Assembly (NCBI GenBank): GCA_025350105.1
Contig: JANXYJ010000037.1
Location: 1 to 64,000 of the forward strand
Origin: Terriglobia bacterium
GTDB lineage: Bacteria > Acidobacteriota > Terriglobia > Bryobacterales > Bryobacteraceae
Direction of reading: 5' to 3'
Length of the DNA: 64,000 bases
The translations under genes and the position numbers were made by a program. Shown here piece after piece: positions 1 through 64,000 of the stretch (positions are counted from its first letter, which is position 1; each line of letters begins with the position of its first letter). The notes below the pieces were generated by a model. That model was not told where the DNA came from, did no database searches, and saw only the letters and a program-made list of their open reading frames with translations.

Positions 1-1
1 C

Positions 2-160
2 AGCGCCCTTACCGAATGGATGACCGGCAAGACCTTGGATGAACTCTCCACGCTGAGTTCGACAATGATCGAAGATGCCATCGGCGGTTTGGAGCCAGCC
101 TCCAAACACGCGGCCGTTTTGTGTGTGGATGCAGCGGCGGAACTGCGCAAGCGGCTTTAA
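2..160 (+). CDS. C-terminal end of an IscU/SufU/NifU-type Fe-S cluster scaffold protein (partial)
   Basis: Open from the left edge in frame 2, ending in TAA; 52 residues are visible. The segment LTEWMTGKTLDELSTL followed by an IGGLEPASKHAAVLCVDA stretch matches the C-terminal part of the NifU N-terminal-like scaffold family, where a Cys shortly after a Lys/Arg-His is the third cluster ligand; here the sequence reads AVLCVDA. Such proteins hold nascent [2Fe-2S] or [4Fe-4S] clusters for transfer to apoproteins in the cytoplasm. The rest of the gene and its probable suf/isc neighbours lie outside the window. It is absent from the ORF track because it has no start here. The stop is 1 nt from the convergent glycosylase stop. 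Confidence 0.7.
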   Translation, partial: SALTEWMTGKTLDELSTLSSTMIEDAIGGLEPASKHAAVLCVDAAAELRKRL

Positions 161-161
161 G

Positions 162-755
162 CTACGTTTCCAAGCTCCGCCACAGATACCAACTGGCAAC
201 CGAACAATACGGCCGCCACGGAGCCGCAATTTTCTCCATCTCCGCCGGCTTGGGCAATTCTGGCAACGCGTAAGCCTTCTTTATGGCCACGCGCACGCCC
301 AGGTCTCCGACCGGCAAAATATCAGGCCGCCGCAGGGCGAACATCAGGAACATGTGCGCCGTCCAAACTCCAATGCCCTTCACCTGCGTCAATTGGCGGA
401 TCACCTCGTCGTCGCTCAGGGCCGGCAGGCTTTCGAACTGTACCAACCCATCGCGAGTCGCCCGCGCCAGTTCACGAATATACGTCGTCTTGCCTTGTGA
501 CAAGCCAACGGACCGCATCTTTTGCGGCCGCAATTTCAGGATCGTCTCCGGTGTGACCGACCTGTCGGTGAGCGCGCCTTCCAGGCGAGTAAAGATGCTC
601 AGCGCCGCTTTGCCGTGCAACTGCTGGTACACAATGGATCGCACCAATGCCTGAAACGTGGGTTCCCTGTACTCCATCTTGTAGGCGCCGGTACGCTGCA
701 TAATGGCAGCCAGCGTCGCATCGGCTTGTTTTAGGTGTTGGATGGCCTTTGTCAT
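162..755 (-). CDS. AlkA-like DNA-3-methyladenine glycosylase (HhH-GPD family)
   Basis: 197 residues. The helix-hairpin-helix LTQVKGIGVWTAHMFLMFA lies at about residues 127-145. It is followed by the glycosylase Asp loop PVGDLGV at about 153-159, whose Asp is the expected catalytic residue in this superfamily. The N-terminal part carries the typical ALVRSIVYQQLHGKAA helix. There is no FCL cluster of four Cys at the C-terminus, so it is not of the EndoIII/MutY type. It is shorter than E. coli AlkA because that protein's N-terminal domain is missing, like many AlkA2-type enzymes. The expected role is excision of alkylated purines in base-excision repair. It is divergent from the VWA gene, with 65 nt between starts. 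Confidence 0.85.
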   Translation of the reverse strand: MTKAIQHLKQADATLAAIMQRTGAYKMEYREPTFQALVRSIVYQQLHGKAALSIFTRLEGALTDRSVTPETILKLRPQKMRSVGLSQGKTTYIRELARATRDGLVQFESLPALSDDEVIRQLTQVKGIGVWTAHMFLMFALRRPDILPVGDLGVRVAIKKAYALPELPKPAEMEKIAAPWRPYCSVASWYLWRSLET

Positions 756-820
756 TGGCTAATATTCAGGGGCGTTTAATAGTAACCTGCTTGTTGCCGG
801 GGGCATCTTACACTGTAAGT

Positions 821-1825
821 ATGCAACGGATTGCTGTACTGGTTTCGCTCCTCGCCGGTTCGCTGGTTTTTGCCCAGAGACCAGCGCCTGTTCCAGCGCC
901 CCCACCCGAACCGGCGCAAGACAAGGACACCATCCGGGTCGACGTCAACCTGGTGAACATTCTGTCCAGCGTCCGCACCAAGAACGGTGCGCTGGTCGGC
1001 AATCTCGAAAAAGGCGATTTCAAGATCTTCGAGGACGGTAAGGAACAGACCATCAAGTCCTTCACCCGTGAAACCGATTTGCCGCTTACCATTGGCCTTT
1101 TGGTGGACACCAGCCGCAGCCAGGAACGTTTGATCGACGTGGAGCAGCGTGCCGCCTCGCAATTTTTCTCCAAGGTGCTGCGCCCCAAAGACGAAGCGTT
1201 TCTGATGCAGTTCGGTGCCGAGGCGGAATTATTGCAGGATTCCACCAACTCTGTTCGCCTCCTGCAAAAAGGTTTGAAGGACCTGCGGCTCAGTGCTCCT
1301 ACGGTGGGTTTTCATCCTGGTCCTGTGCCCCAACAGAACCAGGCGGGAACCATTTTGTACGACGCCGTTTACTTGGCCGCCAACGAAAAACTGAAGCCGG
1401 ACGTGGGCCGCAAAGTGATCGTGTTGATTACCGACGGCGACGATCAAGGCAGCAAGACGTCCATTGCCAAATCTATTGAAGCAGCGCAAAAGGCTGACAC
1501 GGTTATCTATAGCATCTATTACGTGGATCGCGGAATGTACAACAACGGAAGCATTATGATCAATGTCGGTGGCGCCGGCGAAGGTCCCCTGCGCCGCATG
1601 TCTTCCGAGACCGGCGGCCGTGTGTTTCAAGTGGACCGCGGCCATTCCCTAGACGAGATTTTCAACGAGATTCAGGACGAAATGCGTTCGCAGTATTCGC
1701 TTATCTATCAGCCGCCGAACCCTCTGCGCGACGGCAGCTTCCACAAGGTGGAAATCAAACTGGCCAACAAAGACCTGCGTGTGCAAGCCCGCAAAGGCTA
1801 CTATGCGATTGAGCCTGAGAACTGA
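821..1825 (+). CDS. Secreted VWA-domain protein of the acidobacterial VWFA-related family
   Basis: The ORF opens at 749, but the start at 821 gives a clean signal peptide (MQRIAVLVSLLAGSLVFAQ), so I chose it; product 334 residues. After a short Pro-rich linker comes an immunoglobulin-like strand region (VDVNLVNILSSVRTKNG, DFKIFEDGKEQ). The von Willebrand A fold follows, with the metal-adhesion motif written as DTSRS instead of DxSxS. The end (SQYSLIYQPPN, VQARKGYYA) is characteristic of the acidobacterial VWFA-related domain family, which is expanded in Solibacter-like genomes and has no established function. It probably acts outside the cytoplasm in protein binding or surface assembly. No operon partner is visible. 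Confidence 0.85.
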   Translation: MQRIAVLVSLLAGSLVFAQRPAPVPAPPPEPAQDKDTIRVDVNLVNILSSVRTKNGALVGNLEKGDFKIFEDGKEQTIKSFTRETDLPLTIGLLVDTSRSQERLIDVEQRAASQFFSKVLRPKDEAFLMQFGAEAELLQDSTNSVRLLQKGLKDLRLSAPTVGFHPGPVPQQNQAGTILYDAVYLAANEKLKPDVGRKVIVLITDGDDQGSKTSIAKSIEAAQKADTVIYSIYYVDRGMYNNGSIMINVGGAGEGPLRRMSSETGGRVFQVDRGHSLDEIFNEIQDEMRSQYSLIYQPPNPLRDGSFHKVEIKLANKDLRVQARKGYYAIEPEN

Positions 1826-1843
1826 AACGCGGTCTGCTCAATA

Positions 1844-1875
1844 CGGCGCTTGCTGACGCTCGCGGGCTGGTGTTT
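1844..1875 (+). repeat. REP-like dispersed element, copy A
   Basis: GGCGCTTGCTGACGCTCGCG then GGCTGGTG, lying between the VWA stop and the stop of the convergent glycosyltransferase gene. It resembles four other intergenic copies in the window (38099, 43915, 45627, 57149), which share a core CTTACG, about six bases, then GCGGCTTGGTGCTG. Confidence 0.55.
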
Positions 1876-1878
1876 GTA

Positions 1879-3708
1879 TTAGGCATACAGCCAGCCCGGA
1901 TAGCGCTCCCGCATCGGTCCCACTTTTTTAGCGACGGCATAAATCCCTTCACCGCGATGCTCACGGGGAAGCATGTATTTGTCCAACACGTGCTCCACCC
2001 AGGCGTGCTCCGGTTTCATCTTTTCACGAAACGGACCCGTTTCCATGCGCACTACTTCGAAGCCTGAGTTCTCCAGGAGCAGCCGGATTTCGTCCGGCGT
2101 GTACTCGCGCGCATGCCGCGAATCTGCGACAGAAACGGCCGCCGGCTTTATGTAGGCGGGAAACAACATCGGATGATGACCCTGCAACACCGCGGCAACC
2201 GATCGCATCGCTGCAATATTGGGCGTGGTCAACACCAAATGCCCGCCGGGCCGCAGAATGCGATGAATCTGGTCCATCATATGCATCGGATCGTGATTCA
2301 AATGCTCCAGCAACTCGCAACACAACACGGTAAGAAAGTGTGCGCTGGGGTAGGGAAAGAAATCCTTTTCAGCGTCAAAGTGATCGATGCGGCACTCAAA
2401 CGTTCCTCCATCCGGTAGATTGGCCGTGCGGGTTTCGCTCTTTCCAAGAGGACCCAAATAGCTCCCACGCACAACCCCATAACCGAGGCGTGTGTGCAAT
2501 GCCGGAGTGATCTGCATGTACGCGCCGATTTCCAAAATCCAGTCTTTCTCCGTCCCCGGAGGCGTCATCGCCAACGTCATCTCCAACCGCGAACGATGCA
2601 CATCAATGTAATCCTTACTCTCGGTACTCGGCGCGCTAAACCAATCTCCTTTAAAATGTTTCAAGAACTCGACATACCGTTCGGCCACGATGGGCCACGA
2701 ACATTCGCGCTTGGCCCACACCCGCGCGCGTTCACCCATCGCGCGGGCCACCGCTGGCCGCTCCATCAGTAAGCGCATATATTCCAGAAGGTATTCGTCC
2801 TCGTCGGTATCGACGGCCACCTTCAGGCAAATGTCATCCGGCAATTCAAGGAACGACCCAATATCGGAAACAATCGCGGCTTTTCCCATGCCGAAAGCCC
2901 GCAGCAACGTCCCCGAACTTTCACCCACCGTGGGATAACGCAAATTCAAAATCCCGTCGCAGGCCGCCATGTATCCGTTGAAATCGTCCATCGGAGCAAA
3001 GACGATGTGGCGCGCTTCCGGCGGCAACTCCAGCGGCAGTTCCGGATGCCGCTCACCCACCAGAATCAACCGGGCATTGGGATGATCGGGCAACAGCCGC
3101 CGGAAAGCCCGCAGCACTTCCCGAATGCGCTTATACGGTTTCAAATAACCGAAAACGCCGAACAGAAAGTTCTCGCCGGTTAGTCCCAACTTGCCGCGGA
3201 ACTGTGTGCGTAGAGCTTCAACCTGGTGAAGCCACGCCCCATGCGGAATACGCGCAATCGGCGCGCTGAATCCATGCGCACGGACAATTCGCGCCACATA
3301 CTGGCTATGCACAATCGCAGCCCTCGAACGCTGCAGAATCGTATGCAACAGCGGAATACGATAGTCTGGATGCTCCGTCCGCTCCCCGCCATTCAAGGCC
3401 ACTTCGCGCCAATAGGCCTCGGCATCGCCGCGCTGCAAAGTCGAATCCGTAATCAGATAGTGCAGATTGGCCTCATGCAGCACCACCACGCCCGGATGCA
3501 GCAGCGCCATCTGGTAGACAAAATCGTGTTCCGGGTTGTTGCCCAATTGATACACAATCGCATCGAAGGCACCCGGATCAAAGTCATGGGGCCTTTTAGA
3601 AAAAGTGACGACCTCGGCAAGCTCACGCATGGGCGTGAGTAGCGCCGCCGAATAATCGGCGATACCGCTTTTAGCGGGCGGAAGAGGAGAGAAGAACGCG
3701 ATCCGCAT
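1879..3708 (-). CDS. Two-domain enzyme: GT4 glycosyltransferase fused to a SAM-dependent methyltransferase
   Basis: The ORF opens at 3741, but MRIAFFSPLPPAKSGIADYS at 3708 is the canonical GT4 N-terminus, giving 609 residues. The first ~375 residues are GT-B: the donor-binding half contains LFGVFGYLKPYKR and a GESSGTLLRAFGMGKA segment. Residues ~380-600 form a class I methyltransferase with LEIGAYM as a weak glycine-rich motif, CCELLEHLNHDP and an ILRPGGHLVLTTPN strand. Together they suggest addition of a sugar followed by methylation in surface polysaccharide synthesis (inference). Its start lies 38 nt inside the upstream glycosyltransferase gene, implying coupled translation. Confidence 0.85.
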   Translation of the reverse strand: MRIAFFSPLPPAKSGIADYSAALLTPMRELAEVVTFSKRPHDFDPGAFDAIVYQLGNNPEHDFVYQMALLHPGVVVLHEANLHYLITDSTLQRGDAEAYWREVALNGGERTEHPDYRIPLLHTILQRSRAAIVHSQYVARIVRAHGFSAPIARIPHGAWLHQVEALRTQFRGKLGLTGENFLFGVFGYLKPYKRIREVLRAFRRLLPDHPNARLILVGERHPELPLELPPEARHIVFAPMDDFNGYMAACDGILNLRYPTVGESSGTLLRAFGMGKAAIVSDIGSFLELPDDICLKVAVDTDEDEYLLEYMRLLMERPAVARAMGERARVWAKRECSWPIVAERYVEFLKHFKGDWFSAPSTESKDYIDVHRSRLEMTLAMTPPGTEKDWILEIGAYMQITPALHTRLGYGVVRGSYLGPLGKSETRTANLPDGGTFECRIDHFDAEKDFFPYPSAHFLTVLCCELLEHLNHDPMHMMDQIHRILRPGGHLVLTTPNIAAMRSVAAVLQGHHPMLFPAYIKPAAVSVADSRHAREYTPDEIRLLLENSGFEVVRMETGPFREKMKPEHAWVEHVLDKYMLPREHRGEGIYAVAKKVGPMRERYPGWLYA

Positions 3709-4855
3709 CCAAATCGTTTCTGAAGCGCAAATCGTTTGCAAAGCGCGCCGCGCCGCCGGCCACTTCGTAATAGACGTTCAGCGTCAGCGCGGCCGACCGT
3801 TGCCAACTGAATTGCCGCGCCCGCGCCAGGCCACGGCGCTCCAAGCTGGTTCGTACGCTGGCGTCGCGCAAAACTTTGGCCATCGCCCGCGCCATCTGGG
3901 GCGGGGAAGCCGGATCGAACAAAACGCCGGCGCCGCCGGCCACTTCAGGCATGGCAGTCGTATTCGAACACGCCACCGCGCGTCCGCATGCCATGGCTTC
4001 CAATAGCGGGAGTCCGAATCCTTCATAGAAAGAAGGAAACACAAATAAATCGCACGCGCTGTAAAACTGAACCAGATCGGCGTCGTCCACAAACCCGGTG
4101 AAGTGAATCCGTTCACGCCAGCGGCTGCGCGCCACGGCTCGCCGCAACCCGGCGCCCGAACCTTTGTCCTTGCCAACGAACACAAGCTGATGCGCCAGCT
4201 GCGGATGCGCCCCCAGCAGCGCCTCAAACGCTGCCAATAATCCCAGATGATTCTTGCGCGGTTGCAGATCGCCCACGGTTAGAATGAGCGGCCCCGCAAT
4301 GCCGTATTTTTCCCGCACCGTGTGCTGCGCATCGGTTCGAACCAGGGGACAGAACGCATCGGAGACCGCATTGGGAATGGTCACGACTTTTTCCGGCGCA
4401 ATCGCATACTGCCGCAGAATCGCCCGCCGCGAAAACTCACTCACCGTTATTACCCTGGCGGCTTTGCGCACCGTCCGCCCCACCGTCTGCTTCAACTGAA
4501 ACGCGCGCAGTGGCGTGAAGAAATCGGGCCGTTCCAAAAAACTCACGTCGTGAACCGTGGCCACAATCGCGGCTTGGGTCCCGGGCGGCGCGGTATATTG
4601 CACATGCAAGAGATCCGGCGCATGCTGACGCAGTTGACGCGGCAAGTCCAGCGCCAGCCGCACAAATGGATTCGCCGAGACCCGGGGTGCCTGAAACGAT
4701 TGGGGCACTTGTTCGGCCGCAGCCTTGCTGGAGACGTAGGCCGTAAAATCATTGTTCCGATCGAGTGCGGCAAACTGTTCCAGCAAATTGCGGATGTAGA
4801 CCTCGTTGCCTGTCTGGCGGAGTCCAATCGCGTGTGCATCAACGGCAAATCGCAT
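3671..4855 (-). CDS. GT4-family glycosyltransferase
   Basis: 394 residues starting MRFAVDAHAIGLRQTGNEVYI, the usual opening of GT4 enzymes that recognise a nucleotide-sugar donor and a lipid- or sugar-linked acceptor. Visible landmarks are TVHDVSFLERPDFF, ITVSEFSRRAI, the donor-site stretch LTVGDLQPRKNH, and the EX7E region YEGFGLPLLEAMACGRAVACS. No signal peptide or clear membrane segment is seen, so it is cytoplasmic or peripheral. It lies 18 nt downstream of the GEFTRMF-repeat gene and overlaps the next glycosyltransferase-methyltransferase gene, so the three probably form one transcription unit for a cell-surface glycan. Donor and acceptor cannot be read from sequence. Confidence 0.88.
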   Translation of the reverse strand: MRFAVDAHAIGLRQTGNEVYIRNLLEQFAALDRNNDFTAYVSSKAAAEQVPQSFQAPRVSANPFVRLALDLPRQLRQHAPDLLHVQYTAPPGTQAAIVATVHDVSFLERPDFFTPLRAFQLKQTVGRTVRKAARVITVSEFSRRAILRQYAIAPEKVVTIPNAVSDAFCPLVRTDAQHTVREKYGIAGPLILTVGDLQPRKNHLGLLAAFEALLGAHPQLAHQLVFVGKDKGSGAGLRRAVARSRWRERIHFTGFVDDADLVQFYSACDLFVFPSFYEGFGLPLLEAMACGRAVACSNTTAMPEVAGGAGVLFDPASPPQMARAMAKVLRDASVRTSLERRGLARARQFSWQRSAALTLNVYYEVAGGAARFANDLRFRNDLDADRVLLSSSAR

Positions 4856-4873
4856 GGTCAGTTTAGGCTTGCT

Positions 4874-6811
4874 TCAGCGTTTTGCCATCGCAAAATAGAT
4901 CACTACGGCGATCGCCACTACAATTAATCCTACCAGTCCTAAAATCAACGGCAGGTTCGAAGCGCCAGCGCCGGGGCTATTTCCAACCGGCACAATATTT
5001 CCCCCGGGTGCTGCAACGTCAGGGGTGGCCATCTGTGGCGGGGTTACCGTTACAGGCGGAAACGTGTCCATGGGTATTCGAACCGCCTGGGGTATTCGAA
5101 CCGCCTGGGGTATGGGAACCGCCGGCGCCTGCGTGGGTGGAAGCTGAACTTGCGGCATTTGCATCTGCGGAACTTGCACCTCCGGCAGTTGCACGGGCGG
5201 TAGTTGCGTTGGTCCCGCATGGCTCCCGGGCGAGGAGCCTACCGGCGGAACGGAGCTATGAACTGCTCCCCCCGCTTGGCCCAGCGTCAACTCCGCCGGA
5301 GCCGAAAACATTCGCGTATATTCCCCGGGTCCATTTGCAGCGGGCGGCATTGCTGCGGACGGCGTGGTTGCGGAAGGCGTGGTTGACGGCGAGATGGGAG
5401 ACAACGGCTCCGCAGGCGCCAGGGGTGCAGGTGACGCAAACGCTTGCGTCGCGCTGCCGGTACTGATCCCGCCAGTCGGCGCCGGGCCCGGCACTGCCGA
5501 GCTCATCAGGCCTGCCAGATTCGTCCCCGATAGATCCGGGTTTGCCGGACCCGCCTGAATCCCATCGCGCAGGGCAGCCAAGTCTGTTTGTCCAAACATG
5601 CGCGTGAATTCTCCCGCCTTGTCGCCAGGCGGCGCTGGTGGGACTGACGGAAGCGTCACCGGTAGCTCTACGCTTTGGCTCCCATGCTTCTGCATTGCTG
5701 GAGTTTGCCCTGCTGGAGTTTGCCCTGCTGGGGTTTGAAAGAAGCTTGTAAACTCACCCGGACTTGCTGGTGTAGTGGGACCCGCCTGCGGAACGGGCAA
5801 CACGGGCTCAACAGGCGCGCTCGCTTGTGGTGCATTAACCGGTGGGTTTACGGGCGGACTAGCGAGGGGATTTACAGACGATGGCCTCACTGGCTCCGGT
5901 CCGCGCTGAAACATCCGCGTAAACTCGCCCTGGGCCGATGCCAGCTTTGCCGCCGGTGGCGGTGGCGGACTCGACGATTGGAACATGCGGGTAAATTCGC
6001 CTGGCTCGCCTGCTTTTCGGGGCGCTGGGGCTGGGTTACGCGCATTGCGCGGCGATTCCGCAGGTGACGTCGGCGTAACCGATGCCGATTGAAACATTCG
6101 CGTGAACTCGCCCGCTGGTTTCTCAATCGCGGGTTTTGCCGCGGGGATGTTTTGTGGCGGCGCCTGGAACATTTGCGTGAATTCCGAGGGACCCGCGCCT
6201 GACACCGTTTCCGCAACGGCCTTTACAGGTGTTTCGGAAACTGTGTCCGCAATTACTTCGGCAACCGCGGCGTGCAAACCAGTAGGAGCCGGAATCTCGA
6301 CGGTTGCCAGCAGGTGGCTGGCGTCAGCAACCCCAACTTGTCCGGCCTGGACTGGATTACCGTGTACCGGAGTGTCGTGTACCGGAGTAGGATGAACCTG
6401 TGCCGCCGGAATCTTCCATGCGCCCGCCGCGCCTAAGTCCGACGACGCTGGTGCGCTGCCACTTGCTGGTGGTGCTGGCTCCTCCGCTGGCTTTGCTTTG
6501 GTTGCCGAAAGTAGCCAGTCCTGCAGACTTTTGTGATCCAGCAGCCGGTCGGTAACCAGGTATGGCGTGCCTTCGTTGTTGCCCCGGTGCAAAACCCTGC
6601 GGGCTTCTTCCTCCGGTAACCGGTCCACCGCCTTTAACAAAGCGGCCTGAAGCGGCGCCTTCTGTGACACAAACAAGTGCACCCGCACCGGACGTCCCGT
6701 GGCAATCTCCTTTGCCTCGAACGTCTTCACCCCGTCATCTTTCACCAGATCCAGGAGCTCAAACTGCTCGTAAAAATCCACAAACCTATTATTGCGCGTT
6801 TTATGACCCAT
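4874..6811 (-). CDS. Tail-anchored protein with kinase N-lobe-like head and seven GEFTRMF linear repeats
   Basis: The ORF opens at 7141, but that stretch is antisense to a real gene; MGHKTRNNRF at 6811 is the only sensible ATG, giving 645 residues. Residues ~10-100 resemble the N-lobe and hinge of a Ser/Thr kinase (FELLDLV, FEAKEIATGRPVRVHLFV, GTPYLVTDRLLDHKSLQDWL). The ATP-binding Lys position appears to be His and no C-lobe follows. Residues 105-610 are Pro/Ala-rich and contain seven copies of (G/S)EF/YT(R/Q/S)(M/F)F, at about 209, 234, 271, 295, 352, 400 and 497. The last 25 residues form one hydrophobic helix ending AMAKR, i.e. a tail anchor with the bulk in the cytoplasm. First gene of the glycosyltransferase operon. 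Function unknown. Confidence 0.75.
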   Translation of the reverse strand: MGHKTRNNRFVDFYEQFELLDLVKDDGVKTFEAKEIATGRPVRVHLFVSQKAPLQAALLKAVDRLPEEEARRVLHRGNNEGTPYLVTDRLLDHKSLQDWLLSATKAKPAEEPAPPASGSAPASSDLGAAGAWKIPAAQVHPTPVHDTPVHGNPVQAGQVGVADASHLLATVEIPAPTGLHAAVAEVIADTVSETPVKAVAETVSGAGPSEFTQMFQAPPQNIPAAKPAIEKPAGEFTRMFQSASVTPTSPAESPRNARNPAPAPRKAGEPGEFTRMFQSSSPPPPPAAKLASAQGEFTRMFQRGPEPVRPSSVNPLASPPVNPPVNAPQASAPVEPVLPVPQAGPTTPASPGEFTSFFQTPAGQTPAGQTPAMQKHGSQSVELPVTLPSVPPAPPGDKAGEFTRMFGQTDLAALRDGIQAGPANPDLSGTNLAGLMSSAVPGPAPTGGISTGSATQAFASPAPLAPAEPLSPISPSTTPSATTPSAAMPPAANGPGEYTRMFSAPAELTLGQAGGAVHSSVPPVGSSPGSHAGPTQLPPVQLPEVQVPQMQMPQVQLPPTQAPAVPIPQAVRIPQAVRIPMDTFPPVTVTPPQMATPDVAAPGGNIVPVGNSPGAGASNLPLILGLVGLIVVAIAVVIYFAMAKR

Positions 6812-6857
6812 TCCAGAGCCCAATCCCGGCCGCTTGCTCTTGGGCGGGTAGTTGAGG

Positions 6858-6871
6858 ATACTCGAGAGTAT
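6858..6871. promoter_or_regulatory. Inverted repeat in a divergent promoter region (candidate operator)
   Basis: ATACTC-GA-GAGTAT is a perfect 6-2-6 inverted repeat between the divergent starts of the tail-anchored repeat gene (6811) and the secreted haem/copper protein (6899). The position suits an operator for one or both genes. No regulator is identified. Confidence 0.35.
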
Positions 6872-6898
6872 TCTTCTTAGAGTTAGCAAAGGAACGCT

Positions 6899-8302
6899 AT
6901 GCTTCAATCTATCGCCATCGGTTTCTTTGGATGCGCAATCGCCTTCGCCGCCGGCACAACGCCGGTCACTTTCAACAAAGACGTTTTGCCCGTCCTGCAA
7001 AAGAACTGCCAGACCTGCCACCGCCCGGGTCAGGTCGCGCCCATGTCGTTTCTCACCTATCAAAGTACCCGCGCGTGGGCCAAAGCCATGAAGGTAGCCG
7101 TAGCTTCTCGAAAGATGCCGCCCTGGAACGCCGATCCTCATTTCGGGCCGTATCTAAATGACCGATCCCTGAAGCAAGCTGAGATTGACATCATCTCCCA
7201 ATGGGCCGATAACGGCGCCCCCGAGGGCGACGCGAAGGACGCCCCGCCGGCCGCCACATTTGCCGAAGGCTGGATGATCCAGCCCGACGTTGTCATCGAC
7301 GGTCCCGTCACCAAAGTCCCGGCGCATCCCAAGAACGACGTGATTGAATGGAGCACCGTCATCATCCCCACGGGCTTCACGAAGGACACTTGGGTTACTT
7401 CCATCCAAATCAAACCAGAGTTTCCAGAGGTCACCCATCACATTTGCACCGGCTATGTTCCGCATCAAGCGGGCGTGAAATACGGTCTGGCGGTTTGGCT
7501 CGATCGTCCTCGCGACGAAGAAGGCTCGGCAATTCCTGAAAAAGGCGCCACGTTTGCCACGTTGCCCCAGGAAGTGAACCGCATGGATGCCGATTCCGCG
7601 GCGGTTATGCGTGAAAGCGGGCTCCCTGGTGGCGGCGCCCAGGATTGCTATCTTCCGGGCAACCTGGCCGCGGACTACCGTCCGCTGAACGCCGCGAAAT
7701 TGATCCGCGCCGGTTCCGACATCGTGTTCGTGGTTCACTACACCCCCAACGGAACCGAGTTCACTGACCACGCCAAGATCGCCTTTACCGTTGCCAAGGA
7801 ACCGCCGCAGCGCCGCTATGTTTCTTTGTTGATTTCTTCACCGCTCGATCCCAAGCAGTTCGCCATTCCGCCCAACGACGCCAATTGGAAAGCGCCGCCT
7901 GCCGAAGCAACCTTCCAGCAGGACGCCGAACTGGTGTACATGATGCCCCATATGCACGTCCGCGGCAAAGATCAAACCTGGACCCTCGAATTCCCCGACG
8001 GCCGCAAGCAAGTTGTCCTTAGCGTTCCTCGTTATGACTTCAACTGGCAACTGGGCTACGAAAGTTCCATTCGCGTCCCCAAAGGGACGAAGCTGCGTGT
8101 CGACGCGCACTTTGACAATTCGCCCAACAATAAATTCAACCCCAATCCTAATAAAACTGTCTACTACGGCCAAATGACCTGGGAAGAAATGATGTCGCCT
8201 TTCTTCGGTATTGTTGTGAAGAATGACCCTTCGCTCAGAACCGAGGCCGACGAACGCAAACTCATCTCCACGCCGATCGTAATCGGTAGGGGCGGAGGTT
8301 AA
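6899..8302 (+). CDS. Secreted cytochrome c / copper type II monooxygenase-like protein
   Basis: 467 residues with signal peptide MLQSIAIGFFGCAIAFAAG and an AAAGGA ribosome-binding site 6-7 nt before ATG. A short cytochrome-c-like head contains a CxxCH haem motif (NCQTCHRPGQ) and the partner segment KMPPWNADP. The rest resembles the C-terminal half of ascorbate-dependent copper monooxygenases, with His-rich metal-site signatures VTHHICTGY and MMPHMHVRGKD. This combination is common in Acidobacteriota and Planctomycetota; substrates are unknown and a periplasmic redox role is inferred. It is a paralogue of the 26205-27536 gene and of the remnant at 15449. Confidence 0.8.
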   Translation: MLQSIAIGFFGCAIAFAAGTTPVTFNKDVLPVLQKNCQTCHRPGQVAPMSFLTYQSTRAWAKAMKVAVASRKMPPWNADPHFGPYLNDRSLKQAEIDIISQWADNGAPEGDAKDAPPAATFAEGWMIQPDVVIDGPVTKVPAHPKNDVIEWSTVIIPTGFTKDTWVTSIQIKPEFPEVTHHICTGYVPHQAGVKYGLAVWLDRPRDEEGSAIPEKGATFATLPQEVNRMDADSAAVMRESGLPGGGAQDCYLPGNLAADYRPLNAAKLIRAGSDIVFVVHYTPNGTEFTDHAKIAFTVAKEPPQRRYVSLLISSPLDPKQFAIPPNDANWKAPPAEATFQQDAELVYMMPHMHVRGKDQTWTLEFPDGRKQVVLSVPRYDFNWQLGYESSIRVPKGTKLRVDAHFDNSPNNKFNPNPNKTVYYGQMTWEEMMSPFFGIVVKNDPSLRTEADERKLISTPIVIGRGGG

Positions 8303-8338
8303 AGTCGGCTCTGGTGGGCGCGTTGTACCCTTGATCTA

Positions 8339-8851
8339 ATGGAGCCCAACATCCCGGAAGAGCAACCAACGCAAACGCCGAACACCAAGTCCTGTGAAAC
8401 CCGGGTCCGCGTTCGCTACGCCGAAACCGACCAGATGGGCGTGGTCTATTACGCCAACTATCTGGTTTGGATGGAACTCGCGCGCACCGATTATTGCCGC
8501 GCCATGGGGATTCGATATCGCGACATGGAAGTCGACGATGGCATTCTCATTGTCGTCTCCGAAGCGAATTGCCAGTACCGCCGTCCCGCCCGTTATGACG
8601 ACGAAGTCATTGTTACCACTTGGATCTCTGAAGCCAGCACCCGAGGCATGCGCGTGGACTACGACATGCACGAAGCCGTCAGCGGAGGCCGCATCGCCAA
8701 AGGCTATACCAAACACGTCTTCTGCGGCCGCGACGTCAGGCCCATGCGCCTGCCGGAGAAGTATTGGGCGGTGTTTGGGATTGAAGAGAAAACCGCGATA
8801 AAATCAAATTTAGTTTCGGGAGGTGCTTCTGATGGACGGGTTGCAGGCTGA
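8339..8851 (+). CDS. Acyl-CoA thioesterase, 4-hydroxybenzoyl-CoA thioesterase (YbgC) hot-dog family
   Basis: 170 residues; the hot-dog fold begins at about residue 20 with RVRVRYAETDQMGVVYYANYL. This is the family active-site signature, in which the Asp of the AETDQMG-type stretch is catalytic. MELARTDYCRAMGI and the strand CQYRRPARYDDEVIVTTW follow, as expected. It hydrolyses short- or medium-chain acyl-CoA in the cytoplasm; the substrate cannot be read. The C-terminal ~25 residues are not conserved-looking and overlap the start of the next small gene by 20 nt. Confidence 0.85.
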   Translation: MEPNIPEEQPTQTPNTKSCETRVRVRYAETDQMGVVYYANYLVWMELARTDYCRAMGIRYRDMEVDDGILIVVSEANCQYRRPARYDDEVIVTTWISEASTRGMRVDYDMHEAVSGGRIAKGYTKHVFCGRDVRPMRLPEKYWAVFGIEEKTAIKSNLVSGGASDGRVAG

Positions 8852-9077
8852 ACACATGCTCAAAAAGGCCGGGTATGTGTATAACTATGAACGGGAAATG
8901 TATCTCAATCGGAACGCCAGGAAGGCTTTTAGCATTAATTTCATCGAGGAAAAACCGGAGAACGAAATCGTTCGGGCGTTAAATGAAACCGCTACCAGTG
9001 CTGGTTGGCGGTTTTACTTTACGACGGGAGCGCCGTCACCTTCGATGCAGCAAGAGCTTGAAAAAGTTCTGCGCTAA
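8832..9077 (+). CDS. Small protein translationally coupled to a RelA/SpoT-like gene (candidate antitoxin)
   Basis: 81 residues. The ORF track starts at a GTG (8823), but a GGGAGG ribosome-binding site at 8819-8824 points to the ATG at 8832 (MDGLQAEHMLKKAGYVYNYE). There is no signal peptide, membrane segment or recognised domain; the composition is mixed charged with aromatic residues. Its TAA stop overlaps the ATG of the next gene (TAATG), the tight coupling typical of toxin-antitoxin pairs. Base composition looks lower in GC than the neighbours. The antitoxin role is inferred only from size, order and coupling to a synthetase-like protein. Confidence 0.6.
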   Translation: MDGLQAEHMLKKAGYVYNYEREMYLNRNARKAFSINFIEEKPENEIVRALNETATSAGWRFYFTTGAPSPSMQQELEKVLR

Positions 9078-9712
9078 TGCCTCTCCGCACTGTTGAAGAC
9101 CGGCTGCGCGAACAGTACTTCGATCTGTTGCCCGAAATACGCCGCATCGTTGACGAGATCGATGCTAGGGTTCGTTATGCTCTGCTTCCTATTTCGCAAA
9201 ACCTTTCCGGACATGAACGCCTGGTTGTGAATTCAAGAATTAAATCCTGCGAAAGCTCAATCGACAAACTGCGCCGTCAACAACATGAAGGCGGCACGTT
9301 CGATCCAAGTGCGATCGATGACTATACTCTACTGGCGCTAAAAGATTTGGCAGCCGTTCGCATAATGGCCTTTCCCCGTACACGAATCACCGAGATTGAA
9401 CATGTATTGCGTGGGCAAATTCTCAAATCTTGGGCCCCTGAACCTTTTCGTGAAGGCCCCGCCGTAGGTTTCAAATTCGTCGGAACGTGTTCCCCAAACA
9501 GTGCGGTGCGGGCAGAATACCAAATCGTGCCTCTGCTTACCGGTCTCTTCTGGGAGGTTGAACATGCAGCAATCTATAAGCCAGCAGTTGTGCTGCGCGG
9601 AACAACGACTACCCCGACAATGAAGAGGAAGGCCAATGAAGTATTGCTCGCCCTGCAGGAATTCGAGGCCGCGTTTGTTCACGTACTCAAAGAACGGGAA
9701 GGGCCACCGTAG
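9077..9712 (+). CDS. Small RelA/SpoT-like nucleotidyltransferase (candidate toxSAS toxin)
   Basis: 211 residues. The synthetase-like core shows RIKSCESSIDKLRR (ATP-site R-x-K-S and K-x-R elements), LKDLAAVRIMAF (the metal-binding Asp of the D(I/L)xGxRI motif) and EYQIVPLLTGLFWEVEHAAIYK, matching the EIQIRT...EH..YK end of alarmone synthetases. The usual GYRSxH motif is not clear; GFKFVG sits in its place. No HD hydrolase, TGS or ACT domain is present, so by length it is a single-domain small synthetase. Related toxSAS enzymes either make toxic alarmones or pyrophosphorylate tRNA. Coupled start with the 81-residue upstream gene. Activity is uncertain because of the altered motif. Confidence 0.62.
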   Translation: MPLRTVEDRLREQYFDLLPEIRRIVDEIDARVRYALLPISQNLSGHERLVVNSRIKSCESSIDKLRRQQHEGGTFDPSAIDDYTLLALKDLAAVRIMAFPRTRITEIEHVLRGQILKSWAPEPFREGPAVGFKFVGTCSPNSAVRAEYQIVPLLTGLFWEVEHAAIYKPAVVLRGTTTTPTMKRKANEVLLALQEFEAAFVHVLKEREGPP

Positions 9713-9746
9713 CATTAGTACCAATATCTAAAGGCAATAAACAACT

Positions 9747-10913
9747 ATGAGCACTCTTTCCATCCGCGATCTCGACCTGAACGGCAAGCGCGTTTTCATG
9801 CGCGTCGATTTCAATGTGCCGCTGGCCCCTGGCGGCAAAGAAATTACCAGCGACAAGAGAATCAAAGCTTCGCTCCCCAGCATTCAATACGCGCTGGATC
9901 ACGGCGCTGCGCTGATACTCGCCAGCCACCTGGGCCGACCGAAGGGCAAGCCAAATGCCGAAATGAGCTTGGCTCCCGTTGCCGTGCGTCTCGCCGAATT
10001 GCTGAAGAAGCCAGTGGCGATGGCCCCCGATTGCGTTGGCCCACAAGTGCAAGCCCTGCTCCCCAAGCCCGGCGAAGTGCTGCTGCTAGAAAACCTGCGC
10101 TTTCACGCCGAAGAAGAAAAGAACGATCCCGAATTCTCCAAACAACTCGCGGCGCTGTGCGATGTTTATGTGAACGACGCTTTCGGCACAGCCCATCGCG
10201 CCCACGCATCCACGGTAGGAATGATTGCGTACGTCAAACAGGCCGCCGCCGGCCTGCTAATGGACAAAGAGCTCGAATACCTGAACAAAGTCACCAAGAA
10301 TCCCGCGCATCCATGCATCGCGATTCTAGGCGGCGCCAAAGTGTCCGACAAGATCGAGGTCATTCAAAACCTAATGAAAGTGGTGGACCGCCTGTTGATC
10401 GGCGGAGCCATGGCCTACACGTTCCTCCGTGCCCGCGGCGAAAGCACCGGTAAGTCCCTCGTCGAGGAAGATAAGCTTGATCTGGCCCGCGCACTCATGG
10501 CCGCCAGCGGCGACAAACTCATGCTGCCCGTCGATCACGTCGTGGCCGCCGAGTTTAAAGCCGGAGCCGAAAACGAAGTCGTGGACATTGTTCCCGACGG
10601 CAAAATGGGATTGGATATCGGGCCCAAAACGATCGAAAACTTTTCGAAAGTCATTGCCGGCGCCAAAACCATCATCTGGAATGGACCCATGGGGGTTTTC
10701 GAAATGCCTCCCTTCGATAAAGGCACGGTCGCCCTTGCCCACGCCGTTGCGGCATCGGGAGCCGTCAGCCTGGTCGGCGGCGGTGATTCCGAAAAGGCTA
10801 TCAAGAGCGCCGGAGTCGCCGACAAAATCTCCCACATCTCCACCGGAGGCGGCGCCTCGCTGGAGTTTCTGGGCGGAACTGAGTTGCCGGGCGTTCAGGC
10901 GCTGGAGCGGTAA
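9747..10913 (+). CDS. pgk: Phosphoglycerate kinase
   Basis: 388 residues, full family length. The opening [13 protein letters not shown] is the phosphoglycerate-binding loop. [54 protein letters not shown] and the nucleotide-site segment [16 protein letters not shown] follow in canonical order, and the C-terminus has [12 protein letters not shown] and [15 protein letters not shown]. It catalyses 1,3-bisphosphoglycerate + ADP to 3-phosphoglycerate + ATP in glycolysis. No gapA or tpi neighbour is seen; it stands alone between the RelA-like bicistron and the PQQ-type genes. Confidence 0.97.
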
Positions 10914-10975
10914 TAACGAATCTGGATACCGATCAAGTAAAGCAAACACGGTTGTGAGAAAATGTACCCGCCACC

Positions 10976-12556
10976 ATGCGCAACTTTCTATTTCTGACAC
11001 TTGCCGTTTCTGCTTTTGCCCAGAACAAATCCGATTGGCCGCTGTACAACGGTGACTTCGCCGCCACGCGTTTTTCCGCGCTTACTGAGGTCAACAAGAC
11101 AAACGTTGCAGGCCTTCGCAGACTCTGCACTTACGACACCGGCGAAAATGTGGCGTTTCAAACCGGGCCCATCGTCGTGCAGGGCACGATGTACTTCACA
11201 ACGCAGGCCACCACTTATGCCATCAATACCGCCGACTGCTCGTTGAAATGGAAGCAGACCCGTCCCAACAGTGCCGGTGGTTTAGGAGTGAATCGCGGCA
11301 TTGCATTTGCGGACGGCAAACTGTTCCGCGGCACGGGCGATGCGCACGTCATTGGCATGGACGCGGCCACCGGCGCAACTGTTTGGGACACGCCCATCGG
11401 CGACCGCGACAAAGGCGAATCGGTTCCCCTTGCTCCCATCGCCTGGAAGGGCATGGTGTTCGCGGGCAACGCTGGCGGGGACAACTTCGGCGTCACCGGC
11501 CGCGTGTACGGACTGAATGCGGGCGACGGTAAGGAGGTCTGGCACTTCAATATTGCCGCCGACTCTGGCGCTGCCGGGGCCACCTGGAAGAACATCAGCA
11601 AAGATAACCCGGCAACCGGCGGCGCGACCTGGACCAGCTACAGCCTGGATCCTGACGCCGGCGTCCTGTGGGTTTCCAGCGGCAACGTCGCGCCGGATTT
11701 CTTACTCGCCTTGCATCCGGGCGACAATCTCTACACTACTTCCGTCATTGCTCTCGATGCCAAAACCGGCAAACTGCTGCGTTTCGTCCAGCCGGTAAAA
11801 AAAGACTTTCACGATTGGGACATGACCGCACCGCCCGCGCTGATCCGTACAAAAGCGGGGCGCTCCATTGCGGCGGCCGCCGGCAAAGACGGCATTCTTT
11901 ATGGGATTGATCGCAGTGCGGTAAGCGCGGGCAAATCCAGTGATGCTCAGTTGAAGATCCACTACGCCACGCCCGTAACCACGCGGGAAAACGTCAACGC
12001 ACCGTTCACCACAACTGCGGACACGCATTTTTGTCCCGGCGTGCAAGGTGGCGTCGAATGGAACGGACCGGGCTTCAGTCCGCAGTCCAACCTGTTGTTC
12101 GTCAATGCCGTGGATTGGTGTTTCTCGGTGAAAATTGCTGACGCCGGTACCGTGAAGGGCGCGCCCGGTAAATCCTGGTCTGGTTCCGGTGATGCCGCGC
12201 ACGCTTTCGGAACCCCCGATCCCAAAGAGAAGATGGGCGGATGGCTGACCGCCGTCGATGCCGATAGCGGTAAGGTTCGTTGGAAGTACAAATCAAGCCT
12301 ACCGATGGTGGCCGGGGTGACTCCCACCGCCGGAGGGCTGGTGTTTACAGGTGAACTGAACGGCAATGTTTTGGCGCTGGATGGCGAGAGTGGGAAAGTG
12401 CTGTGGCAGGACGCGACCGGATCTGCCGTGGCCGGCGGCGTGATCACCTTTGAACAAAACGGACATCAACGCATTGGGGTAGCGGCTGGCATGCGTTCTC
12501 CCATATGGCCGGTTCCGCAAACCACCGGCCGCGTGATGGTCTATGGGTTGCCTTGA
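10976..12556 (+). CDS. Secreted PQQ-type eight-bladed propeller protein (quinoprotein dehydrogenase family), copy 1
   Basis: 526 residues with signal peptide MRNFLFLTLAVSAFAQ. The propeller shows repeated W-type blade motifs (NAGDGKEVWHFNI, DADSGKVRWKYKS, DGESGKVLWQDAT) typical of PQQ alcohol/glucose dehydrogenases. The DFHDWDMTAPP region corresponds to the active-site Asp segment of the family. No PQQ biosynthesis gene or cytochrome partner is in the window. Acidobacteria have many such proteins, some classed as 'acido-empty-quinoproteins' because the genome lacks pqq genes, so cofactor use is uncertain. The gene ends inside a 13-bp tandem repeat and is followed by a second propeller gene. 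Confidence 0.82.
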   Translation: MRNFLFLTLAVSAFAQNKSDWPLYNGDFAATRFSALTEVNKTNVAGLRRLCTYDTGENVAFQTGPIVVQGTMYFTTQATTYAINTADCSLKWKQTRPNSAGGLGVNRGIAFADGKLFRGTGDAHVIGMDAATGATVWDTPIGDRDKGESVPLAPIAWKGMVFAGNAGGDNFGVTGRVYGLNAGDGKEVWHFNIAADSGAAGATWKNISKDNPATGGATWTSYSLDPDAGVLWVSSGNVAPDFLLALHPGDNLYTTSVIALDAKTGKLLRFVQPVKKDFHDWDMTAPPALIRTKAGRSIAAAAGKDGILYGIDRSAVSAGKSSDAQLKIHYATPVTTRENVNAPFTTTADTHFCPGVQGGVEWNGPGFSPQSNLLFVNAVDWCFSVKIADAGTVKGAPGKSWSGSGDAAHAFGTPDPKEKMGGWLTAVDADSGKVRWKYKSSLPMVAGVTPTAGGLVFTGELNGNVLALDGESGKVLWQDATGSAVAGGVITFEQNGHQRIGVAAGMRSPIWPVPQTTGRVMVYGLP

Positions 12557-12582
12557 TGGGTTGCCTTGAAGGGTTGCCTTGA
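12544..12582 (+). repeat. 13-bp tandem repeat (3 copies) duplicating a stop-codon region
   Basis: TGGGTTGCCTTGA, TGGGTTGCCTTGA, AGGGTTGCCTTGA. The first copy is the end of the propeller gene (codons for G-L-P and TGA). Because 13 is not a multiple of three, the three TGA triplets fall in three different frames. Confidence 0.9.
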
Positions 12583-12648
12583 ACCCGGCAGATTGCGGGT
12601 AAGATAGTGATTCAGCCAACTTCTCAGAAACAGGGGAATCCAATCGTG

Positions 12649-14394
12649 ATGAAATCTTTTCAAACTTGCGCGGTCCTGACGATGCTGCTGCCCGGCACCG
12701 CGGCGTTTGCTCAAACGCCCGCGCCCTTCGTGCCCGTAACCGACCAGATGCTGCAGAATCCTGATCCCAACGATTGGCTAATGTGGCGGCGCACGTTAAA
12801 CAGTTGGGGCTATAGTCCGCTAAAGCAAATCGATAGGAAAAACGTGGGCCGTCTGCGGATGCTGTGGACCCGCGGCTTAGGTCCCGGTGTTCAGGAGGGC
12901 ACTCCACTGGTTCACAACGGCGTGCTTTACATGCCGAATCCCAGTGATTTGCTGCAGGCTCTCGACGGCGCAACCGGCCGCTTGCTCTGGGAATATAAGC
13001 GTCCACTGCCCGAAGACATCGGCAAGCATATTCCGTTCCCGGCCATCAATCGCAACGTGGCGATTTACGGCAGCAATATTATCGACACCAGTGCCGACGA
13101 TTTCGTCACAGCCGTGGATGCCACCACTGGCAAGCCTGCTTGGGAAAACCGCATTCTGGACTATCGCGAACTGGCCGCCCAGGAAACCGCGGGGCCGATC
13201 ATCGCGGACGGCAAAATCATTTCCACGCGCGGTTGTGAGCCGAAATCGGGCCCTGATGCCTGCGTGATCACCGCGCACGATGCCAAGACCGGCAAGGAAC
13301 TGTGGCGCCGCCGCACCATTCCGAAACCGGGCGAGCCGGGCGACGAGAGCTGGGGCGGGGTTGCAGATGACAAGCGCTGGCACGTGGGCGCGTGGATGGT
13401 GCCCAGTTATGATCCGGAACTGAAACTGCTGTTCATCGGGACGTCGGTTACTTCGCCTGCGCCTAAATTCATGTTGGCCGGCAATGACAAGAAGTATCTG
13501 TATCACAACTGCACGTTAGCCATTGATGCGGAGACCGGCAAGATTGTTTGGTATTACCAGCACGTCGTCGATCATTGGGATTTCGATCATCCCTTTGAAC
13601 GCTTATTGGTGGATACGGCCGTCGCGCCCGACGCCAGCCAGGTGACCTGGATCAATCCGCGAATTCGTGCTGGTGAAGTACGCAAAGTGGTAACAGGCAT
13701 TCCTGGCAAGACTGGCATCATCTACACACTGGACCGGAAGACCGGTGAGTTCCTGTGGGCCCGTCCCACTGTTCAGCAGAATGTTGTCAGCAAGATTGAC
13801 GGCGCTACCGGCGAAGTGACGGTGAATCCGGAAACTACTTTCACCGCCGCGCGGCAGACCCGCTTTGTCTGCCCCACGGTAAACGGAGGTAAAGGATTCC
13901 AGGCGGGTGCGTACAGTCCACTCACCAATACGATGTATTACGGGCTGCAGAATACCTGCTCGGACGTGACCTCGATTGCAGACAAACCGCAACTGGGCGT
14001 GCTGTATGCCATCCAGAACAAAAACCGCATCGCGCCGGGTACGGACAAAGTGGGCAGTATTTTCGCGGTCAACGCGGAGACGGGCAAGACGACTTGGAAA
14101 TTCGACACGCGCGCGGGGGCGATGTCTTTGGTGGCCACCGGCGGTGGTCTGATTTTTGGCGGCGATACCAGCGGTATGTTCCGTGCGCTTGATCAGGATA
14201 CCGGCAAGGTTCTGTGGGAAGTGAACCTGGGCTCCGCGGTGACAGGCTATCCCATCACGTTTGCCACGGGCGGAAAACAATACGTCGCCGTCAGCACCGG
14301 AACTTCCTTGGTGACCAACGGCCTGAATACGCTGGTACCGGAGGTGAAGCCCAGCGGAACCAACAACCTGTTTGTGTTCGCGCTTCCGGAATAG
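12649..14394 (+). CDS. Secreted PQQ-type propeller protein (quinoprotein dehydrogenase family), copy 2
   Basis: The ORF opens with GTG at 12607, but the ATG at 12649 follows AGGGGA and yields signal peptide MKSFQTCAVLTMLLPGTAAFAQ, giving 581 residues. Blade motifs DGATGRLLWEYKR, DATTGKPAWENRI, DAKTGKELWRRRT, DAETGKIVWYYQH and DQDTGKVLWEVNL are clear. The VVDHWDFDHPFE segment lies at the family's active-site Asp region and CPTVNGGKGFQAGAYSP matches methanol/ethanol dehydrogenase-like proteins. It lies 92 nt after copy 1, probably co-transcribed. Periplasmic alcohol or sugar oxidation is the family role; the real substrate and the presence of PQQ are unknown. Confidence 0.82.
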   Translation: MKSFQTCAVLTMLLPGTAAFAQTPAPFVPVTDQMLQNPDPNDWLMWRRTLNSWGYSPLKQIDRKNVGRLRMLWTRGLGPGVQEGTPLVHNGVLYMPNPSDLLQALDGATGRLLWEYKRPLPEDIGKHIPFPAINRNVAIYGSNIIDTSADDFVTAVDATTGKPAWENRILDYRELAAQETAGPIIADGKIISTRGCEPKSGPDACVITAHDAKTGKELWRRRTIPKPGEPGDESWGGVADDKRWHVGAWMVPSYDPELKLLFIGTSVTSPAPKFMLAGNDKKYLYHNCTLAIDAETGKIVWYYQHVVDHWDFDHPFERLLVDTAVAPDASQVTWINPRIRAGEVRKVVTGIPGKTGIIYTLDRKTGEFLWARPTVQQNVVSKIDGATGEVTVNPETTFTAARQTRFVCPTVNGGKGFQAGAYSPLTNTMYYGLQNTCSDVTSIADKPQLGVLYAIQNKNRIAPGTDKVGSIFAVNAETGKTTWKFDTRAGAMSLVATGGGLIFGGDTSGMFRALDQDTGKVLWEVNLGSAVTGYPITFATGGKQYVAVSTGTSLVTNGLNTLVPEVKPSGTNNLFVFALPE

Positions 14395-14548
14395 GAGTTT
14401 CTACATTTGATCCGCACTTGTGGTTCATGGCTGACGAACAAAAGTGCGGGTTTAGCAGGCACGGATTTTAGAACCATAAGGTCTCGCCGGACGGCTATGT
14501 TATCATGGAAATGGCCACAAGAAACTCATAGCCGAACGTTCAATAAAC

Positions 14549-14643
<95 letters not shown>

Positions 14644-14664
14644 ACATTCTAAAATACCCCAAGC

Positions 14665-14935
14665 CGCCCCTGAACGGCACCGTTACAAGGTCGCCGACGC
14701 TCAGCATCTCGACGTCGCCGCCTTTCTCAATGACCTCGCCCGTAATTTCATGACCTAAGATCAATCCCGGCGGAGCGGTCGTACGCCCCCGCACCATGTG
14801 CTGATCCGACCCGCATATATTGGTCGTCACGACCTTCAGAATCACGCCATGTGGCGCGTCTTTGCCACCGAATGGCTCTGACTCGCTCTTCGGCATCCTT
14901 AGCTTCGGGTACGGAATGGACTGAACTTCGACCAC
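14665..14935 (-). pseudogene. Truncated zinc-dependent alcohol/formaldehyde dehydrogenase remnant
   Basis: About 90 residues recognisable as the N-terminus of a medium-chain zinc dehydrogenase of the glutathione-independent formaldehyde dehydrogenase type: VEVQSIPYPKLRMP, then NICGSDQHMVRGRT (catalytic zinc Cys) and PPGLILGHEITGEVIEKGG. Homology stops at about LVTVPF, and the open frame then runs antisense through tRNA-Ser as nonsense. An intact enzyme is about 380-400 residues, so roughly three quarters are missing. There is no good start codon; the only one offered is GTG. I interpret it as a gene decayed or cut at the tRNA. Confidence 0.75.
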
Positions 14936-15003
14936 ACCGGGCTTAATTTAGGCGACTCCGCGATTACTTGCCAGTTGTCTAGCCTTCCTAACTTCCTAAA
15001 TGG

Positions 15004-15399
15004 CTAGAACGCCGCAGCGCCCGCTTCGGCCACAGCGTGATCCTGGTCACCTGAGCCGCCACTGACGCCAATGGCGCCAACCACTTTCCCGCCCTTCTTC
15101 AATGGAATCCCACCGGCAAAAATCATGATCTTGCCGCCGTTTGAGGCATGGATGCCGAAGAACTGCCCGCCAGACTGCGAGTGCGCAGCCAAGTCCTTGG
15201 TTGCGATATCAAAGGCGCGCGAAGTGTATGCCTTTTTCTGCGAGATATCGATACTGCCTAGCCAGGCTCCGTCCATCCGAACGTGCGCGACGATGTTACC
15301 GCCTTCGTCCGCCACGGCAATGTTCATCGGCTGGGCGATCTCCTGCGATTTCTTCTCTGCTGCTGCTATTACTCTACGTGCGTCTGCTAAAGTGACCAC
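15004..15399 (-). CDS. GlcG/HbpS-like haem-binding family protein (DUF336)
   Basis: 131 residues covering the whole family fold: LADARRVIAAAEKKSQEI, then MNIAVADEGGNIVAHVRMDGA, DISQKKAYTSRAF, and the glycine-rich GGIPLKKGGKVVGAIGVSGGSGDQDHAVA end. Members bind haem or act as small accessory proteins beside oxidoreductases; the biochemical role is often unknown. A purine-rich region (AGGGAGAG) precedes the ATG. It is the only intact gene within a patch of remnants (14.6-16.0 kb). Confidence 0.85.
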   Translation of the reverse strand: MVTLADARRVIAAAEKKSQEIAQPMNIAVADEGGNIVAHVRMDGAWLGSIDISQKKAYTSRAFDIATKDLAAHSQSGGQFFGIHASNGGKIMIFAGGIPLKKGGKVVGAIGVSGGSGDQDHAVAEAGAAAF

Positions 15400-15448
15400 T
15401 TAATTTCTCTCCCTGTTGTTGAAAATGTGAAATGCTAAATTTCTAAGC

Positions 15449-15655
15449 TCAGTTTGCCACGAACGGAGTCGAGATAATCTTCGTTGGATCTGCATCGCGC
15501 TCGACCACAACACCAAAGAACGGGAACATCATCTCGTCCCACGTCATTATTCCATAGTAGACCGTCTTGTTCGCGTTGGGATTGAATTTGTTGTTAGGGG
15601 GATTATCAAAATGCGCCTCTACGTGAAGCTTGGTTCCTTTCGGAACCTTTATCGA
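15449..15655 (-). pseudogene. C-terminal remnant of a cytochrome c / copper-monooxygenase-like gene
   Basis: 68 residues, from SIKVPKGTKLHVEAHFDN to FVAN, align without gaps over most of their length to the C-terminus of the intact 6899-8302 protein (SIRVPKGTKLRVDAHFDN, NKTVYYGQMTWEEMM, FFGIVV). Upstream of this point the frame (15449-16174 in the track) becomes nonsense antisense to another remnant, so the N-terminal haem and copper domains are gone. Confidence 0.85.
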
Positions 15656-15803
15656 GGGGAGCCCGCCTCCGCTTCGCCAGCCGAGGACCATTGTGGCGAA
15701 AGTAAGGCTGTTTGAGTAGTGAAAAATCATTGAACGGCAAAGGGAGTGGCGCAGCGCAAGGCCAATACAGCCGCGCGGCCGGTGTATAAGCCCCACGATA
15801 AGA

Positions 15804-16021
15804 ATGCCGACCGATGGCGATACGTTGGTCGTGGACGTGACTAATTTCACGGAAGACACTTGGATTGATGGCGATTGTTCCTTCCATACCCAAGACATGC
15901 ACGTGGTGGAGCGCTTCACCCGCAAAGGCAATATACTAGAATACCGGGTGACCATAGAAGATCCCATAGAAGATCCCGCAGAAGATCCCGCGGTGTTTAC
16001 CCCGCACCATCGTTTTTGGCC
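15804..16021 (+). pseudogene. Remnant of an acidobacterial secreted DUF protein (GDTLVVDVTNF family)
   Basis: The frame reads DGDTLVVDVTNFTEDTWIDG, then SFHTQDMHVVERFTRKG and VTIEDP. This is the core of a large, uncharacterised secreted family common in Acidobacteria, where it normally follows a WEG and ends near a TIEDPxVFTxPW segment. No start or signal peptide is present, and after PAVFTPHHR the frame loses similarity. A 12-bp tandem expansion lies near its end. It is related in style to the 25347-26201 protein (WEGDVLTVTTTHL). Confidence 0.7.
15954..15989 (+). repeat. 12-bp tandem repeat (3 copies) inside a pseudogene
   Basis: ATAGAAGATCCC, ATAGAAGATCCC, GCAGAAGATCCC, translating as IEDP-IEDP-AEDP where relatives have a single IEDP. 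In-frame slippage expansion. Confidence 0.85.
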
Positions 16022-16116
16022 GCGCGGAAGAGCACGCGATGGAAGACCTTCCGTGCCGGGAAATGGAAAAGAAACACCTGCTGACCACAGAGAGGCACAA
16101 AGAAAGGTGCAACAAG

Positions 16117-17049
16117 ATGACAAGACTCGGCCTGCTATTGCTGACAACGGCGGTGTTTCTGAGCGCAGCCACACCGGATTGTGATCGTGCGTGTTTGAGA
16201 AATGCGCTGGACCAATATCTGAATGCTGTGATGAAGCACGATCCGTCCGCCGCGGCGCTGATGGCCGGGTTTCGGCAAACGGAAAACGGCGTCGTGGTCA
16301 AGCCTGGCGCGGGGTTGTGGCAATCGGCCAGCGGTTTGGGGAAATCACAACGGCGCTATTTGGATGCTGTCAGTGGGCAGGCGGGATATTTCGGCATGGT
16401 TGAGGAGACAGGTGGGTCCGCCATTGTGACGCTGCGTGTGAAGGTGACCAATCATCGTATTGCTGAGGCAGAGTGGCTGATTGCCCGCAAAGGAGATCCT
16501 GGTCAAAACGGCGTAGGGGCGCCCGGGCAACCCACCGGTAATTTCTTTGACCCGGATAATTTGATTGCCAATCCGCCGCCGGACAAAGTTCTGACCAAGG
16601 CGGAGCGTCTGCCGCGCGAAGCTTTGATCGCCATCGCCAACAGTTACTTCGATGGCCTTGCCGGGCATGACGGTGGCTTAGTAGTAGCGCAGCCTGGTTG
16701 TGCGCGTGTGGAGAATGGTTTCACGGTCACCGGACGCGAGATGAAGGACAAACCAGGGCAGAAAACAGATTGCGCCAGCAACCTGGGCATGTTCAATATT
16801 CAATATGTGGCCGCCCGCCGCTTTCCGCTGATCGATGAAGAAGCGGGAGTGGTGCTGGGCATAGCCGTGTTTATCCGCAGACCCGGGACGCCACAACGCA
16901 GGAACGTGCTCAGCGAATGGTTTGCCATCGATCACGAGAAGATCCACACCATTCACGCAGCCATGTTCTATCCACCGGCGGATATGCCGGTTCCCAATTG
17001 GCCGCCTTACAATGGCAACTGGCCGCTGCCGGCGGGCATGGTGCAATAG
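16117..17049 (+). CDS. Secreted protein of unknown function (possible DUF8021-like)
   Basis: The ORF opens at 16039, but the ATG at 16117 follows AGAAAGG with 9-nt spacing and gives signal peptide MTRLGLLLLTTAVFLSAA; product 310 residues. The mature start CDRACLRNALDQYLNAVMKHDPSAA has paired Cys. The pattern of a DP-rich helix, TENG and GLW recurs in secreted SnoaL-like proteins of soil bacteria and fungi (I recall DUF8021, not checked). A second similar module begins near residue 180 (LPREALIAIANSYFDGLAGHDGG, then CARVENGFTVTG), so the protein looks like a two-module SnoaL-type fold. No catalytic claim is made. Confidence 0.65.
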   Translation: MTRLGLLLLTTAVFLSAATPDCDRACLRNALDQYLNAVMKHDPSAAALMAGFRQTENGVVVKPGAGLWQSASGLGKSQRRYLDAVSGQAGYFGMVEETGGSAIVTLRVKVTNHRIAEAEWLIARKGDPGQNGVGAPGQPTGNFFDPDNLIANPPPDKVLTKAERLPREALIAIANSYFDGLAGHDGGLVVAQPGCARVENGFTVTGREMKDKPGQKTDCASNLGMFNIQYVAARRFPLIDEEAGVVLGIAVFIRRPGTPQRRNVLSEWFAIDHEKIHTIHAAMFYPPADMPVPNWPPYNGNWPLPAGMVQ

Positions 17050-17218
17050 GCGGAACGAATAACCATGAGTCTTGCTGAGCGCGCATCCTGGCTGTGCTGG
17101 TGTTGGTGTTGGTCAAGGAAAGCTTGGCCTGAGGTTCCTTCCGTTGAATGGAAGCGCGGGCCGATAAATGCAGATGCAGGACGATGATGGCAGCTTTGGT
17201 CTGCGACAATATTCAGAC

Positions 17219-18292
17219 ATGAAGTGTCCCTCGCCGCTTTTCACCCGCCGTAAGGCCTTGCAGACTTTTGCTTGCGGCTTTGCCCTGCCGGCGGTCTTGT
17301 CCGCGCAATCAGCAGGCTTTCCCAAAGGTGCCGTCATTAGAACCATTCTGCGCGACTACGCGCCAGAGGAACTGGCGGGCGGGCCGACGCTGTTTCATGA
17401 GCACATGCAACTGGCGCCGGATTTCAATGCCAAATTTACCGCGGCTGCCATGGCTGCGCGGGCCGTGAATGGACTGCCGCCGCTGCCGGCGCGAGCCTTA
17501 TCTCCGCCGTCGGGTCCCGACATCATGCATGACGTGGATCTGATGTCAGCGGAAGTGGCGAATACCAAACGCGAAGGCGTGACTTGCATTGTCGACGCCG
17601 GCCATCCTGATATGGGGCGCGATATCAATTTTCTGCGTCAGGTCTCCCTGAAGTCCGGTGTTCCCATCGTTGCGGGAGGCGGCTTTTACGCGCAGCCGTT
17701 TTATCCCAAAGAGATCTCCACGATGAGCGAGGATCAGATTGTGCAAGCGCTGATTAAGCAGGCCGACGACGACGTGCTGGGCGTGTTTGGCGAAATCGGT
17801 TCGTGGGACGAGATTACCTCTGACGAACGCAAAGTGTTTCGCGCGGTGGGCCGCGCGCATGTGGCAACCAACTTGTCCATCATTACTCATACGGGAATTC
17901 CCGGAAAGTCCGCGCTGGAACAGTTGGATCTGCTGGAAGACGCCGGAGCGAAACCGGAACGGGTTGTGATTGGGCACTTGGGCAATCTGGTGGACGCAAA
18001 TGTTTATGTCCACAAGGCCATCTGCCGCCGGGGTGCGTTTGTCGGTTTCGATCGCCAGGGTGGGAACAATGACGCGCAGCAGGTTCCGCTGGTGATGGCA
18101 TTGCTCGAAGCCGGCTTTGCCGATCACTTATTGTTTTCTGCTGACGCGTCCAGCGGCTACGCGAAAACTTTGACGAATTTCCTGCCCAAGCTGAAAGCGG
18201 CTGGCGCCACTGATCAAGTCCTGCATTCGATCATGGTGGATAATTCCCGCCGGTTCCTGGCGTTCGTGCCCAAGCGTCCGCGCAAAAAATAG
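17219..18292 (+). CDS. Exported phosphotriesterase-family metallohydrolase
   Basis: The ORF opens at 17168; MKCPSPLFTRRKALQTFACG at 17219 supplies a twin-arginine-like leader ending ALPAVLSAQ, so I took that start (357 residues). Metal-site landmarks of the amidohydrolase superfamily, phosphotriesterase branch, are FHEHMQL (HxH), DAGHPDMGRD, GEIGSWDEITSDE, ITHTGIPG, VIGHLGN and LLFSADAS (final Asp ligand). The GEIG element is typical of phosphotriesterase-like lactonases rather than true organophosphate hydrolases. The expected role is periplasmic hydrolysis of a lactone or ester; the substrate is unknown. Confidence 0.85.
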   Translation: MKCPSPLFTRRKALQTFACGFALPAVLSAQSAGFPKGAVIRTILRDYAPEELAGGPTLFHEHMQLAPDFNAKFTAAAMAARAVNGLPPLPARALSPPSGPDIMHDVDLMSAEVANTKREGVTCIVDAGHPDMGRDINFLRQVSLKSGVPIVAGGGFYAQPFYPKEISTMSEDQIVQALIKQADDDVLGVFGEIGSWDEITSDERKVFRAVGRAHVATNLSIITHTGIPGKSALEQLDLLEDAGAKPERVVIGHLGNLVDANVYVHKAICRRGAFVGFDRQGGNNDAQQVPLVMALLEAGFADHLLFSADASSGYAKTLTNFLPKLKAAGATDQVLHSIMVDNSRRFLAFVPKRPRKK

Positions 18293-18299
18293 CCAACTG

Positions 18300-18428
18300 C
18301 TAAGAGTCTGGGCGCTCCGGTTCCCAGTCGTAGGTCTGGTCGGCGTCGCCGGGATCTTCGCGGCGCTTCTGTTTTTCTTCTTCCATGCGCTGCTGGAATT
18401 CTTCGCGTTCCTCCCTGCCGTCGCTCAT
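18300..18428 (-). CDS. Small highly charged protein, 42 residues
   Basis: Too short for the ORF track. ATG at 18428 is preceded on its strand by AGGAGC with good spacing. The product MSDGREEREEFQQRMEEEKQ continues with KRREDPGDADQTYDWEPERP. It is rich in Glu, Arg and Gln in its first half (helical) and acidic in the second. It fills the gap between the phosphotriesterase-like gene (convergent; its stop lies within 8 nt of the other) and GH88 (divergent). Function unknown. Confidence 0.6.
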   Translation of the reverse strand: MSDGREEREEFQQRMEEEKQKRREDPGDADQTYDWEPERPDS

Positions 18429-18510
18429 GCGAATGCTCCTGATTACAGCTTAGCTGTAGTTAGGAAACCTATGTTTGTGGAACATTTTTGCAGGCTAGCC
18501 ACGTCTATGC

Positions 18511-19713
18511 ATGCATAGCCACGCCTATAATGAAATAACCACAATGATGCAACTCGTTGGCGACCACCGATCCCCTGAAAGCAAAGAACTGTTTGGCCAG
18601 GCGTTTCAGTTTGCCCAGAAGCAGGTGCGAAAACTGATCAAGAAGCACCCGCTACTGTACCCGCTCTATACGCAGGACGGGCGCTGGAAGCATGAGGGCC
18701 AAGTCTGGACTCGCTGGTCGGACGGCTTTCTGCCCGGGATGATGTGGACCTTCCTGAAACATGCCGATCCGGATTCGGTGGACGGAAAGTTTTGGTGGGA
18801 GCAGGCGCAACGATATACCACTCCGCTCGAACCGCGCAAACATGACGCTGATGCGCATGACCTGGGTTTTTTGTTCTATTCCACTTACTATCGTTGGCTC
18901 CGTTTTAAGATGGTGCGCGGCGCGGAAAATGGTGCTGCGAAACGCGAAATTGCCGCCTTGAAGCAAACGATGGTGGAGGCCGGCCACACGCTGGCGATTC
19001 GCTTTCAGGATAACGGTGGGTATTTAAAAAGTTTTGTGGGAGACAATTCGCTATTCCTGGACTCGATCATGAACGTCGGGCTGATCTTTTTCGCGGCGCG
19101 CGAAACCGGTGACCGTAAATTGTATCAATTGGCGCTCACTCACGCTCACACGGTGCGGCGGGTGTTGGTGCGCGGCGATGGATCCACGGCGCAGGAAGGA
19201 ATTTTCGATACCGATACGGGTGAATTCATCCGGCAAGCCACCCACCAGGGTTATCGTGGTGATTCGTGCTGGTCGCGTGGGTTGACCTGGGCCATCTACG
19301 GATTTGCGTCCTGCTACGAGTACACCCACGACGCGCATTTCCTGGACACGGCGATTGCGTGCGCCGATTTCTACATCACACAAACTGCGGCCGATGGCAT
19401 TCCGCCGTGGGACTTCCATGCGCCCCCGGAGAATCGTATTCTGCTGGATACTTCCGCTGCCGCCATTTGCGCGGCGGCTCTGTTGCGCTTGTGCCATCTG
19501 GTGCCGGATGCGATGAAAGCCCATCTGTACCGCTCCTGCGCTATTCGCATCTTGCGGTCGTTATGCGATAAGCATCTCGCCCTGGCAGACCCGAAATGGG
19601 AAGGGATCTTAAAAGGCGGTGTTTACCATATCAAGAAGGGGTTGGGTGTGGATGAAAGTATGATTTGGGGCGAGTACTTTTTCTGCGAAGCTTTAGAACG
19701 AGTGATCTGGTAG
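18511..19713 (+). CDS. Glycoside hydrolase family 88 protein (unsaturated glucuronyl hydrolase-like)
   Basis: 400 residues from the ATG at 18511; an alternative ATG pair at 18544/18547 would remove about 12 residues, and neither has a clear ribosome-binding site. The (alpha/alpha)6 barrel is recognisable by WSDGFLPGMMWTF, HDADAHDLGFLFYSTYYRW (catalytic-type Asp), GDSCWSRGLTWAIYGF, IPPWDFHAPPENRI and the family hallmark DTSAAAICAAALLRL. GH88 enzymes hydrate the enol ether of unsaturated uronyl ends left by polysaccharide lyases. No signal peptide, so cytoplasmic. The 3' end carries a 15-bp duplication including the stop codon. Confidence 0.9.
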   Translation: MHSHAYNEITTMMQLVGDHRSPESKELFGQAFQFAQKQVRKLIKKHPLLYPLYTQDGRWKHEGQVWTRWSDGFLPGMMWTFLKHADPDSVDGKFWWEQAQRYTTPLEPRKHDADAHDLGFLFYSTYYRWLRFKMVRGAENGAAKREIAALKQTMVEAGHTLAIRFQDNGGYLKSFVGDNSLFLDSIMNVGLIFFAARETGDRKLYQLALTHAHTVRRVLVRGDGSTAQEGIFDTDTGEFIRQATHQGYRGDSCWSRGLTWAIYGFASCYEYTHDAHFLDTAIACADFYITQTAADGIPPWDFHAPPENRILLDTSAAAICAAALLRLCHLVPDAMKAHLYRSCAIRILRSLCDKHLALADPKWEGILKGGVYHIKKGLGVDESMIWGEYFFCEALERVIW

Positions 19714-19730
19714 CAAGTGATATGGTAGCT
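19701..19730 (+). repeat. 15-bp tandem duplication over a stop codon
   Basis: AGTGATCTGGTAGCA followed directly by AGTGATATGGTAGCT (13 of 15 identical). The first copy contains the GH88 stop TAG; the second repeats it in frame. Confidence 0.8.
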
Positions 19731-19740
19731 TGAACGATTT

Positions 19741-19876
19741 CTACCAACCGTCCAGCTCTACCAACCATCCAGCTCTACCAACCATCCAGCTCTACCAACC
19801 GTCCAGCTCTACCAACCGTCCAGCTCTACCAACCGTCCAGCTCTACCAACCGTCCAGCTCTACCAACCGTCCAGCT
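19741..19876 (-). repeat. 17-bp tandem repeat, 8 copies, growing out of a gene's stop codon
   Basis: The plus-strand unit is CTACCAACCGTCCAGCT; copies 2 and 3 carry CAT for CGT. Copy 8 (19860-19876) encodes the last residues (Q-L-D-G-W) and stop of the minus-strand TPR gene; the other seven lie downstream of it. With a 17-bp period, TAG recurs in all three frames on the minus strand. Confidence 0.95.
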
Positions 19877-20675
19877 GGCGGCCCTTTTGGAAATCCGCTT
19901 TCGCTCCCGCTGCGTCGCCCAAGGCTGTTTTCGAGCGAGCTCGTGCAAAGTAGACCGGCGGCTGATCCGGAGCCATTTCCACCACGCGGTCCAAGTCGGC
20001 CAGGGCCAATTCGTGCTGGTTCAATTGTTGGTAGGTCGCGGCGCGCTGAAAGTAATTGTCCAGGCTTCCGTCGAATTCCACGGCGCGGGTAAAATCGGCG
20101 AGCGATGCGGCGGCGTCTCCGTTGGCACGGATGGCCGTGGCACGCAAGTTGTAGGCCTGGGCCAGCTGCGGATTCGCCGTCAGCGCACGGGTGGCATCGG
20201 CGATGGTCTTGGCATAGTCTTTCTTGTCCATGTAAATCATGCCGCGTTCCAGCAATGCGCCGGCATCTTTCGGCGCCAGTTTAATCGCGCTGGTAAAATC
20301 CATGATGGCGGCGTCACGATCGCCTTCTCCCAAATGGGCGCGCGCGCGCATGCGGTAGGCTTCCACATTGCGTGAATCCAGGTCGATGGTACGATCGAAA
20401 TTCAGGATGGCCTGCTGATACTTTGTGCCCTTAAAAAGCCTCACACCCGCGTCGTAGGATTGCCGCGCCTGTTGCGGGTCTGCCGTCAGCTTGTAAGCGA
20501 ACCAGACGACCAGCACAACCAATACGGCCACACCAGACCAGCGTAGGATCTGGCGATTGCGGACGCGCGCCATATCTTCTGCCGTTACCGGTACCCACTT
20601 AGCGGCATCCGATGAGGGCGTGATGCTGGGCGCGGCTTCGCTCTTGCGCGGCTGGTTCTTTAGGTGTCCTGGCAT
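19860..20675 (-). CDS. Membrane-anchored TPR-repeat protein
   Basis: 271 residues. A charged cytoplasmic tail (~1-42) is followed by one membrane helix (ILRWSGVAVLVVLVVWFAYKL, ~43-64). About six TPR units follow: SYDAGVRLFKGTKYQQAILNF, AYRMRARAHLGEGDRDAAIMDF, ALLERGMIYMDKKDYAKTIADA, AYNLRATAIRANGDAAASLADF, YFQRAATYQQLNQHELALADL and VYFARARSKTALGDAAGAKADF. It is probably a periplasmic protein-protein scaffold held by a signal anchor. It is divergent from rnhA with only 26 nt between starts, so the promoters overlap. Its stop lies in the 17-bp tandem array. The partner is unknown. Confidence 0.85.
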   Translation of the reverse strand: MPGHLKNQPRKSEAAPSITPSSDAAKWVPVTAEDMARVRNRQILRWSGVAVLVVLVVWFAYKLTADPQQARQSYDAGVRLFKGTKYQQAILNFDRTIDLDSRNVEAYRMRARAHLGEGDRDAAIMDFTSAIKLAPKDAGALLERGMIYMDKKDYAKTIADATRALTANPQLAQAYNLRATAIRANGDAAASLADFTRAVEFDGSLDNYFQRAATYQQLNQHELALADLDRVVEMAPDQPPVYFARARSKTALGDAAGAKADFQKGRQLDGW

Positions 20676-20701
20676 TCCGTGCTATCCCTATCATAAGGGA
20701 C

Positions 20702-21136
20702 ATGAAACAAGTGCAACTGATTACCGATGGGGCCTGCCTGGGCAACCCGGGCCCTGGAGGCTGGGCCTACGTTCTCCGTTTCGGCGAACACAAACGGGAG
20801 ATGTCGGGTTTTGTCCCACACACAACCAATAATCGGATGGAATTGATGGCGGCGATAGAGGGATTGAAGGCCCTGAGCGAAGCCTGCGTGATCGAGGTAG
20901 TTACCGATTCCGAGTATTTGAAGAACGGCATTACCACTTGGATTCATTCCTGGAAGAAGAACGGCTGGAAGACCGCCGCCAAAAAGCCGGTGGTGAACCA
21001 AGATCTTTGGACGGAACTGGAAGCGGCCGTGGGACGTCACAAAGTGGCATGGACCTGGACCAAAGGCCATGCGAATCACGAAGATAATAACCGCTGCGAT
21101 GAGTTGGCCACACAAGCCGCTCGCCAGTATAAATAG
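20702..21136 (+). CDS. rnhA: Ribonuclease HI
   Basis: 144 residues, usual length. The catalytic acidic residues are in place: Asp in LITDGACLGNPGPGGWA, Glu in NNRMELMAAIEGL, Asp in VTDSEYLKNGITTWI, and the late Asp in NNRCDELATQAA, with the flexible loop His in KGHANHEDN. The basic handle region WKKNGWKTAAKKPVVNQDLW is present, as in the E. coli type. It degrades RNA in RNA-DNA hybrids (R-loops, lagging-strand primers) in the cytoplasm. Confidence 0.96.
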   Translation: MKQVQLITDGACLGNPGPGGWAYVLRFGEHKREMSGFVPHTTNNRMELMAAIEGLKALSEACVIEVVTDSEYLKNGITTWIHSWKKNGWKTAAKKPVVNQDLWTELEAAVGRHKVAWTWTKGHANHEDNNRCDELATQAARQYK

Positions 21137-21167
21137 TCAGCAGGCAAATCTTTTTGGGGAGTAGTGA

Positions 21168-21773
21168 ATGCATAAATTGACTCAGACGGTTCTTTCCGGC
21201 ACGCTTTTATTGGCATCGGCGGCGCTTTTGTTGTCCGTTCCCGCCACCGCGCAAGATCAATTGGTTTCTATTGGGTTTAAGGGAGGCATCCCTTTTACCG
21301 ATGCCTTGAGCACACCAACTCAGCCGGGAACCATTTTGCAATACGCCCAGACAACCAATCGCTATGTGATCGGCGCTTCTGTCGAGCTGCATTTGCCCGC
21401 AGGGTTCTCAATTGAACTCGACGCACTGCACAGTAGTTTCCAATATCAGAACGCCACCAATTCGGTCTCACAAAATCCCGGCTCCTGGCAGTTTCCGTTG
21501 ATGGCCAAGTACCGGATTCTACCGGGGGCAGTGCGCCCCTACGTTCTGGGTGGGGTGTCCTTCAACCGTATCACCAACGTATCCGATCTGATTGAGCTGA
21601 AAAACCGCTCCACCAGCGGCATCGTTTTGGGTGGCGGTGTCGAAGTGCACCTGGGCGTGCTGAAACTCTCACCCGAACTCCGTTACAACAATTGGACTGA
21701 TAAGAGCTTCAACATCAGTGCTTTGCAGAGCAATCAGAATCAACTGGCCCTGCTGGTCGGACTGACGTTCTAA
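21168..21773 (+). CDS. Outer-membrane beta-barrel protein (porin-like)
   Basis: 201 residues with signal peptide MHKLTQTVLSGTLLLASAAL...PATAQ and a GGGGAG ribosome-binding site. The mature chain alternates polar and hydrophobic residues in strands (LVSIGFKGGIPFTD, VIGASVELHLPAGFSIELDAL, WQFPLMAKYRILPG, VRPYVLGGVSFNRI, VLGGGVEVHLGVLKLSPELRY). It ends with a C-terminal strand closing on a Phe (LALLVGLTF), the usual signal for the BAM machinery. It is probably an eight-stranded OmpA/OmpW-like barrel of unknown function. Confidence 0.75.
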   Translation: MHKLTQTVLSGTLLLASAALLLSVPATAQDQLVSIGFKGGIPFTDALSTPTQPGTILQYAQTTNRYVIGASVELHLPAGFSIELDALHSSFQYQNATNSVSQNPGSWQFPLMAKYRILPGAVRPYVLGGVSFNRITNVSDLIELKNRSTSGIVLGGGVEVHLGVLKLSPELRYNNWTDKSFNISALQSNQNQLALLVGLTF

Positions 21774-21937
21774 GATGGTTTTGGGCAGGACAGCTCTGGT
21801 ACGGCCTATCTTGTCGGGGTCATTCTGACGGGTGAGTCGCAAATTCGGATGGCCCCAATTCATGGAATTGTAAGTTCCGCACGATAGCCTTGATGAAACT
21901 ATTGTTCGCTTGAACATCAAAAAAAGAGATGCATGCC

Positions 21938-23578
21938 ATGACACCTCCTGTTCGCAAAACTACCCTCCGCCGTTCCCTTTTTGCCCTGCTTGCTTTTAGC
22001 TTTTGCGCCTCTCTGCCGGCGCAAATACAGCAGGCACCCGACGCCCGGCCGAAGCTGGTAGTTGGCATTGTCATCGATCAGTTCCGCTACGACTACCTGT
22101 TGCGTTTTCGCCAGGACTACAATTCTGGCCTGGCCCGTATGTTGGACCAGGGTGCTGTGTTTAGCCAGGCGCATTACGCGCATTCCTACACGGTCACCGC
22201 CGTGGGCCATTCCACGTTTATGAGTGGTGCCACGCCGTCGGCCAGCGGCATCATCGGCAACGAATGGTTTGAGCGTGAGGGCAATAAGGGAAGTACGGTA
22301 ACCAGCGTTTCCGACCCTAATACCAAGCTGGTGGGCGGAGTGCCAGGGATGACGGGTTCGTCGCCTCGGCGCTTGCTGGTCAGCACGGTTGGCGACGAAC
22401 TGAAGATGCGTGGCGGTGACTCGCGCGTGATCGGCATCGCGATAAAAGACCGTGCGGCGATTCTGCCATCGGGGCACACCGCCGACGGGGCTTACTGGTA
22501 TGACAACGATTCCAATCATTGGGTGACCAGCTCTTACTATGCTGAGGACTTGCCAGCGTGGGTAAAGGACGTAAACGATCGCAAAAGCTATCAGCGGACG
22601 CTAGGTGCCCAATGGCTGCCACTCGACGCCAAGCCGGACGCCAAACCGTTTTGCACCATGACCAATGGCAGCGAAATCCGATTTTGCGGCACCGTTGAAG
22701 CCACCCCATGGGGCAATGAACTGATCGAAGAGTTCGCCGAGGCCGCGATTGCCGGGGAAAATTTGGGCCAACATTCTTCACCGGATTTGTTGACCGTAAG
22801 TTTCTCCTCCAACGATTATGTGGGGCATCAGTTGGGTCCCGACCACCCGGCCGTGCGCGACATTTCGATCCGTACCGATCGCCTGTTGGGTAAACTGATG
22901 GACTTTATTGACCAGCGGGTCGGCCTGGGTAACACGCTGTTCGTATTAACGGCGGATCATGGCGTGTCGCCAGTGCCCGAGGTCAATCAAAAGCGAAATA
23001 TGCCTGGCGGACGGATTCCGGTTTTGAAGACGTCCAAGACGGTTAACGATGCCTTGGTGAAACGTTGGGGCCCCGGTAACTGGTTAATGCCCGGTGGACT
23101 AAACACGCCTTATTTGAACTACGAGCTAATCCAGAAATATAAGGCGGATCCGGAAGCAGTGGAACGCCTGGCCGCCGACACGTTGCGAAAGACCGCAAAC
23201 ATCGCCCGCGTCTACACACGGCACGAACTGGAACGCGGCATGGTTCAAAAAGACGCCATCGGCGACGCCATCAGCCGCAGCTTCTTCGGTCCACGCTACG
23301 GCGATTTATACGTTCTACAAGAACCCTACTATTTGTTTGAAGACACTGGCACTTCGCACGGCACTCCGTATGATTACGATACCCACGTTCCACTGATTTT
23401 TATGGGGCAGGGGATTCGCGCGGGCAATTATTCCCGCAACGTGCTGATCAACGATGTGGCGCCAACGCTCGCCGCCATGCTGCAGATCAATACTCCCAGC
23501 GGTGCGTCAGGCCAGGTGCTGCCGGAAGTGATGCCGCTGAGTCTGCCTAACGTGCGCGCGATCGCGACACTACGCTAA
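21938..23578 (+). CDS. Secreted alkaline phosphatase / phosphodiesterase superfamily enzyme (PafA-like)
   Basis: The track offers 21929; the ATG at 21938 has better spacing from AAAGAGA and gives a signal peptide (TTLRRSLFALLAFSFCASLPAQ). About 546 residues. Metal and nucleophile landmarks are VVGIVIDQFRYDYL (first Asp), YTVTAVGHSTFMSGATPS (Thr nucleophile position), FSSNDYVGHQLGPDHP (Asp/His pair), LTADHG, and GTSHGTPYDYDTHVPLIFMG (final His). A Thr rather than Ser nucleophile matches PafA-type phosphatases, which remove phosphate from small monoesters in the periplasm. It stands alone after a 155-nt leader. Confidence 0.87.
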   Translation: MTPPVRKTTLRRSLFALLAFSFCASLPAQIQQAPDARPKLVVGIVIDQFRYDYLLRFRQDYNSGLARMLDQGAVFSQAHYAHSYTVTAVGHSTFMSGATPSASGIIGNEWFEREGNKGSTVTSVSDPNTKLVGGVPGMTGSSPRRLLVSTVGDELKMRGGDSRVIGIAIKDRAAILPSGHTADGAYWYDNDSNHWVTSSYYAEDLPAWVKDVNDRKSYQRTLGAQWLPLDAKPDAKPFCTMTNGSEIRFCGTVEATPWGNELIEEFAEAAIAGENLGQHSSPDLLTVSFSSNDYVGHQLGPDHPAVRDISIRTDRLLGKLMDFIDQRVGLGNTLFVLTADHGVSPVPEVNQKRNMPGGRIPVLKTSKTVNDALVKRWGPGNWLMPGGLNTPYLNYELIQKYKADPEAVERLAADTLRKTANIARVYTRHELERGMVQKDAIGDAISRSFFGPRYGDLYVLQEPYYLFEDTGTSHGTPYDYDTHVPLIFMGQGIRAGNYSRNVLINDVAPTLAAMLQINTPSGASGQVLPEVMPLSLPNVRAIATLR

Positions 23579-23594
23579 CAAGACGCGTTAGCGC

Positions 23595-24377
23595 CTAACG
23601 GGCGCTGCAGGGCGTGGGATTCCACTTCGATCCGTCGGCTTCGCGCTTGAAGTGATCGCTGGTAAGAAAGTCGCTGGCCAGAAACTCGGAATCTTCCACG
23701 ATGCTGGTCAGCAGTAACCAGGAATCGCCGTTGGCCTCAGTGGTGCGCGTGAAATATTCCGTCAGCACCGTGTTGCCACTGTAAGGGATGCCATTTTTTC
23801 GCAAATACCCCGGCTTTAGATTCGTGGTGGTCACTTTTAAGGAACCCGGCAGTTTCCCTCCGGCCGGCGGTGGCGGCGCCGCAAATCCCATAAACGTCGG
23901 TTTGCTGATGTCCCATTCCGCGACGGAAAATCCTTGCCAGGAAGGTCCTTGCGCCGTTTTCGCCTGTGCTATCGGTAAATGACCGTCGGTGAAGTGAAAC
24001 AGCCGCGTTTGCGTCCCTTCGTCGGTTTCCACTTTCAGCGTGTTATCGTCCTGCCAACTGATCCGCAAACGCGTCGGCAAACGCATCACTCCAGGCGCGC
24101 CATAGGCCTTGCATTGATTGCCCGCGGCTTCGTCCTTCGCCGCGTCCCAGGCTTCCGCTGTCTTTTTGCCATTAGGATTCAGCGGCAGACTGGTGATGTC
24201 CCCTTTGGCAGGAGTCATCATGCGCCAGCGCCAGTCTTCAGTGACCACAGCTACCCAATTGCCCGTGATATCTTCCGGCGCCCCGGCTTTGGCGGATGGC
24301 GGCGGGCCAGCAGGCGGTTGAGCGAAAACACCAACAGACAAACCGGCGACCAAAGTAATTGTTAGAAGAGTTTTCAT
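23595..24377 (-). CDS. Secreted protein of unknown function, acidobacterial lipocalin-like family (member 1)
   Basis: 260 residues with signal peptide MKTLLTITLVAGLSVGVFAQ. The core starts DITGNWVAVVTEDWRWRMM and shows NQCKAYGAPGVMRLPTRLRI, DDNTLKVETDEGTQTRLFHF and TNLKPGYLRKNGIPYSGNTV. This series is shared with the 25347-26201 protein and is probably an all-beta fold. Last gene of a four-gene minus-strand operon, 4 nt after the MBL-fold gene. Function unknown; constant co-location with a secreted hydrolase and a haem/copper protein suggests a shared periplasmic pathway. Confidence 0.75.
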   Translation of the reverse strand: MKTLLTITLVAGLSVGVFAQPPAGPPPSAKAGAPEDITGNWVAVVTEDWRWRMMTPAKGDITSLPLNPNGKKTAEAWDAAKDEAAGNQCKAYGAPGVMRLPTRLRISWQDDNTLKVETDEGTQTRLFHFTDGHLPIAQAKTAQGPSWQGFSVAEWDISKPTFMGFAAPPPPAGGKLPGSLKVTTTNLKPGYLRKNGIPYSGNTVLTEYFTRTTEANGDSWLLLTSIVEDSEFLASDFLTSDHFKREADGSKWNPTPCSAR

Positions 24378-24381
24378 ACGC

Positions 24382-25350
24382 CTATTTCTTCGCGCTCAGG
24401 TTCTTGTAAACGGCTTCGATAAATTGATCCGCGCTCCAAAAGCTGCCGGGCTTGCTGTAAACGCCGTCGTAGTCTAGCGTTGGTTTGGCGGCCTTCACTT
24501 GTTCGAGCGTTTGGCCTTTCTTCACGCCATCCGCAATCCGATCACGAATGATGGTCACCATGTCGCGGTATTCCACCACATCGGCTTGATCGGCCACACG
24601 CCCGTGGCCGGGAATCACATAGGTACCCGCTTCCTGCTTTTCCGCCGGCACCATGATATCGATCATGCGGTTGATGGCGTCCAGAATGCCTTGAATATTG
24701 CCTCCGCGTTGCAGGTCGACGATGGGGTAGCTGGTGGTGACGTACAGATCGCCCGCGCTAATCACATCGGACTTGCGGAAGAAGACCATGCTGTCGCCGT
24801 CAGTGTGCGCGGCAGGCGGATGCATAATCTGCACGGCTTCGCCGTTAAAGAACAACTTCTTTTCTTTGGTGAAATAGGTGTCGTTGGGCCACGCTTTGGG
24901 CGGGAAGGCTGACTCTTTCCCCGTCGGTGCGCTCATGCGGTTCAGCACGCCTTCATGCGCGATGATGGCCGCGCCGGTGCCTGCGTCACCGATATCGCCA
25001 GTGACGTTGCCGCCAGTGATGGTGCTGCCGGCCAGAAATACTTTTTCGTTCCCGCCCACGTGATCGGGATGAACGTGAGTGTTGATCAAATAACGAATCG
25101 TTCCCTTGGACAACTTGCGGACTTCGGCCAGCAGTTTGTCCGCGTTCGGCGTAAGACCGGAATCCACCATCAGCACGCCGTCGTTACCAATCTGCACGCT
25201 GACGTTGCCGCCATCGCCGGCGATCATATAGACGTTGCCTTGCACGTGAAACGTGTGAAGTTCAACCGAGGCGGCGTTCTGTTGAGCGTGCGATTTTACC
25301 AGAGAAAAACCTCCGGCCAATGCTGCGATTACCAGGAACGACTTCTTCAT
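24382..25350 (-). CDS. Secreted MBL-fold metallohydrolase
   Basis: 322 residues with signal peptide MKKSFLVIAALAGGFSLVKS. The zinc-binding HxHxDH motif is HVHPDHVGGNE. Further ligands are HTDGDSMVFFRKSDV (His then Asp) and VIPGHGRVADQADV (final His). The layout matches the SoxH/quinoprotein-relay-type branch rather than true beta-lactamases. Its start overlaps the preceding gene's stop by 4 nt (ATGA type), so it is translated with the upstream DUF. A lactone or thioester hydrolase role in the periplasm is inferred. Confidence 0.85.
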   Translation of the reverse strand: MKKSFLVIAALAGGFSLVKSHAQQNAASVELHTFHVQGNVYMIAGDGGNVSVQIGNDGVLMVDSGLTPNADKLLAEVRKLSKGTIRYLINTHVHPDHVGGNEKVFLAGSTITGGNVTGDIGDAGTGAAIIAHEGVLNRMSAPTGKESAFPPKAWPNDTYFTKEKKLFFNGEAVQIMHPPAAHTDGDSMVFFRKSDVISAGDLYVTTSYPIVDLQRGGNIQGILDAINRMIDIMVPAEKQEAGTYVIPGHGRVADQADVVEYRDMVTIIRDRIADGVKKGQTLEQVKAAKPTLDYDGVYSKPGSFWSADQFIEAVYKNLSAKK

Positions 25351-26201
25351 TTGGCCGCCTTGCTAACAGCCGGGAAGGTTTTCATCTTGATGCGATATTC
25401 CGGATACATGGTTTCGGCGCCACCGCGCGCGGCTTGTTCGGGCACCCCGAAGCGTTGCGAGAATTCGGCTAAGAAGGGATTCGTTCCCGGCAGATGATGC
25501 GGGACCACGCCTTGCGGGCGTTCCACTTCAACCACGGCCTCGCAGGGATACGCGGGAATTTGTTGGTCGGGATTGTTAACGAAGTCGGTAGTGCGAATGA
25601 ACGGTTCGGTGAGATACACCGGGTCATTCACAATCGTTGCCACCGTCAGATACTTGCCATGGCGCACCCAATGTTCGATCACCACCGCGTCTTCGCTGCG
25701 CGGCGTACCATTGCGTCGAATCCATCCGGTCTTCAGATGCGTTGTGGTAACAGTTAACACATCTCCCTCCCATTTGCCGGTAGAAAATCCCTGCCAGGTG
25801 TGAGGAACGTAATCGGGTGGATGCGGACGGCCGTCCATCCAAATCACTCGTTCCGGGGCTTGCCAGAAAATATGCGTGTGATAGGCAATCAGCGTTTGTG
25901 CCGCCAGGTCCACTTCTTTCCACACGCGCATTTGTGCCGGTCCGCGAATGCCGTAGTCCGACGGATGCGGCTTGCACTGATGTTCGGGCAGCGTGAGTAG
26001 AGACGCGTCCCAACTATCGGCGTGACGCCGCGCCGCTTCGTTGATAGGCAGCCCCAAATAGTCGCCAATATCGGGTCCTGGAATGCGCTCCAGAAAATCT
26101 TCGTCGAAGCGGTTGTCCCATTCACCGGCGATGTCTTTTTGCGCCAGCGCGGGTAGGCCCAACGCTAAAGCGAGTACGGGAAGGATCAAAAAATGTTTCA
26201 T
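25347..26201 (-). CDS. Secreted protein of unknown function, same family as 23595 (member 2)
   Basis: 284 residues with signal peptide MKHFLILPVLALALGLPALAQ. It shares with the 23595 gene the DIAGEWDN start, HQCKPHPSDYGIRGPAQMRVW, the TWQGFSTGKWEGDVLTVTTT stretch and a KTGWIRRNGTPRSEDAV segment. The latter resembles the remnant at 15804, so all three may be one superfamily. It lies 3 nt after the cytochrome/copper gene and overlaps the MBL gene by 4 nt. Such proteins are numerous in Acidobacteria and uncharacterised. Confidence 0.75.
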   Translation of the reverse strand: MKHFLILPVLALALGLPALAQKDIAGEWDNRFDEDFLERIPGPDIGDYLGLPINEAARRHADSWDASLLTLPEHQCKPHPSDYGIRGPAQMRVWKEVDLAAQTLIAYHTHIFWQAPERVIWMDGRPHPPDYVPHTWQGFSTGKWEGDVLTVTTTHLKTGWIRRNGTPRSEDAVVIEHWVRHGKYLTVATIVNDPVYLTEPFIRTTDFVNNPDQQIPAYPCEAVVEVERPQGVVPHHLPGTNPFLAEFSQRFGVPEQAARGGAETMYPEYRIKMKTFPAVSKAAK

Positions 26202-26204
26202 GAT

Positions 26205-27536
26205 TTACTGTGCGCCGATCACCGCGGGCACTTGTCCTTGGGCCACCACGGTCTTCGGGTCGATGTCCCGGTCAACGATCACAGCCATGGGTGCGGCCAG
26301 CATTTCCTGCCAGCTTTGGTCGCCCCAGTGAACCGTATCCTTCGGGTCCGGGTTCCACTTATTGTTGACTGAATTGTCCCAATGCGCGGTTAGTTCGAGC
26401 GTGGTTCCTTTGGGGAAGTGCAACGGTTTGTTTTCGTAGTACACAATCTGCCAGTTGAAATCGTAGCGCGGCACGTTCAGCAAGGTTTCTTTTTCGCCGG
26501 TGGGATACACCGCTTCAATGCGCATATCTTTGCCGCGCAAATGCATGTGCGGTTGCATGTAGACGAAGTCCACGGCCTGGCCAAACTTCAGCGTGGCTTT
26601 GGCCGCTGCATTGGCGTCGCCGGGCGAAATGGTCAGGTCGGTCTGTGCGGCTGCAATGGACATGAAGCGCCGCTGCGGCGGAGCCTTCGCCAGTTCCAAA
26701 CCCACCATTGATTGATCTTCCGTATCTTTCCCATTGCTGGTGTAATGTACTTCGAAGACAATGTCCGCGCCCGCCGGAATCAGCTTCGCGGAATGATCGA
26801 TATCGAAGCGCTGCGCTTCCATGCCCGGCACGTAGCCCACCAAAAACTCGTTATCCAGAACTGCTGGGTTGCCCCCGTTGGCCTTCACCAGATCCTCGTT
26901 GCGGGTAGGGCCGGGAGCGTAGGGTGCGGAGCCAAACTGCGACTGCACCATCCACTTCGAACCTTTGGGCCGCACATTCGCCACCACATGATGCACCACG
27001 CTGCGGTTACTGGGCCGGACCTCGCCCGCCACCACCCAGGTGTCTTCTTTAAAGGGGGCTGATACCGTGACATAGGTGTACTCCACCGTTCCCTTCGCGG
27101 GAACTTTCAGCGGTGCTGGCATCTTCAAAATAAGGTCCGGCCGAATGTTCCAACCGCTGGCAAAGGTCACCGGAGCCGGCTTATCTTTGGCATCCCCCTC
27201 TGGCGCGCCGTTGTCGGCCCAGGCGGAAAGCGTGGCGATTTCCTGCTCGGTCAAACGTTTTTCGTTGGCGAAGTGCCCGTACTTCGGATCTGCAAACCAG
27301 GGCGGCATCTTCTTGCTGGCCACTGCGTTTTTGATGGCTTTGGCCCAGGGGCGCGTGGCTTCGTAACTGGTAAACGGCATGGGCCCGATCTCGCCGGGGC
27401 GATGGCACACCAGGCAGTTACGTTGCACAATCGGCAGCACGTCCTTGTTGTAGGTGACGTTTCCGGGTGCGGTGGTCGCGGTGTCGGCGGCCAGGGCCGA
27501 GAGGCTGATGATCAGCGTTGCGAGAAAACGGCGCAT
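26205..27536 (-). CDS. Secreted cytochrome c / copper type II monooxygenase-like protein (paralogue)
   Basis: 443 residues with signal peptide MRRFLATLIISLSALAAD. It has the same architecture as the 6899-8302 protein: CxxCH in NCLVCHRPGEIGPMPFTSYE, KMPPWFADP, then copper-domain signatures VVHHVVANVRP, VYMQPHMHLRGKDMRIE and an LTAHWDNSVNNKWNPDP end. First gene of the operon that continues with the DUF, the MBL-fold hydrolase and a second DUF. A periplasmic oxidation followed by hydrolysis is a plausible joint role (inference). Confidence 0.82.
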   Translation of the reverse strand: MRRFLATLIISLSALAADTATTAPGNVTYNKDVLPIVQRNCLVCHRPGEIGPMPFTSYEATRPWAKAIKNAVASKKMPPWFADPKYGHFANEKRLTEQEIATLSAWADNGAPEGDAKDKPAPVTFASGWNIRPDLILKMPAPLKVPAKGTVEYTYVTVSAPFKEDTWVVAGEVRPSNRSVVHHVVANVRPKGSKWMVQSQFGSAPYAPGPTRNEDLVKANGGNPAVLDNEFLVGYVPGMEAQRFDIDHSAKLIPAGADIVFEVHYTSNGKDTEDQSMVGLELAKAPPQRRFMSIAAAQTDLTISPGDANAAAKATLKFGQAVDFVYMQPHMHLRGKDMRIEAVYPTGEKETLLNVPRYDFNWQIVYYENKPLHFPKGTTLELTAHWDNSVNNKWNPDPKDTVHWGDQSWQEMLAAPMAVIVDRDIDPKTVVAQGQVPAVIGAQ

Positions 27537-27681
27537 AGAGAAGCTCCTGGGTTTTCGTTAAGACAGAATTGGTTTGCAACTAAACGATTTTCGCCCTACC
27601 ATCATATACCGTTGAGCCGCCGTGAGCATGTCCGTGCGATCAAGATGGCGTCAAATATGACCCTGCATTTACGATCGAGAC

Positions 27682-29061
27682 CTACGCGCGCGCCAACTGC
27701 TCGGCCGTCGCGTGGTGCCGGCGATAAGGCGCGTACACGGCGTAAAAGCAAACCGCCGTCAATAGACCGGCGATCCCGATGGTGATGGCAATGGAGCTGC
27801 CCACTTTCAGGCCGTCGTGAAAGTAATTGTCATTCAAATAACCGGGCAGTAAGTTGCCAACCGTTTGGCCGCCCAGATTGAAGATGAACAGAAACAGCGC
27901 TGACACCTGGCCGCGTACTTGATTCGGCAGAATCATTTGCATCGCCGCATAAGCCACGCCCATTGGCAAGCCCAGGCAGAACAGCCCCGGCATCAGGAGT
28001 GCCAGCGTAGCGGTTGGGTTGGACAGCGTGAACGCGAATGGGATCAGCAGCATCACCAAAATTCCGCTGATGACTCCGGGGCGCAGGTGCGATTCGCGAA
28101 TGCCGGCCTTCTGCCAACGGTCCGCCATCACCCCGCCGGCGTACATGCCCAGGCAGCCGCAGGTTAAGACAATCAGGCCCAATGCCCGCCCGGTTTGCGC
28201 CGGAGTGTAATGATGCACGCGCTGAAAAAATGCTGGCCCCCAGCCCAACAGCGCGAAGGTGCCCATGGATTGAAAAATCATCGCCACCGAAAGCCCGATC
28301 ACAGATTGCCAGCGCATGCCGATCTGCTTGAACACTTCGCCTACCGACAACCGCGCCGCGCTGCCATCTTGTGCCCGCAGCAGATTCTTGCGCGCCGGTT
28401 CACGGATAGTCCACATCCACAGGCCCACGATCACCCCGGGGAGACCCACAATCAGAAACGTCAAGCGCCACGAAGCCACCGTTCCCAACAGCGGAAGAGC
28501 CACCGCGGGCATGTGCAAAGTTGCTTGCACCACCATGCCGCCCAGAATCAGAGCCAACCCCGCGCCGAAGAAAATCCCCATCGAATAAATGCTCAGCGCG
28601 CGGCCCAGCCGGTTCTTCGGGAAGTAATCGGTGATCAGCGAAAACGCGCCCGGCGAAAGCGTCGCTTCGCCCACGCCCACACCAACGCGAGCCAGGAACA
28701 GCATAAAGAAACTCGCCGCTCCGGCGCACAGCGTGGTCATGGCGCTCCACACAAACACGCCAATGGTGATTAAGCCCGTACGGCTTTTGCTATCGGCAAT
28801 GCGCCCCAGCGGCAGGCCCAGAATCGTGTAGAAAATGGCGAACGCAAATCCGTTCAACAGGCCAAACTGCGTATCGCTAATGTGCAGGTCGCGCTTTATG
28901 GGCCCTACCAGCAGGCCCAAAATCGTGCGGTCAATAAAGGAGAGCGTGTAACAAACCATCAGCGCCAACAGGACATAGTTGGCGTAGCGCAGGTTCGCCG
29001 GCTGCACGGTGGTATCTTTTGCTGTAGCTTCACGAACCTTGGTTTGAATGGGGCTGGCCAT
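27682..29061 (-). CDS. MFS transporter
   Basis: 459 residues with 12 predicted membrane helices, starting ANYVLLALMVCYTLSFIDRTI. The motif A region between helices 2 and 3 is GLPLGRIADSKSRTGLI, and ARVGVGVGEATLSPGAFSLITDYFP is the helix 4-5 signature of anion/aromatic-acid type (spinster-like) MFS members. A strong ribosome-binding site (AAAGGAGG) precedes the ATG. It lies upstream of the four-gene secreted-protein operon with 145 nt between, so it may import the product of that pathway; this is inference. Confidence 0.9.
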   Translation of the reverse strand: MASPIQTKVREATAKDTTVQPANLRYANYVLLALMVCYTLSFIDRTILGLLVGPIKRDLHISDTQFGLLNGFAFAIFYTILGLPLGRIADSKSRTGLITIGVFVWSAMTTLCAGAASFFMLFLARVGVGVGEATLSPGAFSLITDYFPKNRLGRALSIYSMGIFFGAGLALILGGMVVQATLHMPAVALPLLGTVASWRLTFLIVGLPGVIVGLWMWTIREPARKNLLRAQDGSAARLSVGEVFKQIGMRWQSVIGLSVAMIFQSMGTFALLGWGPAFFQRVHHYTPAQTGRALGLIVLTCGCLGMYAGGVMADRWQKAGIRESHLRPGVISGILVMLLIPFAFTLSNPTATLALLMPGLFCLGLPMGVAYAAMQMILPNQVRGQVSALFLFIFNLGGQTVGNLLPGYLNDNYFHDGLKVGSSIAITIGIAGLLTAVCFYAVYAPYRRHHATAEQLARA

Positions 29062-29391
29062 GGTCCTCCTTTTTCACAGGTCCTATTGAATCACATTGCG
29101 AGGAGCGATGGAATTATCCGTATCTCTTATCCATGTCTGTTCAATGTCCAAAACCTCCGGCTGCACAGGCTTCTCTAAAAAACCCGCACGAGTCGAGCGA
29201 AGACTTTGTAAAGACCAAGTTTGAGATTTCCTTCAAAGGACTATACGCCTCTGATCAATCTATTTGGCTGTGCGTTCAGCTTTCTGGTAGGTTCATCATT
29301 TTGCTAGCCTGTGCCAGCGGGTGCCGCGATCGGCTGACCTCACAATAAGTTGGACCAGCGCGTGAAGGACCAAGGCCCTAAGGCCACCAAC
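29062..29391. other. Intergenic stretch without a convincing gene
   Basis: 330 nt between the MFS start and the stop of the next minus-strand gene. The only track ORFs here (28882-29178, 29133-29348) have no start context, signal peptide or recognisable composition. It presumably holds the MFS promoter, but I see no clear -35/-10 pair and no clear terminator hairpin. Confidence 0.5.
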
Positions 29392-31128
29392 TCATTTTGG
29401 TGCCGCCGCCGGTTGCGACAACTGCTGAAAAAGCGCCTCCGCGTTCGCATCTTTTTCCGTCGCATGGCCCAAATACAACGCCAGCAAGTTGCGCGCATGA
29501 TTGCGGTCGCCACTGCGATTCCATAAATCCGCCAAGGTCCGCGCGCACAATGGCTGACTGGGCATGCGGTCTATATGCGCCGCACATTCGGCTTCCATCT
29601 GCTGCACCACGCGGATGGCTTTATCCGGGTAGACCTGCGTGCCCGCAGGTGGATTCTTGAAGAAGATGAGCGACTGCGCGTCCGCATACACCAACTGCCA
29701 CTCGCTACTTGCCGGATTGCCCAACGCCAGCGCCAGCGGATACACGGTGCCTGTAACGTATTCCACCGTGTTCATCACCACCGCCTGAATGTTGTAGCGC
29801 TGCAGCAGTTCCACGCGAGCTCCGGTCAACTGGTTGGTGTTGGTCTGATCGTTATACAGCAGCTTCACATAGTCGCGATAGGCCGATTCGCTCAGCGCGC
29901 GGCCGTCGATAAAAACTTTCTCCACAGGGGACACATTTGAAGAAGGTCCCAGTCGCCAAATCAAATAGCCGCCCAATTCGTATGTGTTCAGCAAGTTCCC
30001 CGCACGCGGATGGGCTTGTAAATAATCCGCCGCGCCGCTGGCCGCCTGGTTCGCCACCCGCATCTGAAAAAACTCTCCTCGCGTAAGGCCCCAGCCCAGT
30101 CCCAGCGCCAGCATCGCCGGCGCAGCCCAGGTGTAGATCACCTGAGGAATTGTGATCTTTAGCGCCTCGGGCCAATACCGAGCCATCATCACCGGTGCAA
30201 AAAAGCCAATCAAGATAATGTTGCGAAATGCCGTCAGTGCCGCAGTACCAAAGGCAACGAACAGAATCCAATCCGCAATCCGCACTTTCCGCCAGTTCCA
30301 TAGCATCACCGCCAGCGCCGCGTACAGCAATGCATCAAACGCATATGGTGGGCCCCAGAAATACGGATGTTGCCATTCAATCAACGACGCGGTCAGCGCA
30401 CTTTGGCGATAGCGGAACAGCGTAAACACTACGCTGAAGCCGTTCGGATTCAAGCCGCTCACCAAAATCGCGCAGGCGCTCAGGATCGACAATGTTTTTG
30501 CGTCGTCTTGCTTTGCCAGCCAAGCTTCCGCGCAATACGCGATCAGTACGATCCACCCCAGAAAGAATCCGCCGTGCAAGTTCGCCCACAGCAACATCAG
30601 CGGTATCACGATCCATACATGCCATCGCGTTTCCAAAATCAAACACAAGAGTGCCACCAGGAAAAATGTTGCCAGCGCAGGCCGATCCGCGGTAAAAATC
30701 GTGGCCAACGTCGCACTCGCGAAGGCCGCCGCCAATCCCCAAGGCACACTTCGCACATGAACAAAAACCAAAACGCCCGCGATCCCGCACATCCCCGCCA
30801 GCAGCGTGGCTCGCATCAAAATCACCGCCGGAATTCCACCCACCGAATAGACGCCATACATCAGCACCTGCGCCAGCCATTCGTGCGTCAGATTGAAATG
30901 CTGCACTTGCGCTTCGCCCGCGGTAGGCGCCGGTTGCATCGCCGTGGAGAACGCAAACGGATCCGGTACCGGCAGAGTCTTGTGCTCCCAAACATATTGT
31001 CCGGTCTTCAGATGCCACCAAAAGTCGGTGTCCGTCGCCTCCGTGGAAAATAGGCCAAGCAAACAAAGGGCAGCCAGAACCAGGGTGATGGGGCGTAACA
31101 GTCTCACGCAGTTTTCGTAGCGTAGCAC
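29392..31128 (-). CDS. Polytopic membrane protein, GT-C glycosyltransferase-like
   Basis: About 578 residues from the GTG at 31128 (another GTG at 31107 is possible). The first helix is followed by a large loop with TDTDFWWHLKTGQYVWEH and PDPFAFST, an acidic-plus-His pattern seen in GT-C-like acidobacterial membrane proteins. Ten to eleven membrane helices are visible to about residue 350, then a soluble periplasmic tail with a QAHPRAGNLLNTYELGGYLIWRLG segment and TPR-like helices near the end. GT-C enzymes use polyprenyl-phosphate sugars, but no catalytic proof exists here. It is third in line after mobA and the MlaF-like gene. Confidence 0.6.
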   Translation of the reverse strand: MLRYENCVRLLRPITLVLAALCLLGLFSTEATDTDFWWHLKTGQYVWEHKTLPVPDPFAFSTAMQPAPTAGEAQVQHFNLTHEWLAQVLMYGVYSVGGIPAVILMRATLLAGMCGIAGVLVFVHVRSVPWGLAAAFASATLATIFTADRPALATFFLVALLCLILETRWHVWIVIPLMLLWANLHGGFFLGWIVLIAYCAEAWLAKQDDAKTLSILSACAILVSGLNPNGFSVVFTLFRYRQSALTASLIEWQHPYFWGPPYAFDALLYAALAVMLWNWRKVRIADWILFVAFGTAALTAFRNIILIGFFAPVMMARYWPEALKITIPQVIYTWAAPAMLALGLGWGLTRGEFFQMRVANQAASGAADYLQAHPRAGNLLNTYELGGYLIWRLGPSSNVSPVEKVFIDGRALSESAYRDYVKLLYNDQTNTNQLTGARVELLQRYNIQAVVMNTVEYVTGTVYPLALALGNPASSEWQLVYADAQSLIFFKNPPAGTQVYPDKAIRVVQQMEAECAAHIDRMPSQPLCARTLADLWNRSGDRNHARNLLALYLGHATEKDANAEALFQQLSQPAAAPK

Positions 31129-31139
31129 ATGACGCCGGC

Positions 31140-31187
31140 CTAGACCCGGTCCATTTCCTTACCGGCCCGGTCTTAAACCCGGTCCAT
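31140..31187 (-). repeat. Duplicated gene end (two 15-bp copies, 33 bp apart)
   Basis: On the minus strand ATGGACCGGGTTTAA (end of the ABC ATPase gene: M-D-R-V-stop) is followed 33 nt later, in the same frame, by ATGGACCGGGTCTAG. Thirteen of 15 bases match, including a second stop. Confidence 0.7.
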
Positions 31188-31910
31188 GGCCAAGAACTCT
31201 TTGATGTGCGGATGCTCGGACTGTTCCAGTTCACTCACCGGACCAAAATAGATCGCGTTACCCGCTTGCAGGATGACAACTTTATCGGCCACTTTCCGCA
31301 TCAAATCTAAATCGTGCGTCACCACCACTGAAGTCAACCGCAGTTCGTTCTTCAACCGCAGCATCAAATCGCTGATGTGCTCGCTCATGATCGGATCCAC
31401 CATGGTTGTCGGCTCATCGTAGAGAATGCATTCTGGCTCGGAAGCGATCGCGCGTGCAATCGCCACCGCTCGTTTGTGGCCGGTGGAAAGATCGCCCGGA
31501 TATGAATCGCGGAACTCCAGAAGATCCACCATCGACAGCAATCCGTCTACCACGGCTTCCTTGTTCGCCGCGTTATAGTCCTTGCGCAGTTCCAGCGAGA
31601 ACAAAATATTCTCGCCCACCGTCATCGAATCGAACAGCGCGCCGGACTGAAAAACCATGGTGACCTTCTGCCGTATGGCCCGCAGTTGTGTTTCAGAAAA
31701 ATCCGTAATATCTTGAAATGAAACGATCACCCGTCCTTTATCTGGCTTAAGAAAGCCCATGATGTGGGCTAAGCTAACGGACTTGCCCACTCCGCTCCGT
31801 CCGATGATCGCCAAGGTTTCCCCGGCAGCCACCGAAAAGCTCACGTCAACTAAAACCGGCCAGTCGAACGTCTTATATACATGTTGGAATTCGATGTAGT
31901 TCTCGCTCAT
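31173..31910 (-). CDS. ABC transporter ATP-binding protein, MlaF-like
   Basis: 245 residues. Walker A is IGRSGVGKSV, the Q-loop region is VTMVFQSGALFDSMTVGENI (the MlaF/Ttg2A-type sequence), the signature is LSTGHKRAVAIARAIA, Walker B is CILYDEPTTMVDPIMSEHI, and the switch His is VVTHDL. The ABC signature departs from LSGGM by Thr and His. The family pairs with MlaE permease and MCE proteins to move phospholipids between the membranes, but no mlaE or mlaD is present in the window, so partners must be elsewhere. It lies 16 nt downstream of mobA. Confidence 0.85.
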   Translation of the reverse strand: MSENYIEFQHVYKTFDWPVLVDVSFSVAAGETLAIIGRSGVGKSVSLAHIMGFLKPDKGRVIVSFQDITDFSETQLRAIRQKVTMVFQSGALFDSMTVGENILFSLELRKDYNAANKEAVVDGLLSMVDLLEFRDSYPGDLSTGHKRAVAIARAIASEPECILYDEPTTMVDPIMSEHISDLMLRLKNELRLTSVVVTHDLDLMRKVADKVVILQAGNAIYFGPVSELEQSEHPHIKEFLAMDRV

Positions 31911-31926
31911 CGGCTTTCGGTTTCTT

Positions 31927-32559
31927 TCATGTCAGAGGGGCCACTGTCCCGGGGGGCTCCAGGTCAAAGGGGCTATTTACATTCCGTAGCAGCAGGTTAT
32001 CCTCTACAAGCAAATGTTTCGCTCGAAGATTGTCAAGCAACTTATGAAGAGTAAAACACTTATCGGAGATCATGCGTTCCACCACCGGCAGGCACCGGCG
32101 GTGATAAATGGCACACAAGGGATGCAGTTGGCCGCTGGCGTCTTCACTCACCACGCAGTCCATTGTCTGGTTCTCGACGTTATCCATAAGACCGCGAAGG
32201 AGTTCCACCGTTATTCCCGGCATATCACAGGCCACCGCCAGATTCCATTCGGCCTGCGCCAGCCTCAGCAGCGTCAGCAGCCCTCCCAGAGGCCCGATCC
32301 CTGCCACCACGTCGGCGACAACCGGCCAGCCCAAAGATACGTAGCGCTCCGGCGCGCCAATCACCGTGACGTTGCCCACGGCCTGTTGGACCGTTTGGGC
32401 AGCGTGTTCCAGAAGGCTCGGGCCGCCAGATGCAAGCTCGATCAGCGCCTTGTCCCGGCCCATGCGGCGGCTGTTGCCCCCGGCCAGAACAAAACCGGCG
32501 GCGCGCAATCCGCTGCTACCTCCCGGAATGGGATGCCCGTTTATGGGACGCCGGTTCAT
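31927..32559 (-). CDS. mobA: Molybdenum cofactor guanylyltransferase
   Basis: 210 residues. The nucleotidyltransferase signature AAGFVLAGGNSRRMGRDKAL (GTP site) is near the start, then VADVVAGIGPLGGLLTLL and VACDMPGITVELL (metal Asp). The VNSPFDL element near the C-terminus matches the VNTPEDL of MobA. It attaches GMP to molybdopterin to form MGD for molybdoenzymes, none of which is in the window. The N-terminal ~18 residues before AAGF may be longer than needed. The start is 18 nt from that of the divergent lytic transglycosylase. Confidence 0.88.
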   Translation of the reverse strand: MNRRPINGHPIPGGSSGLRAAGFVLAGGNSRRMGRDKALIELASGGPSLLEHAAQTVQQAVGNVTVIGAPERYVSLGWPVVADVVAGIGPLGGLLTLLRLAQAEWNLAVACDMPGITVELLRGLMDNVENQTMDCVVSEDASGQLHPLCAIYHRRCLPVVERMISDKCFTLHKLLDNLRAKHLLVEDNLLLRNVNSPFDLEPPGTVAPLT

Positions 32560-32577
32560 GTGATGATGGTAGCAAGC

Positions 32578-33483
32578 ATGAGCCGGAGCTCAAAGACCCG
32601 TTCGCAATCAAACAAAATGGTGTATATTTGTTTTTTAGTGAATTTCGTCTGCGTACTCGCGATGCTATCCTCCCCCATGCACGCGGCTGATGCGGCGATT
32701 GGGGCCGGCAAAATTGTCGACCAGCCCGTCGCGTCCAGCCTGCTGAACACGGTGGGCACAGGGCAGAGTTATGCGCCCGCTTCCATCACCCACACCGTTT
32801 CGGTGGTGCGCGTGGACAGGACCACCGGGAAATTGATTCGCTCTGTTGGACCGTCAACGTCCGCGCCTCGCGTACTTGCCGCTGCTCCCCTGAGGCTGAA
32901 TCAAACGCCTCCGCGGATGCCTCCCCGTTTAATTGACGAACTGGTACAGAAGAGCGCGCGCGCACATGGGGTTGACCCGCTGCTGGTTCACTCTGTCATC
33001 CAAGTGGAAAGCGCCTATAATGCGCACGCGGTTTCTCCGAAGGGCGCCGAAGGCTTGATGCAGTTGATGCCCGGCACCTCCGCCAAACTGGGTGTAGGCA
33101 ATAGTTTTGATCCGGGGCAAAACATTGAGGCCGGCGTGCGCTACTTGAAATCACTGCAGACTTTATACCACGACGATCGCCTGGCGCTGGCCGCCTACAA
33201 TGCCGGTCCGGCTGCGGTGGATAGATACAAAAATGTTCCGCCGTATGCCGAAACCATCAATTATGTTGAGCAAGTGGGTGCCCGCTATCGGGCCTCGCAT
33301 GAGCGGAGTGCCCACGAGCAGGCTGAAAAGACGGCGCCCCTTGCGCACGGCGACAATCCAATTGAACAAAGCACGATTGTCGATGATTTGGAAAACAGTA
33401 CAGATACACAAATAAAGCATCCGAAACTGGAGCAGTACACAGATGACCAAGGACGGTTCTATCTCAAAACTGCGGTGGAATAA
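32578..33483 (+). CDS. Secreted SLT-type lytic transglycosylase
   Basis: The track ORF (32014) extends antisense through mobA and is not credible. The ATG at 32578 gives a basic n-region and signal helix (MVYICFLVNFVCVLAMLSSP, cleaved near HAADA), about 301 residues; the ATG at 32617 is an alternative. The SLT/goose-lysozyme fold has catalytic Glu in VHSVIQVESAYNAHAVSPKG, then GLMQLMPGTSAKLGV, AGVRYLKSL and LALAAYNAGPAAVDRY. It cleaves the glycan strand of peptidoglycan to anhydromuropeptides. It overlaps the next gene, an amidase, by 41 nt, so the two murein enzymes are co-translated. Confidence 0.88.
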   Translation: MSRSSKTRSQSNKMVYICFLVNFVCVLAMLSSPMHAADAAIGAGKIVDQPVASSLLNTVGTGQSYAPASITHTVSVVRVDRTTGKLIRSVGPSTSAPRVLAAAPLRLNQTPPRMPPRLIDELVQKSARAHGVDPLLVHSVIQVESAYNAHAVSPKGAEGLMQLMPGTSAKLGVGNSFDPGQNIEAGVRYLKSLQTLYHDDRLALAAYNAGPAAVDRYKNVPPYAETINYVEQVGARYRASHERSAHEQAEKTAPLAHGDNPIEQSTIVDDLENSTDTQIKHPKLEQYTDDQGRFYLKTAVE

Positions 33484-35464
33484 AACACGCTGCAGCGCAG
33501 CTTTCTTACTCAGCCTGCTTACCGGCGGGGCAGCGGGAACCGCGCATGCCGGTCAGCGGCCGGTGGCGGCGAAGTCCGCCTGGGCGGCAAGACAGGCCGC
33601 AGCGAAAGCGGCTAAGGCTTCGTCGGCCGTGTCATCCGTAGCAATCGCGCCAACTGCTGCGCCCGCTGCCGTCCTGCAGACTACTGCGCCGTCCAATGCC
33701 GATGCTGGGCGCGTGACTTCGGTCCGTTTCTGGTCTCTTGGCGACACCACCCGTGTGGCCATTGAAGCGTCATCGCAATTTACTTTTACCTATGATCACC
33801 TCTCGAACCCGGAGCGCATGTTCTTCGATATTCGGGGCGCCCGCCCGGAGGTTGCCCGCGGCGCACGGGCGATTGCGGTGGGAGACGCTTTGGTCAGTCA
33901 AATTCGCGTCGCTGAAACCTTACCCAGAGTGACCCGAGTTGTACTGGATCTGGCGCGGCCCGTCACCGTAACCACTTCGCAATTGACGAATCCCAATCGC
34001 TTGATCGTAGAGCTGCATGCCAAGGATCAGGCACCCCATCGGGCACCGAACGCGATTGCCTCGCCGGAGATAAGTAAAGTGGCACCGCCGCAAACTTCTC
34101 CGCCGTTGCCTCCACCGCTAGTTTCCCAACCGGCATTTTCGGAGCCAGCCAAGACGGAACCGGTGACTGCCGCACCCACTCTGTTGCCGTCCATCGCGAT
34201 GTTGAATGCGGGCACTTTGTCGAATGCCGGTACTTCGTCAACCGGTGGCGCTTCGCCCAAAGTTCCGCAGAATTCCGTAGCCGCCGGCCCCATGCCCAAC
34301 GCCGCCGAAATACAAGCCGCTGCGGAGGCTCGTCGTGAAGCCATCATCCGGGAGCTGCTGAAAGAATCTCCGAAAGAACCACCCGCCGCCAAGGCTGAAA
34401 CTGCCAAGCCCGAAACTGCGAAGAAGTTAGGCAAGGCAAGTCCGTCCGAGAAGAATCCGGCGCTGAATAAGACCCGGCCAACCAAGCCAGAGGTTTTGGA
34501 AAAACCGGTTCCCGCCAGTGTAAGCGAATCGAGAAAGCCGGAAATCGAGAGTGTAGAAATCACGAAAGTGGAAACCAGTGCCCAGCCGGAACTGATGGCA
34601 TCAGCGAAGGTGCCGGGCTTTGCCAAGCCGACATTGCCGCATGCGATTGCGCCGGAGCTGCCTCCGGTCACATCTGCTCCCTCGCCGGTTGAACTGGGAG
34701 AGCCTTCGGCGGCACGCAATCTTTCTCCGGGCGATCCGTCGCTGACACGCGTCCTGGGTTTGAAGCTGGGCCGCATTGTATTGGATCCGGGCCATGGCGG
34801 CAACGATGTCGGCACGCATGGGCCTTCCGGGTACTTGGAAAAAGATCTGGTGTTGGATGTCGCGCAACGTTTGGGCGCGCTGCTCGAACAACGAATGGGC
34901 AGCGAAGTGGTTTTCACACGCGGCGACGATACGTATATTCCGCTGGAAGAACGCACCCGGATTGCCAACCAACGTAAGGCGGATTTGTTTCTCTCGATTC
35001 ATGCGAATTCTTCGCCGGTGCGTTCGGTGACGGGCGTGGAAACCTACGTTCTGAATTTCACCCCCACGCATGGGTCCAACGAACTGGCCGCGCGGGAAAA
35101 TGCATCTTCCTCCCGGTCCATGCACGACCTGAAAGAGCTGGTTGAAAAAATCGCGGCTGTGGACAAAGCCAATGAATCGCGGGAATTCGCGTCCCGTTTG
35201 CAGACGTCTTTGTCGTCAATGCCGTCCAGCCATAGTTTAGATCCGGCGCGCAATCGCGGCGTGAAACGCGCCCCGTTTGTGGTGTTGATCGGCGCGTCCA
35301 TGCCCAGCGTTCTGGCGGAAATCGGCTTTCTCACCAATAACGAGGAAGAAGCGCTGCTGCGCAAGCCGGAGCATCGCCAGCAAATCGCGGAAGCCCTTTT
35401 CAAGGGTATTGCCAGCTACGCCGAAACGCTCAGCCGTTTCGACCTGGCTCGAAAAGCCGATTGA
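33443..35464 (+). CDS. AMIN-domain N-acetylmuramoyl-L-alanine amidase (AmiC-like)
   Basis: 673 residues with signal peptide ending TAHAG. An AMIN domain lies at ~90-190 (TRVAIEASSQFTFTYDHLSNPERMFFDI, RVVLDLARPVTVTTSQL). A Pro/Ala/Lys-rich linker of ~250 residues follows, then the Amidase_3 catalytic domain from ~440: IVLDPGHGGNDVGTHG (zinc His), YLEKDLVLDVAQRL (Glu), LFLSIHANSS (His) and LAEIGFLTNNEEEALL (catalytic Glu). It cuts the amide bond of peptidoglycan side chains for cell separation; AMIN targets it to the septum. The linker is much longer than in E. coli AmiC. Its tail overlaps the convergent CHAD gene by 35 nt. Confidence 0.92.
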   Translation: MTKDGSISKLRWNKTRCSAAFLLSLLTGGAAGTAHAGQRPVAAKSAWAARQAAAKAAKASSAVSSVAIAPTAAPAAVLQTTAPSNADAGRVTSVRFWSLGDTTRVAIEASSQFTFTYDHLSNPERMFFDIRGARPEVARGARAIAVGDALVSQIRVAETLPRVTRVVLDLARPVTVTTSQLTNPNRLIVELHAKDQAPHRAPNAIASPEISKVAPPQTSPPLPPPLVSQPAFSEPAKTEPVTAAPTLLPSIAMLNAGTLSNAGTSSTGGASPKVPQNSVAAGPMPNAAEIQAAAEARREAIIRELLKESPKEPPAAKAETAKPETAKKLGKASPSEKNPALNKTRPTKPEVLEKPVPASVSESRKPEIESVEITKVETSAQPELMASAKVPGFAKPTLPHAIAPELPPVTSAPSPVELGEPSAARNLSPGDPSLTRVLGLKLGRIVLDPGHGGNDVGTHGPSGYLEKDLVLDVAQRLGALLEQRMGSEVVFTRGDDTYIPLEERTRIANQRKADLFLSIHANSSPVRSVTGVETYVLNFTPTHGSNELAARENASSSRSMHDLKELVEKIAAVDKANESREFASRLQTSLSSMPSSHSLDPARNRGVKRAPFVVLIGASMPSVLAEIGFLTNNEEEALLRKPEHRQQIAEALFKGIASYAETLSRFDLARKAD

Positions 35465-36344
35465 GCGTTTCCAGCCACGCACGCTGTTGGCGCGTGGGCC
35501 TGATGGTCTCTTTCCAGTGTGCGCGAAACTGCTGAATGCGATGTTTCTGTTCGCGCTTCAAATGCTTTGCCAATGCATGGGACGGCGCGTCATCATCACG
35601 CGAATTACGAAGTGAGATGTCGCGCACCAGATGGCGAATCATCCGGCAGTCGTTGGCATGGCCCAGGCAGGCTTGTATGCCGCGCAGTTCTGCGATCATT
35701 TCGCTTAGACATCTGGGATAAAAGGTCTGAAAGAGTTCCAGCGAATAGCGCAGGCGTTTGGCCACTAAGCGAAACCGGTGGAGTTGGCGTGCCGTGCTTC
35801 CCTGAAGTGCGGCTTCGTTTCCGCGCCGCAGATAGTTGTCAGCCAATGTGAGTAAGCGGGCACCAGCATTTCCCTGTGCATCGCAAACCCGGGAAATTGT
35901 TTCCGCTGGTTCCTGGTTGACCAAAAATGTGCCAATCTGGGTGCGAAGTTGCCCGGCGAAAAACTCTCGCTGGGCGGCCAACACTTCCATCAACACTTCC
36001 ATCCATGGCACTGGCGCTCCGGCGTGATCTGCGTCCGCGTGATGGACGCTGCGATGCGGCGCGGATTGAAGCCTGGCGATGGCGATGTCGCGGTCTCGCA
36101 CTTTGCCGGAGCAGGCAAGCATTTCCTCCCAGCAGGATGACGCCGCGCGATTACCTCCGATGGCCATTCGCGTTGCCTGGGTATAGCGGCGAAGCGAAAT
36201 GCGCAGTTGGTGGACCGCGTCCGCATCGGCTTGCTGCCCGGCGGATTCGATCTTGTCGTGCAGCAGATGGGAAAGGCGGCAGGCCTGTTCCGCGGCATGT
36301 GCCGTGAAGTTGTGCACCGAGCCGCGCTGGTTTGCGTTGGTCAT
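35430..36344 (-). CDS. CHAD-domain protein
   Basis: The track start at 36383 is TTG; the ATG at 36344 (MTNANQRGSV) with a GGAG further upstream is preferred, giving 304 residues. The helical CHAD bundle has conserved His/Arg pairs: ADAVHQLRISLRRYTQATRM, ARQLHRFRLVAKRLRYSLEL and LRGIQACLGHANDCRMIRHL. CHAD domains bind inorganic polyphosphate via these positive faces and often accompany ppk or CYTH genes; none is here. Cytoplasmic. The 3' end is tail-to-tail with the amidase gene, overlapping by 35 nt. Confidence 0.88.
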   Translation of the reverse strand: MTNANQRGSVHNFTAHAAEQACRLSHLLHDKIESAGQQADADAVHQLRISLRRYTQATRMAIGGNRAASSCWEEMLACSGKVRDRDIAIARLQSAPHRSVHHADADHAGAPVPWMEVLMEVLAAQREFFAGQLRTQIGTFLVNQEPAETISRVCDAQGNAGARLLTLADNYLRRGNEAALQGSTARQLHRFRLVAKRLRYSLELFQTFYPRCLSEMIAELRGIQACLGHANDCRMIRHLVRDISLRNSRDDDAPSHALAKHLKREQKHRIQQFRAHWKETIRPTRQQRAWLETLNRLFEPGRNG

Positions 36345-36635
36345 GGCCGTGGTTCCGCTCCCGGACCTCCGATTCCTTGCCAAAGAACAGAGGCAAGTCG
36401 ATGACTCTACTGAAGTCCATTATAGCGATGAGCGCTCGATCAAGATTCGATCGAGACTCGGTCCAAAAAATGTAGAGTACTGGGCCCCTGATTGAATCAT
36501 GTTTGAGTCACGTTTAGTCTTGACTCGGAGTGCGATGCGCGGTACAAATGAAGACTCCCCCGGTGCTACGGGCAATCGTAGTGGCAGTGCAGTAGAAGTT
36601 ACAACAAGCGAGAACGAGAGAGACCCATCACCCCT

Positions 36636-37340
36636 ATGAGCACCGCAACCGGAGTGCGGACCGCACTCGAAAAACCTTTGCCAGCCGGCATGCCGGAGAA
36701 ACTGGTGATGCAAACCTTGGCGCACGAGTTGCGGCAACCGCTGAGCGCGATGGAATCGATCGCCTATTATTTGGATTTGGTGCTGGCCCGCGGCGATCAA
36801 CGCGCGCGCGATCATGCATTGCGCTTGCACGGGTTGGTGGAACAATCGAACTGGATTCTTTCGTGCGCGCTGGAGATGGCGCTGGATGTGTCGACGGTTT
36901 CGCCGCCGGTGCTGGTGGATCTGACGGAGATGATCACGCAGGCGATCGCCGCGCATTTGCTGCCGGGGCAGACGGGCCCTGATTTGCACTTTGCCGAACA
37001 GCTTCCGCTGGTGGCGCTCGATCCAGCGCGCGGGCGGGTGATGATGGCGAATCTGCTGGCGCTGTTTGACCGGCTGGCGGAGCGTCCGCATCGGGCTTGT
37101 GTGACGGTGGCTGCGGATTCTGCTGCGGGTATTGTGGCTTTGGAGATTGTGGCTCCGGTGGATTGCGAGAATCCGCGCGAGCTAACGCCCAAAGAGTTAT
37201 CGTGGGGTGCGGGTGGGACCATGGGCTTGGAGAGTATGCGTCGAGTGGCGCAGGCGCACGGCGGCGATCTGACGTATTCGGCGGATTCAGTGGATGGATA
37301 TCGGGCGCGGATGACGTTGCCGGCACAGGGTGGCGTTTAG
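36636..37340 (+). CDS. Soluble orphan histidine-kinase-like protein with degenerate ATPase domain
   Basis: 234 residues, no signal peptide or membrane helix. The dimerisation/phospho-acceptor box LAHELRQPLSAMESIAYYLDL is intact with His. The ATPase half has an N-box-like stretch (MMANLLALFDRLAE) and a G2-like GTMGLESMRRVAQAHGGDLT. At the G1 box the DxGxG motif is missing; the region reads VAPVDCENPRE. ATP binding is therefore doubtful and the protein may be a phosphotransfer or pseudo-kinase partner. There is no response regulator next to it. The start at 36636 has only a weak purine stretch (GAGAGAC) upstream. Confidence 0.72.
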   Translation: MSTATGVRTALEKPLPAGMPEKLVMQTLAHELRQPLSAMESIAYYLDLVLARGDQRARDHALRLHGLVEQSNWILSCALEMALDVSTVSPPVLVDLTEMITQAIAAHLLPGQTGPDLHFAEQLPLVALDPARGRVMMANLLALFDRLAERPHRACVTVAADSAAGIVALEIVAPVDCENPRELTPKELSWGAGGTMGLESMRRVAQAHGGDLTYSADSVDGYRARMTLPAQGGV

Positions 37341-37461
37341 CTGGTAGTGAGACCTACTGCGAAATCTTTTGCCTTATATACCGATAACACGAGTTGGCCC
37401 GACTTCGCGACAAGCGTCCGCGCCAAAGGTCATGTTGGCCGGGAAATTTGCAAAAACCGCA

Positions 37462-37797
37462 TCATCCCCCGATCAATGCCAATACTTTCGCTCTTACCTC
37501 AGCTAATTCGACTTTCGAGATCACCGATTTGCGAGTAGCTTTGCGGCTGCGCCAATCGAGGCTTTTGATTTGGTCGGCCAGTACAGCGCTTTGTGGTGAA
37601 GCGGCGATCAGGACTTCGAAGGGGTAGCCTTTGATTTGCGTGGTCATGGGGCAACAGACCATCAGGCCGGTTTTGCTGCTGTAGGCTGCGGGGCTGAGGA
37701 CCAATGCGGGGCGGCGTCCGGCTTGTTCGTGTCCCGCTTGCGGCGTGAAGTTTAACCAAACTACATCACCGGCGTCCGGTACATAGGTTTTCGGCAC
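37462..37797 (-). CDS. mazF: MazF/PemK-type mRNA interferase toxin
   Basis: 111 residues with the family pattern PDAGDVVWLNFTPQAGHEQA, GRRPALVLSPAAYSSKTGLM, CCPMTTQIKGYPFEV, VLADQIKSLDWR and a C-terminal RKSVISKVELAEV. The Arg in GRRPALVLS and the Thr in CPMTTQ are the usual catalytic-loop residues. It cleaves mRNA at short single-strand motifs. It lies 12 nt downstream of its antitoxin on the minus strand, the classical mazEF order, next to gyrA. Confidence 0.93.
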   Translation of the reverse strand: MPKTYVPDAGDVVWLNFTPQAGHEQAGRRPALVLSPAAYSSKTGLMVCCPMTTQIKGYPFEVLIAASPQSAVLADQIKSLDWRSRKATRKSVISKVELAEVRAKVLALIGG

Positions 37798-37809
37798 TGG
37801 ATTGCAGTG

Positions 37810-38052
37810 TCACCAGACTTCTTTGCCTTCGGGTGCTCCGAAATCAACGGCGGCGTGCTGATTTTTGGGCGTGATGTTTTTCAGGAGATCCGCGATGACG
37901 AAGGTCTTTTGGTGTACGGGTTCGATGACGATGCGGCCGGATTCCTCACGGACGTCGACGGCGGCGTCCAGGTCCAGGTGCATTGCTCGCATGACAACCG
38001 CGGGAATGCGGACGGCGGCGCTGTTGCCCCATTGCTTTACGGTGGTTTTCAT
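37810..38052 (-). CDS. mazE: MazE-type antitoxin
   Basis: 80 residues with an AbrB/SpoVT swapped-hairpin N-terminus, TTVKQWGNSAAVRIPAVVMR, followed by LDLDAAVDVREESGRIVIEP, as in MazE/PemI. The acidic and flexible C-terminal part (KEVW end) is where the toxin binds. It neutralises the downstream MazF and should autorepress via the inverted repeat just upstream (38064-38082). Confidence 0.92.
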   Translation of the reverse strand: MKTTVKQWGNSAAVRIPAVVMRAMHLDLDAAVDVREESGRIVIEPVHQKTFVIADLLKNITPKNQHAAVDFGAPEGKEVW

Positions 38053-38063
38053 GGTGATCCTGA

Positions 38064-38082
38064 TGTATATACGAAGTATACA
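38064..38082 (-). promoter_or_regulatory. Inverted repeat upstream of mazE, probable MazE operator
   Basis: TGTATA-N7-TATACA, a perfect hexamer inverted repeat centred about 20 nt upstream of the mazE start, where autoregulatory AbrB-type antitoxins bind. A similar TATA-rich palindrome sits upstream of vapB (43893). Confidence 0.6.
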
Positions 38083-38098
38083 CGACGGGGCGCTTTCC

Positions 38099-38130
38099 GT
38101 CGCACACTTACGTGTGGCGGCTTGGTGCCG
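38099..38130 (+). repeat. REP-like dispersed element, copy D
   Basis: CGCACACTTACGTGTGGCGG then CTTGGTGCC, just upstream of mazE. 25 of 27 bases match the copy next to vapB (43915). It contains the hairpin CACAC-TTAC-GTGTG. Confidence 0.7.
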
Positions 38131-38332
38131 TTTAGGGGCGGCGGACGGCGCTTGGACCCCGCGTCCGCTGGCGCGACGGCGTCAACAAGATCCGTCAACA
38201 AAACTCGCGCCAGTGTGGTCTCCTCTGGTAAAATAGAGAGTTCAGGCCGCACCTCGATTCCACTCCTTGAGGGCGGCTTTGTTGTAGCTGAGCGCGTCAC
38301 GATTGGCGTGACCGATCACGAGGAGAAACGCA

Positions 38333-40951
38333 TTGGCAGATCCACAAGACCCGACTATACCCGCTACACCACCATCTTCAGCAGGGGCACCGCCGGCGCC
38401 TCCGCAGGATCCTCCCGGGCAAATGCCTTTGGGCGGGGACGGCGGCAACAAGAACAACATCCCCATCAATATCGAAGATGAAATGCGGCGTAGCTACCTG
38501 GATTACGCCATGAGCGTGATTGTGGGGCGGGCGCTGCCGGATGTGCGCGATGGGTTGAAGCCGGTGCATCGGCGCATTCTGTACATGATGCAGGAGATGG
38601 GTCTGCATCATAATCGTCCGACGAAGAAGAGCGCGCGTGTGGTGGGCGATGTGATGGGGAAACTGCACCCGCACGGCGACTCCGCTATTTATGATGCGTT
38701 GGTGCGCATGGCGCAGCCGTTTTCGCTGCGCTATCCGTTGATTGACGGGCAGGGGAATTTTGGCTCGGTGGATGGAGATCCGCCGGCGGCGATGCGCTAC
38801 ACCGAAGCGCGGTTGGCGAAGATTGCCGCGAGTTTGCTGGAAGATATCGACAAGGAAACGGTCGATTTTAAGGCTAACTACGACGATACAGAAGTTGAAC
38901 CGGAAGTATTGCCCACGCGCGTTCCGAATCTGCTGATTAACGGCAGCGAAGGTATTGCGGTGGGTATGGCGAGCAAGATTCCGCCACATAATGTCTCGGA
39001 AATTGTGGAAGCTTGTATTGCGGTAGTGCAGAATCCGGCGATTCAGCTGCCGAAATTGCTCGAGATGGTACAGGGTCCGGATTTTCCGACGGGCGGCATT
39101 ATTCTGGGGCGCGAAGGGATCTACGATTACTTCAAAACCGGGCGCGGTTCGTTAAAGATTCGGGCGAAAGCGGCGACGGAGAAATTAGGTAAAGACCGCG
39201 AGTCCATCATCGTCACGGAATTGCCGTATCAGGTGAATAAGGCGCGGCTGATTGAATACGCGGCAGGCCTGGTGAACGAGAAAAAGCTAGAAGGAATTTC
39301 GGAAATTCGCGATGAGAGCGATCGCGACGGCATGCGCATTGTGTTCGAATTGAAGCGCGGCGAACAAGCGGAAGTGATCCTGAACAATCTGTACAAGCAA
39401 ACACAGATGCAGGTGAGCTTTGGCGTGATTTTGCTGGCGATTGTGAACGGGCAGCCGCGTGAAATGGGGCTTCTCGACGCGATCAAGCGCTTTATTGAAC
39501 ATCGGCTTGACGTGGTGCGCCGGCGCACGGATTATTTGTTGCGCAAGGCTCGCGAGCGTGAACATATTTTGTTGGGATTCCAGCGGGCGCTGAATAACTT
39601 GGATCAGGTGATTGCGCTGATCCGGGCGTCGAAGAATCCGAAGGAAGCGCGCGAGGCGTTGATGGCTTACATCACGCCGGACGAAGCGAAAGAGTACGCC
39701 AAGCTGATTGACGCGGGCGAACGGGGTCCGCGGTTTAGCGAAAGACAAGCCCAGGCCATTATCGAACTGCAACTGCAACGCCTGACGGGCATGGAGCAGC
39801 AGAAAATCATCGATGAATTGGCCGAAATTCAGGTGCTAATCGCTGGTTATTTGGCGATTTTGGGTTCTGAAAAAGTGTTGCGCGAAGTTGTCGTGAAAGA
39901 ATTGAAGGAAGTTCAGAAAGATTACGGCGACGAGCGGCGGACACAAATCGTGGAAGACACCGGCGAGATCAAGCTGGAAGATCTGGTGCAGGTGGAAGAC
40001 GTGGCGGTGACCGTTTCGCGCGGCGGGTACCTGAAGCGTACAGCGGTGGACACTTATCGCCGGCAAACCCGCGGCGGCAAAGGACGCATCGGCATGGGCA
40101 CGCGCGCTGAGGATGTAGTGGAGCATTTGATTATTGCTTCGACGCACGCCTATTTGTTGATCTTCACGAATAAGGGCCGCGTGTATTGGCTGAAGATATA
40201 TAATATTCCCGATGCGGGGACCACAGGTAAGGGTAAACACAGTTCCGGACTGATTAACTTGCAGCCGGATGAAACGGTGACCGCGTTTTTGCCGGTGAAA
40301 GAATTTATAGCTGGTAAATTTATCGTGATGGTGACTAAGAAGGGCGTGATTAAGAAGTGCGAACTGACGGAGTTTGATAATCCGGTGTCGCGCGGAATTA
40401 TTGCGCTGGCGATTGATGAGGACGATGAATTGCTGGCGGCCAGGTTGACCAACGGCGAAAATTACATCTTCCTGGGGTCGCACGAAGGCATGGCGTGCCG
40501 GTTCAAGGAAGCTGACGTGCGTTCGATGGGCCGGCCGGCTCGCGGTGTGCGGGGGATGGAACTCGAAGAAGGCGACTATCTTGTGGGCGTGGAGGTTGTC
40601 GAAAAAGACGGCTTGCTGCTCTCGATTTCCGAGCACGGCTCGGGCAAGCGAACGCCGCTCGAGGATTACCGCTTAACAGCGCGCGGGCGCAAGGGCGTAA
40701 TCAATATGAAGACCACCCCGAGGGTGGGTAAAGTGGTGGCCATTCTTTCGGTGAAGGAAGACAGCGAACTAATGATCATCACCAAGCAAGGGCAGATTAT
40801 CAGAATCGATTCGAAGGAGATCCGGCAGGCCGGGCGGTCGACGCAAGGCGTGAAACTGGTGACCTTGGAGACCGGCGATCAAGTGGCGGCGGCGAGTTTG
40901 ATTCCGGATACGGAAGTGGTCGGTCCGCAGGAAGATTTGCCGTTACAGTAG
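38333..40951 (+). CDS. gyrA: DNA gyrase subunit A
   Basis: 872 residues from a TTG start preceded by AGGAGAAACGCA, the only good ribosome-binding site; the next in-frame ATG (residue 31) lacks one. A ~42-residue Pro/Ala-rich extension precedes the conserved [19 protein letters not shown]. The breakage-reunion domain shows [19 protein letters not shown], with wild-type-looking Ser and Asp at the two quinolone-resistance positions, and AMRYTEARL with catalytic Tyr. The GyrA box [10 protein letters not shown] (Q(R/K)RGG(R/K)G type) is present in the pinwheel domain, supporting gyrase rather than topoisomerase IV. With GyrB it introduces negative supercoils; gyrB is not adjacent. Confidence 0.95.
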
Positions 40952-41376
40952 AGACAGTTCGGCTGAGGCGTAATGGGGGGTGGGTTGACGTTGGCGTCGA
41001 TCAGCCTCCTTTTCGTTTCGTCTCCGGTCTGGCGACCGGGGCTACCAAGTTTTTGAACCCGCTCACTTTGGTCGCGGCTCGGAAGCGTGGTATGCCTATT
41101 TTCCTTTCAGGGCCCTTTGCTGCCACTATCAGAAGGCAGCGTCAGAGTGCTGTTACGTCAGCACCAGACGACTCATATCTCCCAATTCCCCTTTGCCAAG
41201 GAGCTTTACGTTTCCTCCGACGTCCGGACGACGAAGAACGCCGTGAGCCGGTACTCAGTGAGCTAACACCCGGACTGCTTGATTGCATTGTGGGAGTGTG
41301 TGCGTCCGGTGGGGTTGTGTGACGGATGGATGTCGTGGGAAGCAAAGCGGAATAGGTGGTTCCGTTCGCAGTTCCG
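40952..41376. other. Intergenic region with degenerate repeat elements, no convincing gene
   Basis: 425 nt between the gyrA stop and the convergent Sel1 gene. It contains a hairpin element TCTCCGGTCTGGCGACCGGG (41021-41046, related to 48604-48629). A weak REP-like piece CGCTCACTTTGGTCGCGGCT follows at about 41059. The track ORF 41053-41322 (89 aa) starts inside these elements, has no ribosome-binding site and no recognisable features; I do not call it. Confidence 0.55.
41021..41046 (+). repeat. Second dispersed palindromic element, copy 1
   Basis: CTCCGGTCTGGCGACCGG followed by GGCTACC; CCGGT/ACCGG forms a 5-bp stem. 22 of 26 positions match 48604-48629. Confidence 0.5.
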
Positions 41377-42354
41377 TTAATTCGGCCGGCTCCGCGTTTT
41401 CACCCATTCTTGTGCGGACTTTTTGGCTTGGTCGATTTGTTCGGGCGTCACACGCTTGGTCAGGTCTTCGATCAGTTTCTTGGCGGTGGGTTCGCCTTGC
41501 ATGGTCGCGATCATGAACCATTTGTAAGCTTCGACGGGGTCTTTGGGGGCTCCTTCGCCGGTGTCGGACATGAGGCCAAGGGCCGTTAGCGACATGGGGA
41601 AGCCCTGGTCGGCGGCTTTGTGGAGCCAAGTAGCGGCTTCTTTGGAGTCTTTGGGAACTCCTAAGCCGCGGAGGTAAACCACACCAACGTCGTATTGGGC
41701 GGCGGCGAATCCCTTGTCGGCGGCCTGGCGGTAGAGCTTCAGCCCGTCGGTTTCGTTCTTGGGGACTCCGCTGCCGCTCATGTACATGGTGCCGAGGGCT
41801 TCCATGGCTTTGGCGTCATCGTGCTCGGCGGCTTTGCGATACCAGGCGACGGCTTCGACGTCACTCTGTTTGACGCCCAGGCCGTTGTGAAAGAGATCGC
41901 CGAGATAGAATTGGCCGGCGGTGTTGCCTTGGTCGGCGGCTTTGCGAAACCAATTGGCGGCTTCGACGGGATCCTGCTTGATCCCGCGTCCGGCGAGATA
42001 TGCCAGGCCCAGGTTGGCTTGCGCTTCGGGATGGCCTTGATTGGCGGCTTTGATGAACCAGGAGACGGCAAGATCATCGTCAACGGGCACGCCGAGTCCA
42101 CCGCCGTAAAGAGCGCCGAGGGCGGATTCCGCTTGGAGATCACCTTGATCGGCGAGAGGGCGCAGGATGGTGAGGGCTTTGGCGTAGTCACGCTTTTGAA
42201 TGGCCGCGCGGGCGTCGGCGTAGGTGGGCGCGGGGGTGGATGGCGATGCCGATTGGGGTGGCGCCGACTTTGGTGCTGGTGTTGGCGCGGTCGTCTGTGC
42301 GCAAAGGATGGCGGTGGCCAATAACGTCAAAGAAATGTGGACGGCGAATTTCAC
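41377..42354 (-). CDS. Secreted Sel1-repeat protein
   Basis: The track starts at 42405, but GTG at 42354 is preceded by GGGAG with 7-8-nt spacing and begins the signal peptide VKFAVHISLTLLATAILCAQ, giving 325 residues. After a Pro-rich linker come six to seven Sel1-like units of ~36 residues (AESALGALYGGGLGVPVDDDLAVSWF, AQANLGLAYLAGRGIKQDP, GQFYLGDLFHNGLGVKQSD, AMEALGTMYMSGSGVPKNE, AQYDVGVVYLRGLGVPKDS, SLTALGLMSDTGEGAPKDP). Sel1 solenoids are periplasmic or surface protein-binding scaffolds. It is divergent from larE. Confidence 0.87.
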   Translation of the reverse strand: MKFAVHISLTLLATAILCAQTTAPTPAPKSAPPQSASPSTPAPTYADARAAIQKRDYAKALTILRPLADQGDLQAESALGALYGGGLGVPVDDDLAVSWFIKAANQGHPEAQANLGLAYLAGRGIKQDPVEAANWFRKAADQGNTAGQFYLGDLFHNGLGVKQSDVEAVAWYRKAAEHDDAKAMEALGTMYMSGSGVPKNETDGLKLYRQAADKGFAAAQYDVGVVYLRGLGVPKDSKEAATWLHKAADQGFPMSLTALGLMSDTGEGAPKDPVEAYKWFMIATMQGEPTAKKLIEDLTKRVTPEQIDQAKKSAQEWVKTRSRPN

Positions 42355-42418
42355 GTAGATGTCTCCCAAATAGTGCTTACGTTCCACTCTACACGTTTTT
42401 GGCAACTACAATAGGCAT

Positions 42419-43282
42419 ATGGACGCAGTTTTGATGGCGGTCGCCGCAGCGCAAGTAATCGCACAGAAAGAGCAGCAGCTTTTCGCTCATCTGCTGGAGT
42501 TGGGCAGCGTGATTGTGGCGTATTCGGGTGGCGCGGATTCGGCGTATTTGGCATGGGCTGCGAAGCAGGCGTTGGGTGATGGGGCGGTGGCGATTACGGC
42601 GGATTCGGCGTCGTTGCCGGAAACTCATAGAAGAGACGCGGAAGATTTTGCGCGGGAGCATGGCATCCGGCACGAATACATTGCAACGCGGGAGTTTGAT
42701 AACCCCGATTATGTGGCCAACAATCCGGACCGCTGTTTTCATTGCAAGGACGAGTTGTTCGCGCGATTGGCAGAAGTAGCGCGGGAGCGGGGCATTGGGC
42801 ACGTGGTTTACGGCGTGAATGTAGACGATTTGGGAGACTACCGGCCGGGACAAAAAGCGGCGGCCAATCATCAGGTGAAACGTCCTTTGGTGGATGCCGG
42901 TTTGAGCAAAGCCGAGATTCGCGAACTATCGAGGCGCGCAGGATTGGTGACGTGGGACCGGCCGGCTTCGGCGTGTCTGAGTTCGCGGATTCCGTATGGG
43001 ACACCAGTGACGATTCAGAATGTGAGGATCGTGGATCGCGGAGAAGAAGCGATTCGGGCTTTAGGCTTCCGGCAATTCCGCGTGCGCTTTCACGGAGAGG
43101 TGGTGCGGATTGAGATTGCTCCGGGTGAACTGGAACGCGCCATGAATTTAGAAATGGCCGCGAAGTTCACGGCGATTTTCAAGAAGCTGGGTTTTCATTT
43201 TGTGACGCTGGATCTGGAAGGGTATCGGCAAGGGGCGCTGAACGCGGTGCTGCATTCTTCCGCTTTACATCAGGTGGAGTGA
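42419..43282 (+). CDS. larE: LarE-like ATP-dependent sulfur transferase (PP-loop family)
   Basis: 287 residues. The PP-loop VIVAYSGGADSAYLAWA adenylates the substrate. Other family marks are ITADSASLPETHRRDA, YVANNPDRCFHCKDELF (Cys106, Cys109), GVNVDDLGDYRPGQKAA and the WDRPASACLSSRIPYGTPV region, whose Cys (186) corresponds to the sulfur-donor Cys of LarE. LarE converts the carboxylates of a pyridinium adenine nucleotide to thiocarboxylates for the nickel-pincer cofactor of lactate racemase. The CxxC plus a third Cys recalls LarE forms proposed to carry an Fe-S cluster (less sure). No larA, larB or larC is in the window. Confidence 0.85.
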   Translation: MDAVLMAVAAAQVIAQKEQQLFAHLLELGSVIVAYSGGADSAYLAWAAKQALGDGAVAITADSASLPETHRRDAEDFAREHGIRHEYIATREFDNPDYVANNPDRCFHCKDELFARLAEVARERGIGHVVYGVNVDDLGDYRPGQKAAANHQVKRPLVDAGLSKAEIRELSRRAGLVTWDRPASACLSSRIPYGTPVTIQNVRIVDRGEEAIRALGFRQFRVRFHGEVVRIEIAPGELERAMNLEMAAKFTAIFKKLGFHFVTLDLEGYRQGALNAVLHSSALHQVE

Positions 43283-43660
43283 ATATACCTGCAATGGAGT
43301 GAATTTCGCGATCGCCGTGAAGTCGCGGTCGCGATGCCAGATGGGAATGTCGTTCTCAATTGCAATCGCGGCTATTAGGCAATCCGCCGCTGACCGGATC
43401 GTATAACCACGGCGTCTGCCATCCCGATAGATGTGGGCTGCTTTAACGAAGAGATCAGAAGTTAGGGGTTCACTCAGTATGGGGAATGAGAGCAGCCGTT
43501 CTTTGAAGGATTCAAATCGTGCGGGATCGGCGAACCCTTGAAGAACCTCTTGAATAACGGGACTGCAAGTAACGCAGTCATCCACTCGGCTTTCGAGCAC
43601 GGGCAGACGCTTCGGGTCGATGATGAAATCAATCCAGACAGAACTATCGACGAGAATCAT
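43265..43660 (-). CDS. vapC: VapC-type PIN-domain ribonuclease toxin
   Basis: The track extends to 43732, but MILVDSSVWIDFI at 43660 is the family N-terminus (131 residues). The four acidic residues of the PIN active site are visible: Asp in ILVDSSVW, Glu in SPVIQEVLQG, Asp in SAADCLIAAIAI and Asp in HRDRDFTAIA. VapC toxins cut tRNA or rRNA. The start overlaps the vapB stop by 4 nt. The 3' end overlaps the convergent larE by 18 nt. Confidence 0.92.
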   Translation of the reverse strand: MILVDSSVWIDFIIDPKRLPVLESRVDDCVTCSPVIQEVLQGFADPARFESFKERLLSFPILSEPLTSDLFVKAAHIYRDGRRRGYTIRSAADCLIAAIAIENDIPIWHRDRDFTAIAKFTPLQVYSLHLM

Positions 43661-43890
43661 GCGCGCGCCTTCTTGCGCTTCTTTCTGGGCGGGGGAGCGT
43701 CTCGGCGCATTTCCAACAGATCGCCCTGCCATAAACCCTTGCCCATGAATTCGATAATGCTTCGAGCCTTATGCTGGCGTACCGCCTCTGCTAATACTTT
43801 GTTGACGGTGTCGGAATAAGTTTTGGTCCCAAAGATGCGGCGGGCGGCCTCCAGCACTTCCCCATCTAACACAAGATTTGCGCGTTTCAT
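43657..43890 (-). CDS. vapB: VapB-type antitoxin
   Basis: The track starts at 43923, but MKRANLVLDGEVLEAARRIF at 43890 is the typical start (77 residues). The ribbon-helix-helix part continues TKTYSDTVNKVLAEAVRQ. The C-terminal part is very basic (PPRKKRKKARA), unusual for the toxin-binding tail, which is often acidic. It overlaps vapC by 4 nt. A TATA-rich palindrome sits directly upstream of the start. Confidence 0.87.
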   Translation of the reverse strand: MKRANLVLDGEVLEAARRIFGTKTYSDTVNKVLAEAVRQHKARSIIEFMGKGLWQGDLLEMRRDAPPPRKKRKKARA

Positions 43891-43892
43891 GT

Positions 43893-43903
43893 GTATAGTA
43901 TAC
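43893..43903 (-). promoter_or_regulatory. Palindrome at the vapB start, probable autoregulatory operator
   Basis: GTATA-G-TATAC, two bases upstream of the vapB start codon, suits repression by the VapBC complex. Confidence 0.5.
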
Positions 43904-43914
43904 CGCGCATAAAC

Positions 43915-43947
43915 GCCGCACACTTACGTGTGGCGGCTGGGTGCTAA
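43915..43947 (+). repeat. REP-like dispersed element, copy E
   Basis: CCGCACACTTACGTGTGGCG then GCTGGGTGCTAA, between vapB and the symporter stop; it overlaps the last codons of the symporter gene. It is nearly identical to the copy beside mazE (38099). Confidence 0.7.
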
Positions 43948-45602
43948 GTGTTCTGCGGGCTTGGTTGATTTGCAGAAACGGCGTTGATCGCGGCGGCTAC
44001 GGCCAGCACCACCACGCACCCAATAAGGTTGTACCAAAGGTAGGCGATGTTGGTGAAGGCGGCTACGGCGAAGGTGACGGCCTGGCCTGCGAGGACGGCC
44101 CAGAAGGCGGGGGTGCCTCCGATGCGCTTCATGAAAAAGGCGATGACGAAGACGCCGAGCATGCTGCCGTAGAAGAGCGAACCGACCTGATTTACCAGCT
44201 CAATTAATGCGCCATAGCCTTGCGCGAAGTTGGCGAATGCGACGGCGTAGGCTCCCCAGAAGACGGTGGCAATGCGGGAGGCCATCAGGAAATGGCGGTC
44301 GTTGCCCTGGCGATGAAAGTGACGCTGGTAGACGTCAATCATGCTGACCGTGGCGAGGGAATTAATTTCGCCGGAACTGGCGGACATGGCGGCGGTGAAG
44401 ATCACGCCCAGGATCAGGCCGACGATACCGCGGGGAAGATATTTTGTGACGAAGGAAAGAAAGATGTAATTGGTGTCGTTTTCTTTGGTGAGTTTGTTGG
44501 CATCGGCGCGGACGATGTCGAGTTTCTTTTGTGCGGCGCGGAAATCGCGAATGGCAGCGACATCGCCTTGGGCAGATTTGGCGATCACACGCGCGGCGGA
44601 TTGGCGTTCTGAAAATGCCTGATCGAAACGCGATTGCAGAGCAGGGTATTCCGCGCTGGCTTTCACGCGGTCCATCTCAATGGGATGGAACAGGATGGGC
44701 GGCTGCACGAACAGAAAAAACACGAACACCATGGCGCCGATGAAGAGAATCATGAACTGCACGGGCACTTTTGCTATGGCATTGAGGAGCAGGCCGAGGC
44801 GGCTTTGGCCGATCGACTTGCCGGTGAGGTAGCGCTGGACCTGGCTTTGGTCGGTGCCGAAGTATGCCAGCATCAGGAAAGTTCCGCCGATCAGGCCACT
44901 CCACAGGTTGTAGCGACTGTTGGGGTCGAAGTGAGTGTCGACGGCATTGAGGCGTCCGGCGGCGCCGGCGAGTTTCACGGCGTCAAAAAACGTAATGTCG
45001 GCGGGGAGTTTCGAGATGGCGATGACCAACGCAAGAATCAGCGCGGCCATGATAACGGTCATCTGTTGAACATCAGCCCAGGTGACGGCTTTAATGCCGC
45101 CGGTGGTGGTGTAGAGAATCACTAGGCCGCCCATCAGGATCGTCGTCCAGTGAAAAGACCAGCCGAGGACGACGGACATCACGATGGACGGAGCGGCGAT
45201 GGCGATGCCCGCGCCCAGGCCGCGGCCAATCAAAAAAATGATGGTGACCAGCGTGCGGGTTTTGATGTCGAAGCGCTGTTCCAGATATTCATACGCCGTG
45301 TAGACTTTGGCGCGGTGAAAAATAGGCACGGCGGTGGCGCACAGAATCACCATCGCGATGGGCAAACCGAAATAGAACTGCACGAAACGCATGCCGTCGC
45401 TGAAGCCTTGGCCGGTGGTGGAGATAAAGGTGATGGCGCTGGCCTGGGTGGCCATGATGGAAAGGCCCATGGCGTACCAGGGCATGGTTTTTCCGGCCAG
45501 CAGGAATTGATTGACGTTCGATGACCCGCGCCCGCGCCACAGGCCGTAGGAGACCAGAAATACCAGCCAGCCAAACAGGACGATCCAGTCAAGGGTGGTC
45601 AT
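43944..45602 (-). CDS. Sodium:solute symporter (SSS / SLC5 family)
   Basis: The track starts at 45692, but the first 30 codons cover a REP-like element; MTTLDWIVLFGWLVFLVSYG at 45602 is the true-looking start (552 residues). Thirteen or so helices are visible. Family landmarks are NQFLLAGKTMPWYAMGLSIMATQASAITFIS, AYEYLEQRFDIKTRTL, GGIKAVTWADVQQM and AAMSASSGEINSLATVSMIDVY (sodium-site region). A large loop between helices (residues ~330-400) is hydrophilic. It is third in an operon behind a PIG-L deacetylase and a 56-residue membrane protein; a sugar or amino-sugar substrate is a guess from context. Confidence 0.9.
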   Translation of the reverse strand: MTTLDWIVLFGWLVFLVSYGLWRGRGSSNVNQFLLAGKTMPWYAMGLSIMATQASAITFISTTGQGFSDGMRFVQFYFGLPIAMVILCATAVPIFHRAKVYTAYEYLEQRFDIKTRTLVTIIFLIGRGLGAGIAIAAPSIVMSVVLGWSFHWTTILMGGLVILYTTTGGIKAVTWADVQQMTVIMAALILALVIAISKLPADITFFDAVKLAGAAGRLNAVDTHFDPNSRYNLWSGLIGGTFLMLAYFGTDQSQVQRYLTGKSIGQSRLGLLLNAIAKVPVQFMILFIGAMVFVFFLFVQPPILFHPIEMDRVKASAEYPALQSRFDQAFSERQSAARVIAKSAQGDVAAIRDFRAAQKKLDIVRADANKLTKENDTNYIFLSFVTKYLPRGIVGLILGVIFTAAMSASSGEINSLATVSMIDVYQRHFHRQGNDRHFLMASRIATVFWGAYAVAFANFAQGYGALIELVNQVGSLFYGSMLGVFVIAFFMKRIGGTPAFWAVLAGQAVTFAVAAFTNIAYLWYNLIGCVVVLAVAAAINAVSANQPSPQNT

Positions 45603-45626
45603 GTTTGTACGGTTCGGATTGAAATG

Positions 45627-45660
45627 GGACGCTGGCTTACGCTCGCGGCTTGGTGCTGGT
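45627..45660 (+). repeat. REP-like dispersed element, copy B
   Basis: GACGCTGGCTTACGCTCGCG then GCTTGGTGCTGGT, between the 56-residue gene and the symporter. It fits the core CTTACG, six bases, GCGGCTTGGTGCTG. Confidence 0.65.
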
Positions 45661-45692
45661 GGTTGAAGACGCTGGTTCTCATAGACGGCCAC

Positions 45693-45863
45693 TTAGATTT
45701 GGTTGGGTGCGTAGTGCCGGGTGAAGAGCCAGAAGAGAAAAATGACGGCGGCCAGATAGATGAGCACAAAACGATAGACCCTGGGCCATTGGCCGAGGAA
45801 GGGTGGCGGTTCATCCAAAATGGATTTCTCCGGAATTTCTTTTTCGTTTTTTTCCACCGGCAT
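45693..45863 (-). CDS. Small single-span membrane protein between PIG-L deacetylase and SSS symporter
   Basis: 56 residues, below the track cut-off: MPVEKNEKEIPEKSILDEPP, then FLGQWPRVYRFVLIYLAAVI and a FLFWLFTRHYAPNQI end. The acidic soluble head is followed by one strong membrane helix and a short basic/aromatic tail. Its ATG lies 3 nt after the PIG-L stop, and 90 nt before the symporter start. Some SSS transporters have a small accessory membrane subunit; this protein has one span rather than the two of the DUF4212 type. A role as a symporter partner is inferred from position. Confidence 0.7.
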   Translation of the reverse strand: MPVEKNEKEIPEKSILDEPPPFLGQWPRVYRFVLIYLAAVIFLFWLFTRHYAPNQI

Positions 45864-45866
45864 TTG

Positions 45867-48437
45867 TTATTGAACTTTCGCCGCGCTCAGTAGATTGGCA
45901 AACAGGCGATAGGCTCCGGGGACTCCGGCGGGCAATTCGCGGAACCAGTCGTAGGAAGTAGAAATGTAGGCGCCTTTGCCATAGCGGGTGTACAGTTCGC
46001 CGCCTAGCTGGGGCTTTTCACCGGGGTCGTGCGATTCCAGAACGCTGATGTAGCGGGGGTCCCATTCGGAAGGCAGGTTCAAACTGCGCTCCTGCACCCA
46101 GCCCTCAAAATCGCGCGGGGTGATCTCGTTAGGGTAGTGCAGCAAAATAACATTTGGGTTGGGAAATGTTACGGGCGCTTCTTCAATGGTCACACGGTCG
46201 CGCCCGGTTTTGATGGGATAGGGACCGATATGGGCGAGCGTGGAGGTTTCGGGAACAGGCGTGCCGGGAGGTCCGCCATCGGGCGTGTTGTATTGGACCA
46301 CGAGAGTGCCACCGTCTTCCGCGTATTTGAAAAGGCGCTGATAATTTACGCGCAGATCGGGACGCGTATTGAAGGCGCGAACGCCGGTGACGATGGCGTC
46401 GAATTTACTGAGGTCGCCGCGGGCCAGATCTTGCGCGGAAAGAAACGTCACTTCGCTGCCCAGTTGACGGAGGGCGTCGGGGACTTCGTCGCCGGCTCCA
46501 TTGATGTAGCCGACGTTGTGCGCGAGGTTCTTGACTTCCGTCCTGACGAGACGTGCTTCGGATGGAGGGAAGAGCGTCTGCGCCGGGATATGCGGATAAT
46601 CGATGACGCGGGTGCTAGTGGCAATATCGGTATTGTTCACCCTGGCCACGGCGCGCAGGGTTCCGTCCGACTCCCCGTTGGGCGGAGTGAGAGTGAAAGC
46701 CAGCACGGTTTGTTCGTCAGTCGCGGTAAGTTCGAAATGGCGGGTGGCGGGCTCAATCTTCCAACCGGTTGGCGCTTCCAGATGTAAATCGCCGGAGGAC
46801 TTACCGAGGTTCGATCGCACGGGAATTTCGACGGAGCGCGACTTGTTGTCGGGGAATACCAAAGCGGTGCCCCCGAAGTCGACACTGACGGGCGGAACGA
46901 TGGCGAGAGGACGGGTGAGCTCTCCGTAGACGCGGTCAACATAACGATGTTCCAAGGGACGCGAGAGAGTGATCTCGGTGCCGGCAACTTTGAAACGGAA
47001 TTCGGCGCTAAGTGTGGCAGGGTTTTCGGCGTTGCCCAGATCGAGGGGACCCTTCACCTGATACATGGCGGCGTCTTTGGGCAGCTGCAGCCAACGGGGC
47101 TGGGAGTAGGGCTGGGTTTGCGGAATCTTTACGTTCACCTGATACTGGCTGGGTTGATTCAGCTTCAGCAGCGCGGACGCAACGGAAACGGGCGGAACAC
47201 CGTCGATACCGGTGAGCGTCGCACCTAAAATCGTCACATCGGTTGGATTGCGGGCGAGTGCGGTAAGCGTCACTTTGATGGTGCCGCCCGGTGTGATGGC
47301 GAATTTATCGGACTGCGCTTCGGCGGCGATGCCTGCGGCCAGCGCGATGGTTTCGTCCAACTCTATCAACTTGCGCGCGGCGATGGGATTGTCCACATTA
47401 CCCGCAGCAAGCGCGGCGATTTGGGGACGGATCTTGGCGAGCGCCGGGACCAGCGCTTCGGGATGTGCGGGCGCGAAGGCTGCGGCCGCGGCAGTCAACT
47501 CGTTGGTGATCTGTCCGCCGCCAGGCAGGCGGGACCAAGTGAGATTGATGTCCTGAAAAATGTCCTTGGTTGCCTTGTCTCCCTTGTCGGTGACAAAGTA
47601 GTTCACCAGCGCGCCTTTGCGTTCGGCGGTGCCCATGGACTGGCTGCGGTGCTGGCTGCGGCTCATGCCGGCGATTTCGTTGTAGGAGAAGCCGAGTTCG
47701 GGATCGTAGGCGCCCAAGTCGATGGCAAGCTTGTCGGGAATGGCTTCGAGTTCTTTTTCGGCGGCTGGATTGAACGCGGCCAGATTGGTCATCAGGCGCT
47801 GCGCCTGCCAGGTTTTCACGTACCTCAATTGTTCTGGAAACTTGCTGGGATCGGCGGCGGCGGTGAAGGCTTCCTTACTTAAGATTGCTGAGGCTTGGTG
47901 TTGGCCGTGACCATCACGCGGAGTGCCGGAGAAGCGCAGAATGATTACGTCGGGACGGAATCGGCGGATGGCCCAAACGACGTCACCCAGAACTTTTTCG
48001 CGCGGCCATTTGGTGCCCAAGGTTTCGCTGGCGGTTTTCGTAAAGCCGAAATCAATGGCGCGGGTGAAATACTGCTCCGCCCCATCAATGCGGCGAGCAG
48101 CGAGAAGTTCCTGGGTGCGAATGATGCCGAGTTCGTCGCCTTGTTCGCTGCCGATGAGATTTTGCCCACCTTCGCCGCGGGTGAGCGAAAGATACGCGGT
48201 GCGCACGTGGCGGCCTTTGGCCAAGTAGGCCAAAAGAGCGGTATTTTCGTCGTCGGGGTGGGCGGCGATCATCATCACGCTACCCAGGTTGTTGAGTTGG
48301 TCCAACATCAACCGTATTTTGGCTTCGCCGGCCACGCTGCGTTGAGCGGGGAGGGGAAGCGTGGCGAGTGCGGCGATAGCCCAAAGGGCGAGGGGCCGGC
48401 GCGAAGAGGTGAACGCAAGTTTAACGGCGGAAGTCAC
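45867..48437 (-). CDS. Secreted PIG-L family deacetylase with C-terminal extension
   Basis: 856 residues with signal peptide ending TLPLPAQ. The LmbE/PIG-L domain at ~45-260 has the zinc motif MMIAAHPDDENTALLAYLA, the LTRGEGGQNLIGSEQGDELG stretch and SGTPRDGHGQHQASAIL (third zinc His). This is the family that removes acetyl from N-acetylglucosaminyl groups. The middle (~380-640) is beta-rich, with Ig-like NEW3-type domains (VPVRSNLGKSSGDLHLEAP, FTLTPPNGESDG). The C-terminal ~200 residues resemble a class I glutamine-amidotransferase-like fold (FDAIVTGVRAFNTRPDLR). It heads the operon with the small membrane protein and symporter; a periplasmic amino-sugar role is inferred. Confidence 0.87.
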   Translation of the reverse strand: MTSAVKLAFTSSRRPLALWAIAALATLPLPAQRSVAGEAKIRLMLDQLNNLGSVMMIAAHPDDENTALLAYLAKGRHVRTAYLSLTRGEGGQNLIGSEQGDELGIIRTQELLAARRIDGAEQYFTRAIDFGFTKTASETLGTKWPREKVLGDVVWAIRRFRPDVIILRFSGTPRDGHGQHQASAILSKEAFTAAADPSKFPEQLRYVKTWQAQRLMTNLAAFNPAAEKELEAIPDKLAIDLGAYDPELGFSYNEIAGMSRSQHRSQSMGTAERKGALVNYFVTDKGDKATKDIFQDINLTWSRLPGGGQITNELTAAAAAFAPAHPEALVPALAKIRPQIAALAAGNVDNPIAARKLIELDETIALAAGIAAEAQSDKFAITPGGTIKVTLTALARNPTDVTILGATLTGIDGVPPVSVASALLKLNQPSQYQVNVKIPQTQPYSQPRWLQLPKDAAMYQVKGPLDLGNAENPATLSAEFRFKVAGTEITLSRPLEHRYVDRVYGELTRPLAIVPPVSVDFGGTALVFPDNKSRSVEIPVRSNLGKSSGDLHLEAPTGWKIEPATRHFELTATDEQTVLAFTLTPPNGESDGTLRAVARVNNTDIATSTRVIDYPHIPAQTLFPPSEARLVRTEVKNLAHNVGYINGAGDEVPDALRQLGSEVTFLSAQDLARGDLSKFDAIVTGVRAFNTRPDLRVNYQRLFKYAEDGGTLVVQYNTPDGGPPGTPVPETSTLAHIGPYPIKTGRDRVTIEEAPVTFPNPNVILLHYPNEITPRDFEGWVQERSLNLPSEWDPRYISVLESHDPGEKPQLGGELYTRYGKGAYISTSYDWFRELPAGVPGAYRLFANLLSAAKVQ

Positions 48438-48496
48438 AAAAATAGGCCTTTAGAGTGCACGTGCTGGCAAGGTGTCCTCAATAGATGTTATCTTAA

Positions 48497-48596
48497 CCGA
48501 ATTTGATTCACGACAGCCGAATTTGATTCACGACAGCCAAATTTGATTCACGACAGCCGAATTTGATTCACGACAGCCGAATTTGATTTACGACAA
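48497..48596. repeat. 20-bp tandem repeat, 5 copies
   Basis: Unit CCGAATTTGATTCACGACAG; copy 3 has CCAAA, copy 5 has GATTTACGACAA. It lies between the lytic transglycosylase stop (48658) and the PIG-L start (48437), in the probable promoter region of the PIG-L operon. Confidence 0.95.
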
Positions 48597-48603
48597 TGTT
48601 TGG

Positions 48604-48629
48604 ACTCCGGTCTGGCGGCGGGAGCTACC
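48604..48629 (+). repeat. Second dispersed palindromic element, copy 2
   Basis: ACTCCGGTCTGGCGGCGGGA then GCTACC, matching 41021-41046 at 22 of 26 positions, directly next to the 20-bp tandem array. Confidence 0.5.
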
Positions 48630-48657
48630 GGTAGGAGTTACCGTTATGGGGGGGAGC

Positions 48658-49317
48658 CTATTTCCCGCCGGCCTTGACGTAATTGCGGATCACCTGATTT
48701 ACGTAGTTCTGAGTTTCCGGATAAGGCGGGATACCTTTGTACCGATCCACAGCTTCGCTGCCGGCGTTGTAGGCCGCCAGGGCTTTGGGAACGTCGCCTT
48801 CATAGCGAATCAGCAGCTCGCGCAACAGGCGGGCCCCAGCCTGGGTGTTTTGCACGGGATCGTTGGGATCGGCGGAAAGTTTCCTAGCGGTTTCCGGCAT
48901 CAACTGCATGATGCCAAGCGCACCTTTGGCAGAAACGGCGTCGCTGCGGAAATTGGATTCAACACGGGCGACGCTTTCGACGAGGGAAGATGGCAAGCCG
49001 GAATCGGCAGCAGCTTGGCGAAGCAGCACGCGAGGATTGGTTTCAGGCGCAGTAGCCACGGCCCTAACGGGAACGGGATTCGTTAAGACGGCCGGTGGAG
49101 CGGGATCGTCAAAGGCTTCAAAGGACGCAATGGCGCTGGTGGGCAGGTCGGTGTAGCCGCGGCCGGCGTGCAGGCGCAGAACACCGTCCACTAATTCATG
49201 GCGGTCAATCTTGATCCGGGAGCCGGTGGTGAGGAGCGCGAATTCACCGGCGAATAAAGACGAAGCGGTAAGAATGATGCCAACAAAAAACGCGAGACTG
49301 AAGCTGCCGAGGGGCAT
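48658..49317 (-). CDS. Secreted SLT-type lytic transglycosylase (second copy)
   Basis: 219 residues with signal peptide MPLGSFSLAFFVGIILTASSLFAG. A short N-terminal domain (FALLTTGSRIKIDRHELVDG) precedes the SLT fold: VESVARVESNFRSDAVSAKG (catalytic Glu), GIMQLMPETARKLSA, AGARLLRELL and ALAAYNAGSEAVDRYKGIPPYPET. It resembles the 32578 gene in its SLT part but lacks that protein's long C-terminal tail. It acts on peptidoglycan in the periplasm. The 20-bp tandem array follows its stop. Confidence 0.9.
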   Translation of the reverse strand: MPLGSFSLAFFVGIILTASSLFAGEFALLTTGSRIKIDRHELVDGVLRLHAGRGYTDLPTSAIASFEAFDDPAPPAVLTNPVPVRAVATAPETNPRVLLRQAAADSGLPSSLVESVARVESNFRSDAVSAKGALGIMQLMPETARKLSADPNDPVQNTQAGARLLRELLIRYEGDVPKALAAYNAGSEAVDRYKGIPPYPETQNYVNQVIRNYVKAGGK

Positions 49318-49351
49318 CTGGTTCCATCGTGCCTGAAAAATCGGCCGGAAA

Positions 49352-50410
49352 TCAAGTCTGTGCGAAGGCGGCCATGCCTATGCTGAGTGCCATCAGTACT
49401 ACCGAGCTGCCAAACAGCATTGAAGTGCGGCCTTCCGCCGCCGCAAACTCATTCCACAGCAGCAATCCGCAGAGACTGGCCAACAGGACGTGCGAGTTGC
49501 TGAGCGCAAAGGTGAGAAGTGGAGTGGGCCGGGCGCCGGTTGGCGCGGCCCATGCCAAAAGAAAAGCTGCGAAGCCGATGGCTGCCACGATCCCACCCAA
49601 AAGACCCAGTACGTGATTGCGCACGCCGCCCTTGAAGTAGTCGCTAAGGTTTAGGGAGCGTCCCAGTACGGGAAAATTCCAAAAGAGCGGACTAAAAAAG
49701 AGCGCGGCGGCCAGCAAACCGGCGCCGAACATCAACGCGGCGCCGTAGGGCGCGACGCCATCATCACCCAAGCGGCCCTGGTCTAGAATGGAGCCAAACA
49801 GGCCCATAAAAATGCCACTGAGAACACCCAGCAGGATGCCGCGGCCCGGAGGAACCGGTGCAGCGGAGCGCAAGCGAGGGTCACGCGGATCTGGACGGAT
49901 GGCTGCATGTTCGGCGGCGTGGCGGGCGGCGTCCGCCCGGGCTGCGTGGGCATAGGCGGCGATCACCACGGCTGCCAGGGAGCAGGCGGCGGCTATGGCT
50001 TGCGGCACCATATTCGCGCGGCTGCCATTCAAGATGGTGAGGCCGATGGTGATGGCCAAGCTAAGGCCCAAAGAAATGGTGAAGCCGACGGCAATTCCGG
50101 CGGTGGCGATGGCGGCAAGCAGCAGATAACTGCCCAAGCCAAACGTGAAGCCGGCCCCCAGACAAAAAGCGATCTTGCGGTATCCAGCGATGGCAAGGTT
50201 GTCCTGGAACGTCAATTCTTTCGCGTTGAAAGAGCCTACAGTGACCGCCGCCAAGCCGGCCAGCAAGGCGAAGCCGACGGCGAAATCGAGCACGTAGAGT
50301 TCATAGCGCCACCGGGTTGCCATCTTGAGCGTATTGGCCCAGAGTCCCCAGCAGCACAGGCCTGCCACCAGGAGCATCAGTGACACTTCATAAGAAGTGG
50401 ACAGTAGCAT
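49352..50410 (-). CDS. Ten-helix permease of the DMT/glucose-rhamnose uptake type
   Basis: 352 residues with ten hydrophobic helices in two similar halves separated by a charged loop (AARADAARHAAEHAAIRPDPRD region). Landmarks are WGLWANTLKMATRWRYELYVLDFAVGF in helix 1-2 and GVLSGIFMGLFGSILDQGR at the start of the second half. These match the RhaT / GRP sugar-permease group of the drug/metabolite transporter superfamily. The substrate is not readable. Upstream is nuoI (84 nt), downstream the lytic transglycosylase (34 nt). Confidence 0.78.
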   Translation of the reverse strand: MLLSTSYEVSLMLLVAGLCCWGLWANTLKMATRWRYELYVLDFAVGFALLAGLAAVTVGSFNAKELTFQDNLAIAGYRKIAFCLGAGFTFGLGSYLLLAAIATAGIAVGFTISLGLSLAITIGLTILNGSRANMVPQAIAAACSLAAVVIAAYAHAARADAARHAAEHAAIRPDPRDPRLRSAAPVPPGRGILLGVLSGIFMGLFGSILDQGRLGDDGVAPYGAALMFGAGLLAAALFFSPLFWNFPVLGRSLNLSDYFKGGVRNHVLGLLGGIVAAIGFAAFLLAWAAPTGARPTPLLTFALSNSHVLLASLCGLLLWNEFAAAEGRTSMLFGSSVVLMALSIGMAAFAQT

Positions 50411-50494
50411 TGTTTGAGATCGCGCCTTCCGGAAATCTGCACAAGTCCAGCGGCCAAAACAATTATACCTGTTTATGGAGTTTATGCTGGGCGG

Positions 50495-51013
50495 TTAATG
50501 TCCGTCGCTTTTGGCGCCTGGTGCGAGGCTGTCAGCGGCTTTTAATGGAAACTGCGCGCCTTGCGGCACAGGCACCAGCATTTGCTCCTTGCGGTAAATC
50601 AAGGTAGACGTATTGTAGCTGGCAATCTCAAATCCGTGGCCGTGGGTGATGGCGTCGGTGGGGCAGGCTTCCACGCAATAGCCGCAGAAAATGCAACGGC
50701 TGTAATCGATGTTATAAGCCTTGGCGTAGCGTTCTCCACCGCTGATGCGCAACTGGTCTGTGTTTTCGGCGGCTTCAATATAGATGCATTGGGCCGGACA
50801 CGCCGCGGCGCACAGAAAGCAGGCTACGCACTTTTCCAGGCCGTTTTCGTCGCGTTGCAACTCATGCACACCGCGAAAACGTTCCTGAAACTTGGCGGGG
50901 GCGTCCGGGTAATCCTCGGTAATGGTGGGATTCAGCATCTCCTTGAAGGTGATGCCCATGCCCTTGGCGATGGCCGCGGCGCCGCCAAACACTTCTGCTA
51001 TTTTCGATGCCAT
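50495..51013 (-). CDS. nuoI: NADH-quinone oxidoreductase subunit I-like ferredoxin protein
   Basis: 172 residues. Two [4Fe-4S] motifs are complete: CVACFLCAAACPAQCI and CIFCGYCVEACPTDAI, as in NuoI, with the conserved YNIDYSRCIFCG linker and a C-terminal ASYN...YRKEQML segment. It carries electrons from NuoG to NuoB in complex I. It is a lone copy: no other nuo gene is nearby, and it lies 61 nt after a STAS-domain gene. It is either a dispersed complex I gene or an alternative subunit. Confidence 0.88.
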   Translation of the reverse strand: MASKIAEVFGGAAAIAKGMGITFKEMLNPTITEDYPDAPAKFQERFRGVHELQRDENGLEKCVACFLCAAACPAQCIYIEAAENTDQLRISGGERYAKAYNIDYSRCIFCGYCVEACPTDAITHGHGFEIASYNTSTLIYRKEQMLVPVPQGAQFPLKAADSLAPGAKSDGH

Positions 51014-51074
51014 GTATTCTCCAGCTTAGCGTATTTTGTCTTGGTTTTTCGCTTTTGCCGCTTCCCGGTCTGCG

Positions 51075-51491
51075 TTACTTGGACCCAGGCTCCTGCGCCT
51101 GCTGCTCGCTCACGAACTTCAAAATATCGAAGTGCTTTACTTCGCGGCCGGGAAAGAAACTGTTCACCGCGTCCTGCTCCTCGGTGAATACTTCGAAAAC
51201 CGTATGCAGTCTGGTTAAGGCCAGCAACTCTACGTTGCGCCGATTCACCTTCAAAAGCTTGAGTGAGCCGCCGGCCTTTTTAAGTTGAGTGTAGGAAATG
51301 ACCATGGCCCCCAGGCCGGTGGAATCGATGTAGTCGGTGGGGCCCAGATCCAGAACCACACGGATCTGTTGCTTGGCCAAGGCTTCGTCCATGGCTTTCC
51401 GAAGAGTACCGGATTCCTGGGCGGTGATGCGCCCGTCGGCTGACAAAATCAGAATCCCTTCGCGTTCGTGCGCTTTGATGTGCAGGCTCAT
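51075..51491 (-). CDS. STAS-domain anti-sigma factor antagonist-like protein
   Basis: 138 residues. The STAS core LILSADGRITAQESGTLRKAM and VVLDLGPTDYIDSTGLGAMV contains the phosphorylatable Ser of the DSTGLG motif, as in SpoIIAA/RsbV. The C-terminal 35 residues (FFPGREVKHFDILKFVSEQQ) form an additional helix. In known partner-switching systems a kinase phosphorylates this Ser; no RsbW-type kinase lies here. It is 27 nt after the histidine kinase gene, so a link to that two-component system is likely. Confidence 0.87.
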   Translation of the reverse strand: MSLHIKAHEREGILILSADGRITAQESGTLRKAMDEALAKQQIRVVLDLGPTDYIDSTGLGAMVISYTQLKKAGGSLKLLKVNRRNVELLALTRLHTVFEVFTEEQDAVNSFFPGREVKHFDILKFVSEQQAQEPGSK

Positions 51492-51518
51492 GTTGGGTTT
51501 GAGTAACTCTTTGAGAAA

Positions 51519-53156
51519 CTACGCCGGTAGGGAAGCGGCCGTCGGCTGCGCCGCGCTTGGCCTGGCTGGCTCTGGCTTGGCCAGTGGGAAGCGCAAGACG
51601 AAGCGGGTTCCTTCGCCCAGCTTGCTCTCCACTGAAATGGTGCCGTCGTGGGCGGAGACGATCCAGGAGACAAAACTCAAGCCCAGACCCAGGCCTTGGA
51701 TCTTGTTGGTTTGGGGATCGCGAACCCGGTAGAAGCGGTCAAAGATATGCGGCAGATGGTCGGCGCGGATGCCAACGCCCGAATCCGACACGACCACACG
51801 GAGCCAGTCCTGGGGTTCGTCATAATGATTGAAACCATAGCCGGCCTGGACGGGCTTCTCGCCGGTTCTTTTGTCGTCACTGGTTCTGTTATCGGTGGTT
51901 CTGTTTGCGGTGGTTCTGTTGTCGCTGCTCCGGTTATCGTCAAGCTCCGCGCCGGTGCTGATGTCCTTGGCGATGTCCATCTCCACTTTCACCGTGCCGC
52001 CTTGCGGCGTGTATTTCACGGCGTTGGACAGAAGATTGGAAAACAGCCGGTCCATTTGGGTACGGTCGGCATTGGTGAACACGCCCGGCAACAGGCGGGC
52101 GGTCAGCGTCAGATTCTTTTCCTCCGCCGGAATCTGGAATTGATCCACAATGTCGGCTACCACTTCGCTTAAATCAAGCGGTGCTTTTTGCAGGACTAAT
52201 TGTCCGGATTCCGCTTGCGAAAGCAGTAAGAGCGCGCGCACAATGCTGGAAAGTTTTTCCACGTCCTCCAGCGCGTTGACGATGGCATCGCGATATTGTT
52301 CCGGGGTTTGCGCGGTAAACAGTGCAACCTCCAGTTGGCCCCGAATCGCGGTAAGCGGCGTGCGCAACTCATGCGAAACGTCGGTGGAGAACTGGCGGAC
52401 TTGCTCGAAGCTCTGATTCAGCCGAGCCGTCATGCGGTTGAAGCTGTCGATCAGATGATCCAGTTCATCGCCGGCTCCGCGGGTGGGGATTTGCGCGGTG
52501 AGGTTTGAGCTGGTGATCTCCTGCGCTGTTTTCGCCACCGAATCGAGCGGGTCCAACGCGCGCGCCGACAAGGTCCAACCGAGCAGGCTGGCCAAGGCGA
52601 TCACGCCCAATAACAAAAGCGCATAGCGGCGCGTGACGTTGTCGACCGTGCGTTCGTTGCTTTCCATGGAGCGGCCGAGGGCCATGAAATAGACCCGCCC
52701 GCGGGTGCCTAGCATCGCGCCCGCTTTGATCAGATACGGTACGCCGTTGGAATCGCGGCGCATATGAAACTCTGGTTTGGCAAGTTTCAGAATCCGGGCC
52801 ACTTCCTCGGGCGAATCGATTCCGATGGACTGATAGGTTTCCGATCGTTCCAGCACTTTGCCTTTGTTGTCGGACAATAGATAGATGTGGCGCAGACGTT
52901 CGACAATATAGGCCTCTTCAGGGTCAGTCTGATCGGCAATCCAGATGGGAATGCCCTTATCAATGTGGAGATATCCTTTGGCCGCTCCCCATTCTTCTTC
53001 GAGCGTGGCCTGAGTGTCGTCGTAAAGTTCCAGCCGCACGGTCTCGCGGAACAGGAAGCCAACGGCAAACAGCAGAACGGCAAAGAACAGCACGTAGCTG
53101 AACGTTAAGCGAAAGCGCAGTTGCTTAAAGATATTCGGTGGCTTGCGCAGTGCCAT
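51519..53156 (-). CDS. Membrane sensor histidine kinase with Asn/Arg/Thr-rich repeat insert
   Basis: 545 residues. Helix 1 (LTFSYVLFFAVLLFAVGFLF), a periplasmic sensor of ~125 residues, helix 2 (YALLLLGVIALASLLGWTL), HAMP, then a HisKA box FSTDVSHELRTPLTAIRGQL. The ATPase has N-box FSNLLSNAVKYTPQGG, G1 VSDSGVGIRADHLPHIFDRF and G2 GLGLGLSFVSWIVSAHDGT. Between the N-box strand and G1 there is an unusual ~45-residue insert with 5-residue repeats of the DNRTT type. The cognate regulator gene precedes it by 18 nt. The signal is unknown. Confidence 0.92.
   Translation of the reverse strand: MALRKPPNIFKQLRFRLTFSYVLFFAVLLFAVGFLFRETVRLELYDDTQATLEEEWGAAKGYLHIDKGIPIWIADQTDPEEAYIVERLRHIYLLSDNKGKVLERSETYQSIGIDSPEEVARILKLAKPEFHMRRDSNGVPYLIKAGAMLGTRGRVYFMALGRSMESNERTVDNVTRRYALLLLGVIALASLLGWTLSARALDPLDSVAKTAQEITSSNLTAQIPTRGAGDELDHLIDSFNRMTARLNQSFEQVRQFSTDVSHELRTPLTAIRGQLEVALFTAQTPEQYRDAIVNALEDVEKLSSIVRALLLLSQAESGQLVLQKAPLDLSEVVADIVDQFQIPAEEKNLTLTARLLPGVFTNADRTQMDRLFSNLLSNAVKYTPQGGTVKVEMDIAKDISTGAELDDNRSSDNRTTANRTTDNRTSDDKRTGEKPVQAGYGFNHYDEPQDWLRVVVSDSGVGIRADHLPHIFDRFYRVRDPQTNKIQGLGLGLSFVSWIVSAHDGTISVESKLGEGTRFVLRFPLAKPEPARPSAAQPTAASLPA
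51863..51940 (-). repeat. 15-bp in-frame tandem repeat inside the histidine kinase gene
   Basis: Four 15-bp units (TGGTTCTGTTATCGG type, plus strand) and one 18-bp variant encode N-R-T-T/S-D pentapeptides within the kinase ATPase domain. In-frame length changes would be tolerated. Confidence 0.85.
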
Positions 53157-53174
53157 GGCGAGTTTGGGCCTAGC

Positions 53175-53879
53175 CTACCTTTCCGCCTGCGGCATGACCG
53201 TTGAGCTGCGCTCCGGAATGTCCAGCAGATAGCCGATGCCGCGCACGGTCTGAATCATTTTGTCCGGATACTTTTCGTCGATCTTGCTGCGCAGGTGACG
53301 GATGTAAACGTCCACGATGTTGGTGAGGCCGTCGTAATCCATATCCCAGACGTGTTCGACAATCATCGTCCGGCTAAGCGGGCGGCCGCGATTGCGCATC
53401 AGGTATTCCAGAATGCTGAATTCCTTGGGGGCGAGTTCGATATTTTCACCAGCGCGAGTGACTTTACGGCGAATGCAATCGAGGGTGAGGTCGCCCACCT
53501 GTAAACGCTCCGGCATGGGCTGGCCGCTGCGCAAACGGGCGCGCACGCGGGCCAGGAGTTCGACGAACGCAAACGGCTTCACCAGATAATCGTCGGCTCC
53601 TACCTCGAAACCCTTCACGCGGTCGTCCACGCCGTCGCGGGCGCTCAAAATCAGAACTTGCGGACTCACTTTTCGATTGCGAATTTTCCCCAGCACGGCC
53701 AACCCATCCATGTCCGGCAGACCCAGATCCAGGATGATCAGGTCATATTCAGTGGCGTGGACCAGATTCAACGCCGAAGCGCCGTCGTTGGCCACGTCCA
53801 CTGCATAGCCAGCGCTCTCCAGGCCGCGGGAAAGGAAATCGGCAATCCGCTTCTCGTCCTCTACGACTAGAATTCGCAT
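53175..53879 (-). CDS. OmpR/PhoB-family response regulator
   Basis: 234 residues. The receiver domain starts RILVVEDEKRIADFLSRGLE (acidic pair), has the phospho-acceptor Asp in DLIILDLGLPDMDGL, Ser/Thr in VLILSARDG and Lys in DDYLVKPFAFVELLARV. The winged-helix effector has APKEFSILEYLMRNRGRPLSR and IVDVYIRHLRSKIDEKY, then VRGIGYLLD. First gene of the operon with the histidine kinase and STAS gene. The downstream targets are unknown. Confidence 0.95.
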   Translation of the reverse strand: MRILVVEDEKRIADFLSRGLESAGYAVDVANDGASALNLVHATEYDLIILDLGLPDMDGLAVLGKIRNRKVSPQVLILSARDGVDDRVKGFEVGADDYLVKPFAFVELLARVRARLRSGQPMPERLQVGDLTLDCIRRKVTRAGENIELAPKEFSILEYLMRNRGRPLSRTMIVEHVWDMDYDGLTNIVDVYIRHLRSKIDEKYPDKMIQTVRGIGYLLDIPERSSTVMPQAER

Positions 53880-53926
53880 GGGAGGATTCTCATGGAAATA
53901 GTGTACCTGTTTATCGACGGTTGGCG

Positions 53927-54268
53927 TTATTCACCGCCCGTCAAATACAACCCCGCTACGCCAATCACAATCAGTAGCGTGGAGGCTCCGCGCAGTAAAG
54001 TAACGTGTTCTTTGAACCAAATTGCACCAATCACCGCCACCATCAAGGTCCCCACGCCAGACCAAACCGCGTAGGCTGTTCCTACGGGGATGCGAATGAT
54101 CGAAGCCGGTGCTTCCGAGGTGACGACTGACAGTCCATACAGGCTGCACAGATACATCGCAAACATCAGCACCGTGGGCCACAGCCGGGTCATGCCTTCG
54201 GTGAATTTCAAGGTTAGGGTCCCGCCCACTTCAAAGGCGATGGCCAGGAAGAGGATCAGCCAGTTCAT
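53927..54268 (-). CDS. Small multidrug resistance (SMR) family protein
   Basis: The track starts at 54277; MNWLILFLAIAFEVGGTLTL at 54268 is the usual start (113 residues). Four helices are visible with the essential membrane Glu in AIAFEVGGT. PVGTAYAVWSGVGTLMVAVIG is the SMR signature in helix 3, and the end is LLIVIGVAGLYLTGG. SMR pairs export cationic drugs or guanidinium compounds by proton exchange; Gdx-type versus EmrE-type cannot be resolved by eye. Monocistronic. Confidence 0.9.
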   Translation of the reverse strand: MNWLILFLAIAFEVGGTLTLKFTEGMTRLWPTVLMFAMYLCSLYGLSVVTSEAPASIIRIPVGTAYAVWSGVGTLMVAVIGAIWFKEHVTLLRGASTLLIVIGVAGLYLTGGE

Positions 54269-54302
54269 GGTCAACATATTCGCATGGCTTCGACCATGCA
54301 GG

Positions 54303-54590
54303 TTACGCCGCGTTGCGCTTTGGAATACGTTGAATGGCTTTACCGCTCAGTTGGCGGGCCAGGTCCAACTCGTACGCGCTCTGCAGGTTCATCCAGAAAT
54401 CAGCCGACATTCCAAAGTACTGGCCCAGGCGCAGGGCCGTGTCTGCCGTAACGTTGCGTTTTCCGGAGAGAACTTGATAGAGGCGGTTGGGTGGTACTTC
54501 GATTGCGCCAGCCAACTTCGCTGCCGAGAGCCCGATCTCATGAAGCTCGTCTGCGAGGACTTCGCCGGGGTGAATGGGTGTGCGTGCCAT
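54303..54590 (-). CDS. higA: HigA-type antitoxin (XRE family helix-turn-helix)
   Basis: 95 residues. The opening TPIHPGEVLADELHEIGLSA is the HigA N-terminus; the helix-turn-helix follows (AKLAGAIEVPPNRLYQVLSGKRNVTADTALRLGQYF) and FWMNLQSAYELDLARQ is the family tail. It lies 17 nt after higB, so the toxin is encoded first, the characteristic higBA order. It should bind the toxin and repress the operon. Confidence 0.94.
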   Translation of the reverse strand: MARTPIHPGEVLADELHEIGLSAAKLAGAIEVPPNRLYQVLSGKRNVTADTALRLGQYFGMSADFWMNLQSAYELDLARQLSGKAIQRIPKRNAA

Positions 54591-54607
54591 GGTTACCTCT
54601 TTTCCCG

Positions 54608-54892
54608 TTAGTGATAATCAACAATCTCGACGCTCGAAGGGCCGGGATCATCCTTGGCCCAACTAAAACAGATGCGCCACTGGTCATTAATACGGATGGA
54701 GTATTGCCCCTTTCGGTTGCCCTTCAGGGCCTCCAGCCGGTTGGAGTTGAGCGCGGCAAGATCGCCAACCGAAAACGCGGCGTCTAGAATTCTTAAACGC
54801 TTCTCAGCTTGGCGGCGAAAGGGTTCCCACTGGCGGACTTTTTCGCCGGCGGCAAGACGCTCCGTCGCTTTGTCACGATAGCTCCTTATCAT
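54608..54892 (-). CDS. higB: HigB-type mRNA interferase toxin
   Basis: The track starts at 54934; MIRSYRDKATERLAAGEKVR at 54892 matches the HigB N-terminus (94 residues). The RelE-like fold shows RRQAEKRLRILDAAFSVGDL, LNSNRLEALKGNRKGQYSIR and INDQWRICFSW, with the Arg-rich catalytic surface. It cleaves mRNA on the ribosome. The start is only 13 nt from a strong -10 box, so the transcript leader is very short. Confidence 0.93.
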   Translation of the reverse strand: MIRSYRDKATERLAAGEKVRQWEPFRRQAEKRLRILDAAFSVGDLAALNSNRLEALKGNRKGQYSIRINDQWRICFSWAKDDPGPSSVEIVDYH

Positions 54893-54905
54893 CAGTCCCG
54901 ATTCC

Positions 54906-54934
54906 ATTATAGACGAGTGACGTCCAGCGTACAA
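54906..54934 (-). promoter_or_regulatory. Sigma-70-type promoter of higBA
   Basis: On the minus strand TTGTAC, 17 bases, TATAAT: consensus -10, near-consensus -35 and ideal spacing. Transcription would start about 7 nt before the higB ATG, giving a nearly leaderless mRNA. Confidence 0.75.
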
Positions 54935-55057
54935 AACACCTTTGCCGGAACATGCCGGAACACGCCGTTTGACTCGCCGCGCGATATACGATACGCTGCT
55001 CCGTCAAGGGGCATTGTGTTCTTGCGGCCCTTACAGCGGCAGTTTAAGGAGCAAGTT

Positions 55058-56182
55058 ATGCGGAAGTTTTTGAATGAAACCGGTCATTTGGGTGCGGCAG
55101 TGGGCCTGCTGGCGGGCATGCTTTTGATGCCAGCCCCAGCGGCGAGGGCGGCTGAAGTCACACCCGGCGGCGTCGCTGAAATCCCTTTTGACGGCGACGT
55201 GAATTTTTTGCAGTTGCCCAAGGACATGTATCTGGGCGAGCCCTCCGGTGTGGCCGTCAATAGCAAGAAACACATTTTCGTGTTCAATCGAGGCAACACC
55301 ACCGGCCCAGCCTACGGAGCCACCGCCGCCCAGTTGCTGGAGTTTGGTCCCGACGGCAAATACATCCGCGAAATCGGCAAGAACCTGTATGCATGGTCCT
55401 ATGCGCATGACGTCCGCGTGGATAAAGATGACAACATCTGGGCCATCGATAAGGGCTCCGATATGATCATCAAGTTCAATCCCGAAGGCCGCGTGATGAT
55501 GGTGTTCGGACGCAAGAAAGAAGCCTCTGATGAAGCCGGTCCGTGGACCCGCGTATCGCCGCCGCGCCCCGCGGTGGACGGCCAATTCCGCCAACCGACC
55601 GACGTCACTTGGGATCCGCAGGGCAACATCTTTATCAGTGACGGTTACATCAATTCGCGGGTGGCCAAATACGACAAGAACGGCGATTGGGTGAAGCAGT
55701 TTGGCAGTTACGGCAAAGGCGTGGGTGAGCTTGATACGCCGCACGGCATTGCCGCGGACGCACAAGGCAACATTTATGTGGCCGACCGCGCCAACAAACG
55801 CATTCAGGTTTTCGATGGCGATGGCAAAGTGCTGCGCGAAATCCATATGGATGCGCCGGTGCCCGCCGACTCACGCCCTTGGATGGGTGCGATGCCGACG
55901 GCCAGTTCACCGGGCAATTTTCAGCCGGGCTCCCCGTGGACGGTGTGCATTACGCCGGGTCCCACGCAGTATCTTTATACGTCCGACGCCTTCCCTGGCC
56001 GCATTTATAAGATGACCCTGGACGGCAAATTGCTGGGCATTTTGGGCAAAACCGGCCGTCAACCGAAACAATTCGGCTGGATTCACGAAATGGCGTGCCC
56101 TTCGGAAAATGAATTGTACGTGGCCGAGATCTTGAACTGGCGCGTACAGAAACTGACTCTTCATCCGGCCAAAGCGAAGTAA
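55058..56182 (+). CDS. Secreted NHL-repeat six-bladed propeller protein
   Basis: The ORF opens at 54809; the ATG at 55058 follows AAGGAGCAAGTT and gives a signal peptide ending AARAAE, about 374 residues. NHL units are clear: GEPSGVAVNSKKHIFVFNRG, AHDVRVDKDDNIWAIDKGS, PTDVTWDPQGNIFISDGY, PHGIAADAQGNIYVADRANK and a last IHEMACPSENELYVAEILN. The blade pattern resembles peptidyl-alpha-hydroxyglycine lyase-like and SMP-30-like propellers common in Acidobacteria, with Asp/Asn/His metal candidates in the blades. Enzymatic role unproved. Confidence 0.85.
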   Translation: MRKFLNETGHLGAAVGLLAGMLLMPAPAARAAEVTPGGVAEIPFDGDVNFLQLPKDMYLGEPSGVAVNSKKHIFVFNRGNTTGPAYGATAAQLLEFGPDGKYIREIGKNLYAWSYAHDVRVDKDDNIWAIDKGSDMIIKFNPEGRVMMVFGRKKEASDEAGPWTRVSPPRPAVDGQFRQPTDVTWDPQGNIFISDGYINSRVAKYDKNGDWVKQFGSYGKGVGELDTPHGIAADAQGNIYVADRANKRIQVFDGDGKVLREIHMDAPVPADSRPWMGAMPTASSPGNFQPGSPWTVCITPGPTQYLYTSDAFPGRIYKMTLDGKLLGILGKTGRQPKQFGWIHEMACPSENELYVAEILNWRVQKLTLHPAKAK

Positions 56183-56220
56183 ATTCGTCATTTGTGAAAG
56201 TTGGAGCCGTCAGCCACAGC

Positions 56221-56448
56221 ATGTGTCTCGAGTGTTATCGGAAGCGGTGGCCTCATGGCAAGGCTTGGGCGCGTCAGATCGCGCCCCGGTTTCGCCAATG
56301 GGAGATTTGTTGCTTCTGTCTGGTGAGGCACAAAAGCGGCATTCATATTCCGAGGGCGCAGAACAACCGGGAGTTAAAATGCACCGCGGCTTCGAAGCAT
56401 TTGGAGTGGCCGCTTTCTGTTGGCGTTCGAGCTAAGGATCAAGATTGA
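56221..56448 (+). CDS. Small zinc-ribbon-like protein, coupled to the DUF2461 gene
   Basis: 75 residues. The track frame starts at a GTG (56194); ATG at 56221 begins right at the first Cys pair, MCLECYRKRWPHGK. A second Cys set, ICCFCLVRHKSGIHIPR, and a late ELKC Cys follow; the CxxC ... CCFC ... SGI(H/Y) pattern resembles small zinc-binding proteins found widely in bacteria. Its TGA ends 1 nt before the ATG of the DUF2461 gene, which argues it is real. No function is known to me. Confidence 0.6.
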   Translation: MCLECYRKRWPHGKAWARQIAPRFRQWEICCFCLVRHKSGIHIPRAQNNRELKCTAASKHLEWPLSVGVRAKDQD

Positions 56449-56449
56449 G

Positions 56450-57148
56450 ATGAGCTTTCCCGGTTTTCCCAAAGAGGGCATTGCCTTCTTGCGCAGCCTC
56501 GCACGGAACAACGAACGCGAGTGGTTTCAGCCGCGCAAGGAAATTTTTGACTCGAAGGTAAAAGCTCCGATGATCGAATTAGTGGACGCCTTGAACGTCC
56601 ACCTTCGGGAATTTGCGCCCAGGCATATGGCCGAGCCGGCCAAGGCCATATACCGCATTTATCGTGACACGCGATTCAGCGCGGACAAGACTCCGTACAA
56701 GACACATATTGGTGCGATTTTCCAGCGTAAAGGAGCGGGCGAGACCAAACACGTTTCGGCTGGTTACTACCTTGCGATTTCGCCAAAGGGAGTTGAGATC
56801 GCCGGCGGCATGTACGCGCCGGGTCCACCGGAGTTGATCGCGGTGCGCAGTTGGATCGCGGATAATCATCAGCAATTTAGCAAGGCGATCCAGGGACCCA
56901 GGAAGCTATTAGGCGAATTGAAGGGCGAGTCTCTGCAGCGCGTGCCCAAAGGTTTCGCGGCCGATCATCCCGCGGCGGATTTGTTGAAGATGAAGCAGTG
57001 GTATTTCTTCGAAACCTTGGACGTGGCGCTGGCTACCACGCCGAAGCTTTTGCCCGAGGTGGTCAAACGTTTTCAGGCCATGCAGCCGGTGCTGGATCTG
57101 TTAAACGCGCCGCTGGCGAAGGCCGCGAAGGCGAAGCAGTTTGTCTAG
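56450..57148 (+). CDS. DUF2461 domain protein
   Basis: 232 residues from the ATG at 56450, one base after the preceding small gene. The family pattern is complete: FPKEGIAFLRSLARNNEREWFQPRKEIFD, YRIYRDTRFSADKTPYKTHIGAIF, SAGYYLAISPKGVEIAGGMYAPGP, LQRVPKGFAADHPAADLLKMKQWYF. DUF2461 proteins are widespread and uncharacterised; the strongly conserved Arg, Asp and Lys residues hint at a nucleotide or phosphate ligand (inference). Cytoplasmic. Confidence 0.9.
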   Translation: MSFPGFPKEGIAFLRSLARNNEREWFQPRKEIFDSKVKAPMIELVDALNVHLREFAPRHMAEPAKAIYRIYRDTRFSADKTPYKTHIGAIFQRKGAGETKHVSAGYYLAISPKGVEIAGGMYAPGPPELIAVRSWIADNHQQFSKAIQGPRKLLGELKGESLQRVPKGFAADHPAADLLKMKQWYFFETLDVALATTPKLLPEVVKRFQAMQPVLDLLNAPLAKAAKAKQFV

Positions 57149-57182
57149 CTGGCGCTCCCTTACGTTCGCGGCTTGCTGCTGG
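57149..57182 (+). repeat. REP-like dispersed element, copy C
   Basis: CTGGCGCTCCCTTACGTTCG then CGGCTTGCTGCTGG, immediately after the DUF2461 stop. It fits the shared core of copies A, B, D and E. Confidence 0.6.
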
Positions 57183-57318
57183 AAGAGTGGGTTGGTTCCA
57201 CCTCCGCATAGAACAGTTCAGTGCCTCATCTGATATGCTCAAAAGTTGGGCGCGCAGGAGCCTTGGCGCAAGGGTGAAACCGCGCCGGATATCATCTTAC
57301 AGAAGACAGAGGTCGTAA

Positions 57319-58065
57319 ATGTCGGGTCACTCCAAATGGGCGACGATTAAGCACAAGAAGGCCGCCACGGACGCGAAGCGCGGGAAGCAGTTCACCAAGA
57401 TTATCAAAGAAATAATGATTGCCGCGCGCAGCGGCGGCGATGTGGATAGCAACCCTCGTCTGCGCACGGCGGTAACGGAAGCCAAGTCTGTCAGCATGCC
57501 GTCCGATAACATCAAGCGCGCCATCATGCGCGGTACCGGCGAGCTCGAAGGCGGCCAGATTGACGAAATCATGTACGAGGGTTACGGTCCCGGAGGCGCC
57601 GCCGTCCTGGTGGACGCGGCCACCGATAATCGCAATCGCACGGTGAGCGAAGTTCGCCACGCGTTTACGAAATTTGGCGGCAACATGGGCGAACAGGGTA
57701 GCGTTGGCTGGATGTTCGAACGCAAGAGCCAGATCATCATCGATGCTGAAAAAGCGCCGAAGGAAGACGAACTGATGACGCTTGTGCTGGACGCCGGCGC
57801 CGAGGATTTGCGCCAGGAGGGCAGCAACTGGGAAGTGATTTCTGCTCCTGAAGCGCACGTGACGGTTTTGGAAACCATTCAGAAGGCCAAGATTCCCACG
57901 GAATCCGCCGGCATTGCGATGATTCCCAAAAACTTGATGAAGTTGGAAGGCAAGAACGCTAGCGGCATGCTGCGGCTGGTGGAATTGCTGGAAGAACACG
58001 ACGATGTGCAGAACGTTTACTCCAACTTCGATATCGATGAGAAGGATTTGGCGTCGCTCGAATAA
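57319..58065 (+). CDS. yebC: YebC/PmpR family translation/transcription factor
   Basis: 248 residues, usual length: MSGHSKWATIKHKKAATDAKRGKQF, PSDNIKRAIMRGTGELEG, MYEGYGPGGAAVLVDAATDNRNRT, FTKFGGNMGEQGSVGWMF and MIPKNLMKLEGKNA at the end. The family was first taken as a transcription regulator; related proteins relieve ribosome stalling at proline stretches. It lies upstream of ruvC, the frequent yebC-ruvC order. Confidence 0.95.
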   Translation: MSGHSKWATIKHKKAATDAKRGKQFTKIIKEIMIAARSGGDVDSNPRLRTAVTEAKSVSMPSDNIKRAIMRGTGELEGGQIDEIMYEGYGPGGAAVLVDAATDNRNRTVSEVRHAFTKFGGNMGEQGSVGWMFERKSQIIIDAEKAPKEDELMTLVLDAGAEDLRQEGSNWEVISAPEAHVTVLETIQKAKIPTESAGIAMIPKNLMKLEGKNASGMLRLVELLEEHDDVQNVYSNFDIDEKDLASLE

Positions 58066-58099
58066 ACGGTGCATTTTGCCTGGTGGGTAAGAGGTTGCT

Positions 58100-58588
58100 A
58101 TGCGTGTGCTGGGCATCGATTGCGGATCGGAACGGACCGGCTGGGGCGTGATCGAAAGCGATGGCCGCCGGCATAGCGTTTGCGCGCATGGACTGATTTC
58201 GCTTTCCGCTCGCACCCCCTTTGAGCAGCGTCTGGCTACGATCAGCGCCGAAGTGAAGCGCGTGTTGGCCGAGCACCTGCCGGAAGCCGCGGCGGTGGAG
58301 GAAGTGTTCTATTCGCAAAACGTGAAGACGGCGTTGAAGCTGGCGCACGTGCGCGGCGTAGTGCTGGCCGCGATTGCAGAAGCGCGGATTCCGCTGGGCG
58401 AACACTCGCCGCTCTCGGTAAAATCGAATGTAGTCGGCTACGGCCGCGCGGAGAAGAGCCAGGTGCAATTGATGGTACGGACATTAACGGGCGAAACCAT
58501 CGAATCTGAAGATTCGGCCGACGCGTTGGCGGTGGCGATTTGCCATGCCGTGATGGCAGCGACGGCGCTGCGGAGAATCGCACGATGA
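58100..58588 (+). CDS. ruvC: Holliday junction endonuclease RuvC
   Basis: 162 residues. The catalytic acidic residues of the RNase H fold are in place: Asp7 in [19 protein letters not shown], Glu in [20 protein letters not shown], and the two C-terminal Asp in [15 protein letters not shown]. It resolves Holliday junctions with RuvAB; ruvAB are not adjacent. It overlaps the next gene by 4 nt (ATGA). Confidence 0.96.
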
Positions 58589-59211
58589 GAACCCTGCTGC
58601 CGGTTCTGGTCTCGATCGCGGCGTTTGCGGCGGATGTACCCACAAATTCCCAGAAAGTCACATTCTCGAAGTCCTTCCCCGGCTCCGCACCGGCGTTCTT
58701 CTCGGTGACCGTGGACCGCACCGGCGCGGCGACTTATAACGAATCCGAAGACCCCGACAACGTCGAAAAACTTAAACTGGAGCCAGCGCTGGTCAATCGC
58801 ATTTTCGATTTGGCGGAGAAGCTGGATCACTTCAAAAATCCGCTAGAATCAGGCCTCAAAGTGGCTAATATGGGCATGAAGACGGTGCGCTGGGAAAACG
58901 GAGATCAAAAACAGGAAACCAAATTTAACTACTCCACTAGTGAGGACGCGAAAGCGCTGACCGATGTTTTTGAGCGCATTGCGGAAAGCACGCGGATGCT
59001 GGTGGATCTGAATCGCGTGATCCGTCATGACCGGCTGGGTGTGAACGATGCAATTCTGCGCATTGCCATCGCCTGGGATGCCAAGCGTCTGGTGGCCACG
59101 CCGCAGTATCTGCCGGTGCTCGATCAAGTGGCGGCGAACGAAGCGTTCGTCCATATGGCTCGCGAACGGGCGGCGAGGATTGCCGAAGCCATTCGGGCGA
59201 TGCAACCATAG
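58585..59211 (+). CDS. Secreted protein of unknown function, acidobacterial
   Basis: The track starts at 58540; the ATG at 58585 overlaps the ruvC stop (ATGA) and gives signal peptide [17 protein letters not shown], 208 residues. The visible pattern ([33 protein letters not shown]-like helix, [22 protein letters not shown]) suggests a beta-sandwich N-terminal half followed by helices. I do not recognise a family. It is probably co-transcribed with ruvC and the TlpA-like gene 8 nt downstream. Confidence 0.7.
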
Positions 59212-59218
59212 ACTTGCC

Positions 59219-60487
59219 ATGAAGACCTGCTGCATTCTCGTTCTCGCATTTTCGCTAGGCCTGCGGGCACAAGAGACGGCTGCGGCTTCCGCTGCTTCCG
59301 ACGCCGAAAAGCGTGAACTGGCGGTGGCGATTCAGGAAGCAAATACCAGCGCCATGGATACCATTGCCGCGCTGGAAACTCACCTGGCCAAGCACCCGGC
59401 CACGCCTTTGCGTTTGGATATCTACAAATATTTAGCCAAAGCCTCGATCGAAGCGAAAGACGATGCGCGCACGGTCCGCTATGGGGTTCCGGTTAACGAT
59501 ATCGATGGTCCGATGGATATCAATCTTTTGGATCGCACGGCGGGGGCGCTGTTGCGCACCGGGGGCAAGGAAAACGCAGGCAAAGCCCTGGCCTACGCCA
59601 AGCGTATTGAAGACTATGTGATTCGCGTTCCGGTGCCCTCCGGCGGGCCTGATGCCGCAAAGAATCAGGAAGATCATGATCGCATTGTGGGGCGCACGCT
59701 GCTGTATCAAGCGCGCGCGCAAAATATTTTAGGTGACTTCGACGATGCTCGCAGAAAAGCGGCGCTGGCTTTTCTGGCCTATCCGGACACGCAATCTTCG
59801 CGGGAGCAATCCGATGCCTGGGAACATATGGGCCGCCATCAGGAAGCGATCGAGCGCTTGGCCGATGCTTTTGCGATTCCCGATCCTCGGGCAACGGTGA
59901 ACGACCGTGCGGCGGATCGCAAGCGACTGGGCGAGTTGTACAAAAAATTGCACGGAGATGAAAAAGGTTTAGGCGATGAGATTTTGGCGGCGTATGACCG
60001 GACCTCGGTGGCCGTCGAAAAAGAACTCAGCCAGTTGCGGGCACTGGATCCGAATATGGGTGTGACCGATCCGATGAAGTTTACGCTGGAGGCCTTGGGC
60101 GGCGGCAAACTGAACCTGGCCGCGTTGCGCGGGAAAGTGGTGATCTTCGATTTCTGGGCCACCTGGTGCGCGCCGTGTATCGCGCAGCACCCGCTTTACG
60201 AAGAAGTGAAGAAACGTTTTAGAGACCGCGACGACGTGTTGTTCTTGTCCGTGGATACCGACGAAGATCATGCGCCGGTGGATCATTTTTTGGCGGATCA
60301 CAAATGGACCGGCACGGTCTACTTCGATAGCGGCATGGTGAATTTGATGGCGATCAACTCCATTCCATCGACGATGATTGCCGACAAAACGGGACGCATG
60401 GTCAGCCGGATGGATGGCTATCTGGAAGATCGTTTTGTAGATCAGCTGACGGCGCGCATCAAAGCGGCGCTCGGCGTAATTCAATAA
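59219..60487 (+). CDS. Secreted TlpA/ResA-type thioredoxin-fold protein with N-terminal helical repeat domain
   Basis: The track ORF opens inside the previous gene; the ATG at 59219 gives signal peptide MKTCCILVLAFSLGLRAQ and 422 residues. Residues ~25-290 are helical with TPR-like hairpins (LYQARAQNILGDFDDARRKAA, AWEHMGRHQEAIERLADAF). The C-terminal TlpA domain has KVVIFDFWATWCAPCIAQHP (redox CxxC) and a cis-Pro loop INSIPSTMIADKTG. It is a periplasmic disulfide reductase, often for cytochrome c or copper-site maturation; the haem/copper proteins elsewhere in the window would be plausible clients. Confidence 0.87.
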   Translation: MKTCCILVLAFSLGLRAQETAAASAASDAEKRELAVAIQEANTSAMDTIAALETHLAKHPATPLRLDIYKYLAKASIEAKDDARTVRYGVPVNDIDGPMDINLLDRTAGALLRTGGKENAGKALAYAKRIEDYVIRVPVPSGGPDAAKNQEDHDRIVGRTLLYQARAQNILGDFDDARRKAALAFLAYPDTQSSREQSDAWEHMGRHQEAIERLADAFAIPDPRATVNDRAADRKRLGELYKKLHGDEKGLGDEILAAYDRTSVAVEKELSQLRALDPNMGVTDPMKFTLEALGGGKLNLAALRGKVVIFDFWATWCAPCIAQHPLYEEVKKRFRDRDDVLFLSVDTDEDHAPVDHFLADHKWTGTVYFDSGMVNLMAINSIPSTMIADKTGRMVSRMDGYLEDRFVDQLTARIKAALGVIQ

Positions 60488-60494
60488 ATAACCT

Positions 60495-61667
60495 ATGATG
60501 TTCAACCGGGTGATCTGGATCGTTCTCGATAGTGTGGGCATTGGCGAAATGCCCGACGCTGATAAATACGGTGACTGCGGTAGCGATACGCTGGGTAACA
60601 TTGCGCGTCAGCGGCGCTTGCATCTGCCGAATCTTTCGCGCCTCGGCTTGGCCAACATCAAGCCCATCACCGGATTGGCGCCGGTGTCTGAACCGGTGGG
60701 CGCTTACGGGCGTTGCGCGCTGGCATCACCAGGCAAAGATACTACCACGGGCCATTGGGAGATGGCGGGCATTCATTTGGAAAAACCGCTGCCCTTGTTT
60801 CCGCAGGGCTTTCCGCCGGAAATCATGCAGCCATTTGAGGCCAGCATCGGACGTTCGACGTTAGGCAACAAAGCTGCGTCGGGCACCGAGATCATCGACG
60901 AATTGGGCGAAGAGCACATGCGAACGGGCTCGCCTATTGTGTACACCTCGGCTGACAGTGTCTTTCAGATCGCTGCGCACGAGGAAATCATTCCTCTGTT
61001 TGAGTTGTACAAGATGTGCGAGACTGCGCGGGCGTTGCTCACCGGGCCGTACGAAGTGGGCCGCGTGATTGCACGGCCATTTGAAGGCGCGCCGGGTTCG
61101 TTTAAGCGCACCTCGAATCGTCATGATTACGCGACGGCGCCGCCCAAGGGAATGCTGCTGGATCAATTGCGCAGTAAGGGCGTGGAGATTTCCAGCGTTG
61201 GCAAAATCTTCGACGTGTTTTTGGGGCGGGGCATTGGCGATCACGAAAAGACCAAGACCAACGCCGACGGCATGGCCAAGACGCTAACCATGATGCAGCA
61301 ACAGGACGGTGGCTTGATCTTCGTCAATCTGGTTGACTTCGATATGCTTTACGGCCATCGTAACGATGTCGAGGGCTATGCGCGTGCGCTGGAAGAAGTG
61401 GACGCATGGCTGCCGACGCTGGAAGCGAAGCTTGCGCCGGGCGATTTGGCGATTCTTACCGCGGATCACGGATGCGATCCCACGACTCCTTCGACCGACC
61501 ATAGCCGCGAGTATGTGCCGGTGTTGGCGTTTGGCAATTACGCGAAACGCGCGGTGAATTTAGGCACGCGGGCCAGCTTGTCCGACATCGGTCAAACAGT
61601 GGCCGAAAACTTCGGCACGCACATCAGCAAAGGCAGCAGTTTTCTGGGCGAAATTACGGTCCCGTGA
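60495..61667 (+). CDS. deoB: Phosphopentomutase
   Basis: 390 residues. The alkaline-phosphatase-like core has [20 protein letters not shown] (metal Asp), [17 protein letters not shown] (Thr phosphorylated in catalysis), [30 protein letters not shown]-like [16 protein letters not shown], and [22 protein letters not shown] (metal ligands). It interconverts ribose-1-phosphate and ribose-5-phosphate in nucleoside salvage. Its last 14 nt overlap the convergent repeat-protein gene. Confidence 0.96.
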
Positions 61668-62670
61668 TCACCTTGGTGGGCGCAGGGGCCGCCGTGGCTT
61701 GTGGTGGTGCCACGGCTTTTGGTGAAGTTGGCGCAGTACCACAACTCCCCGTACACACGGTCTGCGAAACGACCACCGGCGCGCCCAAACGATTTGGGTC
61801 CGACGGCGAAACCTGCCTTACGCTGGTGGTTTCGGTCACGCTGCCATCCGCGCCTTTTTTGCGCACAGTGGTCTCCTGTTGCAATAGGGAATTAGCCGCG
61901 TTATCGCTGGAGGAACGGGTGGGCTGCTTGCCGTAGACCGTGACGTCCTGCACCTCGCTGCCATCGGCGGCCTTGGATGTGGTGATTACCTTCTGGCTCT
62001 CCAGCGCCAGCCGTCCGGTGATGTCGGGCTCGAAATGCGCGACTTGCGAAGTGGTTTTGTCGCCGGTCTTGTTTTCGTCCACCGTATTATGCGCGGCCTG
62101 ATAAAATTGGCCGCTGCTGTTCAGGCGGAAAACTTGTTCGTCCTGGTGGCTGCTGGCGTCTTTGGTGATGTCACCGGTGGTGACAACCGAGCGTTTCTCC
62201 ACTGGCTGTAGCCGTCCGTCCGCCGCCGCACGGGAAATCACCTCGTCTGTCGTATTGGTGTTGCCTTGCTTTTTGGTTTCAACGACACTTTTCTGGCTCA
62301 GTTGCATGTTGCCATTGGGATCGCCGCGATAGAGTGTGGAGTTGACCACCGAACTGCCATCCGGCCGCTTCTGTTCGTCGGTCACCGTGCGTTCGGTCAC
62401 CACCACCTGGCCACTGGTGCCGTAACGCTTTACGATGGTCTCCACTACCTTGCCATCCGGTCCTTCGCTGATGACGCGCGACTCGCTTTTCTCCAAAGGC
62501 ACGTCCCGCCCATCAGGACCCTTGGTCATCAGCGTACGGTTGCCATTGGCGTCCAATGCCGTGGAGGAATTGGCGGTGCGGTTCCCGTTAATGTCGGTTC
62601 GATATTCGGTTGATCTCGACTGTGCCAAAACCATTTCAGCGGAGAGGACTGCGAAAAGCCAAAGTTTCAC
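61654..62670 (-). CDS. Secreted beta-repeat protein of unknown function
   Basis: 338 residues with signal peptide [17 protein letters not shown]. The mature chain is built of ~35-40-residue units containing Asp-Gly-rich turns and Val/Thr strands: [141 protein letters not shown]. About seven units give an elongated beta structure resembling RHS/YD-like or propeller-type repeats but lacking the YD motif. The end is Pro/Ala-rich with one CTGSC Cys pair. No known function. Confidence 0.65.
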
Positions 62671-62741
62671 GTCTCCAGGCTAAGGCGGAGGAGCCGGGAA
62701 TGCAATCGGGCGAAGGCCTTAGAAGAAGCTTCTTGAAGAAT

Positions 62742-63134
62742 CTAAAACGGCAGCCGGTGAGCCCGGTGCAGCACCCAAACGGCAATCCCGGCGCAAAGGG
62801 TGAATCCGCCGAAGATGGTCACCCAGACCAGTGCAAGATTGGGGAGCTCTCCGCCCACTGCGGGTTTCAGGGTGCGGCTGGGGAGCATACGTTGGTTCGC
62901 TCGAATGAAGCGCGCATCGCAGGTGAGGCAGCGCTGAATCTCGCTGCCCATGATGAACGCAAAGCTTTCGCGTCCGCCGCGCGCGTTGGCGCGAACCAAC
63001 ATCGATTTCTTATTGAGCCCCCGGCATGTCGGACAAAAGCCTTCGGGCCGCGATGGAGCTCGACTCGATTCGAATGAAGTGGCCGTAGTCGGGTTCACGC
63101 TAGAAATATCGGCGCGCGAAGTGAGTACCTCCAT
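62742..63134 (-). CDS. Membrane protein with N-terminal zinc-ribbon-like domain
   Basis: 130 residues from the ATG at 63134 (start uncertain; the first ~30 residues are unremarkable). CPTC in EGFCPTCRGLNKK and CLTC in EIQRCLTCDARF, spaced ~34 residues, form a probable four-Cys zinc ribbon. One C-terminal membrane helix follows (LALVWVTIFGGFTLCAGIAVWVL) and a short basic tail. Tail-anchored orientation would leave the ribbon in the cytoplasm. Unknown function. Confidence 0.65.
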   Translation of the reverse strand: MEVLTSRADISSVNPTTATSFESSRAPSRPEGFCPTCRGLNKKSMLVRANARGGRESFAFIMGSEIQRCLTCDARFIRANQRMLPSRTLKPAVGGELPNLALVWVTIFGGFTLCAGIAVWVLHRAHRLPF

Positions 63135-63254
63135 AGAACTTGACGGTGGCAGCGTACCGTTTTGTGTTCGTTAAAACTAAGGTTGGTCAAACTAAGGCCC
63201 AGCGCATCTAAATGGGGCCCACGGTGGTGCAGACCTCCACTAGAATAGATACAG

Positions 63255-64000
63255 GTGAAAACTTTCTACATCGAAACCTTCGGTTGCCAGATGAACGCGC
63301 ATGACTCCGAAAAGGTCATCGGGACGCTGCTAAGCGAAGGCTATCAGCAGGTGCCCACGCCGGCAGAAGCGGAGCTGGTGTTCTACAACACCTGCAGCAT
63401 CCGCGATAAAGCCGAGCAGAAAGTGTTTCACCGCCTGGACACATTTAAGAAAGAAAATAAGGGCAAGACCTTCGCCGTGCTGGGCTGCGTGGCGCAACAA
63501 GAGGGTGAAAAGATCTTCGAGAAAGCCCCGCATGTGAGCATGGTTTGCGGCTCCGCCAGCTACAATCAGTTGCCGCAAATGCTGGTTCAATTGGAATCCG
63601 GCAACAAGCGCGTGACCGGCCTTAGCCTGGAAACCGATCTGACGTTTGAGACGCCGCTTACCCGCCGCGACAATCCGTATCGCGCTTATCTCACCATCAT
63701 TGAGGGCTGCGACAAATCTTGTGCCTATTGTGTGGTCCCGTTCACCCGTGGGCCGGAGCGCAGCCGCACCAGCCAATCCGTCACCAAAGAAGCGCGCGAG
63801 CTGGCGCAAATGGGCTACAGCGAAATTCAACTGCTGGGCCAAACGGTGAATAGTTACGTCGATCCTTCGCCAGCGGGTTGGGACTTCGCTACACTGCTGG
63901 ATCAAGTAGGCCGCATTCCCGGTATTCGCCGCGTGCGTTTCATGACCTCGCACCCGCGGGACTTCACGCAAGCGATTGTGGACAAGATCGACGCCAATCC
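63255..64000 (+). CDS. miaB: tRNA-2-methylthio-N6-dimethylallyladenosine synthase (partial, 5' part)
   Basis: Not in the ORF track because it runs off the right edge. It begins at GTG (63255) with VKTFYIETFGCQMNAHDSEK, the MiaB N-terminal cluster domain. Further Cys are in YNTCSIRDKAEQK and VLGCVAQQEG; the radical SAM motif CxxxCxxC is EGCDKSCAYCVVPFTRG. YRAYLTIIEGCDKSC and the RERSR-like GPERSR element point to MiaB rather than RimO or MtaB. It methylthiolates i6A37 of tRNAs reading UNN codons. About 248 residues are visible. Confidence 0.92.
   Translation, partial: MKTFYIETFGCQMNAHDSEKVIGTLLSEGYQQVPTPAEAELVFYNTCSIRDKAEQKVFHRLDTFKKENKGKTFAVLGCVAQQEGEKIFEKAPHVSMVCGSASYNQLPQMLVQLESGNKRVTGLSLETDLTFETPLTRRDNPYRAYLTIIEGCDKSCAYCVVPFTRGPERSRTSQSVTKEARELAQMGYSEIQLLGQTVNSYVDPSPAGWDFATLLDQVGRIPGIRRVRFMTSHPRDFTQAIVDKIDAN

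Follow-up and report, generated by a model that had tools for sequence, protein, structure and literature searches.

The Acidobacteriota of soils are numerous but little understood, in part because of large exported protein families of unassigned function. Here we consider a run of four genes in one such genome and ask whether they form a single functional unit, which of them belong to it and what the unit might act upon. The window, that is the whole 64,000-nucleotide stretch of DNA that was analysed, contains a haem/copper gene (g1), a first DUF gene (g2), a metallo-β-lactamase (MBL)-fold hydrolase gene (g3) and a second DUF gene (g4). A first-pass annotation of the sequence had described the four as one secreted operon, spaced by 3–4 nt or overlapping, which together with an upstream MFS transporter could oxidize, hydrolyse and import a single compound. 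The open reading frames were found exactly as described: 3 nt separate g1 from g2, g2 and g3 overlap by 4 nt, and 4 nt separate g3 from g4. The signal peptides were likewise borne out, as the N-termini of all four products are Sec-like, with a charged n-region, a 10-residue hydropathy maximum of 2.4–3.0 and AxA-like sites. At the other end of the run, a PafA-like alkaline phosphatase gene (21929–23578, plus strand) converges on g4, leaving a gap of 16 nt.

Features of the window discussed in the text. The run g1–g4 reads from 27536 to 23595; lengths are from the ORF list.
Feature	Position	Strand	Description
g1	26205–27536	-	443 aa; predicted cytochrome c plus PHM/DBH-type copper monooxygenase; local neighbour, outside the conserved module
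g2	25347–26201	-	284 aa; predicted secreted all-beta protein of an unnamed family (ORF, alignment, model of a fused relative)
g3	24382–25350	-	322 aa; predicted secreted metallo-β-lactamase-fold hydrolase (PF00753, ligands, PDB profile and fold matches)
g4	23595–24377	-	260 aa; predicted secreted homologue of g2 (ORF, alignment, profile homology)
MFS transporter	27682–29061	-	PF07690; 145 nt upstream of g1
g1-type C-terminal remnant	15470–15652	-	43% identity, E 3e-12
Wider DUF-superfamily C-terminal remnant	15813–15965	+	nearest to a gene on C3, not to g2 or g4

Paralogues of these genes were mapped across the window's genome (4.74 Mb) by search and by fetching the surrounding regions. There are 29 close paralogues of g2, 29 of g3 and 21 of g4, and nearly all adjoin another member of the trio (27/29, 26/29 and 20/21, respectively). 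Because a g3 paralogue lies within 1.5 kb of 27 of the 29 g2 paralogues, against a random expectation of 0.9, the cassette recurs far beyond chance; about 25 dispersed trio clusters were counted. Some of these loci are partial tandem arrays, and at nine of them g2 and g3 are a single open reading frame. The loci have few neighbour families in common, the exceptions being a TonB-type family and g1. The aligned g3 copies have open frames without stops and so are not evident pseudogenes. Recent tandem amplification within the genome was considered and found unsupported, since on the tree its g3 copies intermingle with copies from other taxa (19 label changes). Where a cluster has one copy of each gene, these occur solely in the three cyclic permutations of 2-3-4; gene order was nevertheless given no weight, because the independent events are few and one outside locus (L120) has the order 3-2-4.

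The same grouping is found well beyond this genome. Within the genus, g4 is present in 13 of 23 genomes, and it was absent from all 38 other relatives searched; across the phylum, g2 was present in 7 of 396 genomes, which belong to several families. Scanning a larger collection yielded 80 outside loci in Acidobacteriota of several orders and in Gammaproteobacteria, including Candidatus Rariloculus; these were picked by similarity to the g2 of the window and describe that branch best. Forty-five of the outside clusters are complete, being flanked on either side by 2.5 kb of DNA or more, and of these 39 contain g2 with g3 and 32 contain all three genes. Natural g2–g3 fusions were also seen at 13 outside loci. 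Relatives of g4 were not found on viral contigs, and plasmids carry only distant superfamily members, in Novosphingobium, which are called hypothetical where they are annotated at all. Among the papers searched on MBL pseudoenzymes, DUF6152, PHM-like proteins, Solibacter paralogues and hydroquinone in connection with MBL proteins, none describes the trio. Defined by the adjacency of its genes, g2-g3-g4 is thus a self-contained module, present in the window, in its sister clusters and in the outside set. The recurring secreted cassette of the first-pass annotation is real for these three genes, and it is far larger and older than had been guessed.

The claim that all four genes are one unit holds for the linked paralogues g2, g3 and g4, but not for g1. 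No g1 was found on the same strand in any of the 45 complete outside clusters. The g1 family occurs in all 23 genus genomes, including those that lack g4, and at only one of 30 genus g1 loci checked (with short flanks) does it lie beside g2 or the trio, the exception being the window copy itself. When the families were counted for co-occurrence, g2, g3 and g4 therefore stayed together while g1 was mostly apart, and g1 was rejected as a cassette member, although it may yet share a transcript with the trio in the window. The protein fits its predicted haem/copper character, with a single cytochrome c motif (C41-x-x-C44-H45) and, from aligned paralogues, a full PHM-type set of copper ligands (H182, H183 and H264; H330, H332 and M412). 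Its structural model (pLDDT 73.5) has the PHM/DBH fold, matching 4zel (Foldseek, E 5e-9) and PHM (TM about 0.6 by target), while its Pfam Cu2_monoox_C score of 15.8 bits is below the cut-off of 23. A second cytochrome c/PHM-like paralogue, about 46% identical to g1, lies away from trio copies at 6899–8299 (plus strand). The other cassette copies have no counterpart of the MFS gene nearby, and it was likewise rejected as a conserved partner of the trio.

The first-pass annotation had also pointed to remnants of the first two families at 15.4–16.0 kb as a sign of a recurring cassette. Both remnants are real, about 150 bp apart and close to a tRNA-Ser gene. However, because they lie on opposite strands and the DUF fragment is nearest to other branches of the superfamily, they are debris and no relic of a g2-g3-g4 operon. 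The surrounding segment (14549–16000) contains tRNA-Ser(gct) and, after it, a truncated alcohol-dehydrogenase-like ORF, a 131-aa HbpS/GlcG-like ORF and both remnants, and it may be a worn insertion site. Elsewhere in the window are two consecutive quinoprotein-type genes on the plus strand (10976–12556 and 12607–14394), the latter PQQ-dehydrogenase-like yet below the PQQ and acido-empty-quinoprotein cut-offs, and a gene for a phosphotriesterase-family protein with a twin-arginine-like N-terminus (17168–18292, plus strand).

The two DUF proteins had been thought related to each other, and a profile–profile comparison of g2 with g4 leaves them clearly homologous (probability 100, E 2e-44, 30% identity). 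The window copies have no match in Pfam, NCBIfam or PDB, and 28 g2 members gave no meaningful match to any curated model. In the window's genome the wider g2 superfamily has 116 matches, of which the 29 described above are close; this secreted superfamily is very large, yet Pfam has no model that covers g2 or g4. Alignment identified two invariant cysteines in g2 (C76 and C220), which likely form a disulphide, and two in g4 (C89 and C257). In the model of a relative's natural g2–g3 fusion (pLDDT 87.5), the g2 half is all-beta and the g3 half has the MBL fold; the mutual placement of the halves is unsure because the pTM is 0.58. All matches listed in a fold search with this model were MBL-fold proteins.

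The g3 protein belongs to the MBL-fold superfamily by its Lactamase_B domain (PF00753, 60 bits against a cut-off of 22.7, E 3.8e-16), and in the window copy the metal ligands are complete (H92, H94, D96, H97, H182, D201 and H249, forming HxHxDH with a downstream His, Asp and His). Its best solved relatives by PDB profile and fold search are MBL proteins, including 8d2z and the chlorothalonil dehalogenase 6uxu. The seven ligand positions are all retained in 68 of 137 g3 sequences; in the other 69 the set is incomplete. The commonest altered motif is SxDxDH in place of HxHxDH, in which two site-1 histidines are gone and the site-2 ligands are kept. When the ligand columns are left out of the tree, 12 changes are needed to explain where the first two histidines were lost, at least four of them forced by supported branches. 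Fused g2–g3 proteins have an altered site more often than unfused ones (19/22 versus 26/82; Fisher 5e-6, a raw value that ignores relatedness), and since no more than two pairs could be used in a phylogenetically independent test, the association is not proven.

The best functional clue comes from the genes around other trio copies: two unrelated types of hydroquinone-cleaving enzyme are found beside the trio in different lineages. Among the 80 outside loci, 11 have a PcpA/MhqO-like ring-cleaving dioxygenase nearby and five the hydroquinone dioxygenase PnpC/PnpD, also with an aldehyde dehydrogenase at five; strong maleylacetate-reductase matches are present at four, an HpaB-type monooxygenase, HpaC and a cupin at six each, and an AraC regulator at eight, although, with several of these loci orthologous within a single lineage, the independent associations are fewer than the counts. 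Of 396 genomes from the phylum, just 2 have PnpD and 3 the PcpA/MhqO-like gene; with dioxygenases this rare, the link to the trio is not a matter of chance. In the window's own genome, one of two PcpA/MhqO-like genes lies directly 3′ of a trio copy on C163 and is followed by an esterase gene, and there is a separate PnpCD cluster on C49. There, at locus L157 (117–7779), maleylacetate-reductase-like, AraC, PnpC, PnpD and aldehyde dehydrogenase genes make up a hydroquinone cluster. Beside the trio copy of the window itself there is no ring-cleaving dioxygenase, and no hydroquinone catabolic operon is found there. All seven listed trio copies beside PcpA/MhqO-like genes keep every g3 ligand; the metal site is altered in some of the copies that adjoin HpaB/HpaC or PnpCD. 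A DUF6152 gene, near the trio at 16 of the 80 loci, lies repeatedly between or beside g3 and g4 (at L193, L194, L195 and outside loci). Hydrolysis ahead of aromatic catabolism, as one step of the proposed route, is backed by neighbours in other lineages, but not by g1 or the MFS gene.

We tentatively favour, at a little under even odds, a module in which an exported MBL hydrolase and two paired beta-domain partners prepare phenolic or hydroquinone-type compounds for uptake. A close rival dispenses with the aromatic focus. Here the trio would be a general secreted module that captures many kinds of soil organic matter together with a TonB receptor, comparable in role to polysaccharide-utilization modules, with the aromatic link confined to some copies. 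Most trio copies do have unrelated neighbours, as expected of some 25 copies serving such a role, and the interspersion of paralogues with those of other taxa would imply many old specificities. TonB receptor genes are near the trio at 17–21 of the 80 outside loci, and they adjoin it in several lineages, including genomes without hydroquinone genes: five trio-bearing genomes of the phylum sample have g2 and lack both dioxygenases (G088, G148, G351, G375 and G431), and three of these (G088, G148 and G351) have TonB receptor genes next to the trio. Hydroquinone is therefore not the substrate of all copies. However, a TonB receptor directly adjoins the trio at only 9 of the 80 outside loci and one own locus, and the two rare dioxygenases are strongly enriched over their background frequency, and we consider general capture possible but the less probable reading.

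The remaining explanations are each unlikely. The trio could be a non-catalytic exported assembly for binding, adhesion or signalling, in which hydrolysis is ancestral and largely lost; the half of g3 sequences with incomplete ligands, the repeated loss of the first two histidines and the mostly altered fusions all agree with this, but in the other half no ligand is lost, and to this half belong the window copy and the seven beside PcpA/MhqO-like genes, and the idea has a low probability as a general account. We give about the same small weight to the four-gene pathway of the first-pass annotation, in which g1 oxidizes, g3 hydrolyses and the MFS protein imports one compound. The tight spacing in the window and the complete haem and copper ligands of g1 fit it; against it, g1 accompanies the trio in no other complete cluster, and because the MFS gene is unmatched near other copies, the chain as drawn rests on one genome. 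Very improbable, finally, is degradation of beta-lactams or other antibiotics by g3 as an environmental metallo-β-lactamase with accessory DUF proteins. In NCBIfam and fold matches, class B beta-lactamases do rank with the closest named families, but all curated cut-offs are missed widely (the best class B model scores 51.8 bits against a cut-off of 100), and a family that has expanded, with zinc sites altered and catabolic genes nearby, does not fit resistance.

According to the aromatic model, g2, g3 and g4 would form an exported three-protein assembly, in which g2 and g4, as homologous all-beta and probably disulphide-bonded partners, may bind substrate, scaffold g3, or both. The g3 protein would most likely hydrolyse substituted aromatics of the phenol or hydroquinone type outside the cytoplasm, and the product would then be imported and enter hydroquinone-type ring cleavage. 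Different trio copies may act on different substrates, and the altered-zinc forms of g3, about half of the total and often fused to g2, probably either carry a single zinc or bind without catalysis. The window's trio appears to have acquired g1, which may pre-oxidize the substrate.

These observations define the minimal unit of one exported family, of which a single genome has about 25 copies and which Gammaproteobacteria share. The rare aromatic-catabolism genes beside it suggest testable substrates, and the g3 copies provide a natural series of metallo-hydrolases that are losing a metal site while their genes remain intact. A bolder reading, which we offer as speculation with perhaps one chance in a few, is that this is an undescribed exported three-protein module, built on a Pfam-less superfamily, diversified into some 25 specificities in each genome and distributed over more than one phylum, in which the MBL hydrolase has lost its first zinc ligands time and again to become a fused binding subunit: an aromatic counterpart of polysaccharide-utilization modules.

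Several known systems resemble parts of this locus. The PcpA/MhqO and PnpCD hydroquinone pathways are linked to it by genes that flank some trio copies; the papers searched, a part of the literature, do not report the trio with these pathways, which is weak evidence of its absence. PHM and dopamine beta-hydroxylase match the g1 model and share its six copper-ligand positions, but g1 differs in its N-terminal cytochrome c domain, its 13–14% identity and its scores below Pfam cut-offs. For g3, the best NCBIfam matches are the SoxH-related quinoprotein-relay MBL proteins (TIGR04558/TIGR04559), although at 93.7 bits against the TIGR04559 cut-off of 280 it is not a member by score. CPSF73/CPSF100 and INTS11/INTS9 are pairs of active and inactive MBL proteins that function in eukaryotic RNA processing; their families mix the two kinds, as the g3 family may. 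Among the closest solved structures are 6uxu and 8d2z, for which we know of no g2/g4-like partners. Their identity to g3 in the structural match is only 17–19%, yet they share the same MBL fold over most of its length, and the substrate of the hydrolytic dehalogenase 6uxu, chlorothalonil, is a halogenated aromatic.
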